A stretch of DNA of 64,000 bases. Origin: Acidobacteriota bacterium. Its GTDB lineage: Bacteria > Acidobacteriota > Vicinamibacteria > Vicinamibacterales > CAVVIG01. The stretch lies in contig JAFDVO010000017.1 in assembly GCA_018268955.1 (NCBI GenBank), positions 1 through 64,000 on the forward strand, given 5' to 3'. Of the stretch, positions 1 to 64,000 are shown piece after piece. Positions within the stretch are counted from its first letter, which is position 1. The number at the start of each line of letters is the position of its first letter. Position numbers and translations under genes: made by a program. The notes under the pieces are model-generated. The model was given only the letters and a program-made list of their open reading frames with translations. It was not told the DNA's origin and made no database searches.

Positions 1-3000
1 GTGTTCGAGTACACCTCGGTGTCGAGCACGAGGATGTTCACGTTTGCGCCGGTCGACAGGACATGGTCCAGTCCGCCGTATCCGATGTCGTAGGCCCAGC
101 CGTCCCCGCCCACGATCCAGACGCTCTTCTTGACCAGGTAGTCGGCGAGACCCTCGAGTTCGACGGCCAGTTGCTTCGTCACGTGGTCGGCATCCGGCTT
201 CGCTCGCAAGCCGGAGAGCTGTCGACGCAACTCGACGACGCGCGCGCGCTGGTCGGCGATGCCCGCCTCATCATGCTGGTCGGCGGACAACAGGGATCCA
301 GAGAGCTCTGGCGACAGCACGCCCGCGAGACGACGCACGAGGTCGTGCGCGCGATGCTCGTGCTGGTCGACGGAGAGCCGGATGCCGAGGCCGAACTCCG
401 CGTTGTCCTCGAATAGCGAGTTCGCCCACGCGGGTCCCCGGCCGTCACGATTCACCGAGTACGGCGTGGTCGGGAGGTTGCCGCCGTAGATGGACGAGCA
501 GCCGGTCGCATTCGCCACGACCGCGCGGTCCCCGAACAACTGGGTCAGCAGCTTGAGATACGGGGTTTCGCCGCAGCCGGCGCACGCCCCGGAGTACTCG
601 AAGAGCGGCTGCAGGAACTGCGTCCCCTTCACGTCCTGGTGCACCAGGCGGCGATCGACCTCCGGCAGTTCCAGGAAGAAGGCGTAGTTCTCGCGCTCGG
701 CGTCGCGCAGCGGCGCCTGCGGTTGCATGTAGACCGCCTTGTGAGCGGGGTTGGCCTTGTCCTTCGCCGGGCACACCGAGACGCAGATGCCGCACCCGGT
801 GCAGTCCTCGGGTGCGACCTGCACGGTGTACTGCCCTTGCAGGTCATGAGACCTGTACGGGACGTGCTTGAACGTGGCGGGCGCGCTCGCGAGGGTCGAC
901 TCGTCGTAGACCTTCACGCGGATCGCGGCATGCGGGCAGACCATCGCGCACTTGTTGCACTGGATGCACAGCGCCTCGTCCCACACGGGGATCTCGCTCG
1001 CGATGTTGCGCTTCTCCCACTTCGAGGTGCCGGTCGGCCACGTGCCGTCCGCGGGGAAGGCGCTCACCGGGAGGCGGTCGCCCTGGTTCGCGATCATGAT
1101 GGCCGTGACGCGCTTCACGAAGTCGGTCGCCTCCGCAGGAACAGGCGGCGGCACATGGTGGGCCGAGGTGGCCGCGGCAGGTACCCGCACCTCATACAGG
1201 TGCGAGAGCGTGTCGTCCACGGCCTGGTAATTCTTCTGGACGACCGCATCGCCGCGCTTGCTATAGCTCTTCTTGATGGCACCCTTGATGTGCGCGATCG
1301 CTTCGTCCCTCGGAAGCACGCCCGAGATCGCGAAGAAGCAGGTCTGCATCACCGTGTTGATGCGCGTGCCCATCCCGTTGGCCTTCGCCACGGAGTAGGC
1401 ATCGATCACGAACATGCGCAGCCGCTTGTCGACGATCTGCTGCTGGACCTCCCATGGCAGCTGATCCCAGACCTGGTCGGGACCATAGGGTGCGTTGAGC
1501 AGGAACGTTCCGCCGTGTTCGGCATAGCCGAGCACGTCGTACCGTTCGAGGAACGACCACTGATGGCACGCCACGAACGACGCGTGCGACACCAGGTACG
1601 GCGCGTGGATCGGGTCCGGCCCGAAGCGGAGGTGCGAGATGGTGATCGCGCCCGACTTCTTCGAGTCGTACACGAAGTAGCCCTGCGCGAACGCGTCGGT
1701 CTCCTCGCCGATAATCTTGATCGAGTTCTTGTTCGCCCCGACGGTGCCGTCAGCGCCGAGCCCGAAGAAGACCGCGCGCACGGCGTTGTGCGGCTCGATG
1801 TCGAACTGCTCATCCACCGCCAGCGACAGGTGCGTCACGTCGTCGACAATGCCGACGGTGAACCGTGGGCGCGGCTTGAAGCGGGCGAGTTCGTCGAAGA
1901 CCGCCTTCGCCATGGCTGGCGAGAACTCCTTCGAGCCGAGCCCGTAGCGGCCGCCGATGACCAGCTCGGGTGAGACCTGGGGGGCGAAGTCCTGGGCGCC
2001 GAGCCGCACTTCGGCGAGCGCGGTCATGACGTCCTGGAAGAGCGGCTCGCCAAGCGCGCCCGGTTCCTTCGTCCGATCGAGCACTGCAATCTGGCGCACC
2101 GTCGGCGGCAGTGCGGCGAGTAGATGGGCTGCGCTGAACGGCCGGTAGAGATGAACGCCGACCACGCCGACCTTCGCGCCAGGGCCGAGTGCGTCCACCG
2201 TGGACGCGACCGTCTCGAAGGCCGAGCCCATGACGATGATGACCCGCTCAGCGTCGGGTGCGCCGTGGTATTCGAACAGCTTGTACCGGCGCCCGGTCAG
2301 CTCCGCGAATCGGTCCATCGCTGCCTGGACGACCGCGGCGGTCCGGTCATAGTAGCTGTTGACCGCTTCGCGGTTCTGGAAGAAGACGTCCGGGTTCTGC
2401 GCTGACCCGCGAAGGACCGGGTGGTCGGGGGAAAGTGCGCGATCGCGATGCGCGGCGACCAGGCGGTCGTCGATCATCGCGCGGATCGTTTCCGGTTCGA
2501 CGGCGGCGATCTTCGCCAGCTCGTGCGACGTGCGGAAGCCATCGAAGAAGTGCAGGAAGGGAATGCGCGACTCGAGCGCCGCTGCATGCGCCACCAGCGC
2601 GAGATCCTGCGCCTCCTGCACGGAGTGCGACGAGAGCAGCGCGAAGCCGGTCGACCTCGTGGACATCACGTCGCTGTGGTCGCCGAAGATCGACAGCGCA
2701 TGCGTCGCGACGGCGCGGGCCGTCACATGGAAGACGGCGGGCGTGAGTTCGCCCGCGATCTTGAACATGTTCGGGATCATCAGGAGGAGCCCCTGGCTGG
2801 CGGTGAAGGTCGTCGCCAGACCTCCGCCCTGGAGCGCCCCGTGCACGGCGCCGGCAGCGCCGCCTTCGGACTGCATCTCGACCACGGTCGGCACGGCGCC
2901 CCACAGGTTCGTGCGGCCGTCGGCGGACCAGGCATCGGCGTTCTCCGCCATGCTGGACGAGGGAGTGATCGGATAGATGGCGATGACGTCGCTCAGCTGA

Positions 3001-3056
3001 TACGCGACCGCTGAACAGGCATCGTTGCCGTCAACAGTAATCCACCTGGTTGTCAC
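1..3056 (-). CDS. nifJ: Pyruvate:ferredoxin/flavodoxin oxidoreductase, C-terminus cut by window edge
   Basis: Single-chain PFOR that splits pyruvate with CoA into acetyl-CoA and CO2 and passes electrons to ferredoxin or flavodoxin. The minus-strand reading frame starts at GTG 3056 and gives the family N-terminus VDGNDACSAVAYQLS followed by AIYPITPSS. GLGADGTVGANK is at about residue 440. Two 4Fe-4S motifs (CIQCNKCAMVCP and CTGCGICVSVCP) lie at about residues 700-750. The thiamine diphosphate signature GGDGWAYDIGYGG is near residue 975. About 1,018 codons are present; the family is usually about 1,170-1,200, so roughly the last 160 residues lie off the left edge. A GGGGG run seven bases before the GTG can act as ribosome-binding site. 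Neighbouring NO-reductase genes suggest a low-oxygen lifestyle. Identity is secure. Confidence 0.95.
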   Translation of the reverse strand, partial: MTTRWITVDGNDACSAVAYQLSDVIAIYPITPSSSMAENADAWSADGRTNLWGAVPTVVEMQSEGGAAGAVHGALQGGGLATTFTASQGLLLMIPNMFKIAGELTPAVFHVTARAVATHALSIFGDHSDVMSTRSTGFALLSSHSVQEAQDLALVAHAAALESRIPFLHFFDGFRTSHELAKIAAVEPETIRAMIDDRLVAAHRDRALSPDHPVLRGSAQNPDVFFQNREAVNSYYDRTAAVVQAAMDRFAELTGRRYKLFEYHGAPDAERVIIVMGSAFETVASTVDALGPGAKVGVVGVHLYRPFSAAHLLAALPPTVRQIAVLDRTKEPGALGEPLFQDVMTALAEVRLGAQDFAPQVSPELVIGGRYGLGSKEFSPAMAKAVFDELARFKPRPRFTVGIVDDVTHLSLAVDEQFDIEPHNAVRAVFFGLGADGTVGANKNSIKIIGEETDAFAQGYFVYDSKKSGAITISHLRFGPDPIHAPYLVSHASFVACHQWSFLERYDVLGYAEHGGTFLLNAPYGPDQVWDQLPWEVQQQIVDKRLRMFVIDAYSVAKANGMGTRINTVMQTCFFAISGVLPRDEAIAHIKGAIKKSYSKRGDAVVQKNYQAVDDTLSHLYEVRVPAAATSAHHVPPPVPAEATDFVKRVTAIMIANQGDRLPVSAFPADGTWPTGTSKWEKRNIASEIPVWDEALCIQCNKCAMVCPHAAIRVKVYDESTLASAPATFKHVPYRSHDLQGQYTVQVAPEDCTGCGICVSVCPAKDKANPAHKAVYMQPQAPLRDAERENYAFFLELPEVDRRLVHQDVKGTQFLQPLFEYSGACAGCGETPYLKLLTQLFGDRAVVANATGCSSIYGGNLPTTPYSVNRDGRGPAWANSLFEDNAEFGLGIRLSVDQHEHRAHDLVRRLAGVLSPELSGSLLSADQHDEAGIADQRARVVELRRQLSGLRAKPDADHVTKQLAVELEGLADYLVKKSVWIVGGDGWAYDIGYGGLDHVLSTGANVNILVLDTEVYSN

Positions 3057-3199
3057 GGTAATGCCCCCGCTCGTGCCGGCCGCACGGAGCGAAGTGTCCG
3101 TCTGGCCGAGCACGCTGCATGGGGCAGTGCAACTCTCATGCTGCCGGCGCAGCCCTGGGTTCCGGCGCATTTCGCCCGTGTGCGCCGGGATCTCGCGGT

Positions 3200-4405
3200 T
3201 CAGGCGCCGGTGTGTTCGCAGTCGATCGCGGACTGATCACCGGTGACGAGGCGCAGCGGTACGGTGAGTGGCGTGCGATGCGGCTCCATCGCCGGAGCGG
3301 GCGGAGGCACGGCGACGTAAGCCGTTGGTTCGTAGGCGCATAGCGGGTCTGAGCCGAGCGCGTTGCCCGTTGCGGCGTAGGCACGGGAGCGCGAGCCGCC
3401 GCAGGTCGTGCGGAACTCACATGCGCCGCACTTGCCTTCGAGCCGAGCCGCATCCCTGAGCATGCGGAACAGCGCATCGTCGCGGTACACGTCGGCAAGG
3501 GACGCGGTGCGGACATTTCCGCGCGTCATCGGCAAAAAGCCACTGGGACAGATCTGTCCGACGTGATCGACGAACACGAACCCGTTCCCGTCGCCGACGC
3601 TTCGCGTGGCGCGGAGCTGGCGGCGCCGTTCAACGGCACGTGTCGGCAGGCCAGCCGCTTCGCGCGCCTGTTCTCGCTGCTGCACGACGCGCTGGTAGTG
3701 GGGGGCCTCGGTGGTCTTGATCCCGAACGGTGCCGTGAGAGAGAGGTCGTAGAGATACCCGAGCACGTCCTCGCACTCGCTGGCGGAGATCTGGTCGAGG
3801 CTGGCGCCGCGCCCGGTCTGCACGAGGAAGAACACGGCCCACAGCGTGATGGGGAGCTCCGACATGCGTGCCGCCATGGCGTGCAGGTGCGGAAGCGTGA
3901 TGCGGCTGACGGTCGTGTTGATCTGGAGCGGCAGGTCCAGCGCGATCGCCGACTCGATGATGCGCATCGTCCAGTCGTACGAGCCGCGCACGCGACGGAA
4001 GGCATCGTGAGACGCCGCGTCCGGACCGTCGAGGCTGACCGCAATGCGCGACAGGCCCGCATCCTTCAGCTCGGCGAGCCTGGCTGGCGTCGCAGCCGCG
4101 GTGCCGCTTGGCGTGAGCGCAACGGTGAGGCCCTGATCGGAGGCGTGGCGCACGAGGCGGGCCAGGTCGGGCCGTCGCATCGGGTCTCCGCCGGTTAGCA
4201 CGAACAGGGGCGGCGGCGTGCCGAGCCCACGCACCTGATAGATCAACGCGAAGCCTTCCTCCGTTGTCAGCTCGTGCGGGTCACGCCTCGCGATCGCGTC
4301 GGCCCGGCAGTGCACGCACGCGAGTGCGCATGCGCGGGTCGTTTCCCAGATGACGAGGAAGGGTGTCTGGTCGAAGGCCGTGGGGAACAGGGGCGGTGCC
4401 GGCAT
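3200..4405 (-). CDS. Radical SAM/SPASM domain protein (BA_1875/TIGR04053-like)
   Basis: A 401-residue radical SAM protein. The cluster motif CALACVHC at about residues 27-34 binds the SAM-cleaving 4Fe-4S cluster. LTGGDPMRR (SAM-binding GGDP) and SLDGPDAASHD follow. A C-terminal SPASM-type region with CGACEFRTTCGG would bind an auxiliary cluster. The family resembles haem-related radical SAM enzymes (AhbD/NirJ), but the substrate cannot be told from sequence. The promoter has the same palindrome and GACACT spacing as the NO-reductase/RIC promoters, so it is probably co-regulated with NO detoxification. There is no Shine-Dalgarno: GACACT ends six bases before ATG 4405, so the mRNA is probably leaderless. 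Confidence 0.85.
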   Translation of the reverse strand: MPAPPLFPTAFDQTPFLVIWETTRACALACVHCRADAIARRDPHELTTEEGFALIYQVRGLGTPPPLFVLTGGDPMRRPDLARLVRHASDQGLTVALTPSGTAAATPARLAELKDAGLSRIAVSLDGPDAASHDAFRRVRGSYDWTMRIIESAIALDLPLQINTTVSRITLPHLHAMAARMSELPITLWAVFFLVQTGRGASLDQISASECEDVLGYLYDLSLTAPFGIKTTEAPHYQRVVQQREQAREAAGLPTRAVERRRQLRATRSVGDGNGFVFVDHVGQICPSGFLPMTRGNVRTASLADVYRDDALFRMLRDAARLEGKCGACEFRTTCGGSRSRAYAATGNALGSDPLCAYEPTAYVAVPPPAPAMEPHRTPLTVPLRLVTGDQSAIDCEHTGA

Positions 4406-4438
4406 GACCGCAGTGTCGCGCGTCGGCGACAGCGTTCA

Positions 4439-4454
4439 TATGACGGCGGTCATG
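4439..4454 (-). promoter_or_regulatory. Crp/Fnr-type operator of the radical SAM gene
   Basis: The core ATGAC-GGCG-GTCAT (4440-4453) is a palindrome in its five-base arms. Its centre (4446.5) is 41.5 bp upstream of the A of the ATG at 4405. GACACT lies at 4417-4412, 21 bases after the 16-bp site. Arm sequence and spacing match the norZ/ric site at 7661-7676, so the same regulator probably binds both. The position is the one used by class II Crp/Fnr activators. Confidence 0.65.
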
Positions 4455-4465
4455 TCACGGAAGTG

Positions 4466-4644
4466 GGGGACTGGGGACCGGGGACTCGGAACTCGGAGCT
4501 GGCGACTGGCTGGGAACTCGGAACTGGGGACTGGGAACTCGGAGGTGGGGGACCGGGAACTCGGCGCTGGGGACTCGGACCTCGGAACTCGGAGCTCGGA
4601 TGGAGGGCACAGATCCGGGGGCAGAGGTCAGAGGTCAGAGGGGT
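4466..4644. repeat. Degenerate 7-bp tandem repeat (GGRACTC type)
   Basis: About 19 imperfect heptamers such as GGGGACT, CGGAACT and CGGAGCT, followed by AGAGGTC copies. It fills the gap between the radical SAM promoter and the 3' end of the regulator gene. No coding sense; one of many period-7/8 arrays in the window. Confidence 0.8.
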
Positions 4645-4653
4645 CCAACTCCC

Positions 4654-5340
4654 TCATGCGTTCGCGATCGCCTCGAGTGATGCGGTGTCGATAACGACGA
4701 AGCCGTCTTTCTCGGTGCGAACGATGTCGTCCTTGCCCCAGCGGCTCATGATGCGGATGCAGGTCTCAATCGTCGTGCCGGTCATGTCGGCCAGTTCCTG
4801 CCGCGAGAGCGGGAGCCCGACGAAGGCGCCGTCGGTGTGCGGACGGCCGATGTCCTGGGCGAGCTTCAGGAAGAGCCGCGCGAAACGGGCTTCCACCCGT
4901 CCGCCGGAGAGTTCTGCGAGGCGCTTGGTGAGCTCGATGAGCCGGAGCGTGAGGCCCGTGAGGATGCCGCGCACCAGCGTCGGATACTGTTCGAGCAGGG
5001 AGAAGAACGTCGTGCGCGGGATCAGGATGCAGGCCGTTTCCTCCATCGTGATCGCGGAGGCTGGAAACGGCCGCCCCTCATAGACGGCGACGGCGCCGAG
5101 CGGTTCGCCGGCGCCGAACACTTCGAGGATCACTTCCTTGCCGCTCGGCAGCATCTTGACCACCTTCACGCGGCCGGTCGCCACCGAGTAGAAGAAGTCC
5201 GACGGCTCGCCCTCGGCGAAGACGGTCTCGCCTCGGGCGAACTGCCGGACGCGCGCGACGCTTGCGACGCGCTGGCGATCCTCCGCGGACAGCCGCCTGA
5301 AGCTGGGTGTCGCGCGGAGGATCTGGTCGATGTCGGTCAT
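4654..5340 (-). CDS. Crp/Fnr family transcriptional regulator (DNR/NnrR-like)
   Basis: A 228-residue regulator starting at ATG 5340. An N-terminal cyclic-nucleotide-fold sensor (about 10-125), a long dimer helix and a C-terminal winged HTH (about 165-215; LSRQELADMTGTTIETCIRIMSRW) are visible. The recognition helix keeps the Glu and Arg that read the TGA core in Crp/Fnr sites. Only two cysteines are present and there is no N-terminal Cys cluster, so it is not an Fe-S FNR; a haem or redox NO sensor of DNR type fits better. Its ATG overlaps the norZ stop (ATGA), so it is co-translated with NO reductase and is the likely reader of the ATGAC-N4-GTCAT sites at 4439 and 7661. An overlong upstream reading frame into norZ was discarded. 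Confidence 0.88.
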   Translation of the reverse strand: MTDIDQILRATPSFRRLSAEDRQRVASVARVRQFARGETVFAEGEPSDFFYSVATGRVKVVKMLPSGKEVILEVFGAGEPLGAVAVYEGRPFPASAITMEETACILIPRTTFFSLLEQYPTLVRGILTGLTLRLIELTKRLAELSGGRVEARFARLFLKLAQDIGRPHTDGAFVGLPLSRQELADMTGTTIETCIRIMSRWGKDDIVRTEKDGFVVIDTASLEAIANA

Positions 5341-7598
5341 GCCACCTGGTGTGCAGGCTTCTTCTTCATGGTCGGGGCCGGTGCCTGCTGATACGAGTAC
5401 CCCTGCGACAGGCCCACCAGGAAGATCACGAGTGCGATGGAGCCCGCCGCGAAGATGGTATCGCCGAATGCCCGCATCCACCTCAGCGTGGTGATGGTGT
5501 CGCCAGCGAGGAACTCGGCGCTGCGCGCGTACCAGTAGCCGTGCTCGACCGAGGCCCAGGTCTGCATCAGGCCGACGGGCAGCAAGCTCAGCGTCACCAT
5601 CGCCAGCAGGCCGATGTTGATCGTCCAGAAGGCGAAGCGGATGAGCCCCTCCTTCCACACGCGGTCTGGATGCATCGCGCGCAGGCAGAAGAGCGTCAGC
5701 CCCATGCCGAGCATGCCGTAGACCCCGAACAGCGCCGCGTGGCCGTGCACCGGCGTCGTGTTCAGCCCCTGCATGTAGTACAGCGCAATCGGCGGGTTGA
5801 TCATGAATCCGAAGAGGCCCGCGCCAACGAGGTTCCAGAAGGCAACGGCGACGAAGAAGTAGATGGGCCACCGGTACTTCTCGACCCACGGCGCCGAGCC
5901 GGACAGCTTCAGGTTCTCCCACGCCTCGTAGCCGACGAAGAGCAGCGGCACGACCTCGAGGGCGCTGAACACGGAGCCGAGCGCGAGCACCACGGTCGGC
6001 GTGCCCGAGAAGTACAGGTGATGCAGCGTGCCGATGATGCCGCCAGCCAGGAAGATGGTGCCGGCGAGCACGGTCGCTTCACCGGCCGTGCGCAGGTTCA
6101 CCAGGCCAAGCCGTGCGAACAGGAAGGCGATCACCACCGTGGCGAACACTTCGAAGAAGCCTTCCACCCAGAGGTGGACCACCCACCAGCGCCAGTACTC
6201 GGCCACCGCGATGTTCGTGTGGCGGCCGTAGCCCAGTGCCGCGCCGTAGAAGCCGGCGATGGCGATCGTCGCGATGAAGAGCAGCGTGAGGATGGGCTTC
6301 TGCTCTCCACCCTGGCGCAGCGCGGGGACGATGCCACGCGCCATGAGGCCGAGCCACAGGAACAGGCCGATGAGCAGGGCGATCTGCCAGGCGCGTCCGA
6401 GGTCGATGTACTCGTAGCCGCTGTGGCCGAACCAGAACCACAGGGAGTCGGGGAGCATCTGCTTGATGCTGAGCCACTGCCCCGTCATCGAGCCGGCCAC
6501 CACGACGAGCAGCGCGCCGAAGAGGACGTTCACGCCGAAGCGCTGCCACTTCGGCTCGAAACCGGCGACCGCGGGTGTGATGTAGAGCCCTGCGCCGAGC
6601 CACGCCGTCGCGATCCAGAAGAGCCCGAGCTGCACGTGCCACGTGCGGACGACCGAGTACGGGAGGAACGAGGCGATCTTCAGCCCGTAGAAGCCGTCGC
6701 CTTCGACGCCGTAGTGCGCGGCGATGACGCCCATCCCCATTTGCGCCAGGATCAGGGCGGCGACGATCCAGAAGTACTTCACGAGCGCACGCTGTGAGGG
6801 CGTGGACATGGAGCCGAGCAGCGGATCGTCGGCGGGGATGTCGGCCATCGGCGGCTCCTGCTTGCGTGACGCATACCACGACGCCATCAGCCCGATGCCG
6901 CCGAGCAGGAGGATGATGCTGACGCCGGTCCACACGACCGCTTCGCCGGTGGGCCGGTTGCCCACGAGGTCCTCGTGCGGCCAGTTGCTCGTGTACGTAA
7001 TGTCTGCGCCCGGCCGGTTGGTCGACGCGGCCCATGACGACCAGAATAAGAACGCGGCGAGCTGGCGCGCGCGGGTGGGATCGGTCAGCGTGCCTGCGGG
7101 AATCGCGTACTCGGTGCGGCCGTTCCTGAACAGCTCGGCGTAGTAGGCGGTGTTCGCCGCAATGGCCTCGGCGCGAACGTCGGAGATCGTCAGGCGACGT
7201 GAGGTGGGATCGTACGTGTTGGTGCGAGCCTCGGTGACGAGCCGCTGCCGAAGCGCCGCCTGCTGCTCGGCGGCTGCCTTGTCATAGGCCATCCCGAATT
7301 GCGCGGCGCTCCAGCGGTCCAGCACCTGCACAGCCTCGCGATGCAGCCAGTCAGCGGTCCAGTCCGGCGCGACGTAGCTGCCATGGCCCCAGATCGAGCC
7401 CTGCTCCATGCCGCCCATCGACTGCCAGACGTTCTGGCCTGCCTCGATGTCCGCCCCGGTCATCACGAGGGCGCCGCTGGTGGTGCGCACGTCACCCGGA
7501 ATCGGCGGCGCCATCTGGTAGATGCGCAGGCCCGCCCATCCCAGGACGGCGAACGACAGAACGATGACCGCGGCGAACGCGGTCCACTTGCTTCTCAT
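5337..7598 (-). CDS. norZ: Quinol-dependent nitric oxide reductase (qNor)
   Basis: A 753-residue membrane enzyme reducing 2 NO to N2O with quinol electrons. The N-terminus has one membrane helix and a long periplasmic domain (about 35-215) with the qNor signature GADIEAGQNVWQSMGG. The haem-copper-type core of about 12 helices follows (about 230-740). His-bearing helices include WHVQLGLFWI, VVHLWVEGFFEVFA, GTLHHLYFSG and HGHAALFGVYG. Length is normal for the fused qNor. The start is set by GGAGG eight bases upstream. It overlaps the regulator gene by four bases and is divergent from ric. Expected role is NO detoxification, since no nitrite or nitrous oxide reductase is in the window. Confidence 0.95.
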   Translation of the reverse strand: MRSKWTAFAAVIVLSFAVLGWAGLRIYQMAPPIPGDVRTTSGALVMTGADIEAGQNVWQSMGGMEQGSIWGHGSYVAPDWTADWLHREAVQVLDRWSAAQFGMAYDKAAAEQQAALRQRLVTEARTNTYDPTSRRLTISDVRAEAIAANTAYYAELFRNGRTEYAIPAGTLTDPTRARQLAAFLFWSSWAASTNRPGADITYTSNWPHEDLVGNRPTGEAVVWTGVSIILLLGGIGLMASWYASRKQEPPMADIPADDPLLGSMSTPSQRALVKYFWIVAALILAQMGMGVIAAHYGVEGDGFYGLKIASFLPYSVVRTWHVQLGLFWIATAWLGAGLYITPAVAGFEPKWQRFGVNVLFGALLVVVAGSMTGQWLSIKQMLPDSLWFWFGHSGYEYIDLGRAWQIALLIGLFLWLGLMARGIVPALRQGGEQKPILTLLFIATIAIAGFYGAALGYGRHTNIAVAEYWRWWVVHLWVEGFFEVFATVVIAFLFARLGLVNLRTAGEATVLAGTIFLAGGIIGTLHHLYFSGTPTVVLALGSVFSALEVVPLLFVGYEAWENLKLSGSAPWVEKYRWPIYFFVAVAFWNLVGAGLFGFMINPPIALYYMQGLNTTPVHGHAALFGVYGMLGMGLTLFCLRAMHPDRVWKEGLIRFAFWTINIGLLAMVTLSLLPVGLMQTWASVEHGYWYARSAEFLAGDTITTLRWMRAFGDTIFAAGSIALVIFLVGLSQGYSYQQAPAPTMKKKPAHQVA

Positions 7599-7660
7599 AT
7601 AAGTCCTCCGGTGTCTCGGCTAGTGACATCCGCAGTGTCTGACGCCCGTCCCGCTCGCGC

Positions 7661-7676
7661 TATGACGCGCGTCATA
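7661..7676. promoter_or_regulatory. Bidirectional Crp/Fnr-type operator between norZ and ric
   Basis: TATGACGCGCGTCATA is a perfect 16-bp palindrome. On each strand GACACT begins 21 bases after the palindrome (7639-7634 on minus, 7698-7703 on plus). If GACACT is the -10, both transcription starts (about 7627 and 7710) put the site at exactly -41.5. One operator thus appears to drive both divergent genes. Confidence 0.75.
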
Positions 7677-7761
7677 CCGCTCGCCAGTGAGATGCCAGAC
7701 ACTCGACGCATGGCAGGGCGCCGACCGAGGCGCGGCTGCCGGGAACCTGAGAGGTGGAATC

Positions 7762-8511
7762 ATGACGTCCCGATTCGCCGCCGCCACGCTCGGCTCGATC
7801 GTCGCCGACGACTTCCGCGCGGCGTCAGTGCTCGAGCGATTTGGCCTGGACTTCTGCTGCGGCGGCAAGCGCACGCTCGACGAGGCCTGCGCGCTGCGCC
7901 AGGTCGATCCCGCCGACGTGGAGGCGGCTCTTGGCCAGCTCAGCGGGCCCGTCTCCGCCGACGCCCCAGACGCGAGCTGGGCGGCCGACGAACTGACGCG
8001 GGTGATCGTGCGCCGCCACCATGCGTACATCCGTGCACAGGTGCCAGTGATCACGGGCCACCTGGCACGGCTGACGGCGGTCCACGGCGAGCGTCACCCC
8101 GAGCTGCACACGATCAGGCAGCACTTCGCGCAGATCGCGGACGAACTGCAGATGCACCTGATGAAGGAGGAAGAGATCCTGTTCCCGTACATCCGCGCGC
8201 TTGCGGCAGCGGCGGAGCAGGGCACGCCGCCTCCGCCGAACATGTTCGGCACCGTCATGAACCCGATCCGCATGATGGAGGCCGAGCACCAGAGCGCCGG
8301 GAACGAACTCGAGATCGTGCGGGCGCTCACCCACAACTTCACGGTGCCAGCGGACGGCTGCGCCACGTATCGCGTGTGCTTCGAGGAATTGTCGGCGTTC
8401 GATCGCGACCTGCGCCTGCACATCCACCTCGAGAACAACATCCTGTTCCCGAAGGCGCTCGAACTCGAATCGGCTCTGGTGGGAGCGCCGGTTGCGCGGC
8501 GCGGTCGATAG
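7762..8511 (+). CDS. ric: Iron-sulfur cluster repair di-iron protein RIC (YtfE/ScdA)
   Basis: A 249-residue protein that repairs Fe-S clusters damaged by NO or oxidants. The N-terminal ScdA/DUF542 domain carries FGLDFCCGGKRTL (about 27-39). A hemerythrin-like domain follows with di-iron ligands in RRHHAYIRAQ, HLMKEEEILFPYI, MEAEHQSAG and LHIHLENNILFP. The start ATG 7762 follows GAGAGGTGG; a longer in-frame start at 7687 would lie upstream of the ribosome-binding site and before the predicted transcription start. Divergent from norZ and sharing its operator, so both should be induced by NO. Confidence 0.93.
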   Translation: MTSRFAAATLGSIVADDFRAASVLERFGLDFCCGGKRTLDEACALRQVDPADVEAALGQLSGPVSADAPDASWAADELTRVIVRRHHAYIRAQVPVITGHLARLTAVHGERHPELHTIRQHFAQIADELQMHLMKEEEILFPYIRALAAAAEQGTPPPPNMFGTVMNPIRMMEAEHQSAGNELEIVRALTHNFTVPADGCATYRVCFEELSAFDRDLRLHIHLENNILFPKALELESALVGAPVARRGR

Positions 8512-8553
8512 CAGCGACGACGGAAGAAGGCGCGTGAGGCGGGACTGAGTGGA

Positions 8554-8582
8554 CTGGGGGCGGCAACAGCGCCGGCCCCCAG
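8554..8582. terminator. Hairpin between convergent ric and sodC
   Basis: Arms CTGGGGGC and GCCCCCAG pair perfectly, and inner bases extend the stem with a bulge. There is no T tract. It sits between two convergent genes and may terminate both. Confidence 0.5.
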
Positions 8583-8597
8583 CCGGTCGGCGAGCCG

Positions 8598-9122
8598 CTA
8601 CTTCGTGATCACGCCGCAGGCAATGCGGTCGCCTGCAGCACCTGCCGGATCGGTCTTCATGTCATCGGGGCCCGCGTGGACGACGAGCGCCGTGCCGCCA
8701 TTGGCGAACACGGAGTTCGCGCCGCTGCCGAGCGTGATCCCCTTGGCCATCACCATGCCCTTCGCGGTCCCGTCAGCCGCGACGGTGAAGTTCTCCATGT
8801 CACCGGCGTGCGGGCCTTCCGGGTTCTGCAGGCCGTGCTTCTTGCTGGCCGGGTTGAAGTGCGGACCGGCCGTCGTGAAGCCAGGCGCCTCGCACTTCGC
8901 GACCGAGTGCACGTGCAGCGCGTGCTCGCCCGGCTTCAGGTTCTTGAGATCGAGCTGGATGTGCACCATGTTCATCGTTTCGGTGAGCGTCGCCGTCCCG
9001 ATCGACTGACCTTGCGCATCCTTCAGCTCCACCTTCACGGGACCCTGTGCCGCCAGACTCGCCGTCAGCACCACGGCGCCGAGACCAGCGCCGATCATCC
9101 CACCAGAGATCCACTGCTTCAT
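8598..9122 (-). CDS. sodC: Periplasmic Cu/Zn superoxide dismutase
   Basis: A 174-residue exported SOD. A signal peptide covers about residues 1-25 (MKQWISGGMIG then a hydrophobic run to SLAAQ). Metal and disulfide motifs are in order: HALHVHSVAKC, TAGPHFNP, GPHAGDMENF, ALVVHAGPDD and GDRIACGVI. The start ATG 9122 has GGAGG upstream and directly precedes the signal peptide; the longer frame to 9239 adds a non-signal extension. Protects against extracytoplasmic superoxide, which fits the neighbouring NO-defence genes because it limits peroxynitrite formation. Confidence 0.93.
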   Translation of the reverse strand: MKQWISGGMIGAGLGAVVLTASLAAQGPVKVELKDAQGQSIGTATLTETMNMVHIQLDLKNLKPGEHALHVHSVAKCEAPGFTTAGPHFNPASKKHGLQNPEGPHAGDMENFTVAADGTAKGMVMAKGITLGSGANSVFANGGTALVVHAGPDDMKTDPAGAAGDRIACGVITK

Positions 9123-9250
9123 CGCATCCTCCAGAGAAAGCTCGAACCAGACAGACCGACAGCATAGCCCAAAGGGTCGAGTCGACGGGAAACCGGCAGA
9201 ATCTTCGGCATTCGGTTTGCCTTTTGACCATGTCGTCATGGAGTCACATC

Positions 9251-9493
9251 ATGCTTGACCGGCAGAAGGTGGAAGCGATTCTGAGCCGACGTTTTCCCGG
9301 CGCGACTCGCGACCAGGTGGCGGCTGCCGCCAACGCGATCATGGGACTGACGGACGAGTGGGAGGAAGTCCTGCACGACGATCACCGCGGAGGTGGATAC
9401 CACTACTCGAACGAATGCGGGAACCTGTGCGAACTCGCAGGCGCGCCGGAACAGGGCGTTGAGTTCCGGTTGTTCCGCCGCCGTGAAGCCTGA
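9251..9493 (+). CDS. Small conserved-looking protein of unknown function (80 aa)
   Basis: Reads MLDRQKVEAILSRRFPG and continues as a predicted helix (residues 1-35), then an acidic and aromatic segment DEWEEVLHDDHRGGG and a Cys-containing SNECGNLCEL (CxxxC). GGAG seven bases upstream fixes ATG 9251. Soluble, no signal peptide. The family is not recognised. The two cysteines could bind a metal, but nothing else supports that. Its gene is divergent from sodC. Confidence 0.6.
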   Translation: MLDRQKVEAILSRRFPGATRDQVAAAANAIMGLTDEWEEVLHDDHRGGGYHYSNECGNLCELAGAPEQGVEFRLFRRREA

Positions 9494-9570
9494 GCGGGCG
9501 ACCGATCGTTGACGGCGGGAGCCCTCGCCGGAACCCCGACGCCTCGGGCATACCGCACGCACTCTTCAAG

Positions 9571-9599
9571 AGGCCTGGCCGCACACGGCGGCCGGGCCT
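9571..9599. terminator. Hairpin between convergent genes
   Basis: AGGCCTGGCCGC pairs with GCGGCCGGGCCT with one mismatch around a short loop, between the 80-aa gene and the TPR gene. Weak T content only. Confidence 0.45.
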
Positions 9600-9650
9600 T
9601 CGTCATGTACGGGGCCACACCGGGCGAGCGCGCTCCAGATGCGGAAACAG

Positions 9651-10313
9651 CTAGTTGGCGACTCCGGACTTGGCGCGTGCCTCGCCGATCAACGTGCGCA
9701 CCCGCTGCGCGTCCGGATAGGTGGGGTTGACCTGCAGCAGCGTCTCCCATGCGCGGACGGCGCCGCTGTAGTCGCGCTTGCCGTCCGACTTGACGATGCC
9801 GAGGTTGAAGAGCGTCTGCGCGTGCGTCGGGTCGAGTCGCAGCGACACCTCGTACTGCGCGATCGCGTCGTCTGGCTGCCCCGCGTACCAGAGGGCCGTT
9901 CCGAGATCCGTGCTGACGTTGACGTCCGACCCGTCGGCGGCCATGGCCTGGCGATAGAACGGGATTGCCTCTGCGTAGCGCCTGGCGTCATAGAGCAGGT
10001 TGCCCGCGTCCGCCGCGGCACGTGCGTTCTTCGGATCGCGCGCGAGGATGTCGCGATAGGTTTGCAGCGTCCGCTCGTCGACCATCCCCGTCGAACCCGC
10101 TGCCGAGGGTGCCGCGACCAGGGCGCTCGTCGTTGCCGCCGAGCGGGCGGGACCGGCTGTGACCGACAGCATGTATCCACCCAGCCCGCCGACGAGCAGC
10201 ATGGCGATCGCGTAGACGATCCATGTGTAGCGCTGCGGCGGGTCGTCGTCGTATCGCTCTGCCGTGACGTGGTGGTCTTCGCGCGGGTGATGAGGGCGAC
10301 GTCTGTGGCTCAT
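9651..10313 (-). CDS. Membrane-anchored tetratricopeptide repeat protein
   Basis: About 220 residues from ATG 10313. A charged His/Arg-rich N-terminus is followed by one membrane segment (TWIVYAIAMLLVGGLGGYML, about 38-57) and then three or four TPR units (about 90-215; for example AEAIPFYRQAMAADG and DDAIAQYEVSLRLDPTHAQTLFNLG). It resembles the periplasmic TPR part of cytochrome c biogenesis protein CcmI/NrfG, but the motif is too general to assign it. There is no convincing Shine-Dalgarno, so the start could also be at 10421 or a later GTG. A strong sigma-54 promoter and an upstream palindrome lie 250-380 bp upstream. Confidence 0.75.
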   Translation of the reverse strand: MSHRRRPHHPREDHHVTAERYDDDPPQRYTWIVYAIAMLLVGGLGGYMLSVTAGPARSAATTSALVAAPSAAGSTGMVDERTLQTYRDILARDPKNARAAADAGNLLYDARRYAEAIPFYRQAMAADGSDVNVSTDLGTALWYAGQPDDAIAQYEVSLRLDPTHAQTLFNLGIVKSDGKRDYSGAVRAWETLLQVNPTYPDAQRVRTLIGEARAKSGVAN

Positions 10314-10572
10314 GGCAGTGGGTCGGCCCACCAGCGGCGCGTGTCGACGTGTGTGGTGTCGGTGCGGGCTCGGGACGCCGGGCACGAGCGAGCGGGTCGG
10401 TCGCAGGTTGGGAAGCGCCACTCACGCCGGGTGTGGCCAGCGTGCCGGCTTCATGCGGTGCGATGTCCGCTCGAACGATCCCGGTCGACACCGGCGACCG
10501 CGACGACCACGGTGAGCATGGCGCTCGTCACGTGTCTCGCGCTGCGCTGGCGGACCTGACGCACACACACTG

Positions 10573-10588
10573 AGCAGGCGTCGTGCCA
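10573..10588 (-). promoter_or_regulatory. Sigma-54 promoter upstream of the TPR gene
   Basis: Minus-strand TGGCACGACGCCTGCT: a perfect TGGCACG -24 element and CTGCT at -12, with GG-N10-GC spacing. Predicted transcription start is about 10562. Confidence 0.7.
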
Positions 10589-10667
10589 GCGGGCCCGCAT
10601 CGCGGAATGGCGCAATTGGCGGGCAATCGGGCGGGTGAGGCTCCACGGCCTCGGGTGAGCGCCGGGG

Positions 10668-10690
10668 TTTTCCGCGCACGTCGCGGAATT
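10668..10690. promoter_or_regulatory. Upstream activator palindrome TTTTCC-N11-GGAATT
   Basis: Inverted arms separated by 11 bases, centred about 117 bp upstream of the predicted sigma-54 start. The same arm and spacer pattern recurs at 14156 and 14222 before another sigma-54 promoter. Confidence 0.6.
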
Positions 10691-10711
10691 CCGCGCGGTG
10701 GCCCCGCCGAC

Positions 10712-12115
10712 TCAGCTTGCCGGCAGGGTGATGAGCACTGTGGTGCCGCCGGCTGGCGGCGTGTCGATCTCGATCTCGCCGCCGTGCGCCTGGACGATCC
10801 GGCGCGCAATCGGCAACCCGAGCCCGGTGCCACGGTGCTTCGTCGTGAAGAAGGGTTCGAACACCTTCTCGCGAACATCCGCAGGCATCCCGGGTCCGCG
10901 ATCCGCGATCGAGATGACGAACTCGCGGCGGCTCCCGGCCTCGTTCCGGCGGATGGCGATGTCGATGTGGCCGTGGCCGCCCATCGCCTGGGCGGCGTTC
11001 ATCAGCACGTTGGTGAAGACCAGCTGCAGTTGTTCGGCATCGGCCGGCCCGACCGCCTCGCCCTGCGGAAAGTCCACCTCGAGGTTCGCGAAGACCGGAT
11101 CGCGGTGGAGGAGATGCAGCGTGTTCCGAATCAGCCGATCCAGATCGACCGGTTCCGACCGCAGTTGCCGCGGACGCGCAAAGACGAGCAGGTCATGGAC
11201 GATCCCGTTCAACGCGTCGAGCCGGGCGATGATGTCGCCGACCACCGGTTTGTCGCGCGAGTCCGCCGGCATGCGTGACGCGATGACCTGCAAGGCGCCG
11301 CGGATGCCCGCGATCGGGTTCTTCACCTCGTGGGCGACGACCGCGGCCATCTGCCCGAGGCGCGCGAGCGCCTCCTGCTCGCGCAACCGCTCTTCGGACG
11401 TCTTCCTGGCCGTGATTTCGTACCGCAGCGCCATGTACTGATACGGCTTCCCGCGGTGATCGAGGAACGGGACGATCGTCGTGTCGACCCAGTACAGGCT
11501 GCCGTCTTTGGCCCGGTTGCGGATCTCGCCGCGCCAGATCTGGCCGTTGGCGATGGTCACCCACAGGTCCCGGATGAACTCCTTCGGGTGATGCCCGGAG
11601 TTGAGGAGGCGGTGGTCCTGCCCGAGGAGTTCCTCCCTCGTGTACTTCGAGATCTCGCAGAACTTGTCGTTGATGTACGTGATGCGCCCGCGCGTGTCGG
11701 TGGTGGCCACGATGGCGGACTGGTCGATGGCGAAGTTGACGTCCGCCAAATCCTTCGTGCGGGCCTGGAGGTCCAGCCACGTCGCGCGGAACCGCGCCAG
11801 CACGATGGCGGTGGCCCAGATGAGCACAAGGGCAATCGACCGGTTCGTGAGGACGTAATTCACCGGTAAGCCGGCGGGTGCGTTGGCGGCGCCGATGACC
11901 GTCAGCACTGAGACGACGGCGGCTGCGACCAGCTGAAACCGGGGCGGCCCGCTGAAGGTGCCGACCAGCAGCGGCAGCGCGTACAGCGCCGCAATACCGT
12001 GTCCCCGGGGCGTCACGAGATCGGCGACGAAGATCGCGCCAGCCAGGACGGCCGCAAGGATGGTGGCCCCGTTGAGCAGCGGCGTCTCACGCAGGGGTGG
12101 GGGCGTCGGATTCAC
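10712..12115 (-). CDS. Membrane PAS sensor histidine kinase (NtrB-like)
   Basis: About 467 residues. Four or so N-terminal hydrophobic segments (about 15-110) form a membrane input module, followed by a PAS domain (about 125-225; ATTDTRGRITYINDKFCEIS) with PAC tail. HisKA has the phospho-acceptor in VVAHEVKNPIAG (about residue 260). An HATPase_c domain follows, with NVLMNAAQAM (N box), DRGPGM (G1) and GTGLGLPIARRIV (G2). Orphan-type kinase of the NtrB group, so a likely donor to the sigma-54 activator and receivers downstream. Start is uncertain: GTG 12115 has a weak GGA, while GTG 12163 would almost touch the divergent regulator's ATG at 12165. Confidence 0.88.
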   Translation of the reverse strand: MNPTPPPLRETPLLNGATILAAVLAGAIFVADLVTPRGHGIAALYALPLLVGTFSGPPRFQLVAAAVVSVLTVIGAANAPAGLPVNYVLTNRSIALVLIWATAIVLARFRATWLDLQARTKDLADVNFAIDQSAIVATTDTRGRITYINDKFCEISKYTREELLGQDHRLLNSGHHPKEFIRDLWVTIANGQIWRGEIRNRAKDGSLYWVDTTIVPFLDHRGKPYQYMALRYEITARKTSEERLREQEALARLGQMAAVVAHEVKNPIAGIRGALQVIASRMPADSRDKPVVGDIIARLDALNGIVHDLLVFARPRQLRSEPVDLDRLIRNTLHLLHRDPVFANLEVDFPQGEAVGPADAEQLQLVFTNVLMNAAQAMGGHGHIDIAIRRNEAGSRREFVISIADRGPGMPADVREKVFEPFFTTKHRGTGLGLPIARRIVQAHGGEIEIDTPPAGGTTVLITLPAS

Positions 12116-12164
12116 TCGCGGTCCGTATGGAGCGTGTTTTGAATCGTTGATCGGCGGTGGCACT

Positions 12165-12635
12165 ATGCTAGCTCAAATTCCGGCCTCAATTCCCGCACTG
12201 ACGCCGTCGGCCGTGCCTGCCCCTACTGGGGATTTCCCCCATCTGAGGAAGAAATCCCCGTTGCGCGTGCTGGTGGTGGACGACGAGGCGCTTGTGCGCT
12301 GGTCGGTCGCCGAGACGCTGCGTGCGCACGGTTTCGAGATCATCGAGGCCTCCGATGCGCACGGGGCGCTCGCCGCCATTCGTGACCCCGAGGTGAGGCC
12401 CGACGCGGTGCTGCTCGATCTCAAGCTGCCCGACAGCGACGACCTCGGTCTGCTCAGTGCGATCCGATACGCGCGTCCCGATGCGCCGGTCATCCTGATG
12501 ACCGCGTTCGGCACGCCGGAGGTGCTCGACGAGGCGCGTCGGATCGGCGTGTTCACGGTGCTGGACAAGCCGTTCGAACTCGACGAACTGGATCCGCTCA
12601 TCGAACGGGCCCTCGGAGGGCCGCGCCCGAGCTGA
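12165..12635 (+). CDS. Single-domain response regulator
   Basis: About 156 residues. A poorly conserved N-terminal tail (about 1-35) is followed by one receiver domain: VLVVDDEALVRWS (acidic pair), LLDLKLPDS (phospho-Asp), LMTAFG (Thr) and LDKPFE (Lys). No output domain, so it probably relays phosphate. It is closely related to the receiver of the sigma-54 activator immediately downstream and to the protein at 15603. The start is uncertain: GTG 12211 (reading MPAPTGDF) is an alternative, and a GGGGATTTC / GAAATCCCC inverted repeat (12228-12259) lies just inside the proposed coding start. Confidence 0.8.
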   Translation: MLAQIPASIPALTPSAVPAPTGDFPHLRKKSPLRVLVVDDEALVRWSVAETLRAHGFEIIEASDAHGALAAIRDPEVRPDAVLLDLKLPDSDDLGLLSAIRYARPDAPVILMTAFGTPEVLDEARRIGVFTVLDKPFELDELDPLIERALGGPRPS

Positions 12636-12741
12636 GCCGGAAGTTCTCCACGACGATCAACTGCTCCGGGCCGACCGCGCGTGCCGTCCCCCCGGATGAG
12701 GCAACTCGCGTTTGCCGCAAGCCGGTCGCTATACTAGGGCC

Positions 12742-14112
12742 GTGCCTGCGCCTACCATCCTCGTAGTCGACGACGAGCAGCTGATTCGCTGGTCGCTCAA
12801 GGACCGTCTGTCAGATCAGGGCTACCGGGTGATCGAGGCCGACACCGCGGCGTCGGCGATCGCGCGCAGCGAAGAAGGCGTCGATCTGGTCCTGCTCGAC
12901 TACAAGCTCCCCGATGGTGACGGCCTCCAGGTCCTCAAGAAGCTGAAGGAGCGCGACCCCGACATCCTCGTCATTCTCCTCACCGCGTTCTCGAGCATCG
13001 AGACGGCGGTCGAGGCCATGAAGCACGGCGCGTATCACTACGCGAACAAGCCGTTCAACCTTGACGAAATCGCGCTGCTGGTCGACAAGGCGCTCGAGAC
13101 CACCCGCCTCCGGCGTGAGGTCAAGACCCTGCGCGCGAACCAGGCACAGCCGTACAGCTTCGACCGCATCGTGGGCGCCAGTTCGGCGCTGGTGACGATC
13201 AAGGCCCTCATGCGGAAGGTCGCATCGAGCCCCGCGTCCACCGTGCTGCTGACGGGGGAGAGCGGCACTGGCAAGGACCTCGCGGCAAAGGTGATCCACT
13301 ACAACAGCGACCGCGCCCAGAAGCCGTTCATGAACATCACGTGTTCGGCGCTGCCGGAGTCGCTCCTCGAGAGCGAGCTGTTCGGTCATGAGAAGGGCGC
13401 CTTCACCGGCGCGGACCGGCAGAAGCGCGGGCTGCTCGAAACAGCCGATGGCGGCACGGTCTTCCTCGATGAAATCGGCGAGATGGTGCCCGGCCTCCAG
13501 GCCAAGCTGCTCCGGTTCCTCGAGGAGAAGACGTTCAAGCGCGTCGGCGGATCGGTCGACATCCATGTCGACGTCCGGGTGATTGCCGCGACCAACCGGA
13601 AGCTGGATGAAGAAGTTCGCGCCGGACGGTTTCGCGAGGACCTCTACTACCGCCTGAACGTCCTGCCGATCATGCTGCCGCCGCTGCGCGACCGTGCCGA
13701 CGACATCCCGCTGCTGGTGGAGTTCTACATCGACAGCTACAACACGGAGTTCAAGAAGCGCGTGCGGGGCGTTGCGCCCGAGGCGATGAAGCGGCTCCAG
13801 ACCTACGGGTGGCCCGGCAACATCCGCGAGCTCCGCAACACGGTCGAGCGGGCGATGCTGCTGGCCGAGGGAGACGTCCTCCAGGGCGGCGACTTCACGA
13901 TCGGCGGCAGTGCCGCCGTGCGCCTTGGCGACCGCGTGGAGCTTCCGCCGAACGGCATCGACCTCGAACAGCTCGAGCGCTCGCTGGTCGTTCAGGCGCT
14001 GGAGCGCACGCAGTGGAATCAGACGCGCGCGGCGTCACTCCTCGGCCTCAATCGCGACCAGATCCGGTATCGCATCGAGAAGTTCCACCTCGAAAAAGCC
14101 AACACGCACTAG
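12742..14112 (+). CDS. NtrC-type sigma-54 activator with receiver domain
   Basis: A 456-residue response regulator: receiver (about 4-118; VVDDEQLIRWS, LLDYKLPDG, LLTAFS, NKPFN), AAA+ domain (about 140-370) and a Fis-type HTH (about 410-452). Walker A is GESGTGKD, the sigma-54 contact loop GAFTGA is intact, Walker B is GTVFLDEIGE, and the arginine-finger region FREDLYYRLNV is present. GTG 12742 is chosen because the receiver begins at once and TATACT ends six bases before it, suggesting a leaderless mRNA. Probable target promoters carry the TTTCC-N11-GGAAW palindrome nearby. Confidence 0.93.
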   Translation: MPAPTILVVDDEQLIRWSLKDRLSDQGYRVIEADTAASAIARSEEGVDLVLLDYKLPDGDGLQVLKKLKERDPDILVILLTAFSSIETAVEAMKHGAYHYANKPFNLDEIALLVDKALETTRLRREVKTLRANQAQPYSFDRIVGASSALVTIKALMRKVASSPASTVLLTGESGTGKDLAAKVIHYNSDRAQKPFMNITCSALPESLLESELFGHEKGAFTGADRQKRGLLETADGGTVFLDEIGEMVPGLQAKLLRFLEEKTFKRVGGSVDIHVDVRVIAATNRKLDEEVRAGRFREDLYYRLNVLPIMLPPLRDRADDIPLLVEFYIDSYNTEFKKRVRGVAPEAMKRLQTYGWPGNIRELRNTVERAMLLAEGDVLQGGDFTIGGSAAVRLGDRVELPPNGIDLEQLERSLVVQALERTQWNQTRAASLLGLNRDQIRYRIEKFHLEKANTH

Positions 14113-14155
14113 CCGCGGCCGGCGACTCGCATACGAGCCGCCCTGCCGCGCTGCT

Positions 14156-14178
14156 TTTTCCCCAGCGGGCGCGGAATA
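14156..14178. promoter_or_regulatory. Upstream activator palindrome TTTTCC-N11-GGAATA
   Basis: Centred 119 bp upstream of the predicted start of the sigma-54 promoter at 14260, almost the same distance as the palindrome of the TPR gene promoter. Confidence 0.6.
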
Positions 14179-14221
14179 ATCCACCGGAACAGCCGGGCTC
14201 CCGGCGTCCCTCCGCGCCGAA

Positions 14222-14242
14222 TTTCCGCAAATACACCGGAAA
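14222..14242. promoter_or_regulatory. Second activator palindrome TTTCC-N11-GGAAA
   Basis: A perfect five-base inverted repeat with the same 11-base spacer, centred at about -54 relative to the predicted start. A close second site could help oligomerisation of the activator. Confidence 0.55.
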
Positions 14243-14259
14243 ACCGGCAGTTGCCGCGG

Positions 14260-14275
14260 TGGCATGTCGGTTGCC
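14260..14275 (+). promoter_or_regulatory. Sigma-54 promoter of the NifU-like/activator operon
   Basis: TGGCATGTCGGTTGCC fits TGGCACG-N4-TTGC with GG-N10-GC spacing. Predicted start is about 14286, giving a leader of about 42 bases to ATG 14328. Confidence 0.75.
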
Positions 14276-14327
14276 CTTGCCCGTGGTGTCTTCATACCCT
14301 CTTTCGAACCAGGCTGGGAGGCCGCCA

Positions 14328-14552
14328 ATGGTATCCAGGGAACGCGTGCAGGGAGTGCTCGATCGGGTTCGCCCGTTCCTGCAGGCGGATGGTGGCGATA
14401 TCGAACTGCTCACCGTCACGGGCAATTCCGCTGACGTGCGTCTCACAGGCATGTGCGCCGGCTGTCCAAGCGCGCACATGACGCTGCACGTCGGCGTCGA
14501 AGCCGCAATCCGCGAGGAGATTCCCGAGTTCGAGACGTTGCGTCTCGTGTAG
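14328..14552 (+). CDS. NifU C-terminal-like Fe-S scaffold protein
   Basis: A 74-residue Nfu domain alone, reading RVRPFLQADGGDIELL and GMCAGCPSAHMTL; the CxxC binds a transferable 4Fe-4S cluster. Length matches stand-alone Nfu/NifU C-terminal proteins. GGGAGG upstream fixes ATG 14328. It is the first gene of an operon with a sigma-54 activator and a receiver and is preceded by a sigma-54 promoter, so Fe-S assembly here seems under stress or redox control. Confidence 0.9.
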   Translation: MVSRERVQGVLDRVRPFLQADGGDIELLTVTGNSADVRLTGMCAGCPSAHMTLHVGVEAAIREEIPEFETLRLV

Positions 14553-14559
14553 GTGCGTC

Positions 14560-15606
14560 ATGACCACACAGCAGATCTCGATGGATTCGGTGGTGGTCGG
14601 CCGGAGCGCGCGCATGCGCGCGGTGTTCGAGTTCCTGCGGGTCATCGGCAACAGCGACAGCACCGTCCTGATCATCGGCGAGAGCGGCACCGGCAAGGAG
14701 GTGACCGCCACGCTGATTCACCAGAACAGCCGGCGGCGGCACCACCCGTTCGTCGCGGTCAGTTGTGCGCTGTTCTCCGAGACCCTGATCGAGTCCGAGC
14801 TGTTCGGCCACGAGCGTGGGGCCTTCACCGGGGCCATCAAGGACCGTCCGGGCCGCTTCGAACTTGCCGAAGGGGGCACCATCTTCCTGGACGACATCGA
14901 CGACGTGCCGCTGTCGATGCAGGTCAAGCTCCTGCGCGTCCTCCAGAACCGCACGATCGAGCGCTTGGGGGGCACGCGCACGATCCCGGTCAACGTGCGG
15001 GTCATCGCGGGCAGCAAGCGGGACCTGAAGCAGATGGTCTCCGAAGGCAAGTTCCGCGAGGACCTCTACTACCGCCTGAACGTCCTGCCGCTGACGCTGC
15101 CGCCGCTGCGTGAGCGTCGCGAGGACGTGCCGGTCCTGATGGATCACTTCCTGGCGCGCTACTTCAAGCGTCGCAATGAGGACGTCCCCGCGGTGTCCGA
15201 GGCGGTGAAGCAGGCCTTCATGCGCTATTCCTGGCCGGGGAACGTGCGCGAGCTCGAGAACGCCTGCGAGCGGATCGCGCAGACCTGTTCGTGCGGCACG
15301 GTCCGGATCGGCTGCATGTCGGCCAGCATCCTGTTCCGCGCCGGCGCCCAGCCGGCGGAAGTGGCGCCGCCGTCGGTGCCGGCCAGCGACACGACGGCCC
15401 CCATTTCACTCGACGACCGCCTTCGCGAGGTGGAGGCGAATCTGATTGGGTGGGCGTTGAAGGTGAGCGGGGGGAACAAGTCCAGGGCGGCCGAGCTCTT
15501 GCAGATCAAGCGGTCGACACTCGGGGACCGCATCAACCGGTGCGGTCTTGGGGCCTCCCTCGAGAAACCAGAGACGCAGGCGGCTGCGGCGGTACAGACT
15601 GCATGA
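14560..15606 (+). CDS. Sigma-54 activator without receiver domain
   Basis: A 348-residue bacterial enhancer-binding protein that starts directly at the AAA+ domain (about 10-240): GESGTGKE, GAFTGA, GTIFLDDIDD and FREDLYYRLNV are intact. A C-terminal Fis-type HTH is at about 280-325 (NKSRAAELLQIKRSTLGDRIN). With no regulatory N-terminus it resembles PspF-type activators controlled by a partner or by expression level. A run of cysteines (CERIAQTCSCGTVRIGC, about residues 231-247) is unusual and could respond to redox. It lies seven bases after the Nfu gene and overlaps the next receiver gene by ATGA. Confidence 0.9.
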   Translation: MTTQQISMDSVVVGRSARMRAVFEFLRVIGNSDSTVLIIGESGTGKEVTATLIHQNSRRRHHPFVAVSCALFSETLIESELFGHERGAFTGAIKDRPGRFELAEGGTIFLDDIDDVPLSMQVKLLRVLQNRTIERLGGTRTIPVNVRVIAGSKRDLKQMVSEGKFREDLYYRLNVLPLTLPPLRERREDVPVLMDHFLARYFKRRNEDVPAVSEAVKQAFMRYSWPGNVRELENACERIAQTCSCGTVRIGCMSASILFRAGAQPAEVAPPSVPASDTTAPISLDDRLREVEANLIGWALKVSGGNKSRAAELLQIKRSTLGDRINRCGLGASLEKPETQAAAAVQTA

Positions 15607-15995
15607 TGTTGAACGAACGGGCCGGCGTCGATCCGGCCCTCAAGACCCGGCGTGCCCTCATCGTCGACGATGAACTGCTGATTCGCTGGTCTCTGTCCGA
15701 GACGCTGGCGGACCGCGGCTATGCCGTGGCCGAAGCGGAGGACGGGAAGAGCGCCGTTCGTGCGTTGACAGACGGCCACGACCGTCCCGACGTCGTGCTG
15801 CTCGATTTCCGCCTGCCAGACTCCAACGACCTGAACCTGCTCTCGCGCATCGTCAGCCTCGTGCCCGATGGCCGCGTGATCCTCATGACCGCGTACGGGA
15901 CGCCGGAACTGGCGCACGCCGCCATCGAGCGTGGCGCGTTTCGCGTGTTGAACAAGCCGTTCGAACTGCAGGACCTCACGGCGCTCGTCGGCTGA
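15603..15995 (+). CDS. Single-domain response regulator
   Basis: 130 residues, one receiver: ALIVDDELLIRWS, LLDFRLPDS (phospho-Asp), LMTAYG and LNKPFE. Its ATG overlaps the stop of the sigma-54 activator (ATGATG), so the two are translationally coupled; it may supply the missing receiver function in trans. Closest relative in the window is the regulator at 12165. Confidence 0.88.
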   Translation: MMLNERAGVDPALKTRRALIVDDELLIRWSLSETLADRGYAVAEAEDGKSAVRALTDGHDRPDVVLLDFRLPDSNDLNLLSRIVSLVPDGRVILMTAYGTPELAHAAIERGAFRVLNKPFELQDLTALVG

Positions 15996-16155
15996 CCGCG
16001 CGCCGCATGCCGTTCGTCCCGCGCGCAGGCCCCGCGCGCGGGTTTTTCCTCACACCCCCTTCAAATTCCCCGCGCACGACGCCGGTCCTCCGCCGGATCA
16101 TCGGCGGACCGCCTGTTTTCATTCGAGTTTTCCGCGATCAGCGCGTGCTTCGCCG

Positions 16156-16171
16156 CGGCACGGCGCTTGCC
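16156..16171 (+). promoter_or_regulatory. Sigma-54 promoter of the universal stress protein gene
   Basis: CGGCACGGCGCTTGCC has GGCACG and TTGC with GG-N10-GC spacing. Predicted start is about 16182, 17 bases before ATG 16199. Upstream TTTTCC half-sites at 16044 and 16128 lack a clear second arm. Confidence 0.7.
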
Positions 16172-16198
16172 CTTTCCGGGCTGCGGAGGCTGACCCCA

Positions 16199-16690
16199 AT
16201 GATTGCTCTGAAGCGGATTCTCGTCCCACACGACTTCAGTGAGACATCGGCGGCGGCTGTGAACTACGCGGTGACCCTGGCCAGGTCCTTCGGTGCGGAG
16301 CTCGTGTTCCTCTACGTCGGTGACCGCGCGCAGGCCCGTGTCGAGGGCGGCATGCCGGACGGGCCCGACGGAGAGGTGACCGGCGCGGCGCACGAGGCCA
16401 TGGTCCAGGTTCTGGCGCCAGCGGACCGGACAGCCCTGAACCCACGGTGCTTCGTGCTGGCCGGTTCTCCGGCCGAGGAGATTGTCCGGGTCGCACGTGA
16501 GCACGAATTCGATCTGATCGTCATGGGCACGCACGGTCGCGGCCTCGTGGGCCACCTGCTCATGGGGAGCGTGGCCGAGAAGGTGGTGCGCACGGCGCCG
16601 TGTCCGGTGCTGACGGTTCGCAATCCGTACGGAGCCCAGGGGCTCGAAGTCGTTGCTGAAGCTGCGGAGGCCGCCCGCGTGGCGGTGTAA
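16199..16690 (+). CDS. Universal stress protein (UspA family)
   Basis: 163 residues, single Usp domain. ILVPHDFSETS at the N-terminus and the ATP-binding signature GTHGRGLVGHLLMGSVAEKVVRTAPCPVLTV at the C-terminus mark the nucleotide-binding type. GGAGG nine bases upstream supports ATG 16199; the longer frame from 16007 runs through the promoter. The sigma-54 promoter ties it to the regulators just upstream. Confidence 0.92.
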   Translation: MIALKRILVPHDFSETSAAAVNYAVTLARSFGAELVFLYVGDRAQARVEGGMPDGPDGEVTGAAHEAMVQVLAPADRTALNPRCFVLAGSPAEEIVRVAREHEFDLIVMGTHGRGLVGHLLMGSVAEKVVRTAPCPVLTVRNPYGAQGLEVVAEAAEAARVAV

Positions 16691-16765
16691 GCCTGGTGAG
16701 GCCCTGTGGGTCAGGGCCATGCGGTTGACGCAGTCACCAGTCGTCGTCGGAGGAGGGAGGGTGTC

Positions 16766-17488
16766 ATGTTTGAACAATTCGAACGACCACCACAGAAGCG
16801 CGCTGTCGCTCCGCTGGTGCTGTCGATCGCCGGGCACGTCGTCTTGCTGGTATGCGTGGTGATCATCCCGCTGCTCTATGCCACGGACAACCTGCCGCAG
16901 GTGCCGAACATGATGGCCTTCGTCGCGTCGATGCCCGCCGCGCCGCCGCCACCACCGCCCCCGCCGCCGCCCCCACCGCAGTCCAAGGAGGCGCCGAAGG
17001 TCGTTCCCGAGACGAACCCGTACGCCGCGCCTGTCGAGGCGCCGTCGGAAATCCGTCCGGAAGCGCCGGACCTTCCTGTCGCCGTGCACGGCGTGGAAGG
17101 GGGCGTCGTGGGTGGCCTGCAGGGCGGCATCGTCGGTGGGCTCGACGCGGCTCCGCCGCCACCACCTCCGCCACCACCGCCACCCGCCCCGCCCAAGCAG
17201 GTGCGCATCGGGGGCAACATCCAGGCGCCGCAGTTGATCAAGCGCGTGGAGCCGACCTATCCGGAACTGGCGCTCGTCGCGAAGGTCACCGGGCTCGTGA
17301 TTCTCGAGGCCTCCGTCGCCGCCGACGGTTCGGTGCAGGACGTGAAGGTGCTCCGTTCCGTGAAGTTCCTCGATCAGGCAGCGATCGACGCGGTGAAGCA
17401 GTGGCGGTACGCGCCGCTGGTGCTGAACGGCGTGCCGACCCCGTTCGTCCTGTCCGTCACGCTCAACTTCAGCGTGAAGCAGAGCTGA
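16766..17488 (+). CDS. tonB: TonB family energy-transducing protein
   Basis: 240 residues. A short cytoplasmic N-terminus is followed by one membrane anchor (about 18-38), two proline runs (about 55-67 and 132-142) that span the periplasm, and a C-terminal TonB domain (about 155-238) with VEPTYPELALVAKVTGLV and QWRYAPLVLNG. It couples proton motive force to outer-membrane receptors, presumably including the two Oar-like receptors at 27.6-34.0 kb. AGGAGGGAGGG upstream fixes ATG 16766. No ExbB/ExbD is adjacent. Confidence 0.93.
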   Translation: MFEQFERPPQKRAVAPLVLSIAGHVVLLVCVVIIPLLYATDNLPQVPNMMAFVASMPAAPPPPPPPPPPPPQSKEAPKVVPETNPYAAPVEAPSEIRPEAPDLPVAVHGVEGGVVGGLQGGIVGGLDAAPPPPPPPPPPPAPPKQVRIGGNIQAPQLIKRVEPTYPELALVAKVTGLVILEASVAADGSVQDVKVLRSVKFLDQAAIDAVKQWRYAPLVLNGVPTPFVLSVTLNFSVKQS

Positions 17489-17495
17489 GACCGGG

Positions 17496-17627
17496 ATGGC
17501 TGACTCGCTCTTCGTGCTTGCCCTTGTGCTGCCGCCCGTGGTCGTGGTCGTGAGCTTCGCGCTGCTCGCCCTCCCTGTCCGGCGCGAGGCCCGCGACACC
17601 GCCCGGGTCACGGCTCACGCGCAGTAG
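17496..17627 (+). CDS. Small membrane protein (43 aa)
   Basis: ATG 17496 lies eight bases after the tonB stop. The product is one hydrophobic helix (FVLALVLPPVVVVVSFALL, about 6-24) and a short basic tail ending at TAG 17627. CCGGG precedes the ATG but too closely for a good ribosome-binding site. Family unknown; possibly a TonB-associated small protein, or a chance frame. Confidence 0.4.
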   Translation: MADSLFVLALVLPPVVVVVSFALLALPVRREARDTARVTAHAQ

Positions 17628-17648
17628 CCAGGCACACCTTGCTTTCCC

Positions 17649-17680
17649 ACGACGGAGGTCCGGCACCGGATCTCCGTCGT
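17649..17680. terminator. Strong hairpin after tonB
   Basis: ACGACGGAGGTCCGG pairs with CCGGATCTCCGTCGT with one mismatch over about 14 bp. No T tract follows. Confidence 0.5.
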
Positions 17681-17763
17681 CGTCTGTACGGCCACACATG
17701 CCCGGTCTGCCGGAAACCCGGCGGGTGCGGTGCGCGCCTCACGAAAGCCGCGGGAAACCGCTC

Positions 17764-17779
17764 GGTATGACGTTTGCGA
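17764..17779 (+). promoter_or_regulatory. Weak sigma-54-like promoter of the cytochrome gene
   Basis: GG (17764-17765)-N10-GC (17776-17777) within CGGTATGACGTTTGC. The -12 element is good and the -24 element poor. It would give a leader of about 15 bases containing the GGGGGG ribosome-binding site. Confidence 0.3.
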
Positions 17780-17802
17780 CCGCAACGATCGGGGGGTGGC
17801 AC

Positions 17803-18555
17803 ATGAACCGCCTCAGTGTCGCGGGCGCCATCATCAGTCTGTTCCTTGCAGCAACACCGGCCGTCGCACAGCAGGCAAGCCGCTGCGCCGACTGCCACTT
17901 TGCACAGAACACCGTGCCGAATCCCGATCACCTGTACGACTGGGATCGGTCTCCGCATGCCCGGAACAACGTGGGCTGTGAGAAGTGCCATGGCGGCAAC
18001 GCCACCGTGTTCGAGGCGTCGATCGCCCATCGCGGGATCCTGAACCCCGCCAACAAGCAGAGCCCGGTGAATCGTGCGAACCTGCCGGCAACGTGTGGCG
18101 GGTGTCATGTGGGGCCGTTCGTCGCCTTCCAGGACAGCCGGCACTACGAGCTGCTCAAGGGCGGAGACCAGCACGGGCCGACCTGCTCGACCTGCCACGA
18201 CCCGGTCGCCGGCCAGTTGCTCTCACCCAAGGCGCTCGAGAAACAGTGCTCGCAGTGCCACGGCCCCAAGGAGGTCGCTCCCAGGGCCGAACGGGCCCGC
18301 AACGCGCGGCAGATGTACGAGAGCCTCAACGCGATTCGCGATCAGCTGAAGCTCGCGAACGCGATGATCAAGAGGGTGGACGACAAGCAGCGTCGCGCCG
18401 ACCTCATGAACGAATACGAGCAGGCGTCCGTTCCGATGACGCGCGCGATCAATGCCGGTCACAAGTTCGTCTACGGCGAACTCGACGAATACCTGAAGGT
18501 CGCGCAGGAGCGCGTCGAGAAGCTCATGGCCCACATCGCCAACCGGGCCAACTGA
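17803..18555 (+). CDS. Exported pentahaem c-type cytochrome
   Basis: 250 residues with a signal peptide (MNRLSVAGAIISLFLAA..., cleavage about 23-25). Five CxxCH haem sites: CADCH, CEKCH, CGGCH, CSTCH and CSQCH, all in residues about 28-165. Extra histidines can serve as distal ligands. The C-terminal 80 residues are helical and haem-free (RQMYESLNAIRDQLKLANAM). It resembles cytochrome c3/c7-type or small octahaem relatives used in periplasmic electron transfer; the partner is unknown. GGGGGG seven bases upstream supports ATG 17803. Confidence 0.9.
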   Translation: MNRLSVAGAIISLFLAATPAVAQQASRCADCHFAQNTVPNPDHLYDWDRSPHARNNVGCEKCHGGNATVFEASIAHRGILNPANKQSPVNRANLPATCGGCHVGPFVAFQDSRHYELLKGGDQHGPTCSTCHDPVAGQLLSPKALEKQCSQCHGPKEVAPRAERARNARQMYESLNAIRDQLKLANAMIKRVDDKQRRADLMNEYEQASVPMTRAINAGHKFVYGELDEYLKVAQERVEKLMAHIANRAN

Positions 18556-18625
18556 GAAGGCTCGGGCGCGATCAGGCCAATTCGCGAACAGGTGAATTGG
18601 CAGGTTGGTAAGTTGGAGGACCGCG

Positions 18626-18650
18626 GGGCCGGGTGGTAGTCGCCCGGCCC
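18626..18650 (+). terminator. Terminator after the cytochrome gene
   Basis: GGGCCGGG pairs with CCCGGCCC around a nine-base loop, followed by TTCCTCTG on the plus strand. Confidence 0.5.
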
Positions 18651-18662
18651 TTCCTCTGTACG

Positions 18663-19403
18663 CTATCCGCGGACCCGCCGCGCGCGTTCGGTGCGGACGC
18701 GGTGTGTGCGATACGGAGCGTCGACTGGGCGCGGGGCCGGAGGCTCGGTGACGCGCACACGCGCCATCCGCACGGCCGGACGCCCCACCTCGGCCCTGTC
18801 GCTGGACCCCTTCGGCGCAAACAAGCTCACACCGGGCGTGTTGCCGAGGACCAGGATCCCTCCTCCGTAGTAGCAGAGGGCCGTAATCGCGAATGGCATC
18901 CAGAACGCGTGCAGGACGACGAAGAGCGTCGTCGCAATCGCGACGATGGTTCCCAGGTCCCAGGCGACGGCGGCCCACCGATGACGGCTGTCGCCGAGCA
19001 GGCGACCCGCAGTGAAGGGCCGATGTGTGTCGACCAGGGTCAGGCGCAGTGCCTGATGTCCGCCGACACCGATCTCGCCATCGTCGGCAGGGCTCGATTC
19101 GTCCGAGGTCCAGGAACCTGACGCATGCGGAGCACCTGCCGCGGGCGTTGGGGCGCCAGACTCGGGGTCGGGAAACCGCTCCAGGAACTCGCGCACGACC
19201 GCGTCGGCATCGAGGCCCACTGCCTCGGCGTACGCGCGCATGAAGGACCGGCGGAAGATCCCCGCTGGCCAGCGTGACACGTCATCACGCTCGAGCCCCT
19301 CGAAGAGTGCCGGGTTGATCTTCGTGTGGGCCGCAATGTCGGCGAGCGACACGTCCCGTCGTTCTCGCGCGCGGCGAAGACGCGCCCCGAAAGTCTCTCT
19401 CAT
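18663..19403 (-). CDS. RodZ-like membrane protein with N-terminal HTH
   Basis: 246 residues. An Xre/HTH_25 domain occupies about 1-75 (FGARLRRARERRDVSLADIAAHTKINPALFEGLERDD), then an acidic linker, two hydrophobic segments (about 152-195) and a basic Arg/Pro tail. HTH_25 is typical of RodZ, which links MreB to the envelope, but the periplasmic RodZ domain is absent. Its ATG overlaps the stop of the upstream 49-aa membrane gene (ATGA). No neighbouring cell-shape genes are seen, so function is uncertain. Confidence 0.7.
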   Translation of the reverse strand: MRETFGARLRRARERRDVSLADIAAHTKINPALFEGLERDDVSRWPAGIFRRSFMRAYAEAVGLDADAVVREFLERFPDPESGAPTPAAGAPHASGSWTSDESSPADDGEIGVGGHQALRLTLVDTHRPFTAGRLLGDSRHRWAAVAWDLGTIVAIATTLFVVLHAFWMPFAITALCYYGGGILVLGNTPGVSLFAPKGSSDRAEVGRPAVRMARVRVTEPPAPRPVDAPYRTHRVRTERARRVRG

Positions 19404-19549
19404 GAACGGTCGTCTGCCTGATGCTGCAGCAGCCACTGACGGCTGACGCTGATGTGATCCAGTGCGTCGAGGGCGGCCCGCCGGCGGATGAGCCACGCCG
19501 CCCAGCAGGCGACGGTCAGCAGCGAGGCGACGATGAGAACCGCGGCCAT
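19400..19549 (-). CDS. Small membrane protein (49 aa) coupled to the HTH gene
   Basis: MAAVLIVASLLTVACWAAWL forms one membrane helix, followed by a basic, soluble tail. AGGGAG eight bases upstream fixes ATG 19549, and the stop overlaps the next start by four bases, so it is a real translated unit. Family unknown; likely a partner of the downstream HTH membrane protein. Confidence 0.6.
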   Translation of the reverse strand: MAAVLIVASLLTVACWAAWLIRRRAALDALDHISVSRQWLLQHQADDRS

Positions 19550-19656
19550 GACACGCTCCCTGCGCGCGGCATCGCACCGTCGCGCCGACTCAGCGTAACG
19601 ACTTGTGCGGTTGTGTGCAAGGTGATCGGGGCAGGTCGGAACAGGCGGAGTGAGGT

Positions 19657-19681
19657 GGGGTGGCCACCCGGCGGCCACCCC
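19657..19681. terminator. Hairpin downstream of the Ser/Gly-rich protein gene
   Basis: GGGGTGGCC pairs perfectly with GGCCACCCC around a seven-base loop. No T tract. Confidence 0.45.
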
Positions 19682-19689
19682 CCGGTCGG

Positions 19690-20433
19690 TTAGCGATTCG
19701 TGCAGCTCGTCGAGACCATGCGGACGGAGCTCACCTGGATCCGCTGGTTGCCGGACGCACCCATCGAACCCGAGCTCGACCCGCCGCTCGCGGCCGTGAT
19801 GCCGCTCGAGGTCGTGCCGGCGCTGCCCGCACCGCTGGTACTGCCGGTCGTCCCGGATGCGCCGCTCGAGCCGGCGATCGTCCCAGTGACTTCCACTTCG
19901 TGGCCGCTGTGCTGCGCGAGTTCCGTTTCATGCCCTTCGAGGATGTACGTGGACCCGCTCATTGCCATGCTGCCGGTACTGCCGCTGCCGGACGTCCCGG
20001 CCGTCGAGCCGCTCGCACCGGACCCACTGCCGGATGTGCTGCCACTGCGGTTCGCCGTCGATCCGGTCGTGCCGGACGAAGACGTGCTGCCCGCGCCCGA
20101 CGCGCTCGATCCGGTTGCACCGGAGCCGGACGTGCTCGATGCGCCTGATGTGCCCGAGGCCGACATGGAACCGGAGCCCATTCTCGCGTTGGTCAGCATG
20201 TACTGGCCGCCTGCCGAGCGTGAGGCGCTCGACGCGCTGCCGCTCGTCCCGGTCGCGCCAGCCGTGGCGCTGCTGCTGCCGCCCTGCAGGCACCCGGTGA
20301 TGGTGATCGACCCGCTGCCTGAGGTCCGGTTGCCAGCGCTCTGGCTACCCGTCGTCGAGCCCGCCTGCGCCGCCATGCTCGCGGCACAGCCGAGCGCGAT
20401 CGCGAACGTAGCGCCTGTCCACACTCTCTTCAT
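19690..20433 (-). CDS. Secreted Ser/Gly/Thr-rich protein with split GCL...VEVTG domain
   Basis: 247 residues with signal peptide (MKRVWTGATFAIALGCAAS, cleavage near AAQA). Conserved blocks ITITGCLQGG, GGQYMLTNA, STYILEGHETELAQHSGHEVEVTGTI and RIQVSSVRMVSTSC resemble small secreted OB-fold-like proteins common in Acidobacteria (DUF5818-like; this is recall, not a search). These blocks are separated by long low-complexity Ser/Gly/Thr/Ala stretches (about 45-62, 75-140 and 185-230). AGGAGGTAACTGC upstream sets ATG 20433 firmly. Function unknown; extracellular. Confidence 0.75.
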   Translation of the reverse strand: MKRVWTGATFAIALGCAASMAAQAGSTTGSQSAGNRTSGSGSITITGCLQGGSSSATAGATGTSGSASSASRSAGGQYMLTNARMGSGSMSASGTSGASSTSGSGATGSSASGAGSTSSSGTTGSTANRSGSTSGSGSGASGSTAGTSGSGSTGSMAMSGSTYILEGHETELAQHSGHEVEVTGTIAGSSGASGTTGSTSGAGSAGTTSSGITAASGGSSSGSMGASGNQRIQVSSVRMVSTSCTNR

Positions 20434-20697
20434 GCAGTTACCTCCTAAGAGACACGCGCGCTGTTGTGCAATCGCAACGCCACGGCGTGCCTGCGGGTAC
20501 CACGCACGCACCACGCACGCACCGATCGACGATTGCCCCGTCATCCGTCGTGACCCGTGTCCCCACTGCGTCGTCGAACGCAACTCAGGAGGCGGCTCCG
20601 AGGTGGTTGCGATCCAAACGACGCAGTCGAGCTTGTCCAGCGCGGCTGTGCGACGGGATGTTGCTGGCGTGCTCGCGGCGCGTAGAATCTAGTTCGG
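20434..20697. other. 264-bp divergent intergenic region
   Basis: Separates the Ser/Gly-rich gene and the PAS/GAF kinase. TAGAAT at 20683-20688 is a plausible -10 for the kinase gene, nine bases before its ATG. Nothing else stands out. Confidence 0.5.
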
Positions 20698-22827
20698 ATG
20701 GAGTCGACGCCAGAGTCGCTGCTGCAGGCGCTGCGACTCGCAGCCATCGTCGAGAGTTCGGACGATGCGATCGTCAGCAAGGACGTGAACGGCATCATCA
20801 CGTCCTGGAACGCGGCGGCCGAGCGGATGTTCGGTTGGCCCGCGGCTGAGGTGATCGGCCGTTCCATCCGCCTGATCATCCCGCCTGAGCGCCAGTCCGA
20901 AGAGGACGTGGTGCTGTCCCGCATCCGGCGCGGAGAGCGGGTGGAGCACTTCGAGACGGTCCGCTGTCGTCGTGACGGCGAGCGCTTCGACGTGTCCATC
21001 ACGGTGTCGCCCATCAGGCGGCCGGACGGGATGATCATCGGCGCGTCGAAGATCGCGAGGGACATCACCGAGCGGAAGCGGACCGAGCGCGCACTGCTCG
21101 AGGCGCGCAGCGAGCAGGCGGACCTCCGCCGTCGCCTCACGACCATCATCGACGCCTCCGGCGCCCTCCTGACCTCTCCGCGAATCGACGACGTGCTGCC
21201 TGCGATCCTCGTGGTCGCGCGACAAGTGCTGACCTCCGACGGCACGGCCATCTGGCATCGCCAGCAGGACGAGTGGCGGATTGCCGCGTCGCACGGCCTG
21301 TCTGCGGCGTTTGCGTCCAGCGTGCTTCGTGCTGCCGGTGAAGCGGAACTCGGGACCCTTGTGGCGATCGAATCGCTGGCGGACCTGCCGTTCGCCCAGC
21401 GGAAGCCCGCCTACGAGGCGGAAGGGATCCGCTCGCTGCTGATCGTCCCCCTGCAGACCGGCCCCCGCCTGCAGGCCTCCATCGCGTTCTACTATCGCCT
21501 CCCGCAGCAGTTCGGCGTCGTCGAGCGCGAGAGCGCTGCAGGCCTGGGCCGCCTGGCCTCTGCGGTCATGGCGACCGCGCACCTCTACGAACTCCAGCGG
21601 CGACGCCGCATCGAGTCCGAATTTGTGGCCGAGGTCGGCGCGATCTTCTCCGCGTCGCGGGAGTATCGGACGGCGCTCCAGGACGTGGCGGCGCGCGCCG
21701 TGCCTCGCGTGTGCGACTGGTGTGCCATTCACCTGTACGACGAGGACGGCGAGCTGGAACGCGTGGCGATCGAAGGCCAGGGCGATCGCGCCGAGTTCGA
21801 GCAGGTGCTTCGCGCGCATGCCGACGACGGCGAAGAGGCGTTCAGCATCGAGCGAGTGGCGCGCACCGGGGAGTGGGTGGTCCTCGCGCGCGTGGGCGCG
21901 GAGTCGTGCGCGTCCTGCGCCCCGTCACGCGCAGCCGTGCTCGATCGACTGAGCGATGTCGCGCTCGTGTGCGTACCGCTCGTGGCGCGGACGCGGACCC
22001 TCGGCACGCTCACGCTGGCGTGGCGCACCGAGGGGCGGCTGGACACGGGCCCAGACGTCGGGTTCGCGCAGGACCTGTCGCTCAGGATGGCGCTCTCGAT
22101 CGACAACGCGCTGGCCTATGAGGAGGCACGGAACGCAAACCGGCTGAAAGACGAGTTCCTCGCCAACCTCTCGCACGAGCTCCGCACGCCGCTCAACGCG
22201 ATCGTCGGCTACGCGCAGATGCTCAAGAAGAATGCGATGCCGGAGGATCGCAAGACGCGCGCGTACGACGTCCTGGACAAGAACGCGCAGGCGCTCACGC
22301 AGATCGTCGAAGACGTGCTCGACATCTCGCGAATCGTGACTGGCAAGATCCGGTTGACCCTGCGGCCCGTTGAACTCGACCCGATCGTGCAGCACAGCGT
22401 CGAGACGGTACAGCCTGGCGCCGACGCCAAGGGGGTGGCCATCGTCGTCTCCCAGACGAGTGACGGCAGGCGCGTGGCCGGTGATCCGGACCGCCTTCAG
22501 CAGGTGTTCTGGAACATCCTGACCAACGCGGTGAAGTTCACGCCGCGCGACGGACGCATCGAGGTCAGCGTCAGCTGCCAGGACGATACGTGCGAAGTGG
22601 TCGTCCGCGACAACGGCGCCGGCATCGACCGCCGCTTCCTCCCGCACATCTTCGAGCGGTTCCGCCAAGGCGACAGCCGCTATGGCCGTGAGCACGGCGG
22701 GCTCGGGCTGGGGCTCGCCATTGCAAAGCAGATTGTCGAGCTGCACGGCGGAACGATCGCCGCCGATAGCGCGGGCCCGGGCTTCGGCTCGACATTCCGC
22801 GTCCTGCTGCCAGCGCTGTCCGAGTAG
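20698..22827 (+). CDS. Soluble PAS-GAF-GAF hybrid-input histidine kinase
   Basis: 709 residues without membrane segments. PAS with PAC at about 10-135 (ESSDDAIVSKDVNGIITSWN, RDITERKR), a GAF domain at about 150-300, a second GAF-like domain at about 310-470 with Cys pair SCASC, then HisKA (FLANLSHELRTPLNAIVGY, about 488) and HATPase_c with FWNILTNAVKFTP, DNGAGI and HGGLGLGLAIAKQIVE. It phosphorylates an unidentified regulator; no receiver gene is adjacent. No Shine-Dalgarno precedes ATG 20698 and a -10-like TAGAAT lies close, so the mRNA has little or no leader. Confidence 0.92.
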   Translation: MESTPESLLQALRLAAIVESSDDAIVSKDVNGIITSWNAAAERMFGWPAAEVIGRSIRLIIPPERQSEEDVVLSRIRRGERVEHFETVRCRRDGERFDVSITVSPIRRPDGMIIGASKIARDITERKRTERALLEARSEQADLRRRLTTIIDASGALLTSPRIDDVLPAILVVARQVLTSDGTAIWHRQQDEWRIAASHGLSAAFASSVLRAAGEAELGTLVAIESLADLPFAQRKPAYEAEGIRSLLIVPLQTGPRLQASIAFYYRLPQQFGVVERESAAGLGRLASAVMATAHLYELQRRRRIESEFVAEVGAIFSASREYRTALQDVAARAVPRVCDWCAIHLYDEDGELERVAIEGQGDRAEFEQVLRAHADDGEEAFSIERVARTGEWVVLARVGAESCASCAPSRAAVLDRLSDVALVCVPLVARTRTLGTLTLAWRTEGRLDTGPDVGFAQDLSLRMALSIDNALAYEEARNANRLKDEFLANLSHELRTPLNAIVGYAQMLKKNAMPEDRKTRAYDVLDKNAQALTQIVEDVLDISRIVTGKIRLTLRPVELDPIVQHSVETVQPGADAKGVAIVVSQTSDGRRVAGDPDRLQQVFWNILTNAVKFTPRDGRIEVSVSCQDDTCEVVVRDNGAGIDRRFLPHIFERFRQGDSRYGREHGGLGLGLAIAKQIVELHGGTIAADSAGPGFGSTFRVLLPALSE

Positions 22828-22867
22828 GGGCGCTATACTGAAAGCGTTCCCTCCCGGATACATTTGC

Positions 22868-24532
22868 ATGGAACGCTGGACGCCTAAGTCACTCCAGGCG
22901 CTGCGCGCCTACTCGTTCGACCTGTTCAGGCACGACCTCCTGGCCGGCATCACGGTGGGCCTGGTGGCGCTGCCGCTCGCCATGGCGTTCGCGATCTCCT
23001 CCGGGGTATCGCCGCAGGCGGGCATCTACTGCGCCATCGTCACCGGGTTCCTGATCTCGGCGCTCGGCGGATCGAGCTTCCAGATCGGCGGACCGACAGG
23101 CGCATTCGTGGTCGTCGTGTCAGCGATCATCGCCAAGTACGGGATCGACGGCCTGTTCATGGCGACGATGATGGCGGGGGTGATCCTGATCGTGCTCGGG
23201 GCGACCGGGCTCGGCTCGACGGTCAAGTTCATCCCGCAACCGGTTGTCGTCGGGTTCACGAACGGCATCGCGGTAGTCATCGCCAGCACGCAGCTGCGCG
23301 ACCTCTTCGGGCTCCGCATGGAGAGCGTCCCAAGTGACTTCATCCCGAAGATGCAGGCGCTCATCGGAGCGGCGTCGACCTGGTCGCCCCTGGCCACGCT
23401 GCTCGGTCTTGGCTCCCTCGGATTCCTCGTGCTCTGGCGGAGGCTTGGCAGCCGCGTGCCGGGGTACATCCTCGTGCTCGTCGCCACGACCGCGCTGAGC
23501 GCAGTGGCGGCGCTGCCGATCGAGACGATCGGCTCGCGTTTTGGCGGCATCGCCGGCACGCTGCCCTCGATCGTCTTCCCGAAGTTCCGCGCGGACCTGG
23601 TGCTGACGCTGCTGTCACCCGCGCTCACGATCGCCATGCTGGGAGCGGTGGAGTCGCTCATGTCGGCCGTGGTCGCGGACCGCCTCGGCGGTGATCGCCA
23701 CAACCCGAACGTCGAGCTGATCGCACAGGGCGTGGCGAACATCGCGTCGCCGCTCGTCGGTGGTCTGCCCGCCACTGGCGCGCTTGCGCGTACTGCGACC
23801 AACATCCGCTCCGGGGCGCGCACGCCGGTGTCAGGGATGATTCACGCGGTGACCTTGCTGGCGGTGCTGCTCGTGGCGGCCCCGCTCGCCCGCTACGTGC
23901 CGCTCGCCGCCCTGTCCGGCATCCTGCTGATGGTGGCCTGGCAGATGGGCGAGTGGTCGGAGATCCCCCACCTGCTCAAGCTCCCGAAGGCGGACATCGC
24001 GGTCTGGCTCGTGACGTTCACGCTTACGGTCGTCGCCGACCTCACGGTGGCGGTCGAGACCGGGATGATTCTGGCGATGCTGATGTTCATCCGCAAGGTG
24101 TCGCGCACGACCAGCGTCAGCGCGACCGCGGACGACGATCGCGAGGAAGCGCGGCTCCACGTGCTGCACGACAAGCAGGTGCCGGAATACGCGACGGTCT
24201 ATCGTGTGTACGGTCCGCTGCTGTTCGGGACGACCGAAGCGCTGCGCCGCGTGACGGACCACGTGCACGCGCTTCCGCCAATCGTGATCCTCAAGCTGCG
24301 TCACGTCACGGCGATGGACGCGACCGGCCTGCGGGCGCTGGAGGAGCTGGCGGACCGGCTTCGCAGGAGCGGGCGGGAGCTCATCGTGTGCGGTGCGCAG
24401 CCGCAGCCCGCGGCACTCATGGCCTCAGCCGATTTCCACCAGCACGTGGGTGGCGAGAACGTGTGCGCCAACACGGCCGTGGCCCTGGCCCGGGCCGCAG
24501 CCCTGAATGCGAGCCGCCAGACAGCCGCCTGA
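22868..24532 (+). CDS. SulP family anion transporter with STAS domain
   Basis: 554 residues. Roughly 12-14 membrane segments (about 25-420) with SulP hallmarks: LPLAMAFAISSGVSPQAGIYCAIV, GPTGAFVVVVSAI and NPNVELIAQGVANIASPLVGGLPATGALARTATN. A cytoplasmic STAS domain follows (about 440-550; ILKLRHVTAMDATGLRALEEL). Transports sulfate, bicarbonate or dicarboxylates (DauA-like); substrate undetermined. TATACT at 22834-22839 is a good -10 giving a leader of about 22 bases. ATG 22868 is chosen because the longer frame overlaps the kinase gene. Confidence 0.92.
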   Translation: MERWTPKSLQALRAYSFDLFRHDLLAGITVGLVALPLAMAFAISSGVSPQAGIYCAIVTGFLISALGGSSFQIGGPTGAFVVVVSAIIAKYGIDGLFMATMMAGVILIVLGATGLGSTVKFIPQPVVVGFTNGIAVVIASTQLRDLFGLRMESVPSDFIPKMQALIGAASTWSPLATLLGLGSLGFLVLWRRLGSRVPGYILVLVATTALSAVAALPIETIGSRFGGIAGTLPSIVFPKFRADLVLTLLSPALTIAMLGAVESLMSAVVADRLGGDRHNPNVELIAQGVANIASPLVGGLPATGALARTATNIRSGARTPVSGMIHAVTLLAVLLVAAPLARYVPLAALSGILLMVAWQMGEWSEIPHLLKLPKADIAVWLVTFTLTVVADLTVAVETGMILAMLMFIRKVSRTTSVSATADDDREEARLHVLHDKQVPEYATVYRVYGPLLFGTTEALRRVTDHVHALPPIVILKLRHVTAMDATGLRALEELADRLRRSGRELIVCGAQPQPAALMASADFHQHVGGENVCANTAVALARAAALNASRQTAA

Positions 24533-24623
24533 CCCGGCCCGCACCGCCCCAACCGGTCCCAGAGGCTCACTTTCGCGCGTCTTGCGCGTCCCGCGCGCCG
24601 TAAGGAAGTGCTAAGTTGGTGGG

Positions 24624-25370
24624 ATGGACGCGTTCCTGACCTCCGACGGCCTGCTTGCGCTCGTCACGCTGACCTTTCTCGAGATCATCCTCGGCGTCGA
24701 CAACGTCATCTTCATCTCGATTCTGTCGGGCAAGCTGCCCCCGGCCGACCAGCTCCGCGCGCGGCGGACCGGCCTGCTGGCCGCCATGGGGATGCGCATC
24801 CTGCTGCTGATGTCCATCGCGTGGATCGTCCGGCTCACCGCGCCGCTCTTCAGCGTCCTCGGTCGGGACATCTCCGGGCGTGACCTGATCCTGCTCGGTG
24901 GCGGGCTGTTCCTGATGGCGAAGGCGACCATCGAGATTCACGAGCGGCTCGAGGGCGAAGAAGGGCACGAGTCGGCGCACGTGGCGCCCTCGTTCGCCGC
25001 CGTCATCGGGCAGATCATGCTGCTCGATATCGTGTTCTCGCTGGATTCCGTGATTACGGCGGTGGGCATGGCCGAGCACGTCTCCATCATGGTGGCGGCG
25101 GTGGTGCTGTCGGTGGCCATCATGATGTTTGCGGCCGAACCGATCAGTGGGTTTGTCGCTCGGCACCCGACCGTGAAGGTGCTGGCTTTGTCATTCCTGC
25201 TGCTCATTGGCATGTCGCTCGTCGGCGATGGGCTCGGCATGCACATCCCGAAGGGCTACATCTACTTCGCGATGGGCTTCTCGATCTCCGTGGAGATGGT
25301 CAACTTGCGGGTGCGCTCCGGCGCGAAGCCCGTGCGGCTCCACCAGCCCTACGTCGCTGAGGGCAAGTAG
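24624..25370 (+). CDS. TerC family membrane protein
   Basis: 248 residues, seven to eight membrane segments. TerC signatures EIILGVDNVIFISIL (about 20-34) and MLLDIVFSLDSVITAVGMAEH (about 134-154) carry the conserved acidic residues in helices 1 and 5. Members include Mn2+ exporters of the Alx/MeeF type and tellurite-resistance TerC, so metal efflux is likely. TAAGTT ends six bases before ATG 24624 and no proper Shine-Dalgarno exists, matching the leaderless pattern in this window. Confidence 0.9.
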   Translation: MDAFLTSDGLLALVTLTFLEIILGVDNVIFISILSGKLPPADQLRARRTGLLAAMGMRILLLMSIAWIVRLTAPLFSVLGRDISGRDLILLGGGLFLMAKATIEIHERLEGEEGHESAHVAPSFAAVIGQIMLLDIVFSLDSVITAVGMAEHVSIMVAAVVLSVAIMMFAAEPISGFVARHPTVKVLALSFLLLIGMSLVGDGLGMHIPKGYIYFAMGFSISVEMVNLRVRSGAKPVRLHQPYVAEGK

Positions 25371-26002
25371 CCCGCCTGCCGGAGGAGCGCATCGAGGTAG
25401 GGCCAGACGTGGTCCGCCATCAGGCGGGCGCCCGCCGCATTCGGGTGGACGTGATCCGGCTGCATCAGCTCGCGGTTGCCGAGCACGCTCAGCATCATGA
25501 ACGGCACGAGCGGGACGTCGTACTGCCTGGCCAGGTCCACGTAGGCCTGATGGAACTCCACGGTGTAATTCCAGCCGTGCATCGGCAGCGCTTCCATCCC
25601 GCACAGCAGGACGGCGATGCCGCGCGACTGCGCGTCCTGGATGATTGTGGACAGGTTACGTCGCACTTCCGACACGGGTACACCGCGAAGCCCGTCGTTC
25701 GCTCCGAGCGCCACGACCAGGACCCGCACGTCGCCCCTGAGCGCCTCGCGGAAGCGGAGCAGCGCCCGGCCGGTGGTGTCGCCCGACACGCCAGCATTCA
25801 CGATGTCGAGTGCGTAGCCGGACTGCTGCAGGCGTTCCTGCAGGACGGCGGGAAACGCCCGGCTCGCGCCGATGCCGTGCCCGGAGGTCAGGCTGTCACC
25901 CAGTGCCACGATTCGTGGGCGCGCGGTCGTGGTTGCTGCGCTGACCCCATCGGCGGGTGCGCTCGCGGTCAGCAGCGTGAGGAGCGTGGCTGGAAGGAGC
26001 AC
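25349..26002 (-). CDS. Exported SGNH hydrolase (TesA-like arylesterase/lysophospholipase)
   Basis: 217 residues. Signal-like N-terminus (MLLPATLLTLLTASAPA), then SGNH blocks: ALGDSLTSGHG (Ser), NAGVSGDTTG (Gly), ALGANDGLRG (Asn) and DHVHPNAAG (Asp-His). This is the periplasmic acyl-CoA thioesterase I/protease I family that hydrolyses esters and thioesters. The 3' end overlaps the convergent terC 3' end by 22 bp. TACACT ends exactly six bases before GTG 26002, suggesting a leaderless mRNA. Confidence 0.88.
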   Translation of the reverse strand: MLLPATLLTLLTASAPADGVSAATTTARPRIVALGDSLTSGHGIGASRAFPAVLQERLQQSGYALDIVNAGVSGDTTGRALLRFREALRGDVRVLVVALGANDGLRGVPVSEVRRNLSTIIQDAQSRGIAVLLCGMEALPMHGWNYTVEFHQAYVDLARQYDVPLVPFMMLSVLGNRELMQPDHVHPNAAGARLMADHVWPYLDALLRQAGYLPSAT

Positions 26003-26110
26003 GATTCCAGTGTAGGGGGCGTGGTCGCCCTCGGCGAGCTGAGCACCGGCCTTTGCGCGCAGTGGACCTCAGGCGCCGTGCCGGGGGAGGATGAGGGCTG
26101 GGGAGAGACG

Positions 26111-26878
26111 ATGACTCAGCAGTGGTGTCCGGCCGGTTACCAGCAGCACGCGGCGTTCGTTCCAGCACTTGGCGCGTCGATCCTGTCGCAGCTCGCGCCG
26201 CAACCGGGCGAACGCATCCTCGACCTCGGCTGCGGTGATGGGACGCTCACGGCGCAGATCATCGAGCGTGGCGCACTGGTCGTCGGCGTTGATGCCTCTG
26301 CTGAGATGGTGGCCGCGGCGGCGGCGCGCGGTATCGACGCACGGGTCTGTGACGCGCGGGTGCTGCCCTTCGACCGTGAGTTCGATGCGGTGTTCTCCAA
26401 TGCGGTGCTGCACTGGATTCAAGACGCGGGCGCCGTGCTCGCGGGCGTTGCGCGGGCGCTGAAGCCAGGCGGTCGGTTCGTGGCCGAGTTCGGTGGCCAC
26501 GGGAACATCGCGGCGATCGCGGTCGCACTGCGCGCGGTCTTCGCGCACCGTGGGCTCCCGCTCGCGACGCCGTGGTTCTACCCGACACCTGACGAGTACC
26601 GCAGCCATCTCGAATCCGCCGGCCTCGTGGTGCGCGACATCCGCCTCGTTCCACGTCCGACGCTGCTGCCGACCGGCATGCTCGGCTGGCTGCGCACCTT
26701 CGCGCGCGAGCAGTTCGCGTCGGTGCCGCCAAGCCTTGTCGCGGAGGTGGAGCGGGAAGTGGTAGACCTGCTCGCGCCATCGCTTCGCGACACCGCAGGG
26801 CACTGGACCGCGGACTACGTGCGGCTGCAGGTGATCGCGGACAGAAGTCAGAACTCAGAACTCAGAGCTCAGAATTAG
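26111..26878 (+). CDS. Class I SAM-dependent methyltransferase (trans-aconitate methyltransferase-like)
   Basis: 255 residues. SAM-binding motif I ILDLGCGDGTLTAQI at about 35, VVGVDASAEMV (acidic ribose contact), then NAVLHWIQDAGAVL and ALKPGGRFVAEF. YTFx-type trans-aconitate methyltransferases share this layout, but the substrate is unproven. GGGGAGAGACG fixes ATG 26111; the reading frame is open far upstream but without support. The last residues (SQNSELRAQN) are encoded by the AACTCAG heptad repeat, so the repeat has become the protein's C-terminus. Confidence 0.85.
   Translation: MTQQWCPAGYQQHAAFVPALGASILSQLAPQPGERILDLGCGDGTLTAQIIERGALVVGVDASAEMVAAAAARGIDARVCDARVLPFDREFDAVFSNAVLHWIQDAGAVLAGVARALKPGGRFVAEFGGHGNIAAIAVALRAVFAHRGLPLATPWFYPTPDEYRSHLESAGLVVRDIRLVPRPTLLPTGMLGWLRTFAREQFASVPPSLVAEVEREVVDLLAPSLRDTAGHWTADYVRLQVIADRSQNSELRAQN
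26843..26876. repeat. Heptad repeat AACTCAG
   Basis: AACTCAG, AACTCAG, AGCTCAG and relatives at the 3' end of the methyltransferase gene. The facing array at 26944 is its approximate reverse complement. Confidence 0.8.
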
Positions 26879-26943
26879 CAGACCGCCGCGCACAATCGAA
26901 AGGTCCGCGCTCGGTAACGTGCGACGGGTCGTTCGTGCGCCGC

Positions 26944-26978
26944 AGTTCTGACTTCTGACTTCTTACTTCTGAGTTCGG
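26944..26978. repeat. Heptad repeat TTCTGAC (inverted relative to 26843)
   Basis: TTCTGAC, TTCTGAC, TTCTTAC, TTCTGAG. With 26843-26876 it forms a large imperfect inverted repeat between convergent 3' ends and spans the dut stop codon. Confidence 0.8.
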
Positions 26979-27421
26979 AACGTCCCCGTGTGTCCGAACC
27001 CGCCTTCGCCGCGGCTCGTGTCCGGGAGCGTCTCGGCTTCTGCCCAGAGGACCTGCTCAACGGCGGCCACGACCATCTGGGCGATCCGCATCCCTGGGGC
27101 GACGCTGAACGGCTCGCGCCCGTGATTGATCAGGATCACCTTCACCTCACCGCGGTAATCCGAGTCGATGGTGCCTGGCGTGTTCAGCACCGTGACGCCG
27201 TGCTTCGCCGCCAAGCCTGACCGGGGCCGCACCTGCGCCTCGAAGCCGTGGGGCAGCGCAATGGAGAACCCGCAGGGCACCAGCGTGAACGTCCCGGGCT
27301 CGATCACGATCGCCTCGGGGATGCACGCGGACAGGTCCATGCCGGCGGCGCCTGCTGTGGCGTACTCAGGGACACACGCGTCGGGAGATAGCCTGCGGAT
27401 GGGGACGACAAGCGGAGGCAC
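26963..27421 (-). CDS. dut: Deoxyuridine triphosphatase
   Basis: About 152 residues from GTG 27421. Hydrolyses dUTP to dUMP. All five trimeric dUTPase motifs are present: [33 protein letters not shown] (catalytic Asp), GMRIAQMVV and [10 protein letters not shown] start at GTG 27439 adds six residues, but TACTAT ends six bases before 27421, and [11 protein letters not shown] is close to the usual family N-terminus. The stop lies inside a heptad repeat. Confidence 0.93.
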
Positions 27422-27442
27422 GGGAGGATAGTACCTCACGGG

Positions 27443-27475
27443 GAAGTCAGAATTCGGACGTCAGAACTCAGAAGT
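27443..27475. repeat. Heptad repeat, GTCAGAA type
   Basis: AGTCAGA, ATTCGGA, CGTCAGA, ACTCAGA-like units, immediately upstream of dut. Confidence 0.65.
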
Positions 27476-27561
27476 GGATAGCCGCCGGAAACGCCCTTCG
27501 CGTCGTGGTTCACGAACGTACTGCAGCCCCGGAGCGGCGGACGGTTGGCGGCTGAACACAG

Positions 27562-27596
27562 AAAAGGCCCGGCGAGTGTTCCGCACCCGCCGGGCC
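27562..27596 (-). terminator. Rho-independent terminator of the first TonB receptor gene
   Basis: On the minus strand GGCCCGGCG pairs perfectly with CGCCGGGCC and is followed by TTTTCTG. Confidence 0.8.
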
Positions 27597-27613
27597 CATC
27601 TGGAGATCCGCTC

Positions 27614-27641
27614 GTCTAACGTCTAACGTCTAACGTCTAAC
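27614..27641. repeat. Four exact GTCTAAC heptamers
   Basis: A perfect 4x7-bp array between the TonB receptor stop codon and its terminator. A single inverted copy (GTTAGAC) lies near 34041. Confidence 0.9.
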
Positions 27642-27653
27642 TTCGGAACGCCC

Positions 27654-30600
27654 CTACCACTTGATGTCCACGCCGACGCGGATGATGCGCGCCTGCAGGA
27701 TCGTCGAGGGACGCAGGTAGCTGGCCGCGCCGTACTGCATGCTCTGCACGGACGTCCAGTCGTTCGAGTTGAACGCGTTGAACAGATCGAGCTTCGGGTT
27801 GACGCGCACCTGGCCGACGGTGAAGTTCTTCGCGAGCGAGAAGTCCACCTGGGTCAGGCGCGGGCCGTACTCGGTCTGCGCGGGCACGAGCGGCACCGTC
27901 AGGCCCGCCTGCGTCATGCCCGGCAGGATCAGCGCGCCGACCGTGCACTTCGACGGGTCGTTGCAGGTCGACGTCGTCCAGCGCGTGCTGGGGGTCACGA
28001 GCAGGTAGGTGCCACGACCGTTGGGGCCCGCGGCGTTGCCGGTGGCATCCCAGCCCGTGCCCGCGGTGAACACGCCGTAGGGCAGCGCATCGGCGCCGAG
28101 CAGGGCACCAGCCAGCGCCTGCAGCGAGCCGCTGAAGGTGATGCCGTACCAGGGCAGCGGGTAGGTGCCTGCGAGCTTGAACGAGGTCGTGAACGGGATG
28201 TTCCACTGGCTCTGGTCGCAGAACGCCAGCAGGTTCGGGTTGTTCGCGGCCGCGCTGCAGCTGTTCGCCAGCGTGCGCTCGGTGGAGCTGCCACCGAACA
28301 GCCGCGCGCCCTTCGGCAGCTTCGCGTTGAAGTTGATCTCGATGCCGTCGTAGGTGCGCTTCAGGTCCTTGTCGTTGCGGTCGAGATAGTCAACGGCGCT
28401 CGCCTTGGACGCCGCCAGGTTGTAGGCCGTCACCGTGCCGCCCGTCACCGGGTTGTAGATGCTGACCGGCGTGTAGTCGCTCGTGCTCAGCGCGACGTTG
28501 TTGCGATCGATCAGGTTCTTGAACGTGCTGTGGAACCACTCCGCCGTCACGGCGATGCCCGGCAGCACTTCGTGGGAGACGCCCACGTTGTACCCAAGCT
28601 GGTAGGGCCGCTTCAGGTCCGGATCGAAGCGCGCCAGCGAGCGGACACCGAAGTTGGCCGGCAGCGTGGCGAAGTTGATCTCGCACCCCGCGGTCTGGTA
28701 CACGCAGCCGCGTTCACCCTGCGCGATGTCGTCGCCGTTCAGGTCCGTCCAGGGCAGCGTGAAGCTGGTCAGCGCGGTCGGGTTGTACAACTGGGCGAAG
28801 CCGGTCGTCGCCGCCGTCATGTACTTGTTGAACCCGGCACGGATCGCGGTCTTGCCGTTGCCGAACACGTCGTACACCGCTGAGGTGCGCGGCGAGATGT
28901 CCTTCCAGGTCGGGATGGTCACGTCGCCGTACGCGGGCGAGTTCGCGAAGCGGCCGATCTGCGCCTGCTGTCCCATGACGTGCTGCTTGACGTAATCGAA
29001 GCGCACGCCGTAGTTCACCGTCAGCTTGTTCAGCTTCCAGGAGTCCTGGGCATACACACCGAAGTTCGCATCGAGGTACTCACCCACCTGAAGGGGCGTG
29101 TTCAGCACCTGCACCTGGAACGGGATCGGGTTGCACGCGGCTGCCGTGCACGCCGAGGCCGGCGTGTTGTAGACCTGGTACAGGTCCGCGTTGGCGTTGT
29201 TGTACCGGCGGTAGGGCCCCCACGAGTCCTGGAAGCCGACCTTGATGCTGTGCGTGCCGGTGACGTACGACGCCGAGGCACCGACGTTGTAGCGGTCCGG
29301 GTAGTTACCGAGCTGCGCGCTGGGGGCGTTCCACAGGAAGCCCAGTGAGCTGTCGCTCTTCCGGACGTTCGCGTACCACGCCGGCGTGCCGCGCTCCGCA
29401 AGGATGCCTGGCTGATACAGGTTGTCGTAGCGCTCACGGTTGAACGAGAAGCCGCCTTCGACGAGCAGGCGCGGCGTCACAGTGGACGTCCACTTGGCCG
29501 ATCCGGTCGCGAAGGTCGGGGTGTTCCACTTCACCGAGGCTGTGTTCGGGTCCGTGAGGGAGCCCATCGCATGGCCGCGCAGGCGCATTGCACGATCGTT
29601 GAACACCGCGAACTTGTTGCGCGGCGACACCTGCCAGGTCAGTCGGACAATCGGGTTGTCCATCTTCTCGTCGGAGATGCCCTGCTCGCACGAGCCGGGC
29701 TTGGACTGGCAGATCTGGTAGGCCAGCGGATACGGCACGCCGGCCGGGGTGACGAAGGTGTTCGCGATCGGCTTGTCGTACCGCGCGCGGCGCAGCGCAC
29801 CGTAGAACCACAGCTTGTCCTTCATCAGCGGTCCGCCCTGCTCGACGTTCCACTCGTAGAAGTTGTCGATCTTGTCGACACCCGTGACGCCGAGCGAGGT
29901 GAGCCGGCTCGTCAGGTTGTCGCCCTGCCACTGCTTCGGTGACTTTGCGGCCTTGAACCCACCCGAGAACTTGTTGCCGCCGTCCTTCGGAACCAGGTTC
30001 ATGTTCAGGCCGCCGGCAATCGTTTCTGCCGTGCCGCCGGCCGTCTGGTACACGGCCTCCTGAATCATCGCCTCGTTGTGGTACGCCTGCACGGCGCCGT
30101 CACCCATCGTGCCGTTGGTGATCAGGCCGTCGACGGTGACCATCGTGCCGGAGGCGCCGACACCGTGGACCGCGAAGTAGGTCTGCTGCATCGCGCGGCT
30201 GCCGCCGACGTCCGGCGAGCTCAGGCTCACGCCGACGACGAGCTGGCCAAGGCTCTGGATGGTCTTCGCGCTCGGCACCGCATCGAGCACCTCGCGGTTC
30301 AGCACCTGCGCCTTCACGTTCGAGCTGGTGTCGACGACGGGTGAGGACCCGGACACGGTCACCGACTCCTCGAGCGCGCCGACCTTCATCTCGGCGTTGA
30401 TCGTGGCGGTGAAGTTCGCCGGGAGATCAAGCCCTTCGCGCTTGAACGTCTGGAAGCCCGGCAGTGTGAAGCTCACGGTGTATGTGCCCGGCCGCAGGTC
30501 GACGATGCGGTAGGCGCCTTCGCCGTCGGTGATGACCGAACGGGTCTTTTCGATGAGGACGTCAGACGATGCTTCGACGGTCACGCCCGGCAGGATCGCG

Positions 30601-30713
30601 CCGGACGGGTCCTTCACGACCCCGGCAATCGCGCTCTGTGCATGAGCTGCGGCCGGCAGCCAGAGGATGCACGCAAGCGCGGCAATTCCGGCCATCACGA
30701 GTTTCCGAATCAT
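27654..30713 (-). CDS. TonB-dependent receptor, Oar-like, with carboxypeptidase-regulatory domain
   Basis: 1,019 residues. Signal peptide (about 1-25, ending AAAHAQ), an Ig-like CarboxypepD_reg domain (about 27-115; IAGVVKDPSGAILPGVTVEA and DLRPGTYTVSFTLPGF), a plug domain (about 125-240) and a large outer-membrane barrel to a C-terminal aromatic (VGVDIKW). Two cysteine-containing loop insertions lie in the barrel. Typical of Acidobacteria, which carry many such receptors for oligosaccharide, peptide or siderophore uptake; the ligand is unknown. GGAGG eight bases upstream sets ATG 30713. It is a divergent paralogue of the next gene (about the same N-terminal 110 residues). Confidence 0.93.
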   Translation of the reverse strand: MIRKLVMAGIAALACILWLPAAAHAQSAIAGVVKDPSGAILPGVTVEASSDVLIEKTRSVITDGEGAYRIVDLRPGTYTVSFTLPGFQTFKREGLDLPANFTATINAEMKVGALEESVTVSGSSPVVDTSSNVKAQVLNREVLDAVPSAKTIQSLGQLVVGVSLSSPDVGGSRAMQQTYFAVHGVGASGTMVTVDGLITNGTMGDGAVQAYHNEAMIQEAVYQTAGGTAETIAGGLNMNLVPKDGGNKFSGGFKAAKSPKQWQGDNLTSRLTSLGVTGVDKIDNFYEWNVEQGGPLMKDKLWFYGALRRARYDKPIANTFVTPAGVPYPLAYQICQSKPGSCEQGISDEKMDNPIVRLTWQVSPRNKFAVFNDRAMRLRGHAMGSLTDPNTASVKWNTPTFATGSAKWTSTVTPRLLVEGGFSFNRERYDNLYQPGILAERGTPAWYANVRKSDSSLGFLWNAPSAQLGNYPDRYNVGASASYVTGTHSIKVGFQDSWGPYRRYNNANADLYQVYNTPASACTAAACNPIPFQVQVLNTPLQVGEYLDANFGVYAQDSWKLNKLTVNYGVRFDYVKQHVMGQQAQIGRFANSPAYGDVTIPTWKDISPRTSAVYDVFGNGKTAIRAGFNKYMTAATTGFAQLYNPTALTSFTLPWTDLNGDDIAQGERGCVYQTAGCEINFATLPANFGVRSLARFDPDLKRPYQLGYNVGVSHEVLPGIAVTAEWFHSTFKNLIDRNNVALSTSDYTPVSIYNPVTGGTVTAYNLAASKASAVDYLDRNDKDLKRTYDGIEINFNAKLPKGARLFGGSSTERTLANSCSAAANNPNLLAFCDQSQWNIPFTTSFKLAGTYPLPWYGITFSGSLQALAGALLGADALPYGVFTAGTGWDATGNAAGPNGRGTYLLVTPSTRWTTSTCNDPSKCTVGALILPGMTQAGLTVPLVPAQTEYGPRLTQVDFSLAKNFTVGQVRVNPKLDLFNAFNSNDWTSVQSMQYGAASYLRPSTILQARIIRVGVDIKW

Positions 30714-31038
30714 TCAGTAGCCTCCCTGACCAGCCGGCTCCGGCCGGTCACCGAACGGCGAGGTTACTTGTACTTCCAGCCCGGCAGAAGATGAAAAAAC
30801 GCTGACAACAGAACCACTTGGGGCTGATAAGCCGTGTCTTCGGATTCTTGGATCAGCCCTATGCCTTACGGTTTATCAATGCGCACGGGTGTTGACCTGC
30901 CCGCAGGTCCGCGCATACAGTTCCGCACCCTGATATGCGGATTCTTTAGCAGGCTCGACCAGTTTCTTTCTCGGTAGCTCGGCTTCATCGCGTTGGTTGT
31001 TCGTTCGTGTCAGCGAAGTACACCCCAAGGAGGCGCGG
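30714..31038. other. 325-bp divergent promoter region between the TonB receptor genes
   Basis: Lower GC than its surroundings and no credible gene. GGGCTGAT (30821-30828) and ATCAGCCC (30852-30859) form a perfect 8-bp inverted repeat with 23 bases between, either an operator or a hairpin. A sigma-70-like promoter toward the plus-strand gene is listed separately. Confidence 0.6.
30892..30921 (+). promoter_or_regulatory. Sigma-70-like promoter of the second TonB receptor
   Basis: TTGACC (30892-30897), an 18-base spacer and TACAGT (30916-30921). It implies a leader of about 110 bases. Confidence 0.4.
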
Positions 31039-34014
31039 ATGGTCTCGAGCAAGTGGAAAGTGATGGCGCTGTTCGTGGCGCTGCTGGCGTTGCCGGCAGT
31101 GGCCCGGGCGCAGAGTGCGATAACCGGCATCGTGCGCGATACGTCGGGAGCGGTGCTCCCAGGCGTGACGGTTGAGGCGGCGAGTCCGGCGCTCATCGAG
31201 AAGACGAGAGCGGTCACCACCGACGGTGAAGGCCGCTACAACATCGTCGACCTCCGCCCAGGCGTCTACTCGGTGACGTTCTCGCTCGAGGGCTTCAGCA
31301 CCGTGAAGCGCGACGGCATCGAACTGCCCGCGAACTTCACGGCCACCATCAACGGTGACCTGAAGGTCGGCTCGCTCCAGGAAACGATTACGGTGTCCGG
31401 GGCGTCGCCGGTGGTCGATACGTCCACGGCGGTGCAGCAGCAGGTGCTGAGCCGCGCGGTCCTCGATGCCGTGCCCACCGGCCGGTCGGTCCCGACGCTC
31501 GGCGCCATGCTCACCGGCGCGCGCCTGGCGCTGCCTGACGTGGGCGGCACCTCGGGCATGCAGAATCGCGACCTCACGGTGCACGGGTCCGATGGACGCG
31601 ACACCACCTTCCTCATCGACGGCATGATCCTCAACGGCATCGAAGGGGATGGCTCGGTCCAGAGCTACTTCAACGACCTCATGTTCGAAGAGGTCAGCTA
31701 CCAGACGAGCGCCATCAATGCCGAGACGTCGGCCGGCGGCGTGCGCGCGAACATGATTCCGAAGGACGGCGGCAACCAGTTCAAGGGGACCGCGTTCGTC
31801 TCCGGCGGCAACAAGGGCATGCAGTCCGATAACACCGCCGAGGCGAAGAAGCAGGGGCTGGCCGCGGGCGACGCGCTCAGCAAGGTGTGGGACATCAACG
31901 TGGCGGTCGGCGGCCCGATCCGGAAGGACAAGCTCTGGTTCTTCTCGTCTGGCCGCGACTGGGGCGTGTACCAGTACATCGCCAACAGCTTCTTCCGCTA
32001 CGGCGACAAGGCGGGGCAGCAGACCATCGACGATGCGCGCATCTCCAGCGCGATGATCCGGCTCACGGACCGCATCGGCGAGAAGCACAAGATTGCTGGC
32101 TACCTTGACCGCATCCGCAAGTTCCGCGGTCACGAGAACTCCGCTCCGGCGGGATACGCGATCGCCGGCGAGGCGACCGACATCCGCGCGCCCAAGCAGT
32201 ACTACACGAGCGAGATCAAGTACACGGGGACGCTGACGAGCAAGTTCCTGGTCGAAGCCGGGTTCGCGATCAACAACGAGAGCTACGATCTGACGCCGCT
32301 CGATCCGAGCAGCGTGCCACCGCTGGAGAAGGGTGGCCAGACGCCGACGAACGCGCTTGTGATTCCGAAGCGCGACGTCACGCTGCAGACGGCGTACGAC
32401 CAGTACGACGGCGGCATCTATTACCGCGAGCCGATTCGCAAGACGATCGTGGCCTCGGCGTCGTACGTCACCGGTTCCCACAACATCAAGGTCGGCATCC
32501 AGCAGGGCAACGGCTACTTCTGGCGGCAGCGCCGCATGGCGGCCGATCTCCTGCAGCTCTATCGCAGCGGCGCGCCGTCGCAGGTGATCATCTACAACAC
32601 GCCGCAGAGCAGCCAGAGCAACATGGACCAGGACCAGGGCATCTACGCCCAGGATCAGTGGACGCTGGGCCGTGTGACGGTCAGCCCGGGCGTGCGCTTC
32701 GAGCACTTCGTCGGGTCGATCGACGGCCGGTCGGTCGCCGGCGGCCGTTTCGTGCCGGCGCGCACGTTCCAGGATGTGCCGGACGTGCCCAACTGGCGGG
32801 ACGTCTCGCCGCGTCTCGGCGTGGCGTGGGACGTCAAGGGTGACGGCAAGACCGCAGTGAAGGCGGGCTGGGGCAAGTACGTGCGCGCCTACTCGACCGG
32901 GTTCGCCGACACGTACGATCCCAACTTCTTCACGTCAGCCACACTGAGCTGGACCGACCTGAACAACGACAACATCGCCCAGGGTGGCCTCAGCTACCTG
33001 CCGGATGGGACGCGCGTCGCGTGCACCTACCGCACGCCGGGCTGCGAGATCGACTTCTCGACCCTGTCGTCCACCTTCGGCACGAAGCCGCAGCAGACCT
33101 TCGACCCGAAGATCGGCCGTCCTTACCAGTACGAGATGAACGCGAGCGTCCAGCGTGAGCTGATGCCCGGCACCTCGGTCACCTTCTCGTTCAAGCGCCG
33201 CGATTACCGCAACCTGATCTGGTCCGACAACACCCTGGTGAACCCGTCGGACTACACGAAGTACACGGTGGCCAACCCGCTCGACCCGTCCAAGACGGTG
33301 GACGTCTACAACCTGAGCCCGTCCAAGGCGACGGCGGTCAGCCTGCTGGATCAGAACTCCAGCGAGAACCGTCGGTACTACAACGGGTGGGACGTCAACT
33401 TCCAGAGCCGCGTGAAAGGGCTGAACATCTTCGGCGGCTACAGTGCGGGTCACACGCTCGCCAAGACCTGCCAGACCGAGGACCCGAACAACCTGACGTA
33501 CTGCGACCAGAGCCAGTACAGCATCCCGATGTACGGCCAGTTCAAGCTCAATGGCTCGTACACGCTGCCGTGGAAGCTGCAGGTCGCCGCCACGTTCCAG
33601 AGCTACAACGGCGACGCGCGGAACGGCACGAACGACGGTTCGATTCCCGCCACGAGCATGGTCGACCCGTCACTCCGCGCGGTCTGGAACATGTCGCGCG
33701 CAGACTTCCTGGCCGCCACCGCCAAGGCCGGGTACAACAACGGTCAGGGCGTCACGCTGACCCAGTCGTCGGTCAACGTCCAGCTGATCGCCCCGGGCAC
33801 GAAGTTCCTCGACCGTCAGAACCAGGCGGACATCCGCCTGAAGCGGCTGTTCACGTTCGGCCGCATGCAGGCGGAGGCGCAGTTCGACGCCTACAATGCG
33901 TTCAACTCGGGCGTCGTGCTCTCACGCGTGCAGACCTACGGGCCGCGTCTTGATGTGCCCGCGTCGATCCTGCAGGGCCGCCTGCTCCGCGTCGGCGCGC
34001 AGCTGCGCTGGTAG
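31039..34014 (+). CDS. TonB-dependent receptor, Oar-like, with carboxypeptidase-regulatory domain
   Basis: 991 residues. Signal peptide (KWKVMALFVALLALPAVARAQ), CarboxypepD_reg domain (about 26-115; ITGIVRDTSGAVLPGVTVEA), plug (about 125-230; DLTVHGSDGRDTTFLIDGM) and beta-barrel ending RVGAQLRW. AAGGAGG nine bases upstream sets ATG 31039. Paralogous to the divergent receptor at 27654-30713: the regulatory domain is nearly identical, while the barrels differ mainly in extracellular loops, so the two may have different ligands. The LytS/LytTR pair lies downstream, convergent. Confidence 0.93.
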   Translation: MVSSKWKVMALFVALLALPAVARAQSAITGIVRDTSGAVLPGVTVEAASPALIEKTRAVTTDGEGRYNIVDLRPGVYSVTFSLEGFSTVKRDGIELPANFTATINGDLKVGSLQETITVSGASPVVDTSTAVQQQVLSRAVLDAVPTGRSVPTLGAMLTGARLALPDVGGTSGMQNRDLTVHGSDGRDTTFLIDGMILNGIEGDGSVQSYFNDLMFEEVSYQTSAINAETSAGGVRANMIPKDGGNQFKGTAFVSGGNKGMQSDNTAEAKKQGLAAGDALSKVWDINVAVGGPIRKDKLWFFSSGRDWGVYQYIANSFFRYGDKAGQQTIDDARISSAMIRLTDRIGEKHKIAGYLDRIRKFRGHENSAPAGYAIAGEATDIRAPKQYYTSEIKYTGTLTSKFLVEAGFAINNESYDLTPLDPSSVPPLEKGGQTPTNALVIPKRDVTLQTAYDQYDGGIYYREPIRKTIVASASYVTGSHNIKVGIQQGNGYFWRQRRMAADLLQLYRSGAPSQVIIYNTPQSSQSNMDQDQGIYAQDQWTLGRVTVSPGVRFEHFVGSIDGRSVAGGRFVPARTFQDVPDVPNWRDVSPRLGVAWDVKGDGKTAVKAGWGKYVRAYSTGFADTYDPNFFTSATLSWTDLNNDNIAQGGLSYLPDGTRVACTYRTPGCEIDFSTLSSTFGTKPQQTFDPKIGRPYQYEMNASVQRELMPGTSVTFSFKRRDYRNLIWSDNTLVNPSDYTKYTVANPLDPSKTVDVYNLSPSKATAVSLLDQNSSENRRYYNGWDVNFQSRVKGLNIFGGYSAGHTLAKTCQTEDPNNLTYCDQSQYSIPMYGQFKLNGSYTLPWKLQVAATFQSYNGDARNGTNDGSIPATSMVDPSLRAVWNMSRADFLAATAKAGYNNGQGVTLTQSSVNVQLIAPGTKFLDRQNQADIRLKRLFTFGRMQAEAQFDAYNAFNSGVVLSRVQTYGPRLDVPASILQGRLLRVGAQLRW

Positions 34015-34054
34015 GAGCGTTCCGAAGGTAGAAGTCAGGCGTTAGACGCCAGAA

Positions 34055-34089
34055 GGGCGGCCCGGGAGCGTTCCCAGGCCGCCCTTTTT
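34055..34089 (+). terminator. Rho-independent terminator of the second TonB receptor
   Basis: GGGCGGCC pairs perfectly with GGCCGCCC and is followed by TTTTTG on the plus strand. Confidence 0.88.
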
Positions 34090-34100
34090 GTTTCAACCGC

Positions 34101-34128
34101 AATCAGCAGTCAGCAATTAGCAATCAGC
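34101..34128. repeat. Heptad repeat AATCAGC
   Basis: AATCAGC, AGTCAGC, AATTAGC, AATCAGC between the terminator and the LytTR gene stop. Confidence 0.75.
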
Positions 34129-34133
34129 CATTC

Positions 34134-34910
34134 CTAGAGCGGCTTGCCGAGCCTCGCCTGGATGGCGTCACGATAGCCGCGGCTGAGTGTCAGCCGGGTT
34201 CCATTCCGCAGCTGTACCACGTACTCGCCGTTGAAGGACGACTGCATCTCGACGATCCGGTCCACGTTCACAATCGTCGAGCGATGGATGCGCATGAACT
34301 GCTGCCGATCGAGCTGCGACTCGAGGTGCGCCATCGTCTCGCGCACCAGGTACTCGTGGGGACCGGCGTGCATGCGCACGTAGTTGCCGGCCGCCTCGCA
34401 CCAGTCGATGTCGACCGTGCGAACCAGGTGAATCCGCCCGCCAGACTTGACCATCAGGCGCTTGCGCGGTTCGTGAGCGGCGACGGCGCTCGCGGCACCG
34501 CCGCTCGTCAGCCCAATGGGGCCGCCGCCCGCGCGTCGCCGCGCGAGATGCTCGCGCGCATGACCGAGCGCCGCGCGGAACCGCTCGGCACTGAACGGTT
34601 TCAGCAGGTAGTCGAGTGCGTGCACTTCGAATGCGGGGAGCGCGTACTGATCGTGCGCCGTCACGAACACCACCGCGGGCTCTCCGTTGGCCTGGATCGC
34701 ACGGGCGAGGTCGAGGCCGCTCATCTCTGGCATCTGGATGTCGAGGAAGAGCAGGTCGAGACGGGACTGCTCGATCGCGGCCCGCGCTTCGGAGCCGGTC
34801 GCGCACTGGCTGACGACCTCCACATCCGGCTCGCCGGCGAGCAGCGACACGACACGATCCCTCGCGATCGGCTCGTCGTCTGCGACGAGCGCCCGAATCT
34901 TCCCGCTCAT
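34134..34910 (-). CDS. LytTR family response regulator
   Basis: 258 residues. Receiver (about 5-120; ALVADDEPIARDR, LLFLDIQMPEMSG, VTAHDQYA, LLKPFS) and C-terminal LytTR DNA-binding domain (about 155-255; WCEAAGNYVRMH, RIHRSTIVNVDRI). The ATG overlaps the stop of the sensor gene (ATGA), so it is the cognate partner of the LytS-type kinase. Targets are probably direct-repeat sites, not identified here. Confidence 0.93.
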   Translation of the reverse strand: MSGKIRALVADDEPIARDRVVSLLAGEPDVEVVSQCATGSEARAAIEQSRLDLLFLDIQMPEMSGLDLARAIQANGEPAVVFVTAHDQYALPAFEVHALDYLLKPFSAERFRAALGHAREHLARRRAGGGPIGLTSGGAASAVAAHEPRKRLMVKSGGRIHLVRTVDIDWCEAAGNYVRMHAGPHEYLVRETMAHLESQLDRQQFMRIHRSTIVNVDRIVEMQSSFNGEYVVQLRNGTRLTLSRGYRDAIQARLGKPL

Positions 34911-36028
34911 GCCGCACCTGCCTTGGCCTCGTCGACCTCCCCGTCGCAGGCCACGAACGGAATGGCTACCTTGACGCAGAACCCGGCCTCGTTCGAGAAG
35001 ACGAACGCGTGGTCACGACCGTACAGGTGCTGCAGGCGCGCGCGGGTGTTGGAGAGGCCGACCCCCTGGTTCATCAGCGTGAGAAGGGAGGGCGCAACGC
35101 CGTCTCCACTGTCCATGATGCGGATGACCAGGCGATCACGCTCGCGCCGCGCTTCGATCTCCACGTGCCCGGGCCTCGTGAACGGCGCAACACCGTGGCG
35201 CACGGCGTTCTCGACCAGCGGCTGCAGCAGGAAGTTGGGAACTCGCGCCGCGAGCGCGTCGGTTTCTATCCGCATGGTCACCTGCAGGCGTGCCCCGAAG
35301 CGGACCTGCTCGATGTCGAGGTACTTGTGGAGGACCTCGAGCTCGTCCTTGAGCGGCACCTCCTGCGCGGTGGAGGAATCGAGCGCCATGCGCAGGAGAT
35401 GACCAAGACGATCCATCATCCGGTCAGCGGCCTCGACGTCGGTGCGCATCAGGCCCGAAATCGCGTTCAGCGTGTTGAACAGGAAGTGCGGCTGCAACTG
35501 ACGCTGCAGCGATTCCAGCTGCGCCTCGATCAGCCGTGTCTCGAGATGCGCGCTGTCGACGGCGCGCCGTTCGGACTCGCGTCGGTACTCCAGCGCGTGC
35601 GCGATGCCGACCAGGAACAGGTACGTCATCAGCACCCAATCGAGCTGGGTCAAGTACTCGATGCGGGCGCCGAACCACCATCCGGCCGAGGGTGGTGGCT
35701 GGTGCATCAGCAGCACGCGCGTGGCGAGCATCGCCGACGAGTGCACGAGTGAATAGGCCAGGGCACCAGCAAGGTGCACGGCGTACGGACGCCAACCCTG
35801 GCCACGCGCGAACTGGTAGCGAGCCGCCAGGCGGAAGACCAGCGGCGAGACGAGCGCGGGCACGTACCAATAGACGAGATTCAGCAGCAGGAGATGCCCG
35901 ATCATCCCGTCCGGCTTCCGCCCGGTGCTCACCGAGAGGAGATAGGACTGGACCGTCGAGGAGAGCCCGAACGCGGTGGCGATGCCGAAGAGCAGCGGGA
36001 GTCGCACCGGCATTCGACTGGCAGGCAT
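34907..36028 (-). CDS. LytS-type sensor histidine kinase
   Basis: 373 residues. Five to six membrane helices (about 8-145), then the His_kinase family domain (about 165-250; QLQPHFLFNTLNAISGLMR with the phospho-His) and an HATPase_c domain (PLVENAVRHGVAPF, DSGDGV, GVGLSNTRARLQHLYG). ATG 36028 is preceded by GATAGT exactly six bases upstream and no Shine-Dalgarno, suggesting a leaderless mRNA; the longer frame runs through a repeat. Paired with the LytTR regulator downstream. Confidence 0.9.
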   Translation of the reverse strand: MPASRMPVRLPLLFGIATAFGLSSTVQSYLLSVSTGRKPDGMIGHLLLLNLVYWYVPALVSPLVFRLAARYQFARGQGWRPYAVHLAGALAYSLVHSSAMLATRVLLMHQPPPSAGWWFGARIEYLTQLDWVLMTYLFLVGIAHALEYRRESERRAVDSAHLETRLIEAQLESLQRQLQPHFLFNTLNAISGLMRTDVEAADRMMDRLGHLLRMALDSSTAQEVPLKDELEVLHKYLDIEQVRFGARLQVTMRIETDALAARVPNFLLQPLVENAVRHGVAPFTRPGHVEIEARRERDRLVIRIMDSGDGVAPSLLTLMNQGVGLSNTRARLQHLYGRDHAFVFSNEAGFCVKVAIPFVACDGEVDEAKAGAA

Positions 36029-36347
36029 ACACGCACTATCGGCGCGCCCGTGCTGCCGGTCAAGACGCGCGTCAGCCGCCTGAGCAGTGGTGATGCGGTT
36101 CGTCACGCGCCAGCCGCGATTCGTCACTGGGAACAGAGGGCGGAGGTTCGAGGTTGGAGGTTCGAGGTTCGAGGTTCGAGGTTGGAGGTTGGAGGTTGGA
36201 GGTTGGAGGTTGGGGGGCGGAGGACTGAGGTCCGAGGCCAGGGGACAGGACAGAGCCGCCCCATCCTGCCGCCGCTGGTCACGCGCCACGCGCCGTTCGG
36301 CCCAGCACGCTTGTGGATGATCGATCCCGCCGCGAAGATGCCGGCCT
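36029..36347. other. 319-bp intergenic region with repeat
   Basis: Divergent gap between the LytS gene and the metalloprotease-like gene. It contains the heptad array at 36143-36212; the rest has no recognisable gene or clear promoter for the plus-strand gene. Confidence 0.5.
36143..36212. repeat. Ten tandem heptamers GAGGTT(C/G)
   Basis: Uninterrupted 10x7-bp array; only the seventh base varies (C,G,C,C,C,G,G,G,G,G). The cleanest long heptad array in the window. Confidence 0.92.
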
Positions 36348-37019
36348 ATGGTTGCCGCCATTGGCCTGCTGCTCGCCGTTGCTGCATCCGTCCCTGTGGC
36401 GCCGTCACGCCCACGGATTCAGCTGGATGTTGTCGTCGAAGCCGGGGTCGACCTCGCGCGCGACGACCTCCGCGCGGCCGCGTCGCTGATTGCCGACATC
36501 TGGCGGCCGGTGCTGGACGTCGACGTGTCGTTCGGTAGTGGGACCGTGCAGCCGGGAATCGCCGAGCGGCTCTGGCTGACGATCACCAACCGCGGGCTGG
36601 AGGGCGACGATACGGGGCTGGCCTGGGTCGGCTTCCGAGGAGACGAGCCGCTCACGACGGTGACGCTGTCAATGCAGGCGGTGCAGCGCCTCGCGCGCGA
36701 CGGGCGGTGGCACGGGCGAGCGCTTGCGTCGTACCCGCCGCACATGACCCGGCTGTTCCTGCAGCGTGCCGTCGCACGGGCGGTCGCACACGAGATCGGG
36801 CACTACGTGCTGCGGAGCCGCCAGCACGAACGGGCAGGGCTGATGCGGGCGGCCTTCTCGGTCGACGACATCATGGACGGCGTGCCGGCACTGGGCACCG
36901 CCATTCGCGACTACGCGCGCAGGAACGAACAGCGTGCGTCGGTGGCGTCCGCGCCCGCGCTCGCCGTGGAACCCGCAGCTGGAGGCAAGAAACAATCGGA
37001 ACCCAGCGTCGAGAACTAG
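36348..37019 (+). CDS. Putative exported metzincin-like metalloprotease
   Basis: 223 residues. Short hydrophobic N-terminus (MVAAIGLLLAVAASVPVA) that may be a signal peptide. At about 144-162 it reads VAHEIGHYVLRSRQHERAGLM: HExxH followed seven residues later by His and then GLM, like the zinc site and Met-turn of metzincins, although the usual Gly of HExxHxxGxxH is replaced and the spacing to the third His is one longer. The rest is not recognised. No ribosome-binding site is obvious. Function is inferred from the motif only. Confidence 0.6.
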   Translation: MVAAIGLLLAVAASVPVAPSRPRIQLDVVVEAGVDLARDDLRAAASLIADIWRPVLDVDVSFGSGTVQPGIAERLWLTITNRGLEGDDTGLAWVGFRGDEPLTTVTLSMQAVQRLARDGRWHGRALASYPPHMTRLFLQRAVARAVAHEIGHYVLRSRQHERAGLMRAAFSVDDIMDGVPALGTAIRDYARRNEQRASVASAPALAVEPAAGGKKQSEPSVEN

Positions 37020-37065
37020 GGGTTGCGCGGCGACCCGGGTTCGACGCTGAGTTCCTCGGCTCGTT

Positions 37066-38415
<1,350 letters not shown>

Positions 38416-38570
38416 TCATAACCGGACCGGCTCGGCTGGGCCGCCTTGCGCCCGCTGCCTCGGCCGACACACCTGTCTGCTGCGAGGCGGCTCGATACCG
38501 CCCGGATTTTTCATGGATCACCGGCCCGCCAGCGGGTGTACGGTAAGGGGCTCATGGGCAGTGGGAACCC

Positions 38571-38618
38571 AGGAACGCAGGAATGCAGAAATGCAGAAAT
38601 GCAGAAACGCAGGAATGC
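38571..38618. repeat. Period-8 repeat GCAGAAAT
   Basis: AGGAACGC, AGGAATGC, AGAAATGC (twice), AGAAACGC, AGGAATGC between argG and the amidohydrolase gene. Confidence 0.8.
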
Positions 38619-38659
38619 ACGTTCGTAGGGCCTAACGTCCAACTTCCTGAAAGGTTTCT

Positions 38660-40327
38660 ATGACAGCGAGACGTTCGTGGACGAAGGCCGCGGCCCTGTG
38701 CGTCGCCGTGGCCATGGCGGGGCCGACGATCAGCGCGCAGCAGGGAGCGGCCCGTCCGGCGCCGAAGCCCGCCGCCGCGCCCAAGGCGCCGGTCAACCCG
38801 AAGCTGGATGGCTACAAGAAGGAAGTGATTGCCGAGGTCGACAACATGTCGACCTTCACGCAGCAGATGATCGACCAGGTCTTCAGCTTCGGCGAACTCG
38901 GCTTCCAGGAGTTCGAGACGACCAAGTACCTGACCGACATCCTCAAGAAGAACGGGTTCACCGTGCAGGAGAACCTGGCCGGCATCCCGACGGCGTGGAT
39001 GGCGAGCTGGGGCTCGGGCAAGCCGGTGATCTCGCTTGGCTCGGACATCGATGACATCCCGCAGGCGTCGCAGAAGCCGGGCGTCGCGTGGCACGAGCCG
39101 ATCATCGAAGGGGCGCCCGGCCACGGCGAAGGGCACAACTCCGGTGTGCCGCTCAACATCACCGCGGCGCTCGCGGTGAAGAAGATCATGGAGCGCGACC
39201 ACCTGCCGGGCACGATCCGGCTGTGGCCCGGCGTCGCGGAGGAACTGCTCGGGACGAAGGCGTACTACGTCCGCGAGGGCGCGTTCAAGGACGTCGACAT
39301 CGCGCTGTTCGCGCACGTCGGCGACGCGATGAACGTGAACTGGGGCGACGGCATGAGCAACGGCCTCATCTCGGTCGAGTACCTGTTCAAGGGCGAGAGC
39401 GCCCACGCAGCGGGCGCGCCCTGGCGCGGCAAGTCGGCCCTGGATGCGGCGTCGCTGATGGACATCGGGTGGCAGTATCGGCGTGAACACCTGCGCCTGC
39501 AGCAGCGCTCGCACTCGGTGTACAGCGATGGCGGCGACCAGCCCAACGTGGTTCCGCCGACCGCCGCCATCTGGTACTACTTCCGCGAAACCGACTACGC
39601 GCATATCAAGGAGCTCTGGGAGATCGGCGACAACATGGCCAAGGGCGCCACGCTGATGACCGACACGTCAGTCACCTCCCGCGTACTCGGCTCCGCCTGG
39701 CCGTCGCACATGAACAAGACGGTCGCGGAGACGATGCACGCGAACATGGAGCTGGTTGGCATGCCGCAGTGGTCCGAGGCGGACCAGACGCTCGCGCGCG
39801 CCCTGCAGCGCGAGGTGAAAGTGCCTGAGATCGGCCTGCGCACGAAGATCAACGACCTGCGTGGACGTGAGGAGATCCCGGACGAGGAGAAGCGCGGCGG
39901 CGGGTCCGATGACATCGGCGACGTGTCCTGGAACGTGCCGACGGTGACGCTGAACTATCCGGCCAACATCGCAGCAGGCCCCGGCCACAACTGGGCCAAC
40001 GCGGTCTCGATGGCGACGCCGATCGCCCACAAGGGCACCACTGCAGGCGCGAAGGTCCAGGCGCTCACGGTGCTCGACCTGCTGACGCGCCCCGAACTGG
40101 TGCAGCAGGCGTGGGACTACTTCAACAACGTGCAGACGAAGAACAAGAAGTACACGCCGCTCCTCCGTCCAGAGGACAAGCCGGCCATCTGGCTGAACAA
40201 GGAAACGATGGAGCGGTATCGTCCGGAGATGAAGAAGTACTACTTCGACCCGACGAAGTACAAGACCTACCTCGAACAGCTCGGCATCGAGTACCCGACG
40301 GTCAGGAAGACCTCGACGTCCAACTAG
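38660..40327 (+). CDS. Exported M20-family amidohydrolase (AbgB-like)
   Basis: 555 residues with a signal peptide (about 1-26, ending TISAQQ) and a Pro/Ala-rich linker (about 28-45). M20 dinuclear-metal peptidase fold, closest to p-aminobenzoyl-glutamate hydrolase subunit AbgB: SDIDDIPQASQ, EGHNSG (His ligand), GVAEELLGTKAYYV (Glu catalytic and ligand), AHAAGAPWRGKSALDA and a late His in GPGHNW. It cleaves amide bonds of N-acyl or aminobenzoyl amino acids; substrate unknown. A weak AGG precedes ATG 38660. Confidence 0.88.
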   Translation: MTARRSWTKAAALCVAVAMAGPTISAQQGAARPAPKPAAAPKAPVNPKLDGYKKEVIAEVDNMSTFTQQMIDQVFSFGELGFQEFETTKYLTDILKKNGFTVQENLAGIPTAWMASWGSGKPVISLGSDIDDIPQASQKPGVAWHEPIIEGAPGHGEGHNSGVPLNITAALAVKKIMERDHLPGTIRLWPGVAEELLGTKAYYVREGAFKDVDIALFAHVGDAMNVNWGDGMSNGLISVEYLFKGESAHAAGAPWRGKSALDAASLMDIGWQYRREHLRLQQRSHSVYSDGGDQPNVVPPTAAIWYYFRETDYAHIKELWEIGDNMAKGATLMTDTSVTSRVLGSAWPSHMNKTVAETMHANMELVGMPQWSEADQTLARALQREVKVPEIGLRTKINDLRGREEIPDEEKRGGGSDDIGDVSWNVPTVTLNYPANIAAGPGHNWANAVSMATPIAHKGTTAGAKVQALTVLDLLTRPELVQQAWDYFNNVQTKNKKYTPLLRPEDKPAIWLNKETMERYRPEMKKYYFDPTKYKTYLEQLGIEYPTVRKTSTSN

Positions 40328-40332
40328 GGACC

Positions 40333-40465
40333 AGGGACTCGGAACTCGGGACTCGGGGGCATCGGCTCGGGATCAGGCGTTCAGCCTGATGCCCGAGCCG
40401 GTGCCGTTCGAACTTCTGCGTTCTGCCTTCCGAGTTCTCACGTCTCAAGTCTCAAGACCAATTCA
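40333..40465. repeat. Heptad-like repeats (GGACTCG and TTCTGCG/GTCTCAA types)
   Basis: Two short arrays, 40333-40358 (GGACTC variants) and 40413-40465 (TTCTGC, GTCTCAA variants), in the gap before the symporter gene. Confidence 0.55.
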
Positions 40466-40485
40466 GTCCCCCGTCCTCCTCCCCC

Positions 40486-42021
40486 TTGTCCTCTGGCGTC
40501 CTCGTCATCGTTGCGATGTATGCGGCATTCCTGCTGGTCGGGTGGGCTGCCTCACGCAAGGCACGCGCAGGCACGGCTGCGGACCTGATCGTGGCGGGAC
40601 GCAGCATGCCCATGTGGGTGGCTGCGCTGACGATGACCGCGACGTGGGTGGATGGCGGCTACCTCCTCGGCACGACCGAAGGCGCCTACAAGTCCTCGAT
40701 GCAGCTGGGCGTGCAGGGCGGCTTGTGCTTCGGCATCAGCCTGATTGTCGGCGGTCTCTTCTTCGCCCGCACGATGCGGGCGCACGGCTTCACGACGCTG
40801 ATCGACCCGCTCGAGGCCAGGTTCGGCCGCAGGTGGGCGGCGGTGCTGTTCCTGCCCGCACTTGCCGGCGAACTGTTCTGGAGCGCCGAACTGCTGGTGG
40901 CGATCGGTTCGACCTTCGGCGTTCTCCTTGGAGTGCCGCTGACCTCCGCCATCCTGGTGTCGGCGGTCGTGACCACCGCCTACACCGTGCTCGGGGGCAT
41001 GTGGTCGGTCGCGTACACCGACATCGTGCAACTCGGGCTGGTGGCCATCGGGCTCGCGGCCGCGTTGCCGTTCGTACTCGCTGGAGCCGGCGGGCTGGGG
41101 CACGCGTGGGCCACCTATGTTGCCGCGCGGCCTGATGGCGCCGGCCTGGTCGCGCCGATGACGATCTCGCCCCTCTGGGATCGCGCCGGCATCGTGGGAT
41201 GGTGGGACACAGCGGCCATGCTCGTGTTCGGCGGCATTCCGTGGAACTGCTACTTCCAGCGTGTGCTGTCATGCCGCACGCCCGGCGATGCACGGCGACA
41301 GTCGGTTCTCGCGGGGGTGTTGACGATCGCGCTGACCGCGCCGCCGCTCCTCATGGGCGTGGCTGCCTTCGCATACCCCTGGCCGGACGACCTGTCCCGT
41401 CGGCTGGCGGCCACGCCCGCTGAAGCCATGCCCCTGCTCCTCGCGCATGCGGTTCCCCCGCTGATCGGGCTGCTCGGCCTCGCGGCGATCGTCGGCGCTG
41501 TCACGTCGAGCTTCAGCTCGTCGATTCTCTCCGCCGGTTCGATGCTCAGTTGGAACTGCCTCAAGCGGCTGATGTGGCCGGCGATGACGGTGCGGCATCT
41601 CATCGCCGTGATACGCGGGTCCATTCTGTTGTTTGGGGCAGTGGCCGCGGTGCTCGCGCTGAAGGTGCAGAGCGTGCAGGCGCTGTGGTTCTTCACGAGC
41701 GACCTGGTGTTCGTCCTGCTGTTTCCGCAGATTCTGTGGGCCCTTTACGATCCGCGCGCGAACCTGGTCGGATCGATCGCGGCGTTCATCGTGTCCCTGG
41801 TCGTCCGGGTCGGCGGCGGTGAGCCGCTCCTGGGGATTCCAGCGGTATTCCACTATCCCGCGACGCTGCCGTTCCGCACCGTCGCCGCTGCGGCAGGCCT
41901 TCTCCTCCTGCCGGCCGTCAGCCGACTGACGACCGCCCTCCACCCGCCGCGCCTGCTGAGGAACCCGGCAGCTGCAGATGACGAGCGTGGCGCGCGGTCT
42001 CACGCGGAGGTGCCCGCATGA
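40486..42021 (+). CDS. Sodium:solute symporter resembling high-affinity choline transporter (CHT1/SLC5A7)
   Basis: 511 residues, 12-13 membrane helices, SSS family. Segments strikingly like animal CHT1 are WVDGGYLLGTTEGAYK (about 49-64), FLPALAGELFWSAELL, AYTVLGGMWSVAYTDIVQL and GGIPWNCYFQRVLS. The start is taken as TTG 40486 because the first helix begins immediately; ATG 40516 is an alternative. It overlaps the phosphatidylcholine synthase gene by ATGA, which strongly supports choline as the substrate. Confidence 0.82.
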   Translation: MSSGVLVIVAMYAAFLLVGWAASRKARAGTAADLIVAGRSMPMWVAALTMTATWVDGGYLLGTTEGAYKSSMQLGVQGGLCFGISLIVGGLFFARTMRAHGFTTLIDPLEARFGRRWAAVLFLPALAGELFWSAELLVAIGSTFGVLLGVPLTSAILVSAVVTTAYTVLGGMWSVAYTDIVQLGLVAIGLAAALPFVLAGAGGLGHAWATYVAARPDGAGLVAPMTISPLWDRAGIVGWWDTAAMLVFGGIPWNCYFQRVLSCRTPGDARRQSVLAGVLTIALTAPPLLMGVAAFAYPWPDDLSRRLAATPAEAMPLLLAHAVPPLIGLLGLAAIVGAVTSSFSSSILSAGSMLSWNCLKRLMWPAMTVRHLIAVIRGSILLFGAVAAVLALKVQSVQALWFFTSDLVFVLLFPQILWALYDPRANLVGSIAAFIVSLVVRVGGGEPLLGIPAVFHYPATLPFRTVAAAAGLLLLPAVSRLTTALHPPRLLRNPAAADDERGARSHAEVPA

Positions 42022-42737
42022 CCGGGCGCCAGCTACTCGCGTGGATGGTGCACCTCTATACCGCCCTCGGCCTCGTCTGCGCCGCTGGCATCGTCATCTT
42101 CATCGTGCGCGGCGACGACGTTGCGTTCCGGCTGGCCTTCGGTCTGATGATCCTGGCGACCGTGATCGATGCGACGGACGGGGCACTCGCACGGGCCGCA
42201 CACGTGAAGCAGGTGCTGCCGCAGTTCGACGGCAGCGCCCTGGACAACCTGATCGACTTTCACACCTACACGTCGCTGCCGTTGCTGTTGCTCTGGCGTG
42301 CCGGTCTCCCAGCAGGGCCGCTCGCCTGGGTGCTGCTCCTGCCGCTCCTCGCGAGCGCGTACGGGTTCTCCCAGGTGAACGCGAAAACCGACGACGGGTT
42401 CTTTCTGGGATTCCCTTCGTACTGGAACATCGTCGCGCTCTATGTCTACGTGCTGCGCATGCCGGCCTGGCTTGTTGTCGCCATCGTGGTCGTGCTCTCA
42501 GTGCTGACCTTCGTGCCGACGCACTATCTCTATGCCTCGCGCGGCGGGCCATTCGCGCGGGTGATCAACTGGGGGGCGGCCGTGTGGTTCGTGCTGCTCG
42601 TCCTGATGCTGACAGGCGCCGCGGGCCATGAGCGCGAGTTCGCGCTGCTGTCCCTCGGGTATCCCGCGCTGTACCTCGTGCTCTCAGCGGTGGTCACCCG
42701 TCGCAACCGGCGCACGCGTCCAGCACCTGGCCGGTAA
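42018..42737 (+). CDS. pcs: Phosphatidylcholine synthase (CDP-alcohol phosphatidyltransferase)
   Basis: 239 residues, about eight membrane helices. Pcs condenses choline directly with CDP-diacylglycerol to give phosphatidylcholine. The CDP-alcohol motif appears as DATDGALARAAHVKQVLPQFDGSALDNLIDF (about 54-84), the variant spacing typical of rhizobial-type Pcs, and FFLGFPSYWNIVALYVYVL is a Pcs hallmark. Coupled to the choline symporter upstream by a four-base overlap, so import and incorporation of choline form one operon. Confidence 0.88.
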   Translation: MTGRQLLAWMVHLYTALGLVCAAGIVIFIVRGDDVAFRLAFGLMILATVIDATDGALARAAHVKQVLPQFDGSALDNLIDFHTYTSLPLLLLWRAGLPAGPLAWVLLLPLLASAYGFSQVNAKTDDGFFLGFPSYWNIVALYVYVLRMPAWLVVAIVVVLSVLTFVPTHYLYASRGGPFARVINWGAAVWFVLLVLMLTGAAGHEREFALLSLGYPALYLVLSAVVTRRNRRTRPAPGR

Positions 42738-42863
42738 GTCGGAGGCAGGAGGAGGCTCGTGCGGTTCTCGCGTCGGGGCGTGAGACCGGTGTCGCCACTG
42801 GGTCGATCACGCGCGCCGCTGAGCGACTATGATCGGACGCACACTCAGCCAAGGAGACGACCG

Positions 42864-43373
42864 ATGTCCAATGCGATCAGCCAGTCACTGCTGCCCGAGT
42901 TCGACATGGAGATGATGAACACCCGCAAGGTCCTCGAGCGGGTGCCGGAGATGCAGGGGGCCTTCAAGCCGCACCAGAAATCGATGTCCCTCGCCCGCCT
43001 TGCGGGACACGTCGCGGAGATGCCGACCTGGGGCATGGTGACCCTCGCCCAGGACGAACTCGACATGCGCCCGGAAGGCACGTCGCAGTACCAGGCCTAC
43101 GTCCTCACGCGAACGGCAGACGCGGTGAAGTTCTTCGATGAGAACTACCGCCTCGCCCGAGAGCTGCTGACCGCGGCCACCGACGAGACGATGATGCGGA
43201 CCTGGACGCTGAAGGACCAGGGCAAGGTCCTGATGGCGCTGCCGAAGGTCGCCGTCCTGCGCGGGTTCGTGATGAACCACATGATTCATCACCGCGCGCA
43301 ACTGCTCGTCTATCTCCGCATGAACGACGTCCCGCTGCCCGGCCTGTACGGGCCGTCGGCCGACGAGCAGTGA
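42864..43373 (+). CDS. DinB/YfiT-like metal-binding protein
   Basis: 169 residues, four-helix bundle of the DinB superfamily. Three metal-binding His are likely in LARLAGHVAEMP (about 49) and GFVMNHMIHHRAQL (about 138-143). Members include thiol-dependent transferases and stress proteins; the activity here is unknown. AAGGAGACGACC fixes ATG 42864. Confidence 0.85.
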   Translation: MSNAISQSLLPEFDMEMMNTRKVLERVPEMQGAFKPHQKSMSLARLAGHVAEMPTWGMVTLAQDELDMRPEGTSQYQAYVLTRTADAVKFFDENYRLARELLTAATDETMMRTWTLKDQGKVLMALPKVAVLRGFVMNHMIHHRAQLLVYLRMNDVPLPGLYGPSADEQ

Positions 43374-43404
43374 TTGACCGATCCCGCACAAGAGGCACCA
43401 ACGC

Positions 43405-43458
43405 GCAAGCGTTCTGCATTCTTGCGTGATTGCATTGTTGCGTTGTTGCATTTGTGCG
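43405..43458. repeat. Period-8 repeat TGCATTGT type
   Basis: TGCATTCT, TGCGTGAT, TGCATTGT, TGCGTTGT, TGCATTTG between the convergent DinB and sigma-factor genes. Confidence 0.8.
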
Positions 43459-43471
43459 TGACACGGTCGTA

Positions 43472-45013
43472 CTACGCGGCCTGTCCTCTCCGCAGTTTTG
43501 CGACCGCCCGCGCTTCGATCTGTCGCACACGTTCGCGTGACAGGCCGAGCTTGCGTCCGACCTCGGCCAGCGTGTACTCCCGGTCGGACGCGAAGCCGAA
43601 GCGGAGGCGCACGACCTCCTGTTCGCGTTCCGTGAGCGGCGCGAGCGCATCCTCGATGCGCGATGCGAGCTCGCGCGAGATCGTCTCGTCTTCCGGTGAG
43701 GGAACCGTGCGATCGCGGATCATCGAGCCGATGGCCTGCTCCTCGTTCTCGCCGGTCGGCGCGTCGAGCGAGTACGGGTGCCTCGCCGCATCGAGGAGCA
43801 GCCGAACCTTGTCGAGCGGCATGCCGAGGCGGGCCGCAAGTTCGGCCTCGCTTGGTTCACGGTCGTGTGCCTCGCGCAGCTCGCGACGGGCACGTTCGAG
43901 CTTGCCGATGGCTTCGACGGCGTGCACCGGCAGCCGGATCGTGCGGCCGTAGTCGGCCACGCCCCGCGACACCGCCTGTCGGATCCACCAGGTCGCGTAG
44001 GTCGAGAACCGCAGGCCACGTGCGGGTTGGAAGCGGTCCACCGCCTTCATCAGCCCGATGTTGCCTTCCTGGATGAGGTCGAGGAGCGAGAGGCCGCGGT
44101 TCGTGTAGCGTTTCGCGATCGACACGACGAGGCGCAGGTTCGCTTCGATCATCTGCTGCTTGGCGTATCGGAGCGCCGCGTCGGCCTCGACCACCCTGCG
44201 CAGGCGCTCGGCGAAGAGCGACGGCGGCAGTCCGGTGCGACGCTCGAATGCCATGCGCGTCTTCCTGTCACCACCCTCCGGCACCTCGACGGTGCCGAGC
44301 CGGGCGACGATCTCGTCGATCACGGACGGCCGGATCGGCTGCCGGGCGAGCGCCCGTGCGATCAAGCGCTGCGCCTTGGCCGCCCGGGTGACGGCGCGGC
44401 TGTGCCCCTCCGCCCTGGGCGACTCCGGCGTCGAGAGGCACGACCAGCCACGCAGGCGGTCGGCGCGGGTGATCGCCCGGAGGACAGGCTCGACACGCGA
44501 CTGCTCCAGCTCTCCGCCGTCGGGCAGCAGCACGAGTTCGGCCGCAGGCGCTTCACCCGAGCGGATCCGGTTGGCCAGGTCGGTAAGCGTGTGGATGGCG
44601 CAGGGCAGGCCCGCAAGCGCACCGATCAGATCGGCACGCGCGGCGTCGATCCGGCGGCCGAGTTCCGATTCCTCAGCAGGCTTCAGCAGCGGACGACGGC
44701 CCACTTCACGCAGGTAAGTACGGACGAGGTCCTCTCCGGCGGACGGCAACTCGTCTGCCGTATCGGAATCGGTCGTCTCCTCGTCGTCGAGGCCGATCGC
44801 CTGCGGTGCGGCCGACTCCGGCTCCTCGTCTGCCAGCAGTTGCTCCGGCGCGATCTCCGCATCGTCCTCCGCGTCAGCGTCGGAACCCTCTCCTGACGTG
44901 TCAGCGGAAAGCCCGTAACGCTTGGCGCGCCGCCTCCAGTCGAGCACGCGCCGCTGCGACGGCTGGTCTTCCCATTCCACGAGCGGTTCGGTGGGCGCTT
45001 TCGGTCGATGCAT
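43472..45013 (-). CDS. RNA polymerase sigma-70 family factor (RpoD/group 2-like)
   Basis: About 513 residues from ATG 45013. An acidic N-terminal region (about 45-95) is followed by region 1.2 ([28 protein letters not shown]), a divergent non-conserved segment (about 150-270), region 2 ([26 protein letters not shown] and [15 protein letters not shown]), region 3 ([16 protein letters not shown]) and region 4 with a complete HTH ([25 protein letters not shown]). All core-binding and -10/-35 recognition regions are present. Group 1 versus group 2 cannot be settled without the rest of the genome. The start is uncertain; the frame is open upstream through a repeat. Confidence 0.88.
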
Positions 45014-45093
45014 GCAGTAGGGCTGTGCAATCCGCCGACCACCTCCGCGCTGACTGCGCGCCGTGCCGACCTGCATCAGGCGCGAGGCCACAC

Positions 45094-45135
<42 letters not shown>

Positions 45136-45224
45136 TGTGATGCCGCGGTTCTCCCCCTGTTGATTCCTGCGGCAACCTGCAGGAACATGACGTCCGCGCC
45201 CGGCGCCCGGGCAAGGAGCATCCG

Positions 45225-46310
45225 ATGAGCACTGACCGCATGAACCGGCTGAACCGTATGGATACCCGCATGACCCGACGCAGCCTGCTGCTGTCGCTGC
45301 CGGCGCTCGCGGCCGCGCGGGGCGTGCTCAGGGCCCAGGGCTCCGGGGGCACGCTGAAGATCCGCGAGTTCAACCACATGACGCTCAGCGTCTCGGACCC
45401 GAAGCGCTCGATCGACTTCTACCAGGGGCTGTTCGGGATGCCCGTGCAGGCGCATCAGGGGGCCACCACGCTCCTGCGCGTCGGCAGCGGACCGCAGTTC
45501 ATCGCCATCAGCGCAGCTGGCGCCGGCCAGGTGGGCATCAACCACTACTGCGTGACGGTCGAGGATTTCAACGTCGACCGTGTGCTCAAGGTCCTGGCCG
45601 ACCATGGGGTGACGAAGGCCGACGGCGCAGGTGGCGGGCTCAGCGGTGGGCCGATGAAGGTCCGTGTCCGGATGAGGGGTCCGGAGTCAGGCGGTGCGCC
45701 CGGCGGCACTCCGGAGATCTATGTCGGCGATCCCGACGGCATCGTCGTCCAGTTGCAGGATCCGAAGTACTGCGGCGGCAGCGGCGTGCTCGGGGATGTC
45801 TGCTCGCCAGAGCCGGCGCCCCGGGCCGGGTTGTTGAAGCTGAAGGAATACAACCACTTCACGGTCTTCGCGACCGATGCGAAGCGCTCCAACCAGTTCT
45901 ACAAGGACGTGTTCGGCACCGGCATCCGCTCATATCAGGGACCGACAGCCCCGACGATGGCGATCGGGTCCACGGTCGCATTCCTGATGTACACGGGGGG
46001 CGGCGCGCCGTCGACCCCGCCACGGCCGGCCAGCATCAACCATGTCTGCCTCAACATGGACAACTTCAATCCGGACGCGGTCATCAAGACGCTCGAGAGC
46101 TACGGCATCAAGCCGCGCGACAGCCAGACCGGTCCGGTCGGGCCGATGAGGCATTACATCAGCATGCGCATGCCGAACCGGGGCGGTGCGGAGGGCGGCA
46201 CGCCCGAGCTGTACTTCACGGACCCCGACGGCATCCTCCTGCAGCTGCAGGACTCGAAGTACTGCGGCGGCGGTGGCGTCCTCGGCGACTCGTGCCCGCC
46301 GGTCGCCTAG
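45225..46310 (+). CDS. Exported tandem VOC (glyoxalase/dioxygenase-fold) protein
   Basis: 361 residues. N-terminal [17 protein letters not shown] resembles a twin-arginine signal, though the RR motif is short. Two homologous VOC modules (about 45-190 and 205-355) each begin [13 protein letters not shown] / [13 protein letters not shown], with a His ligand, and end GTPE(I/L)Y..DPDGI..QLQD.KYCGG..VLGD.C. The duplicated CGG..GD.C tails are unusual. Metal-dependent lyase, dioxygenase or binding activity cannot be told apart. CAAGGAGCATCCG sets ATG 45225. Confidence 0.8.
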
Positions 46311-46368
46311 TGCGTGCTGCGGCACCATCCCTCACGCGGAACACGCCCACCGCGCGGCAGGGCAGCCG

Positions 46369-47172
46369 ATGACGGCGCCCCTTGTCGAGTTCGTGAACGC
46401 CACGTGCGTGAAGGGGGACACGCGGGCGGTGGACGGCCTGTCGCTGACCATTCGGGAAGGGGAGCACACCGCGATTCTCGGGCCGAACGGGGCGGGAAAG
46501 ACGACGCTGCTAAACCTGCTGACGTTCGAGGACCGGCCGCTTGCGCCGCTTGGCGTCCCGGCGTCGGTGCGGGTGCTCGGTCGCGACAACTGGCCCGTGT
46601 TCGAACTGAGGGCCATGATCGGGATCGTCTCGAACAACCTGCACGGCCGGTTTGTCGCCGGCCATAGTTCGGGCCCGATCAGCGGCGAAGATGCGGTGGT
46701 GTCCGGGTTCTTTGCGACGCACGGCATGCTCCTGTACGTCGACGTGACCGATGCGATGCGCGACGCGGCCCGCGAGGCGCTCGCGCGGGTCGACGCGTCG
46801 CATCTCGCGACGAAGACGCTCAACGAGATGTCGACCGGTGAGGCCCGACGGGTGCTGATCGCCCGTGCGCTGGTGCGGCGTCCGCGCGCCCTCGTGCTGG
46901 ACGAGCCGACGACAGGCCTCGACATCGTGGCGCGCCAGCGCTTCCTCGAGACGGTCCGCCGCGTCGCACGCGAGGGGACCACGGTCATCCTCATCACGCA
47001 TCACGTCGAAGAGATCATTCCCGAGATCGACCGAGTGGTGCTCCTCGACCGCGGGCGCGTGGCCGCAGCGGGGCCGAAGCATGAGATGCTCACGGCGGCG
47101 CGACTGACCACCCTGTTCGGTGCGCCCGTGTCTGTGTCCACGAACAACGGCTACTTCGTCGCGCACGCGTGA
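46369..47172 (+). CDS. Stand-alone ABC ATPase
   Basis: 267 residues, one ATP-binding cassette: Walker A GPNGAGKTTLLNLL (about 38-51), signature MSTGEARR (variant of LSGGQ), Walker B ALVLDEPTTGLD, and LITHHVEE. The molybdate-type PhrA/ModF ATPases and uncharacterised YbbA-like ATPases show a similar layout. No permease or binding protein is adjacent, so it may serve a distant transporter or a non-transport role. It starts 59 bases after the VOC gene; the ribosome-binding site is weak. Confidence 0.85.
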   Translation: MTAPLVEFVNATCVKGDTRAVDGLSLTIREGEHTAILGPNGAGKTTLLNLLTFEDRPLAPLGVPASVRVLGRDNWPVFELRAMIGIVSNNLHGRFVAGHSSGPISGEDAVVSGFFATHGMLLYVDVTDAMRDAAREALARVDASHLATKTLNEMSTGEARRVLIARALVRRPRALVLDEPTTGLDIVARQRFLETVRRVAREGTTVILITHHVEEIIPEIDRVVLLDRGRVAAAGPKHEMLTAARLTTLFGAPVSVSTNNGYFVAHA

Positions 47173-47195
47173 GACGACCTGCGCGGACGCCTGGC

Positions 47196-48401
47196 TCACG
47201 CCAGCACGACCCTGTTCCGGCCGGTCCGTTTCGCCTCGTATAACGCTGCGTCTGCCATCCGCACAAGGGCCTCGGCGCTGTCGGCGTGCGAACCGTGCAC
47301 TGCTCCGAAGCTCGCCGTGACATCGAGGCCGAGGTCAGGAACGCGGACAGCCTCGACCGCCGCCCGCAGGCGATTGGCGAGGGCGTGCACATCCGCCTGC
47401 CGCGCGCACTGATTGACCACAATCAGGAACTCCTCTCCCCCGTAGCGGCCGAACGCATCCGTGGGGCGGACGATGGACGAGGCGCAGGACGCGACGGCCC
47501 GCAGCACGGCGTCGCCAGCTGGATGTCCGTGCGTGTCGTTCACGGCCTTGAAGTGGTCGATGTCGCACATGATGAGGCCGAACGGCGTGCCCGCCTCCTG
47601 CCACCCACGCCACGCGCGCGACAAGGCAGCTTCGATCGCCCGACGATTCAGCACGCCTGTCAGCGGGTCCATCGTCGCCACCACGTGGAGGCGCTGTGTC
47701 TGCTCGACGAGCCGGTGATTGCTCGCGAGCAGGTCGTCGTAGCTGCGGCTGCGCTGGATGACGAGGGCGACCTGCGTCGCAATCTGCCTGAAGATGGCCT
47801 GATGGTCGGGCGTGTAGGCACCGGGCTCCCGACTCGTGAAGAAGAGGACCCCGAGTGGCACGCCGTCGATGATGAGCGGGCAGGTCAGGCTCGAACGGCC
47901 ACCTTCCGCGACGATCCGCTTCGTGCTCTCGGAGTGTGGCTTGGCCGCCAGATAGGCTTCGAGGTCGTTGATGATGCGCGGCTGGCCGGTGGTGAACACC
48001 GATTCGAGGCTGTTCCCGGACACCGGCTGCTCGAACCCGGCCTTGATGCACACGGGCCCGAGTTCGGAGCGTGTCCACGCCGCGGCGAGCACGCGTCCGT
48101 TGTCGCGCAGAAGGGCACAGCCGATGCGGTCGTAGGGAATGAGCCCGCGGAAGCCGCTGTAGATGTGGTCGAGAACCTCGTCGAAGCGGATCCCCTTCTC
48201 CAGGGAGCCGATGACGTCCAGCAGCCACATGAGCTGCTGCTCGCGCCCCGCGAGCGACTCCACCAGCAGCGTCAGCTCGCGTGCGAGGACGCCGAGCGGA
48301 TCGCGCGAGTCGGTGGGGAGCGGTGGCGGCGTGTGCGAAGAACGGAGTGCGCGGACCCACGCGGCATACGCGTCGGCGCGCGCGCGAATGGACATGTGCA
48401 T
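47196..48401 (-). CDS. GAF-GGDEF diguanylate cyclase
   Basis: About 401 residues. An N-terminal helical region, a GAF domain (about 75-225; LLDVIGSLEKGIRFDEVLDHIY, LTCPLIIDGVPLGVLFF) and a GGDEF domain (about 245-400; DPLTGVLNRRAIEA, CDIDHFKAVNDTHGH). The active site is GGEEF, with an RxxD inhibitory-site motif (RPTD) five residues upstream, so it should make c-di-GMP and be feedback-inhibited. Start chosen at ATG 48401 with a weak GAGAG; the frame extends to 48500. Confidence 0.9.
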   Translation of the reverse strand: MHMSIRARADAYAAWVRALRSSHTPPPLPTDSRDPLGVLARELTLLVESLAGREQQLMWLLDVIGSLEKGIRFDEVLDHIYSGFRGLIPYDRIGCALLRDNGRVLAAAWTRSELGPVCIKAGFEQPVSGNSLESVFTTGQPRIINDLEAYLAAKPHSESTKRIVAEGGRSSLTCPLIIDGVPLGVLFFTSREPGAYTPDHQAIFRQIATQVALVIQRSRSYDDLLASNHRLVEQTQRLHVVATMDPLTGVLNRRAIEAALSRAWRGWQEAGTPFGLIMCDIDHFKAVNDTHGHPAGDAVLRAVASCASSIVRPTDAFGRYGGEEFLIVVNQCARQADVHALANRLRAAVEAVRVPDLGLDVTASFGAVHGSHADSAEALVRMADAALYEAKRTGRNRVVLA

Positions 48402-48581
48402 GGCGAATGCTCTCGATGAAGGAGGACCGCCACCGCCAAACGCAAACCGTGCGCCGCAAGCGCGAGTCCCTTGGAGGACGCCCAATGCACGGGAGGGCAA
48501 CCGGTCGGCGTGGCTGAGCTGTCGCCCGATCGGCGCTCGTCGATGTCGCGGCGCTCAGCCGCAGGCGGCGGCGTGTTGGGC

Positions 48582-48603
48582 CCGTCACGCTAAAGCGTGA
48601 CGG
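48582..48603. repeat. REP-like hairpin
   Basis: CCGTCACGC - TAAA - GCGTGACGG, a perfect 9-bp stem with four-base loop, whose right arm runs directly into the 22-bp array. Confidence 0.8.
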
Positions 48604-48900
48604 CTACGCATCTGGTGCACGACGGCTACGCGTCTGGTGCACGACGGCTACGCATCTGGTGCACGACGGCTACGCATCTGGTGCACGACGTCTACGCGTC
48701 TGGTGCACGACGGCTACGCGTCTGGTGCACGACGGCTACGCATCTGGTGCACGACGGCTACGCATCTGGTGCACAACGGCTACGCATCTGGTGCACAACG
48801 GCTACGCGTCTGGTGCACGACGGCTACGCATCTGGTGCGCGACTGCTACGCGTCTGGTGCACGCCGGCTACGCATCTGGTGCGCGACGGCTACGCATCTG
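48598..48900. repeat. 22-bp tandem array, 13 full copies plus a partial one
   Basis: The unit is CGACGGCTACGC, then A or G, then TCTGGTGCA. It alternates between two variants at the thirteenth base (order A,G,A,A,G,G,A,A,A,G,A,G,A,A). There is no spacer between copies, so it is not CRISPR. Copies differ at only a few other positions (for example CAACGG twice, CGCCGG once), which indicates recent expansion. Confidence 0.95.
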
Positions 48901-48968
48901 CGTTCACGACGTCCACCGAATCTGAGGTTCACGACCACACGAATGTGCCCGGCGGTGACGCGGGGGCT

Positions 48969-49072
48969 GTCGTAGACGGCAGGCTTCATCCTGGCGCCCT
49001 CAACGGTCGTAAACGGCAGGCGTCATCCTGCGGAAATGAACAGTCGTAGACGGCAGGCTTCAGCCTGCCGTC
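48969..49072. repeat. Three direct repeats at 37-bp spacing, last one palindromic
   Basis: GTCGTAGACGGCAGGC-type units start at 48969, 49006 and 49043. The last continues into its inverse, forming an 11-bp stem (GACGGCAGGCT / AGCCTGCCGTC) that reaches the stop codon of the sulfatase-like gene and may help terminate it. Confidence 0.8.
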
Positions 49073-50690
49073 ACTGGCCCGTCTGCGGGCCGCTCAGGGC
49101 GTCGAGCACGATCGGCACCACGGCGTGCATGTCGCCCAGATGCGGGCGCGTCGGCGTGAGCCCTCGCACGAAGCCGTGCGATGCCAAGGAGTCGAGGATG
49201 TCCTGACGATTCGTGATCACGTGCATCGGCACATCCCACGGCGCCCCGGGACCGGTCACAAGCGCCGGCGGCTGATGGTCACCGATGAGGATCATCACGT
49301 AATCGCGCTGCGCACGCTGCCGCACGTAGCCAGCGAACGTCCGGTACGCGTAGCCGACCGCATCGGTGTAGTTCGGCCCCAGGTCCGTGTAGTCCGGTTC
49401 GCCGGTGTACGCCTGCTCCAGTTCCTGTTCGGTGAACGGCGTGCGCGTCAGCATCTTCGACCAGTCCGGCTGGTATGGTGCGAGGGGACCGAATGGCGTG
49501 TGGGTGCTGACCGTCGGGTAGAACACGAACACCGGTTTGCGATCGGGCTTCGCGACCTCCTGCTCGTCCAGCTTCGCCAGCGTGAACTGATCCGGCATGT
49601 CCCACCAGCCAAACGGCGGGCCTTGATAGTCCAGCCGTGGGCCGTTGTAGATGTCCTGGAAGCCGTAGAACGCCCCCTCGGGCCACGGATACCAGAGCCC
49701 TGGCATCATCGCCAGCGTGCGATACCCGCGATGCGCGAAGTTGGTGACCACCGTCGGCCGCTGCTCGGTCATGAGCAGCGCGTTCGTGTCCGGGTCGCCG
49801 ACCTTGATGCCGGACAGGAACGAGATGTGGGCGAACCAGGATGAGCCGCCGAACGTAGGCGACTCGACGAACGCCGACACGACACCGCGGCCCGTCTCAT
49901 GGATGGCCTGATCGAGCACCGCTCTGGGCTGCAACAGTCTCGCGTTGAAGTCAGGCTTCTCGTACGTCACCGCCCCGTACGACTCGATGAAGAACAGGAA
50001 CACGTCCGCGCCCTGCGCGCGCGCGAGGCTCGCATCGAGGTCCGGGCTCGGCGGCAACTCGGCGCTGCGCGCCAGCGCCTGCGTCGTCAGCCGGATCTGG
50101 CGTCCATACACCTGGGTGACCGGCCGGGGGAACAGCCGCCACTCTTCCCCGAGGTAGTCGACGCCGAACAGCCCGGCGGCCTGCATGGCGAAGAGCACCA
50201 CGCCAAGCGCGCCGAGGCCCGCAGCGACCGCGCGTCCTCTGGCGTCGGCAACCGTGTCGAGAAGCCGCCGCATCGCCCAGCGGATGGTGAGATAGAGAAG
50301 GCCGATCACAGCGGCGAGCGCAATCCCGCCGAGCAGCCCGAGCAGCACGGCCCGGCGCATGGCGCCGAGCATCATGGCCGCGACATCCGGCAGGAATCGG
50401 AGATCCCAGTAGAAGTTGAGCTCGCGCCCCCACAGCCCCTGTGCCGTGACGTCGATGTAGCGACCGATCGCCAACAGGACCCACCCGACGCTCAGCCAGC
50501 GCAGCAGGCGCGCGGAGCGCGGCGCCAGGCGACCGAGCGCCACGCCGCCCGCGAGCAGGAGCATCAGCACGGCGAGCTCCACGGACGGAGCCCCGTACCA
50601 TGTCACTGCCGGCGTCGGCCACCAGTTGTTGAAGGTGACGACCGCGTCGAGGAACAGGATGGCCGCGACCCGCGGCAGCAGTCGACGCAC
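49071..50690 (-). CDS. Membrane sulfatase/phosphoglycerol transferase-like protein (LTA synthase superfamily)
   Basis: About 539 residues. Five membrane helices (about 5-185) are followed by an extracytoplasmic alkaline-phosphatase-fold domain (about 210-530; FLFFIESYGAVTYEKPD, VESPTFGGSSWFAHISFLSG with the nucleophile in GGSSW, TVSTHTPF, ILIGDHQPP). LTA-synthase-like enzymes transfer phospho-alcohol groups onto envelope glycans. GTG 50690 is preferred because it follows the upstream stop by one base with AGG upstream; ATG 50723 would overlap it by 32 bases. In an operon with the CDP-alcohol phosphatidyltransferase. Confidence 0.82.
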   Translation of the reverse strand: MRRLLPRVAAILFLDAVVTFNNWWPTPAVTWYGAPSVELAVLMLLLAGGVALGRLAPRSARLLRWLSVGWVLLAIGRYIDVTAQGLWGRELNFYWDLRFLPDVAAMMLGAMRRAVLLGLLGGIALAAVIGLLYLTIRWAMRRLLDTVADARGRAVAAGLGALGVVLFAMQAAGLFGVDYLGEEWRLFPRPVTQVYGRQIRLTTQALARSAELPPSPDLDASLARAQGADVFLFFIESYGAVTYEKPDFNARLLQPRAVLDQAIHETGRGVVSAFVESPTFGGSSWFAHISFLSGIKVGDPDTNALLMTEQRPTVVTNFAHRGYRTLAMMPGLWYPWPEGAFYGFQDIYNGPRLDYQGPPFGWWDMPDQFTLAKLDEQEVAKPDRKPVFVFYPTVSTHTPFGPLAPYQPDWSKMLTRTPFTEQELEQAYTGEPDYTDLGPNYTDAVGYAYRTFAGYVRQRAQRDYVMILIGDHQPPALVTGPGAPWDVPMHVITNRQDILDSLASHGFVRGLTPTRPHLGDMHAVVPIVLDALSGPQTGQ

Positions 50691-50691
50691 G

Positions 50692-51417
50692 TCAGGCGAC
50701 CTGCCGACGAAGCCAGAGGACATCCACGCCGAAGGACCACGTCAGCGCCGCGAGTGTCACGGCGGCGGCGACAACACTCGCCGGCGCACTCACCAGCGGC
50801 GAGACGATGACACCTAATCCGACGACCTGGACCACACACACCGCCTTGCGACGGACGCTCGGGGGCAGGGGCGCGTTCATCCAGCGCCACACGTACCCCG
50901 CACCCACGAACAGATACCGCATCGCACCCGCCAGGACGACCCACGCACCAGCCTTCTCGTGCTGCCACGCCAGCACCGACAGCACGAGGATCAGCAGCGC
51001 ATCGGTTTCCATGTCGAACCGCGCCCCGAATGCGCTGGCGAGCCCGGTGCGCCTCGCGAGCCAGCCATCGACCCCGTCGAGCACGGTGACGCCGAGCGCC
51101 AGGCCCGCGGCGATCGCCGCGACCACGTCCGTGTGTGTCGCCCCTATCAAGGCCGTGATGAACGCCACCACCGCGGCCCGAAACGTGGTCACCACGTTTG
51201 CCGGCCCGAAGGTCGGAAACGGATGAGCGTTGCCGCAGACGAGCAGCACGAGCACCGCTATCGCGATGAACACCAGCGTTGCCGCCGGAATCACCCGCGC
51301 TGACAGACCGCCCCAACGCACGGCGGCCCACCCCAGCACCATCACGGAGCCGAGGCCGATCAGCTGTGCGCCGAGCACGCGAGAGGCGAGCGGTTGTGAC
51401 GGAAACGACAAGGACAT
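50692..51417 (-). CDS. CDP-alcohol phosphatidyltransferase
   Basis: About 241 residues, seven to eight membrane helices. The full motif DG.DG..AR...G..S.FGARFD...D is present as DGVDGWLARRTGLASAFGARFDMETD (about 125-150), with FGPANVVTTFRA ahead of it. It attaches an alcohol head group to a CDP-activated lipid; the alcohol is unknown. Start at ATG 51417 is uncertain: no Shine-Dalgarno is visible and TATTTC lies six bases upstream. Divergent from the MDR/PTPS-like operon. Confidence 0.83.
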   Translation of the reverse strand: MSLSFPSQPLASRVLGAQLIGLGSVMVLGWAAVRWGGLSARVIPAATLVFIAIAVLVLLVCGNAHPFPTFGPANVVTTFRAAVVAFITALIGATHTDVVAAIAAGLALGVTVLDGVDGWLARRTGLASAFGARFDMETDALLILVLSVLAWQHEKAGAWVVLAGAMRYLFVGAGYVWRWMNAPLPPSVRRKAVCVVQVVGLGVIVSPLVSAPASVVAAAVTLAALTWSFGVDVLWLRRQVA

Positions 51418-51488
51418 CAGGAGGAAATACCGCGCCCGCGCAGACTCTCGATTGTATCCCGTGCGGGAAACCCGGAGAATAGAAGGGA

Positions 51489-52472
51489 GTGACAGCTGAT
51501 CAGGCCCGGGCATTCTGGGTCACCGCACCCGGCCACGGCGCCATCCGCGACGAGATCCTTCCCACCCCCGCGCCATCCGATATCGTCGTTCGCACCCGCT
51601 ACTCGGCGATCAGTCGAGGCACGGAGTCGCTGGTGTTCACCGGCGGCGTCCCCGAAGCGGAGTGGTCGCGCATGCGCGCACCGTTTCAGGCGGGGGAGTT
51701 TCCCGCGCCGGTGAAGTACGGCTACTGCAACGTCGGTGAGGTGGAGCAGGGGCCCGGCGCGCTGGTGGGCAGGACGGTGTTCTCGCTGTTCCCGCACCAG
51801 ACACGCTTCGTCATCTCCGCGAATGCCGCATACGCACTGCCGGCGGACGTGCCCGCCGCGCGTGCCGTACTCGCCGCAAACATGGAAACAGCGGTTAACG
51901 GCGTGTGGGACGCCGCGATTCTGCCTGGAGACCGCGTGGTCGTCGTCGGCGGCGGCACGATCGGCTGCCTCGTCGCGTGGCTCGCCTCACGCATCCAGGG
52001 CACCGACGTGTGCCTCGTCGACATCAACCCCGCCCGTGCCGCGGTCGCAGCGGCGCTCGCCGTGCCGTTCGCGCTTCCGGATGACGCCCCTCGTGAGCGG
52101 GATGTCGTGATGCACGTAAGCGGGTCACCCGCGGGCCTCGAACTCGCGCTGTCGCTGGCCGCATTCGAGGCCACGGTCGTCGAGATGAGCTGGTTCGGCG
52201 CGCAGTCGGTGTCGCTGCCCCTGGGCGAAGGGTTCCACGCGAAGCGGCTGTCGATCCGCTCGTCGCAGGTGGGCCACGTCGCGACGAGCCGGCGTGCACG
52301 CTGGGACTACCGCCGGCGGATGGAGTTCGCGATCTCGTTGCTGCGGGAGCCCACGCTCGACGCGTTGATTACTGGCGAAAGTGCGTTCGATGACTTGCCG
52401 GCGATCATGCCCGCCCTGGCCAGCGGAGCACGCGACGCGATCTGCCATCGCGTGCGGTACGGATCCGACTGA
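51489..52472 (+). CDS. MDR-superfamily dehydrogenase without zinc ligands (BchC-like)
   Basis: 327 residues. N-terminal GroES-like domain (about 1-130; TRYSAISRGTESLVFTGG, KYGYCNVGEV) and a Rossmann domain with VVVVGGGTIGCLVAW (about 150-165) for NAD(P). The catalytic-zinc Cys and GHE motif of alcohol dehydrogenases are absent, as in BchC-type relatives. First gene of a compact operon with a PTPS-like protein, a glycosyltransferase and a methyltransferase. GTG 51489 is supported by AAGGGA placed unusually close. Confidence 0.82.
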   Translation: MTADQARAFWVTAPGHGAIRDEILPTPAPSDIVVRTRYSAISRGTESLVFTGGVPEAEWSRMRAPFQAGEFPAPVKYGYCNVGEVEQGPGALVGRTVFSLFPHQTRFVISANAAYALPADVPAARAVLAANMETAVNGVWDAAILPGDRVVVVGGGTIGCLVAWLASRIQGTDVCLVDINPARAAVAAALAVPFALPDDAPRERDVVMHVSGSPAGLELALSLAAFEATVVEMSWFGAQSVSLPLGEGFHAKRLSIRSSQVGHVATSRRARWDYRRRMEFAISLLREPTLDALITGESAFDDLPAIMPALASGARDAICHRVRYGSD

Positions 52473-52556
52473 CGCCAAGGCCGCGGCGTTCACCCGCGGC
52501 TCTGAGATAATCGGGCCGCGGCATTCGCATAGCCGCGTGTAAGGAGACAGGCCTGC

Positions 52557-52967
52557 ATGTACAGCGTTTCCGTGCGTGACCACTTCATGATCGCGCACAG
52601 CTTCACCGGCCCGGTGTTCGGCCCTGCCCAGCGCCTGCACGGCGCCACCTATGTCGTTGACGTGGAGTTCCGGCGTCCAGCCCTCGATGCCGACGGCATC
52701 GTGGTCGACATCGGGCGTGCGCTCGAGACCGTGCACGCGATCCTGGGGGCCTTGAACTTCCAGAACCTCGACGAGGTCGAGGAGTTCAAGGGCAGGAACA
52801 CGACGACGGAGTTCCTCGCGCGGATTGTCTTCGACAGGGTGGTCGCGGCCATTCATCGCGGCGACCTGGGCGAGCAGGCGCGCGGCATCCAGATCGTGAA
52901 GGTCACGCTGCACGAGTCGCACGTCGCGTGGGCCGGGTTCGAAGGACCGGTGAACGCCACCGCCTGA
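52557..52967 (+). CDS. 6-pyruvoyl-tetrahydropterin synthase/QueD-like protein with degenerate active site
   Basis: 136 residues, a T-fold pterin-binding domain. Compared from memory with E. coli QueD: the first Zn His (FMIAHSF) and second (RLHGATY) are kept, but the third Zn His is Ala, the catalytic Cys is Ala, and the Asp-His pair (LDHHYLN) reads LNFQNLD. The substrate-anchoring Glu ([10 protein letters not shown]) and TTTEFLA remain. It therefore looks able to bind a pterin-like molecule but not to act as a classical synthase. AAGGAGACAGG supports ATG 52557; it overlaps the glycosyltransferase start by one base (TGATG). Confidence 0.8.
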
Positions 52968-54022
52968 TGGCGCACGCGCTCTCGTTCGTCGTCCCAGGCG
53001 ACATCAACACCCGGACAGGCGGATACGGCTACGATCGCCGCATCGTGGCCGGCCTCCGGCAGCGCGGCTGGACGGTCGACCTCGTTTCACTTCCCGGAAC
53101 ATTCCCGACTCCGGGCGACGATGGCCTCGCAGCGGCTCGCCACGCGTTCGACGCCATCCGGCCGCGCACGGTGGTGCTCGTCGATGGCCTTGCGCTGGGG
53201 GCGCTTCCCGCGATTGCCGCACGCCAGCGCGATCGACTCAGGCTGATTGGACTCGTCCACCATCCGCTGGGACTCGAAACCGGACTCGACGCCGCCACGT
53301 CGGCCCGGCTGCTTGCCAGTGAGCGCGAGGCCCTGCGCCATGTCCGGCACGTCGTCGTCACCTCAACGAGGACTGTGGACGCCGTCGCCGACCTCGGAGT
53401 GCCCGCGCACCACATCACCGTCGTCGTGCCCGGGACCGACCCGGCGCCGGCCGCGCATGGGTCGCGCACCGAAGTCCCACACCTGCTGTGTGTGGCCTCC
53501 TTGACCCCGCGGAAGGGGCACACGGTGCTGTTCGACGCACTCGAGAAGTTGCTGCATCTTCCCTGGCACCTGACATGTGTCGGGAGCGCGCACGGAGACG
53601 GCGACTACGCGGACGCGCTTCGCACCAGGGCCGCCACCGAGCCGCTCGCGAGTCGGATCACGATGGCCGGCGAACTCGCGGGCGACCCGCTCGATCGCGC
53701 ATACGACAACGCAGATCTGTTCGTGCTGCCTACCTACTACGAAGGCTACGGCATGGTCATCGGTGAGGCGATCGCGCGTGCGCTGCCCGTGGTGAGCACG
53801 CCGACCGGTGCGATCGCGGATCTCGTCGGCGACGATGCCGGCGTGCTGGTCCAGGCAGGGGATGCGGCGGCACTTGCGGGCGCGCTCGAACGGCTGCTGA
53901 CCGATGCGGCGGAACTGGCGAGGCTTCGCGCCGGTGCAGCGCGTCGCCGTCCGACGCTGCCGACGTGGGACGATGCGTGCCGACAGATGGAGGCCGTGCT
54001 CGTGCAGGCTGCGGGGCGATGA
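52967..54022 (+). CDS. GT4-family glycosyltransferase
   Basis: 351 residues, GT-B fold. N-terminal acceptor domain with the GGYGYDRRIV loop (about 18-27), C-terminal donor domain with VASLTPRKGH and the E-x7-E motif in YYEGYGMVIGEAIA (about 258-271). Such enzymes transfer a sugar from a nucleotide-sugar. Its tight overlap with the PTPS-like gene (1 bp) and the methyltransferase (4 bp) suggests the sugar goes on the small molecule made by this operon. Confidence 0.88.
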   Translation: MAHALSFVVPGDINTRTGGYGYDRRIVAGLRQRGWTVDLVSLPGTFPTPGDDGLAAARHAFDAIRPRTVVLVDGLALGALPAIAARQRDRLRLIGLVHHPLGLETGLDAATSARLLASEREALRHVRHVVVTSTRTVDAVADLGVPAHHITVVVPGTDPAPAAHGSRTEVPHLLCVASLTPRKGHTVLFDALEKLLHLPWHLTCVGSAHGDGDYADALRTRAATEPLASRITMAGELAGDPLDRAYDNADLFVLPTYYEGYGMVIGEAIARALPVVSTPTGAIADLVGDDAGVLVQAGDAAALAGALERLLTDAAELARLRAGAARRRPTLPTWDDACRQMEAVLVQAAGR

Positions 54023-54810
54023 GCGGGTTCAGCGCAGAGTGGCTCGCACTGCGCGAGCCGGTGGACGTGGCGGCCCGCGCGCTGGACGTGACACGTGCAG
54101 CACTCGCGGCCATCGCACGTAAACCATCCGTTTGCATCGTTGATCTCGGCGGCGGCACCGGCTCGAACATCCGCTACCTGCGCGCGCATGTCGCCGTGCC
54201 TGCGCGGTGGTCTCTCGCCGATCACGATCCGGCGCTGCTGGCTGTCGCCCGTGCACGCCTCGGGGCGACAGTGGAGACGACCACCACTGACCTGCGCGTG
54301 CTCGAGCCGTCCCTGTTCGACGGGGCAGATCTCGTGACCGCCTCGGCGCTCCTGGACCTGGTGTCAGAGAGCTGGATGCTCGAATTCGTGCGGCACTGCA
54401 GGCGCGTGGGCGCCGCCGTGCTCGTCGCGTTGAACTACGACGGACGCATGTCCTGCGACCCTGCGGACGGAGACGATGAGTTCGTGCGCGCGCTCGTGAA
54501 CCGTCACCAGCGCACCGACAAAGGCTTTGGTCCAGCCCTTGGACCTGAGGCGGCGTCCCGGGCGGAAGCGCTCCTGCGACACGCGGGCTACGAGGTCGTG
54601 AGCGCGAGCAGTGACTGGCACATCGCGCCCGAGCACGCGGAACTCCAGCGTCAACTCATTCGCGGGTGGGCGGACGCCAGCGCGGAGATCTCCCCGACGG
54701 ACACCCCTCGCATCCGTGCATGGGAGCAGCGGCGCCTGAGCCTCGTCGACCGCGCACGCTCGCACATCGTCGTCGGTCACCGGGACGTGGCTGGGGGGCT
54801 GCCGGAATGA
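54019..54810 (+). CDS. Class I SAM-dependent methyltransferase
   Basis: 263 residues. Motif I IVDLGGGTGSNIRYL (about 40-54), SLADHDPALLAVA, DLVTASALLDLVSESWML and VLVALNYDGRM. Last gene of the four-gene operon; it overlaps the glycosyltransferase stop by ATGA. Substrate unknown. A heptad repeat follows directly. Confidence 0.85.
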   Translation: MSGFSAEWLALREPVDVAARALDVTRAALAAIARKPSVCIVDLGGGTGSNIRYLRAHVAVPARWSLADHDPALLAVARARLGATVETTTTDLRVLEPSLFDGADLVTASALLDLVSESWMLEFVRHCRRVGAAVLVALNYDGRMSCDPADGDDEFVRALVNRHQRTDKGFGPALGPEAASRAEALLRHAGYEVVSASSDWHIAPEHAELQRQLIRGWADASAEISPTDTPRIRAWEQRRLSLVDRARSHIVVGHRDVAGGLPE

Positions 54811-54812
54811 AA

Positions 54813-54861
54813 CGCTAAACGCTAAATGCTAAACGCTAAATGCTAAAGGCTAAATGGTAAG
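54813..54861. repeat. Seven tandem heptamers CGCTAAA/TGCTAAA
   Basis: CGCTAAA twice, TGCTAAA, CGCTAAA, TGCTAAA, GGCTAAA, TGGTAAG, starting two bases after the methyltransferase stop codon. Confidence 0.9.
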
Positions 54862-54896
54862 TGCTGACTGACGGACGCGAGGCCCGGTGCATTTCC

Positions 54897-54931
54897 AATC
54901 AGCAGTCAGCGTTCTGCAATCTGCAATCAGA
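54897..54931. repeat. Heptad repeat AATCAGC/AATCTGC
   Basis: AATCAGC, AGTCAGC, GTTCTGC, AATCTGC, AATCAGA, reaching the stop codon of the convergent RibD-like gene. Confidence 0.75.
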
Positions 54932-55907
54932 TGATTCGCGCGATGAGGGGGACCGCCTCGGTGCCTTCCTCGGGGCCCTGGCGCAGGTCGCGCAGGTCGC
55001 AGTCGAAGAAGACATCGCCCCCCATGCGGAAGACGCGGTAGCGCGGGCGACGGCACTCGCTGAGCGCCTCGCGGCCCGGCAGGCGGATGGCCGGTCGGCC
55101 GCTGCCGATGATGAGTGGGGCCGTGGCGACCTGCAGGCGATCGAGCAGGTCCGCCTGGAGGAACATCGACACCGTCACGCCGCCGCCTTCGACAAAGATC
55201 CGATGGCAACCTCGTGCCCGCAGCAGGGCCAGCACCGCGGCGGCATCCATCCCGTTCGGCGCGTCCCCGACCGTCTCGACGTCGGCCCGCCCGAAGCGGG
55301 TTTCTCCTGGAGTGAGGCGGTCTGCGGTCGTGATGTAGAGCGTCGGCGCGGCGTCGTCCGTGAAAATCTTGTAGTGCGGCGCAAGGCGACGGGAGGGGTC
55401 CAGGACGACCCGCAGGGGATTCGGGCCTGTCACCTTGCGCGTCGTCAACTGCGGATCATCGGCGGCCACCGTGCCGGCGCCGACCACCACCGCGTCACAG
55501 ATCGCCCGCATCCGGTGCAGGTGCAGGATGTTCTCTTCGCCGGTCACGAACTGCGAGTCGCCAGAGTGGGTGGCGATGAACCCGTCGAGGCTCTGGCCAA
55601 GGTGGCCGATGGTGACCGGTCGGCGGGGCGTGGCGCTGGTGATTGGAAGGTAGAGCTCCACGAGCGGGCGTCGCGGATCGTCTGCCGCGAGGCGCACGTC
55701 CCACCGCTGGTCGGCGCCCCACGCCACGACGGCGCGCGCATCATCGTCGGCGACGCCGATGAGGTCGCCGTCTTCACACGCGAACGTCTGCGGCGCGCAG
55801 GCAGTGGCCGCTGCATCTGCCGCGCGTGAGGTGGCCAGCACAATCGTCCACGCCGCGTCGATGGCCGCGTCTGTCTCGGTGCGCGTGGCGAAGGGCAGGT
55901 CCGGCAT
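54927..55907 (-). CDS. RibD C-terminal-type reductase
   Basis: 326 residues. A poorly conserved N-terminal part (about 1-95) is followed by the NADPH-dependent RibD_C domain (about 98-320; GHLGQSLDGFIATHSGDSQF, VVVGAGTVAADDPQLTTR, IFVEGGGVTVSMFLQADLLDRL, ATAPLIIGSG). In riboflavin synthesis this domain reduces the ribose of a pyrimidine intermediate; no deaminase domain is present, so a related pterin or pyrimidine substrate is more likely. TATAAT at 55925-55920 is a perfect -10, giving a leader of about six bases. Confidence 0.85.
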   Translation of the reverse strand: MPDLPFATRTETDAAIDAAWTIVLATSRAADAAATACAPQTFACEDGDLIGVADDDARAVVAWGADQRWDVRLAADDPRRPLVELYLPITSATPRRPVTIGHLGQSLDGFIATHSGDSQFVTGEENILHLHRMRAICDAVVVGAGTVAADDPQLTTRKVTGPNPLRVVLDPSRRLAPHYKIFTDDAAPTLYITTADRLTPGETRFGRADVETVGDAPNGMDAAAVLALLRARGCHRIFVEGGGVTVSMFLQADLLDRLQVATAPLIIGSGRPAIRLPGREALSECRRPRYRVFRMGGDVFFDCDLRDLRQGPEEGTEAVPLIARII

Positions 55908-55939
55908 CCGGTCGCTCCGATTATAGACTTGAGCTCTCG

Positions 55940-56770
55940 ATGCCCTCGGATGTCGCCACGTATTACGACCGCCTCGGACGGTGGAACCGCCTCGCACGCG
56001 CGATCGGGTACGGTGGCGGCAGCCCGACGCTGACGGTGCACCGCGCCCTCGTGGATCCCGCCGCGGCGGGACGCCCGACCTACACACGGCTCCACGACAT
56101 CCTCGACGCACAGCTGCCGCCCACGCACGAACCGCGCGTGCTCGACGCAGGCTGCGGGCTCGGCGGCACGATGCTCGCGCTGGCGCAGGCGCGGGATGCG
56201 CGGTGTGTGGGCATCACGCTCAGCGCGTCGCAGGCTGCGGCGGCGAATGCGGCTGCAGCGCGGATGGGCATCGCTGACCGGGTGCACGCGGAGGTCGGGA
56301 GCTACGATGCGCCGCCGGCGGGTCCCTTCGACGTGATCGTGGCAATCGAGTCGCTGGCGCACAGCCACGATCCGTCGCGTAGCGTGGCCGCGCTGATCCC
56401 GCGCCTCGCCTCGGGCGGCTACGTCGTGGTGGTGGATGATATGCCGGAGCCGTCGGCCGAGAGTTCCGCCGACCTGCGCCGATTCAAGGCCGGGTGGCAG
56501 TGCCCCGTGCTGTGGCCTGCGTCTGCGTACCGCGGGGCCTTTGCACGACATGGCCTCGCGCTCGTGCGGGACCTGGACCTGACCGGGTCCTGCGTGCCGC
56601 GGAGTATGCGCAGGATCGCGCAGTTGATGTGGCTCAATCGGCTTGCCCACCTGGCACCGTTCCCGGCACTGCGCCAGGTCATGGACTCTCATGCCGGCGG
56701 CCTGGCCCTGGAGCGCCTGATTCGCCGGGGTGACGTGCGGTATCGCCTGCTGATCGCGCAAAAGGCCTGA
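55940..56770 (+). CDS. Class I SAM-dependent methyltransferase (tocopherol/sterol methyltransferase-like)
   Basis: 276 residues. Motif I VLDAGCGLGGTMLAL (about 67-81), CVGITLSASQAAAAN (post I, typical of gamma-tocopherol/sterol C-methyltransferases), VIVAIESLAHSHDPSRSV and LASGGYVVVVDDM. C-terminal region has hydrophobic helices. Divergent from the RibD-like gene, with overlapping -10 regions. It may act on the same product or on a lipid. Confidence 0.85.
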   Translation: MPSDVATYYDRLGRWNRLARAIGYGGGSPTLTVHRALVDPAAAGRPTYTRLHDILDAQLPPTHEPRVLDAGCGLGGTMLALAQARDARCVGITLSASQAAAANAAAARMGIADRVHAEVGSYDAPPAGPFDVIVAIESLAHSHDPSRSVAALIPRLASGGYVVVVDDMPEPSAESSADLRRFKAGWQCPVLWPASAYRGAFARHGLALVRDLDLTGSCVPRSMRRIAQLMWLNRLAHLAPFPALRQVMDSHAGGLALERLIRRGDVRYRLLIAQKA

Positions 56771-56787
56771 GCTTCAGGTATCCTGAG

Positions 56788-58071
56788 ATGTTTCGAATGC
56801 CTGTAGCGCCCGACCATCTGCTGCCCGTCTACGGCGAGCTGGCCGTGAAGGTCGCCCTGAACCTGCGTCCTGGCCAGCGGCTGTTCATCATTGGTCCCCT
56901 GGCGAACGGCGGCTGCTCACTTGAAGCGGCTCCGCTCGTGCGCGCGATCGCGGAGAGCGCCTACAAGGCCGGTGCCTCGTTCGTCGAGGCGCTGTGGGGA
57001 GATGAGCCGCTGCAACTGGCGCGCTTTTCGTACGCGCCGCGCGATTCATTCGACCAGACCTCGTCGTGGTTTGCCGACGCGCTGGTGCGCCACGTGCACG
57101 AGGGGCACGCGGTCCTCTCCATCTACGCCAACGACCCCGACCTGCTGAAGGACCAGCGCCCCGAACTGGTGGGCGCCGTGCAGAAGGCGGTCTCGCGTGC
57201 GGTGCGGCCGTTCCGCGAACACATCTCGAAGAACGGCACGAACTGGTCGGTGATTGCGGCACCCTCGCGCGCGTGGGCGGCGCGTGTGTTCCCGAACCTG
57301 CACGCCGACGAGCAGGTGCCTGCACTCTGGCAGGCAATCGCCGCGCTGGTCCGCCTCGATCGGCCGGACCCGATTGCGGCATGGGAGCAGCACCTCGAGG
57401 CGCTGGCTGCACGTCGCGATCTCCTGAACGCACGTCGCTACCAGGCCCTGAAGTACCGCGGTCCTGGGACGGACCTCACGATCGGCCTCCCCGACGGGCA
57501 CATCTGGCGGAGCGGTCGATCGACGAGCCTCAACGGCATCGTGTTCGCACCGAACCTGCCGACCGAGGAGGTCTTCACCATGCCGCACTGCGATCGCGTC
57601 GACGGCACGGTGACCGCATCGAAGCCGCTCGCTTACGGAGGCACGCTCATCGACGGATTCTCGATGACCTTCGAGCGTGGTCGCGTGGTGCGAGCATCGG
57701 CCGCCAGCGGCGAGGCCGTGCTGCGGGACCTGCTTGCCACCGACCCGGGGGCATCGCGCCTTGGGGAAGTGGCGTTGGTGCCGCACGACTCGCCGGTCGC
57801 TCAGTCCGGGCTGCTGTTCTACAACACGTTGTTCGACGAGAACGCCGCCAGCCACGTGGCGCTCGGCGCCGCCTACAAGTTCACGATGGAGGGCGGCGAG
57901 GCGATGTCCGACGATCAGTTCGAAGCGGTCGGCGGCAACCGCAGCGTCACGCACGTGGATTTCATGATTGGCTCGCCGCAGCTCGATGTGGACGGCGTGC
58001 TCCGCGACGGCAGTGTGGAACCGCTCATGCGCAAGGGCACGTGGACGGCCGATATAGGCGAGAGACGCTAG
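56788..58071 (+). CDS. M29-family aminopeptidase (AmpS/AmpT type)
   Basis: 427 residues, thermophilic-aminopeptidase family. Metal-site region NLPTEEVFTMPHCDRVDG (about 258-275) and C-terminal LLFYNTLFDENAASHVALG and NRSVTHVDFMIGSPQLDVDG are conserved. Releases N-terminal amino acids using two divalent metals. TATCCT lies just before ATG 56788, so the internal ATG 56797 (MPVAPDHLL) could be the true start. It begins 17 bases after the methyltransferase gene. Confidence 0.9.
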   Translation: MFRMPVAPDHLLPVYGELAVKVALNLRPGQRLFIIGPLANGGCSLEAAPLVRAIAESAYKAGASFVEALWGDEPLQLARFSYAPRDSFDQTSSWFADALVRHVHEGHAVLSIYANDPDLLKDQRPELVGAVQKAVSRAVRPFREHISKNGTNWSVIAAPSRAWAARVFPNLHADEQVPALWQAIAALVRLDRPDPIAAWEQHLEALAARRDLLNARRYQALKYRGPGTDLTIGLPDGHIWRSGRSTSLNGIVFAPNLPTEEVFTMPHCDRVDGTVTASKPLAYGGTLIDGFSMTFERGRVVRASAASGEAVLRDLLATDPGASRLGEVALVPHDSPVAQSGLLFYNTLFDENAASHVALGAAYKFTMEGGEAMSDDQFEAVGGNRSVTHVDFMIGSPQLDVDGVLRDGSVEPLMRKGTWTADIGERR

Positions 58072-58110
58072 TCAGAAGTTGGAAGTCTGAAGTCAGAAGT
58101 CGGAAGTGAA
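58069..58110. repeat. Heptad repeat AGTCAGA
   Basis: AGTCAGA, AGTTGGA, AGTCTGA, AGTCAGA, AGTCGGA, starting at the stop codon of the aminopeptidase gene. Confidence 0.85.
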
Positions 58111-58222
58111 GCCGCTCGATACGTACTCATAACCCGCAGATCCAAGTACCGACTGCACGTGTGACCAGATCGCAGACCTCGTGCTGACTTCGAGGTCGCC
58201 GCGTTCTGAATTCGGAGACGTA

Positions 58223-58771
58223 ATGCATCCCTGGCACGACTGTTATCTCGACGAGCGTTCCGTTGAACGTTCGTTTCCCGTCATCGTAGAAGTTCCGAAG
58301 GGCTCGAAGAACAAGTACGAACTCGACAAGGAAACCGGGCTGCTCCGGTTGGACCGCGTGCTCTTCAGCGCGGTGTACTACCCGGCGAACTACGGCTTCA
58401 TCCCGCGCACGTTCTGTGACGACGGGGATCCGCTCGATGCGCTGGTGCTGGGGCAGGAGCCGATCCAGCCGCTCTCGCTCGTCGAAGCGCGCGCCATTGG
58501 CGTGATGCGCATGCGCGATGAGAAGGGGCTCGACGACAAGATCATCGCGGTGAGCACGAAGGACCCCGCCTTCGCCGACTACACCGATCATCGCCAGCTG
58601 CCGCAGCATCTGCTCCGTGAAATGACCCGCTTCTTCGAGGACTACAAGGTCCTCGAACACAAGCAGGTCATGGTCGAGGACATCCTCGGCCCCGCGGATG
58701 CGCTGAAGTACATCCGCGAGGCGATCGACCTCTACCAGCAGCTTCGCCGCGGCGAACTGAAGACCAAGTAG
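58223..58771 (+). CDS. ppa: Inorganic pyrophosphatase, family I
   Basis: 182 residues. Hydrolyses pyrophosphate to phosphate. Active-site residues are in order: [29 protein letters not shown] and the signature [12 protein letters not shown], with later KDPAF and HFFEDYK-like [21 protein letters not shown] fixes ATG 58223. Confidence 0.95.
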
Positions 58772-58775
58772 CGGT

Positions 58776-59264
58776 TCAGCGCGGTTCCGCCTGCCGACCC
58801 TCGGCGGGACCGCGTTCGTTCGTCGGCGCATTCGCCACGTTTCGCGCGGCACACGGGTTCTGCCCGCCGCCCTCCGACGCGTCCTGCATCTGCTTGCCCT
58901 GCTGCGGAGACCAGCTCACCTTCCGCACTTCGGTCTTCCCGTTCTCGCCAGCAACCATCGTCAGGTCGATCTGCTCATAGCCCTTGTTGCGGAGTTGCAG
59001 CAGGAGACGGTCGCTCACGACGTCAGCGCTGCTCCCCCGGCTCATGCACACGTCAGCCGTCAGCGATGTGCCGTTCGCCTGTGCGTTGGCGACGTCCCAG
59101 GCCCCGGTGCCTTCCGTGTTGGCCGCAACGATATCCGTCTCAGGCGGCGAGCACGCGGCGGCGCCCAGCGTGAGCGAGGCGCCGATCGTGATCGCCAGAG
59201 TACGAAGGGCTCGCCGCTTGGCACGGGCTTGCTGCTGAGGATTCGACAGGTCTCGGTTACTCAT
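58776..59264 (-). CDS. Putative lipoprotein
   Basis: 162 residues. A basic N-terminus, a hydrophobic stretch (RTLAITIGASLTLGAAAC) and the lipobox LGAAAC put the lipidated Cys near residue 38. Mature part has a second and third Cys (DVCMSRG, QNPCAARN), a short predicted beta/alpha region (LLLQLRNKGYEQIDLTMVAG) and a charged disordered C-terminus. Family not recognised. Convergent with ppa, four bases apart. Confidence 0.65.
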   Translation of the reverse strand: MSNRDLSNPQQQARAKRRALRTLAITIGASLTLGAAACSPPETDIVAANTEGTGAWDVANAQANGTSLTADVCMSRGSSADVVSDRLLLQLRNKGYEQIDLTMVAGENGKTEVRKVSWSPQQGKQMQDASEGGGQNPCAARNVANAPTNERGPAEGRQAEPR

Positions 59265-59330
59265 GCCAGGAGCTGAATCAGGATTCGTGCCCGGCGCGCG
59301 GCTTGCGAGCCTCCTCGTCAGGAGGACGAT

Positions 59331-59576
59331 GTGGTCAAGAACGCATCAGGTAACGAGGCCTGGCGGCCGGACGAGAACTCACCCGAGAGCGCCTACGAGG
59401 GACGACAGATTCAGGAGGACGTGCAGTCGAACGATCCGGTCGGTCGTCGAACACGTCCGACTGGCGGCGTGCCCGGATCGCCCGAAGTGGGTGTGGGCCC
59501 GGAGGCCGACCCTGTGGAAAACAAAGACAAGCGTCGCGAGTCCGGTGGCGCGCCTCAGGAGCGCGAGGGGCACTGA
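59331..59576 (+). CDS. Small hydrophilic, disordered protein (81 aa)
   Basis: CAGGAGGACGAT places a strong ribosome-binding site before GTG 59331. The product is rich in Glu, Gly, Pro, Arg and Asn, with no hydrophobic core, so it is probably unfolded in isolation. No family recognised. Divergent from the lipoprotein gene. Confidence 0.5.
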   Translation: MVKNASGNEAWRPDENSPESAYEGRQIQEDVQSNDPVGRRTRPTGGVPGSPEVGVGPEADPVENKDKRRESGGAPQEREGH

Positions 59577-59584
59577 GGCCACAG

Positions 59585-59690
59585 CCAGGAAGTTGGTGAA
59601 TGGGCGAGTTGGTGAGTTGGTGAGTTCAGGGGGCAGGCAAGGCAGGTCGGGCAGGTCGGGCAGGTCGGGCAGGCAGGGCTGGTAAGGCAG
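59585..59690. repeat. Period-8/9 repeats GAGTTGGT and GGGCAGGTC
   Basis: GAGTTGGT copies (59604-59625) followed by GGGCAGGTC copies (59649-59672) between the 81-aa gene and the convergent DUF4390-like gene. Confidence 0.75.
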
Positions 59691-59730
59691 GTCGGGCTGG
59701 CAGGGCCAGCCTCGCTTGCTTCTGGGGCGG

Positions 59731-60261
59731 TTAGCGGATGAGCGTGAACTTGGCCTGGCCGGTGACGGCGCTTGCGAAGCCGAGCAGGGAGCCGCCGCGC
59801 GGACGGGCCTGGGCGCTGATCCGCACGTAGTAGTCGCGCGCGGGATCCAGACGCGTGGTCCGCACGATCGGGAGGCGCGTGAGCGTGGTCAGCCACTGCC
59901 GCACCACCCCATCGTCTTCGGTAACGACCGTTTCGTCGACGCGTCCGTCGACCACCCGCTGCAGCGTGTGCCGGCGGGTCAGGTTGTCGTACTGATCGCT
60001 GAGGCTGACCGTGGAGCTCGTGACGGTCCGATCGACCCAGCCGGGGACGAGCATCCGCAGGTCGATGGTGTAGGTGAAGGTGGTCCGCAGGCCGCTCGCG
60101 ATGGCCTGCCGCACTTCGTCGGTGTAGCCGTCCGCGAGCTCGACCGTGACGACGAGGCGATCGTCCGCATTGATGGGGACGATGCGCAGCGTTTCGGCCG
60201 CGCGGCCGACCGCGCCGCTGGTCAGCAGCACGAGCAGGAGGAGTCCGAGTCGTCGTCGCAT
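59731..60261 (-). CDS. Exported DUF4390-like protein
   Basis: 176 residues with signal peptide (MRRRLGLLLLVLLTSGAVG, about 1-21). The rest is beta-rich with VTVELADGYTDEVRQAIASGLRTTFTYTIDL and DQYDNLTRRHTLQRVVDG, matching my recollection of DUF4390 proteins, which often sit beside NtrY-like kinases. Function unknown; periplasmic. Confidence 0.7.
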   Translation of the reverse strand: MRRRLGLLLLVLLTSGAVGRAAETLRIVPINADDRLVVTVELADGYTDEVRQAIASGLRTTFTYTIDLRMLVPGWVDRTVTSSTVSLSDQYDNLTRRHTLQRVVDGRVDETVVTEDDGVVRQWLTTLTRLPIVRTTRLDPARDYYVRISAQARPRGGSLLGFASAVTGQAKFTLIR

Positions 60262-60294
60262 GTCGAAAATCGCCCTATCCTAGTGCAAAGCACC

Positions 60295-60900
60295 CTACAG
60301 GCGGAATGTAAATCCCATGGTGGCGCGCCAGAACGAGAGCCGTTCAGGTCCGACGCTCCGTCCCGTCACTTCCTGTTCCGCCCTGAGCGTGCGGAAGAGC
60401 CGTACGTCCCAGTTGATTCCGACGAAATCGCCGAGAAACCCCGTTGCGCCTCCACCGATGTCCCAGGCCGCCAGCCAGTTCGAGAAGGGCAGCGCTTCGA
60501 GGTTGTCGTCGATGCCGACGTGCATCATCCCGACTCCGGCGACTGCGTAAGGACGCAGGCCGTACTGCGAGATGCGGCGCGGCATCGCAATCACCGCATT
60601 TCCGCTGACGGTCGCCACGTGGCTCCGCAGCACCAGGGTCTTCAGCGAGCGTGAATCCCCGCTGAAGTAGCCGGCGGTCGTAGCCACATCCCCTTCGACC
60701 CCGAGCACCTCGCCGAGCCAGACGCTGCTGATGCCGAGGTTCAGCTTCGGCTTGCCGGCCTGCTGATCGAAGTCAACGAACGTCGTGCTTCCACCGAACG
60801 TGATGCCGCCGAACGGCTTCACCTGCCACTCGGCGTGGGCCATCCGCGGCGCCAGCACCGCGAGCGCTGCGATCAGCAGGACGCGGACGGAGTGCTGCAC
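60295..60900 (-). CDS. Outer-membrane beta-barrel protein
   Basis: 201 residues, signal peptide (about 1-23, ending MAHAEW). Alternating-hydrophobicity strands and a C-terminal RATMGFTFRL ending in hydrophobic residues are typical of eight-stranded OmpA/OmpX-like barrels. GTG 60900 follows the upstream gene's stop by three bases, so it is in one operon with the beta-lactamase-fold gene. Function unknown. Confidence 0.75.
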   Translation of the reverse strand: MQHSVRVLLIAALAVLAPRMAHAEWQVKPFGGITFGGSTTFVDFDQQAGKPKLNLGISSVWLGEVLGVEGDVATTAGYFSGDSRSLKTLVLRSHVATVSGNAVIAMPRRISQYGLRPYAVAGVGMMHVGIDDNLEALPFSNWLAAWDIGGGATGFLGDFVGINWDVRLFRTLRAEQEVTGRSVGPERLSFWRATMGFTFRL

Positions 60901-60903
60901 CGG

Positions 60904-61986
60904 CTACCGCGTGAACAGCGACAGGAAGATGCGCGCGAACGGCGAGGTCGTCACATCCCCCTTGTCGAGCTGGAACGAGCGCGCGAGCCCATTGCTGTTC
61001 GCCACCAGCACCATGCTGATGCCGCGTGCCGGCAGCGTCACCACCATGGATGACGACCCGTTTTCGCCAGCACCGAACTGCCACACGACCGTGTCGCTGT
61101 TGTAGCTCTGGACAAACCACCCGAGGCCATACGGCAGCGGGCGACCGGCGGCGTCGGTCCCGCTCGGCCGCCATGCCGCGGCAAGCGTGTCCGGCGACAC
61201 GACCATCCCGTTGCGCAGTGCCAGATCGAACTGCGCGTAGTCGTGAACGGAAGAAATCAGCCCGGTCGAGGCGGTGAACGTCGACGCGGCGAACGGCGTC
61301 TGGTAGACCCGCTTCGCGCTGTCGACCGCGTATGCCGTGGCCATGCGGTCGAGGACGTCCGCATATCGCGGGCGCTCCTCGTCGGTCGGGATCCCTTCGG
61401 CCGGAGGCGTGATCGTGAGGATGTCCGGCCCTGGCACCGAGTTGGCCATGGCGAGCTGCTCGAGCAGGTTCGCGATCGTCTCCCGGTGCGAGTCGCCTGC
61501 GCACGCCTTGACCGGCGCGGCGAGGACATCGGTACGCTCGGGGCGGTAGGCGAAGGACAGGGCCGGGGCCGATCCGCTCGTGTGTCCGAGCAGTTGCCGC
61601 AGCGTTGCGCCGGGCTCTGTCGCATCCTTCCGATAGGCTGCGATCGGCGTATCGAGGTCGAGCCGGTTGTCGTCCGCGCACCGAAGCACGGCAGCGGCGG
61701 TCAGCGTCTGCGTGAGGCCGTCGAAGTGGCTGGGCGTGTCCGGCCGCATCGGAAGGGCGCGAGCGACATCCTGGTAGCCGAAGCCCCGTTCCCACAGCAC
61801 GTCGCTGCGACCAACGATCGCCGCGGCGAGACCGGGGATGCCCGTCTGGGTGCGGAGCGCCTCGAGATAGTCGGCCAGCCGCGCGTAGACGAGGTCCTCT
61901 GCCTGCATCGGTGCAGTAGCGAGCAGAAGGACACCGGCGAGGGCAGCGATCAGGACACGGCGCATGGACTGGAAGAAACCAGACAC
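60904..61986 (-). CDS. Exported beta-lactamase-fold (class C/serine hydrolase) protein lacking catalytic residues
   Basis: 360 residues. GTG 61986 after GGGAG; signal peptide (MRRVLIAALAGVLLLATA, cleavage about 27-30). The class C/DD-peptidase fold is clear from AGIPGLAAAIV-like TGIPGLAAAIVGRSDVLWERGFGY, LTAAAVLRCADDNRLDLDTPI, LLGHTSG and the late GLGWFVQ. But the SxxK motif that normally precedes FTAAAVL reads GLTQ, so the nucleophilic Ser and the Lys are both gone, and the YxN motif reads YRP. Probably a non-hydrolytic binding protein. Confidence 0.82.
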   Translation of the reverse strand: MSGFFQSMRRVLIAALAGVLLLATAPMQAEDLVYARLADYLEALRTQTGIPGLAAAIVGRSDVLWERGFGYQDVARALPMRPDTPSHFDGLTQTLTAAAVLRCADDNRLDLDTPIAAYRKDATEPGATLRQLLGHTSGSAPALSFAYRPERTDVLAAPVKACAGDSHRETIANLLEQLAMANSVPGPDILTITPPAEGIPTDEERPRYADVLDRMATAYAVDSAKRVYQTPFAASTFTASTGLISSVHDYAQFDLALRNGMVVSPDTLAAAWRPSGTDAAGRPLPYGLGWFVQSYNSDTVVWQFGAGENGSSSMVVTLPARGISMVLVANSNGLARSFQLDKGDVTTSPFARIFLSLFTR

Positions 61987-62036
61987 ATGATACTCCCAAT
62001 CTGCTTGTCGGCCGTCGGTGCGGAGGGCAGCAGGGA

Positions 62037-64000
62037 TCAGGCCCGCGCCGGTGCCGCGCCTCCCAGGTCTGCCACGCCCGGGCGCTCCTCCGGGGGAGAG
62101 GTCAGGATGGTGCCCCATCCTCCTGCGATCAGCGCGCTCACGTAGGCAATCGCCACCGGCCATTCCCACGCATCCTGGTAGGCCATGTAGCGGGGCGACC
62201 ACTGCGGGTCGAACTTGTCCTTGTACGCGCGCAGCCCCTGGAAGTTGTACCACTGCTCGCCGCGCTGGAAGAGCAGCCGGGCGAGGCGCTCGCGCGCGTG
62301 CGCGCCGCGCTGCTCACCCACGGAGGAGAGGGGCGCCATGCCCAGGTTGAAGGTCGTGAACCCCTGCGCCTTCCCGAGCGCGAAGAGCGACACGAACAGG
62401 TAGTCCATCACCCTCGGGCCGTCACTGCGGTGGCGCATCAGATCCACGGACAGTTCCCCGCGCTGCGGCCCCTCGAGGAGGTTGGCGAACGCGAGGATCC
62501 TGTGCGGAGGCGCCGTCTCCTCGACGATGGCGCACGGGAAGCGGCAGAGGTAGGCGCGATCGAAGTAGCCCATGGAGAACTGGCGCTCGGACAGCCCCTT
62601 CGTGTGAAGCCAGTCGTTGGAGATCGCCTCGAGTTCATCGAGCCGCGCAGGGATCTCCGCTGGGCTGAGGACGCGGAACGACGCGCCATCGCGCTCGCCG
62701 CGGCGCAGGATCTGCCGGTACATCTTCCCGGCGTGGCCGTCGAGCGTGACGTTCTCGAGCCGCACCTGCGCCTCTTCGCCGAGCTTGAAGAAGTCGTAGC
62801 CCCGGTCGTGCAGGACCGGGATCCAGTCGAGGGAGATCTGGTAAAAGACCGGCCGACGATCGAGCTCGCCCGCAAAGGCGAAGAACGCATCGAGGAAGGG
62901 CGTCCGCTCCGCCGGTGTCCGGACGATCGGGTCGGAAAAGACCACGACATAGGGCCCAATCGTGCGGTAAAGACAGAAGCCACGCTCACCGTCCACGAAG
63001 GCCGACTTGTCGCCGACGGCATACATCATCGGGTTCGTGCCACCGCCGAGCCGCGCGTGCAGGTCGAGGATGCGGCGGACCTCGGTATCCTCAGGCCGCT
63101 GGAACCTGACGGGGGGGCGCAGGAGCAGGTAGATCGCGCCTGCGGACAGGGCCAGCACCAGCGAACTGGCCGTGCGCAGGAAGCGTGGCGCCTGGACGCG
63201 ATAGCCGATGTGCGAGAGGCGCGTCATCGTGCCGGTGCCAACCCGGTGCGAGACGATGCCGAACAACAGGAACAGCGAGACCGCGGTTGCCGCAATGGCC
63301 AGGTCCGGACCCTCGATCCAGTCACCGCGGCTTGGTCGATCGAAGAGCGCCGCCTGCGACCAGGTGCCGAGGAACAGGATCCCGAGGACGAGCGCCTCTT
63401 CCCAGTCGAACCCCTTCAGGATGGCGCCGCAGCCGGCGATCGTGAGCAGCACCAGGGTGAGCCGCCACGCCGCGCGATAGCCACGCGCGAGTCCGCGCGC
63501 GAGCACGAGCAGCAGCAGGCCGGCCAGCGCCGCGGCAAGGTGTCCGGCTTCGACGAGCGGCAACGGCACGAACCGCTCGAGCATGGGGAGCCGCGCGTAC
63601 AGCGCGGGTGAGGCGCTGCTCAGCATGATCAACGCACCGCCGGCACCGACGAATCCGGCCACGACGCGCCGCGCGATTTCGATGCGGGCGCGGGCGCGAC
63701 GCAGCGCCCACGACAGCAGGAGCAGCGAGGCTGCCGCCCACGGCACGACGTAGTAGACGGCACGGTAGGCCATGAGCATGGCCGCCGTGTGGCTCTCCGC
63801 CATCGGCACGTGCGCGATCCAGAATGCGTCGCTGCTGCCAAAGCCCCCCGGCACGAGGCTGAGGACACCAATCACCTGCCCGAGGAAGAAGGTCTGGCTG
63901 AGAGGCGCCAGCGAAAGGGTCGAGCCCGCGGCCCGGAGACACGCGACAAACACTGCGCACGCCAGCAGCCAGTCGACCCAACCGATCCCGGCGAGGAGGA
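62037..64000 (-). CDS. mprF: MprF-like phosphatidylglycerol aminoacyltransferase (N-terminus beyond window)
   Basis: At least 654 codons; the frame continues through the right edge (the last codons read LLAGIGWVDWLLACAV), so the N-terminal membrane helices are missing. Visible are a flippase-type integral domain (about 8 helices, to about residue 300) and a DUF2156/GNAT-like synthase domain (about 320-600; MMYAVGDKSAFVDGERGF, HTKGLSERQFSMGYFD, DLMRHRSDGPRVMDYLFVSLF, WYNFQGLRAYKDKFDPQW). MprF adds Lys or Ala from tRNA to phosphatidylglycerol and flips the product, lowering surface negative charge. Confidence 0.9.
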   Translation of the reverse strand, partial: LLAGIGWVDWLLACAVFVACLRAAGSTLSLAPLSQTFFLGQVIGVLSLVPGGFGSSDAFWIAHVPMAESHTAAMLMAYRAVYYVVPWAAASLLLLSWALRRARARIEIARRVVAGFVGAGGALIMLSSASPALYARLPMLERFVPLPLVEAGHLAAALAGLLLLVLARGLARGYRAAWRLTLVLLTIAGCGAILKGFDWEEALVLGILFLGTWSQAALFDRPSRGDWIEGPDLAIAATAVSLFLLFGIVSHRVGTGTMTRLSHIGYRVQAPRFLRTASSLVLALSAGAIYLLLRPPVRFQRPEDTEVRRILDLHARLGGGTNPMMYAVGDKSAFVDGERGFCLYRTIGPYVVVFSDPIVRTPAERTPFLDAFFAFAGELDRRPVFYQISLDWIPVLHDRGYDFFKLGEEAQVRLENVTLDGHAGKMYRQILRRGERDGASFRVLSPAEIPARLDELEAISNDWLHTKGLSERQFSMGYFDRAYLCRFPCAIVEETAPPHRILAFANLLEGPQRGELSVDLMRHRSDGPRVMDYLFVSLFALGKAQGFTTFNLGMAPLSSVGEQRGAHARERLARLLFQRGEQWYNFQGLRAYKDKFDPQWSPRYMAYQDAWEWPVAIAYVSALIAGGWGTILTSPPEERPGVADLGGAAPARA

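Follow-up and report, generated by a model that had tools for sequence, protein, structure and literature searches.

A CRP/FNR-type regulator encoded in the norZ operon of an acidobacterium very probably governs, through class II promoters, a circuit that answers to nitric oxide (NO) or anaerobic nitrogen oxides. This is meant as an explanation of the locus as a whole, in which we infer binding, the direction of regulation, the NO signal, leaderless translation and autorepression from the DNA. The stretch analyzed, here called the window, comprises positions 1-64,000 (forward strand) of contig JAFDVO010000017.1 in assembly GCA_018268955.1, from an Acidobacteriota bacterium of the lineage Vicinamibacteria; Vicinamibacterales; CAVVIG01. 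The host's own genome (4.77 Mb) is labelled G000, and 162 Vicinamibacterales genomes formed the order-wide comparison set.

In the proposed circuit, a homodimer of the regulator would bind TATGAC-N4-GTCATA and act as a class II activator: the site at -41.5 would replace the -35 element, and RNA polymerase would be recruited to a -10 element at a distance of 21 bp. The divergent norZ-crp and ric promoters would share one such site, a second would drive the gene for a radical SAM protein and a third, elsewhere in the genome, a DUF3079 gene; at the shared norZ/ric site, two polymerases probably could not be loaded at once. The inducing condition would most likely be NO or anaerobic nitrogen-oxide respiration, because the circuit supplies norZ for NO reduction and ric for repair of the damage, to which relatives add NosZ and respiratory cytochromes. 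The regulatory loop would be positive in this organism, and autorepression would be expected in those relatives whose ric-facing site lies against the regulator start.

The features of the locus are listed in Table 1. A first-pass annotation of this DNA had reported ATGAC-N4-GTCAT palindromes at 4440-4453 and within 7661-7676, and both were found there, with the cores ATGACGGCGGTCAT (4440-4453) and ATGACGCGCGTCAT (7662-7675). It had further reported GACACT exactly 21 bases after the 16-bp site in three directions, and the coordinates agree for all three readings (4417-4412 and 7639-7634 on the minus strand, 7698-7703 on the plus strand). The norZ/ric palindrome can be used both ways, as had been claimed, with GACACT at 21 bp on each strand. 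We placed +1 by geometry at the seventh base after the hexamer (six bases between), and at the norZ, ric and radical SAM promoters the center of the site lies 41.5 bp before this predicted +1. The predicted leaders of norZ and ric hold Shine-Dalgarno-like sequences.

Table 1. Genes and predicted promoter elements of the circuit (window positions, unless a contig is named)
Feature	Position	Strand	Basis or remark
Radical SAM/SPASM protein, TIGR04053	3200..4405	(-)	455.9 bits vs NCBIfam equivalog cut-off 395
-10 element GACACT, radical SAM gene	4412..4417	(-)	Predicted +1 at 4405
Radical SAM operator CATGAC-CGCC-GTCATA	4439..4454	(-)	Genome composite scan
CRP/FNR-type regulator, predicted site reader, helix TTIETCIRIMSRW	4654..5340	(-)	Domains, co-occurrence, invariant reading residues
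norZ, single-chain NorB-type nitric oxide reductase	5337..7598	(-)	PF22085 and PF00115
-10 element GACACT, norZ-crp promoter	7634..7639	(-)	Predicted +1 at 7627, 29-nt leader
norZ/ric shared operator TATGAC-GCGC-GTCATA	7661..7676	strandless	Center -41.5 for both divergent promoters
-10 element GACACT, ric promoter	7698..7703	(+)	Predicted +1 at 7710, 52-nt leader
ric, iron-sulfur cluster repair di-iron protein	7762..8511	(+)	TIGR03652 222.5 bits vs equivalog cut-off 204.7
DUF3079 protein, 68 aa, Cys-rich	G000:C16:63163-63366 (L068)		Pfam 2e-31

By profile search, norZ encodes a NorB-type NO reductase fused to a cytochrome-c-like domain, and NCBIfam/Pfam profiles relate the TIGR04053 enzyme to the heme b synthase AhbD and to NirJ. 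The reading frames of the regulator and norZ share 4 bp (ATGA, 5337-5340), and co-transcription is therefore expected. Degenerate tandem repeats of 7, 14 and 21 bp (GGAACTC / GGGGACT) occupy positions 4466-4641, from the end of the regulator gene to the radical SAM operator.

Motif scans were run with the reversed pattern as a control. Taken alone, the palindrome was at chance level: two copies were found in the window versus 1.29 expected (at most one mismatch allowed), and five in the whole genome, with no -10 element required, versus four for the control. The composite TGAC-N4-GTCA-N23-GACACT has three perfect matches in 4.77 Mb, which are the norZ, ric and radical SAM readings. A relaxed form, ATGAY-N4-RTCA-N24/25-ANNNT, has four matches in the genome and none in the control; the fourth, again with GACACT, lies at G000:C16:63372-63413 on the minus strand, six bases upstream of the ATG of the DUF3079 gene, which is the only other gene in the genome with a complete promoter. 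The remaining palindrome copies (on C33, C55 and C56) have no -10 element at class II spacing and look internal to coding sequence.

The same design recurs across the order. In G001, which belongs to the same genus, the norZ/ric palindrome is kept and the DNA between site and -10 is altered, with both -10 elements (CAGACT) still 21 bp away. Over the 162 genomes, ATGAC-N4-GTCAT with this spacing and ANACT gave 22 matches versus 0 for the control, while TATGAC-N4-GTCATA with no -10 requirement occurs in 62 genomes and its reversed pattern in 2. Thus, the earlier claim that the arrangement is unlikely by chance stands for the composite, but not for the palindrome copies by themselves. DNA was then fetched around most palindrome sites for column statistics. 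Since these sites were picked by the palindrome alone, the spacing that emerged is independent evidence. Only T22, A23 (z 14.7) and T27 (z 13.2) dominate the base composition after the site (286 directions), which corresponds to TAnnnT starting after 21 bp, and a small excess of A is seen at columns 34-35, the predicted +1. The hexamer nAnnnT stands at a spacer of 21 in 109 of 290 directions and of 22 in 42 of 290 (other spacers, 0-14). At least one direction of 129 of the 145 palindromes carries it at 21 or 22 bp (control offsets, 8-20), and 22 of the 145 carry a -10 at class II spacing in both directions. The element that the first-pass annotation had reported at 21 bp thus recurs across the order, with GACACT being what a more general -10 hexamer, TAnnnT/nAnnnT, looks like here.

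In class II CRP/FNR promoters, the site is centered at -41.5, there is no separate -35 element and the -10 is of the sigma-70 type. Given a fixed distance of 21 or 22 bp between site and -10, the center falls at -41.5, and therefore the promoters described here are of this class. The column statistics showed no -35-like enrichment between site and -10 across the order, as expected for class II activation. All three features (center at -41.5, a -10 present, no -35 required) were thus found, with +1 predicted from geometry. Unlike usual class II promoters, these have their own half-site and reading residues, targets predicted to be leaderless and, in the both-direction cases above, a single site for two divergent promoters. 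In three genomes the operator occurs in tandem copies about 45 bp apart (G006:C257:16141-16260, G003:C49:1874-2037 and G011:C36:10258-10422), located between the radical SAM gene and a gene read in the opposite direction (cytochrome c in G006 and G003), each copy being spaced for a single direction.

The regulator, a protein of 228 aa, belongs to the CRP/FNR superfamily (PF00027, 7.8e-22; PF13545, 1.3e-14), and its AlphaFold model has the CRP fold (mean pLDDT 79), with which a fold search agrees. It scores below the cut-off of every named NCBIfam regulator, and PDB and fold searches returned generic CRP relatives with no hint of a signal. Orthologues with 56-100% identity, clearly apart from paralogues, are present in 59 of the 162 genomes. 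Palindrome and orthologue occur together in 56 genomes (Fisher p 1e-32, uncorrected for phylogeny), the palindrome without the orthologue in six and the orthologue without the palindrome in three. That the norZ-linked regulator reads the site, as first proposed, is supported by this co-occurrence, which covers 56 of the 62 palindrome genomes. This Acidobacteriota-type regulator is also present in public records whose titles name Bifidobacterium breve, Acidimicrobiia and Cyanobacteria (L302, L349 and L351), and these titles are probably wrong.

We searched 763 kb of DNA around 75 named relatives for perfect xTGAy-N4-rTCAx palindromes and counted all of them by half-site. In this census, ATGAC was found 46 times and all others together 22 times (TTGAC once, TTGAT never), and ATGAC did not occur in the reversed control. 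In 48 of 48 aligned orthologues, CRP position 180 is matched by Ile or Val, 181 by Glu, 184 by Ile and 185 by Arg, and the reading helix of the clade is IETxIR. Together, these data suggest that the regulator represents a clade of CRP/FNR proteins with a DNA specificity of its own. Previous work connected the amino acid at position 180 with the third base of CRP-type sites, Arg going with G and Ser or Pro with T (PMC1274295); the predicted pairing of Ile with A is a new point on this rule. In two more distant Acidobacteria (L359 and L360; about 50% identity), the helix is TQETAIR rather than TIETxIR and ATGAT-N4-ATCAT lies beside the regulator, which hints that the fifth base of the half-site varies with the residue preceding Glu.

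The first-pass annotation had set the half-site apart from those of FNR and Crp. Census and reading residues agree with this, but the nearest known half-site is neither of these; it is the TTGAC of delta-proteobacterial and cyanobacterial HcpR, one base away (PMC1274295). The HcpR1 motif is wyTTGACnnnnGTCAArw in both groups (PMC1274295, PMC545781). Like HcpR, the regulator is of the CRP/FNR type without the FNR cysteines and has a 14-bp palindrome with central TGAC-N4-GTCA and NO-related targets; HcpR of Synechocystis is likewise divergent from norB (PMC1274295, PMC545781). Unlike HcpR, the first base of the half-site is A instead of T, position 180 is Ile instead of Ser or Pro, and the targets are ric, TIGR04053 and DUF3079 genes instead of hcp and frdX. 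Identity with HcpR1 was rejected on site and target: HcpR1 goes with a TTGAC-N4-GTCAA or TGTGA-type site and has hcp as its core target, and here TTGAC occurs once in the census and hcp is not among the named targets. DNR and NnrR, denitrification regulators of Proteobacteria, also control NO reductase, NosZ and related genes (PMC1274295), whereas DNR uses the FNR box TTGATnnnnATCAA and occurs in a different host lineage; DNR (PDB 3dkw) is a weak match to the regulator (52.7 bits), behind CRP, GlxR and NtcA.

FNR itself was excluded because the regulator has two cysteines instead of the four required for the FNR cluster, and because TTGAT-N4-ATCAA is missing from the census. The first-pass annotation had already noted the lack of Fe-S cysteines and the overlap with norZ. 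CRP was excluded because the cAMP-contacting Glu and Arg are absent (GELSIFDPGPRTSSA aligns to GAVAVYEGRPFPASA of M. tuberculosis CRP), because none of the 48 orthologues has Arg180, and because the half-site is not TGTGA. Neither a cAMP nor an Fe-S nor an invariant His ligand was found in the sequences of the regulator and its orthologues.

The commonest target in the order is ric, with 18 of 19 ric directions at spacer 21 or 22; in 24 of 59 genomes, no more than 4 kb separates ric from the regulator. Further targets with both site and -10 are genes for a GltD-like flavoprotein (15), cytochromes c (11), TIGR04053 proteins (7), NosZ (5) and a NapH-like 4Fe-4S protein (5), with smaller counts for cytochrome b, a B12-radical SAM protein, hemerythrin and norZ; a porin is also among the targets in relatives. 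TIGR04053 genes above the cut-off are present in 24 genomes, about ten of them carrying the site, and in several genomes the distance between the radical SAM gene and the regulator is about 1-2.5 kb. The site is found upstream of DUF3079 genes in G064 and G105 as well. For norZ, direct control is predicted in this genus and, with norZ located behind ric, in G020. More distant norZ genes showed no such site in the stretches covered, and the idea that the site generally controls norZ was therefore rejected. Of the genes upstream of which the design was to be sought in relatives, ric and TIGR04053 conform, in support of placing the radical SAM enzyme in the regulon, but distant norZ genes do not, and ric, not norZ, is the conserved core of the regulon.

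The starts of downstream genes in relatives were set by codon statistics rather than annotation. In the window, transcription of the radical SAM gene is predicted to start on the A of its own ATG. In all seven sited TIGR04053 genes with a spacer of 21 or 22, the ATG lies 5-7 bases after the hexamer, and +1 would therefore fall on or beside the start codon. ATG triplets also peak at the predicted-start columns (14 and 13 versus a mean of 3.4). The radical SAM and DUF3079 mRNAs are thus predicted to be leaderless.

Autoregulation appears to differ between genomes. Here, the regulator gene rides on norZ, and positive autoregulation may be expected. In about a dozen relatives, the site is some 10-22 bp from the regulator start codon, in many cases with an ACAAT-like -10 about 7 bp past the site, and 13 of 14 directions into the regulator have no class II spacing. 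A site abutting the start in this way should block the regulator promoter, so that autorepression is likely in these organisms. One could extend this to all sites and suppose that the regulator mainly represses by blocking polymerase, but this is most improbable, since ric, norZ, radical SAM, nosZ and other genes have the -10 fixed at 21-22 bp and no -35, which fits activation. It is also very unlikely that a different CRP/FNR paralogue reads the sites. Relatives do hold paralogues of about 26-43% identity, some beside a second ric; however, the presence of the site tracks the orthologue and not these proteins, the site is often directly upstream of the orthologue, and the paralogues examined carry other reading helices (YTVSR or VETVVR). 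A mere coincidence of a short palindrome with GACACT would be in line with the chance-level counts of the bare palindrome, but has next to no probability in view of the composite counts in genome and order and the spacing statistics, and chance spacing was rejected on these counts.

The nature of the signal deserves separate consideration. It is possible, though rather unlikely, that site and promoter are real but that what the regulator detects is oxygen or redox state, for instance by way of Cys104, in which case the regulon would be one of anaerobiosis that incidentally holds NO genes. Cys104 is nearly invariant (41 of 48 orthologues), there is no invariant His among the 48, and the targets in relatives include cytochromes, the GltD-like flavoprotein and the porin besides NO genes. 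On the other hand, the four targets in this genome include the NO-tied norZ and ric, and ric is the commonest target as well as the commonest neighbor. Both HcpR and DNR sense NO by way of bound heme, the ligands of which are poorly conserved, with Met serving in HcpR (PMC12750200), and ligands vary across the superfamily; the lack of an invariant His is therefore no bar to heme-based NO sensing of the DNR/NnrR kind. Sensing of NO by the regulator is thus plausible, and the target set argues for it.

The class II circuit for NO or anaerobic nitrogen-oxide response is apparently undescribed in the literature searched, in which we found no ATGAC-N4-GTCAT motif, nothing on NO regulation in Vicinamibacter, no paper naming TIGR04053 and one incidental mention of DUF3079; a meta-regulon study of CRP/FNR proteins included no Acidobacteria. 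The first-pass reading holds in substance; additions to it are the fourth promoter, that of the DUF3079 gene, the coincidence of two start codons (radical SAM and DUF3079) with the predicted +1 and the sites at the regulator start. For the large, mostly uncultured Vicinamibacterales, the analysis connects genes of NO handling and anaerobic respiration with a DNA motif, a promoter architecture and a predicted regulator, and places NosZ, the N2O-consuming enzyme, of several relatives under the predicted circuit. The half-site beginning with A, together with the invariant reading residues, makes the rule of PMC1274295 testable at a new point, and the -41.5 geometry allows transcription starts and leaderless mRNAs to be predicted from sequence alone. 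The analysis also links the TIGR04053 and DUF3079 families to nitrosative or anaerobic stress. A bolder and quite tentative reading, which we would not favor at present, is that the regulator is the first member of a distinct family of NO-responsive CRP/FNR proteins in Acidobacteriota (ATGAC-N4-GTCAT, IETxIR, no Fe-S or invariant His) and that TIGR04053 and DUF3079 proteins are new leaderless NO-response functions, the former perhaps a heme-modifying or heme-repair enzyme and the latter perhaps a small Cys-rich metal protein.

In addition to the norZ-linked regulator, CRP/FNR paralogues with the YTVSR or VETVVR helix (about 30-36% identity) are located beside a second ric and, in several genomes, beside a DUF3079 gene (G140:C17, G142:C18, G046:C33, G087:C10, G029:C1, G060:C94 and others, including L288, L296 and L299). 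Paralogue and second ric form a parallel regulator-ric module, presumably with a different DNA motif.
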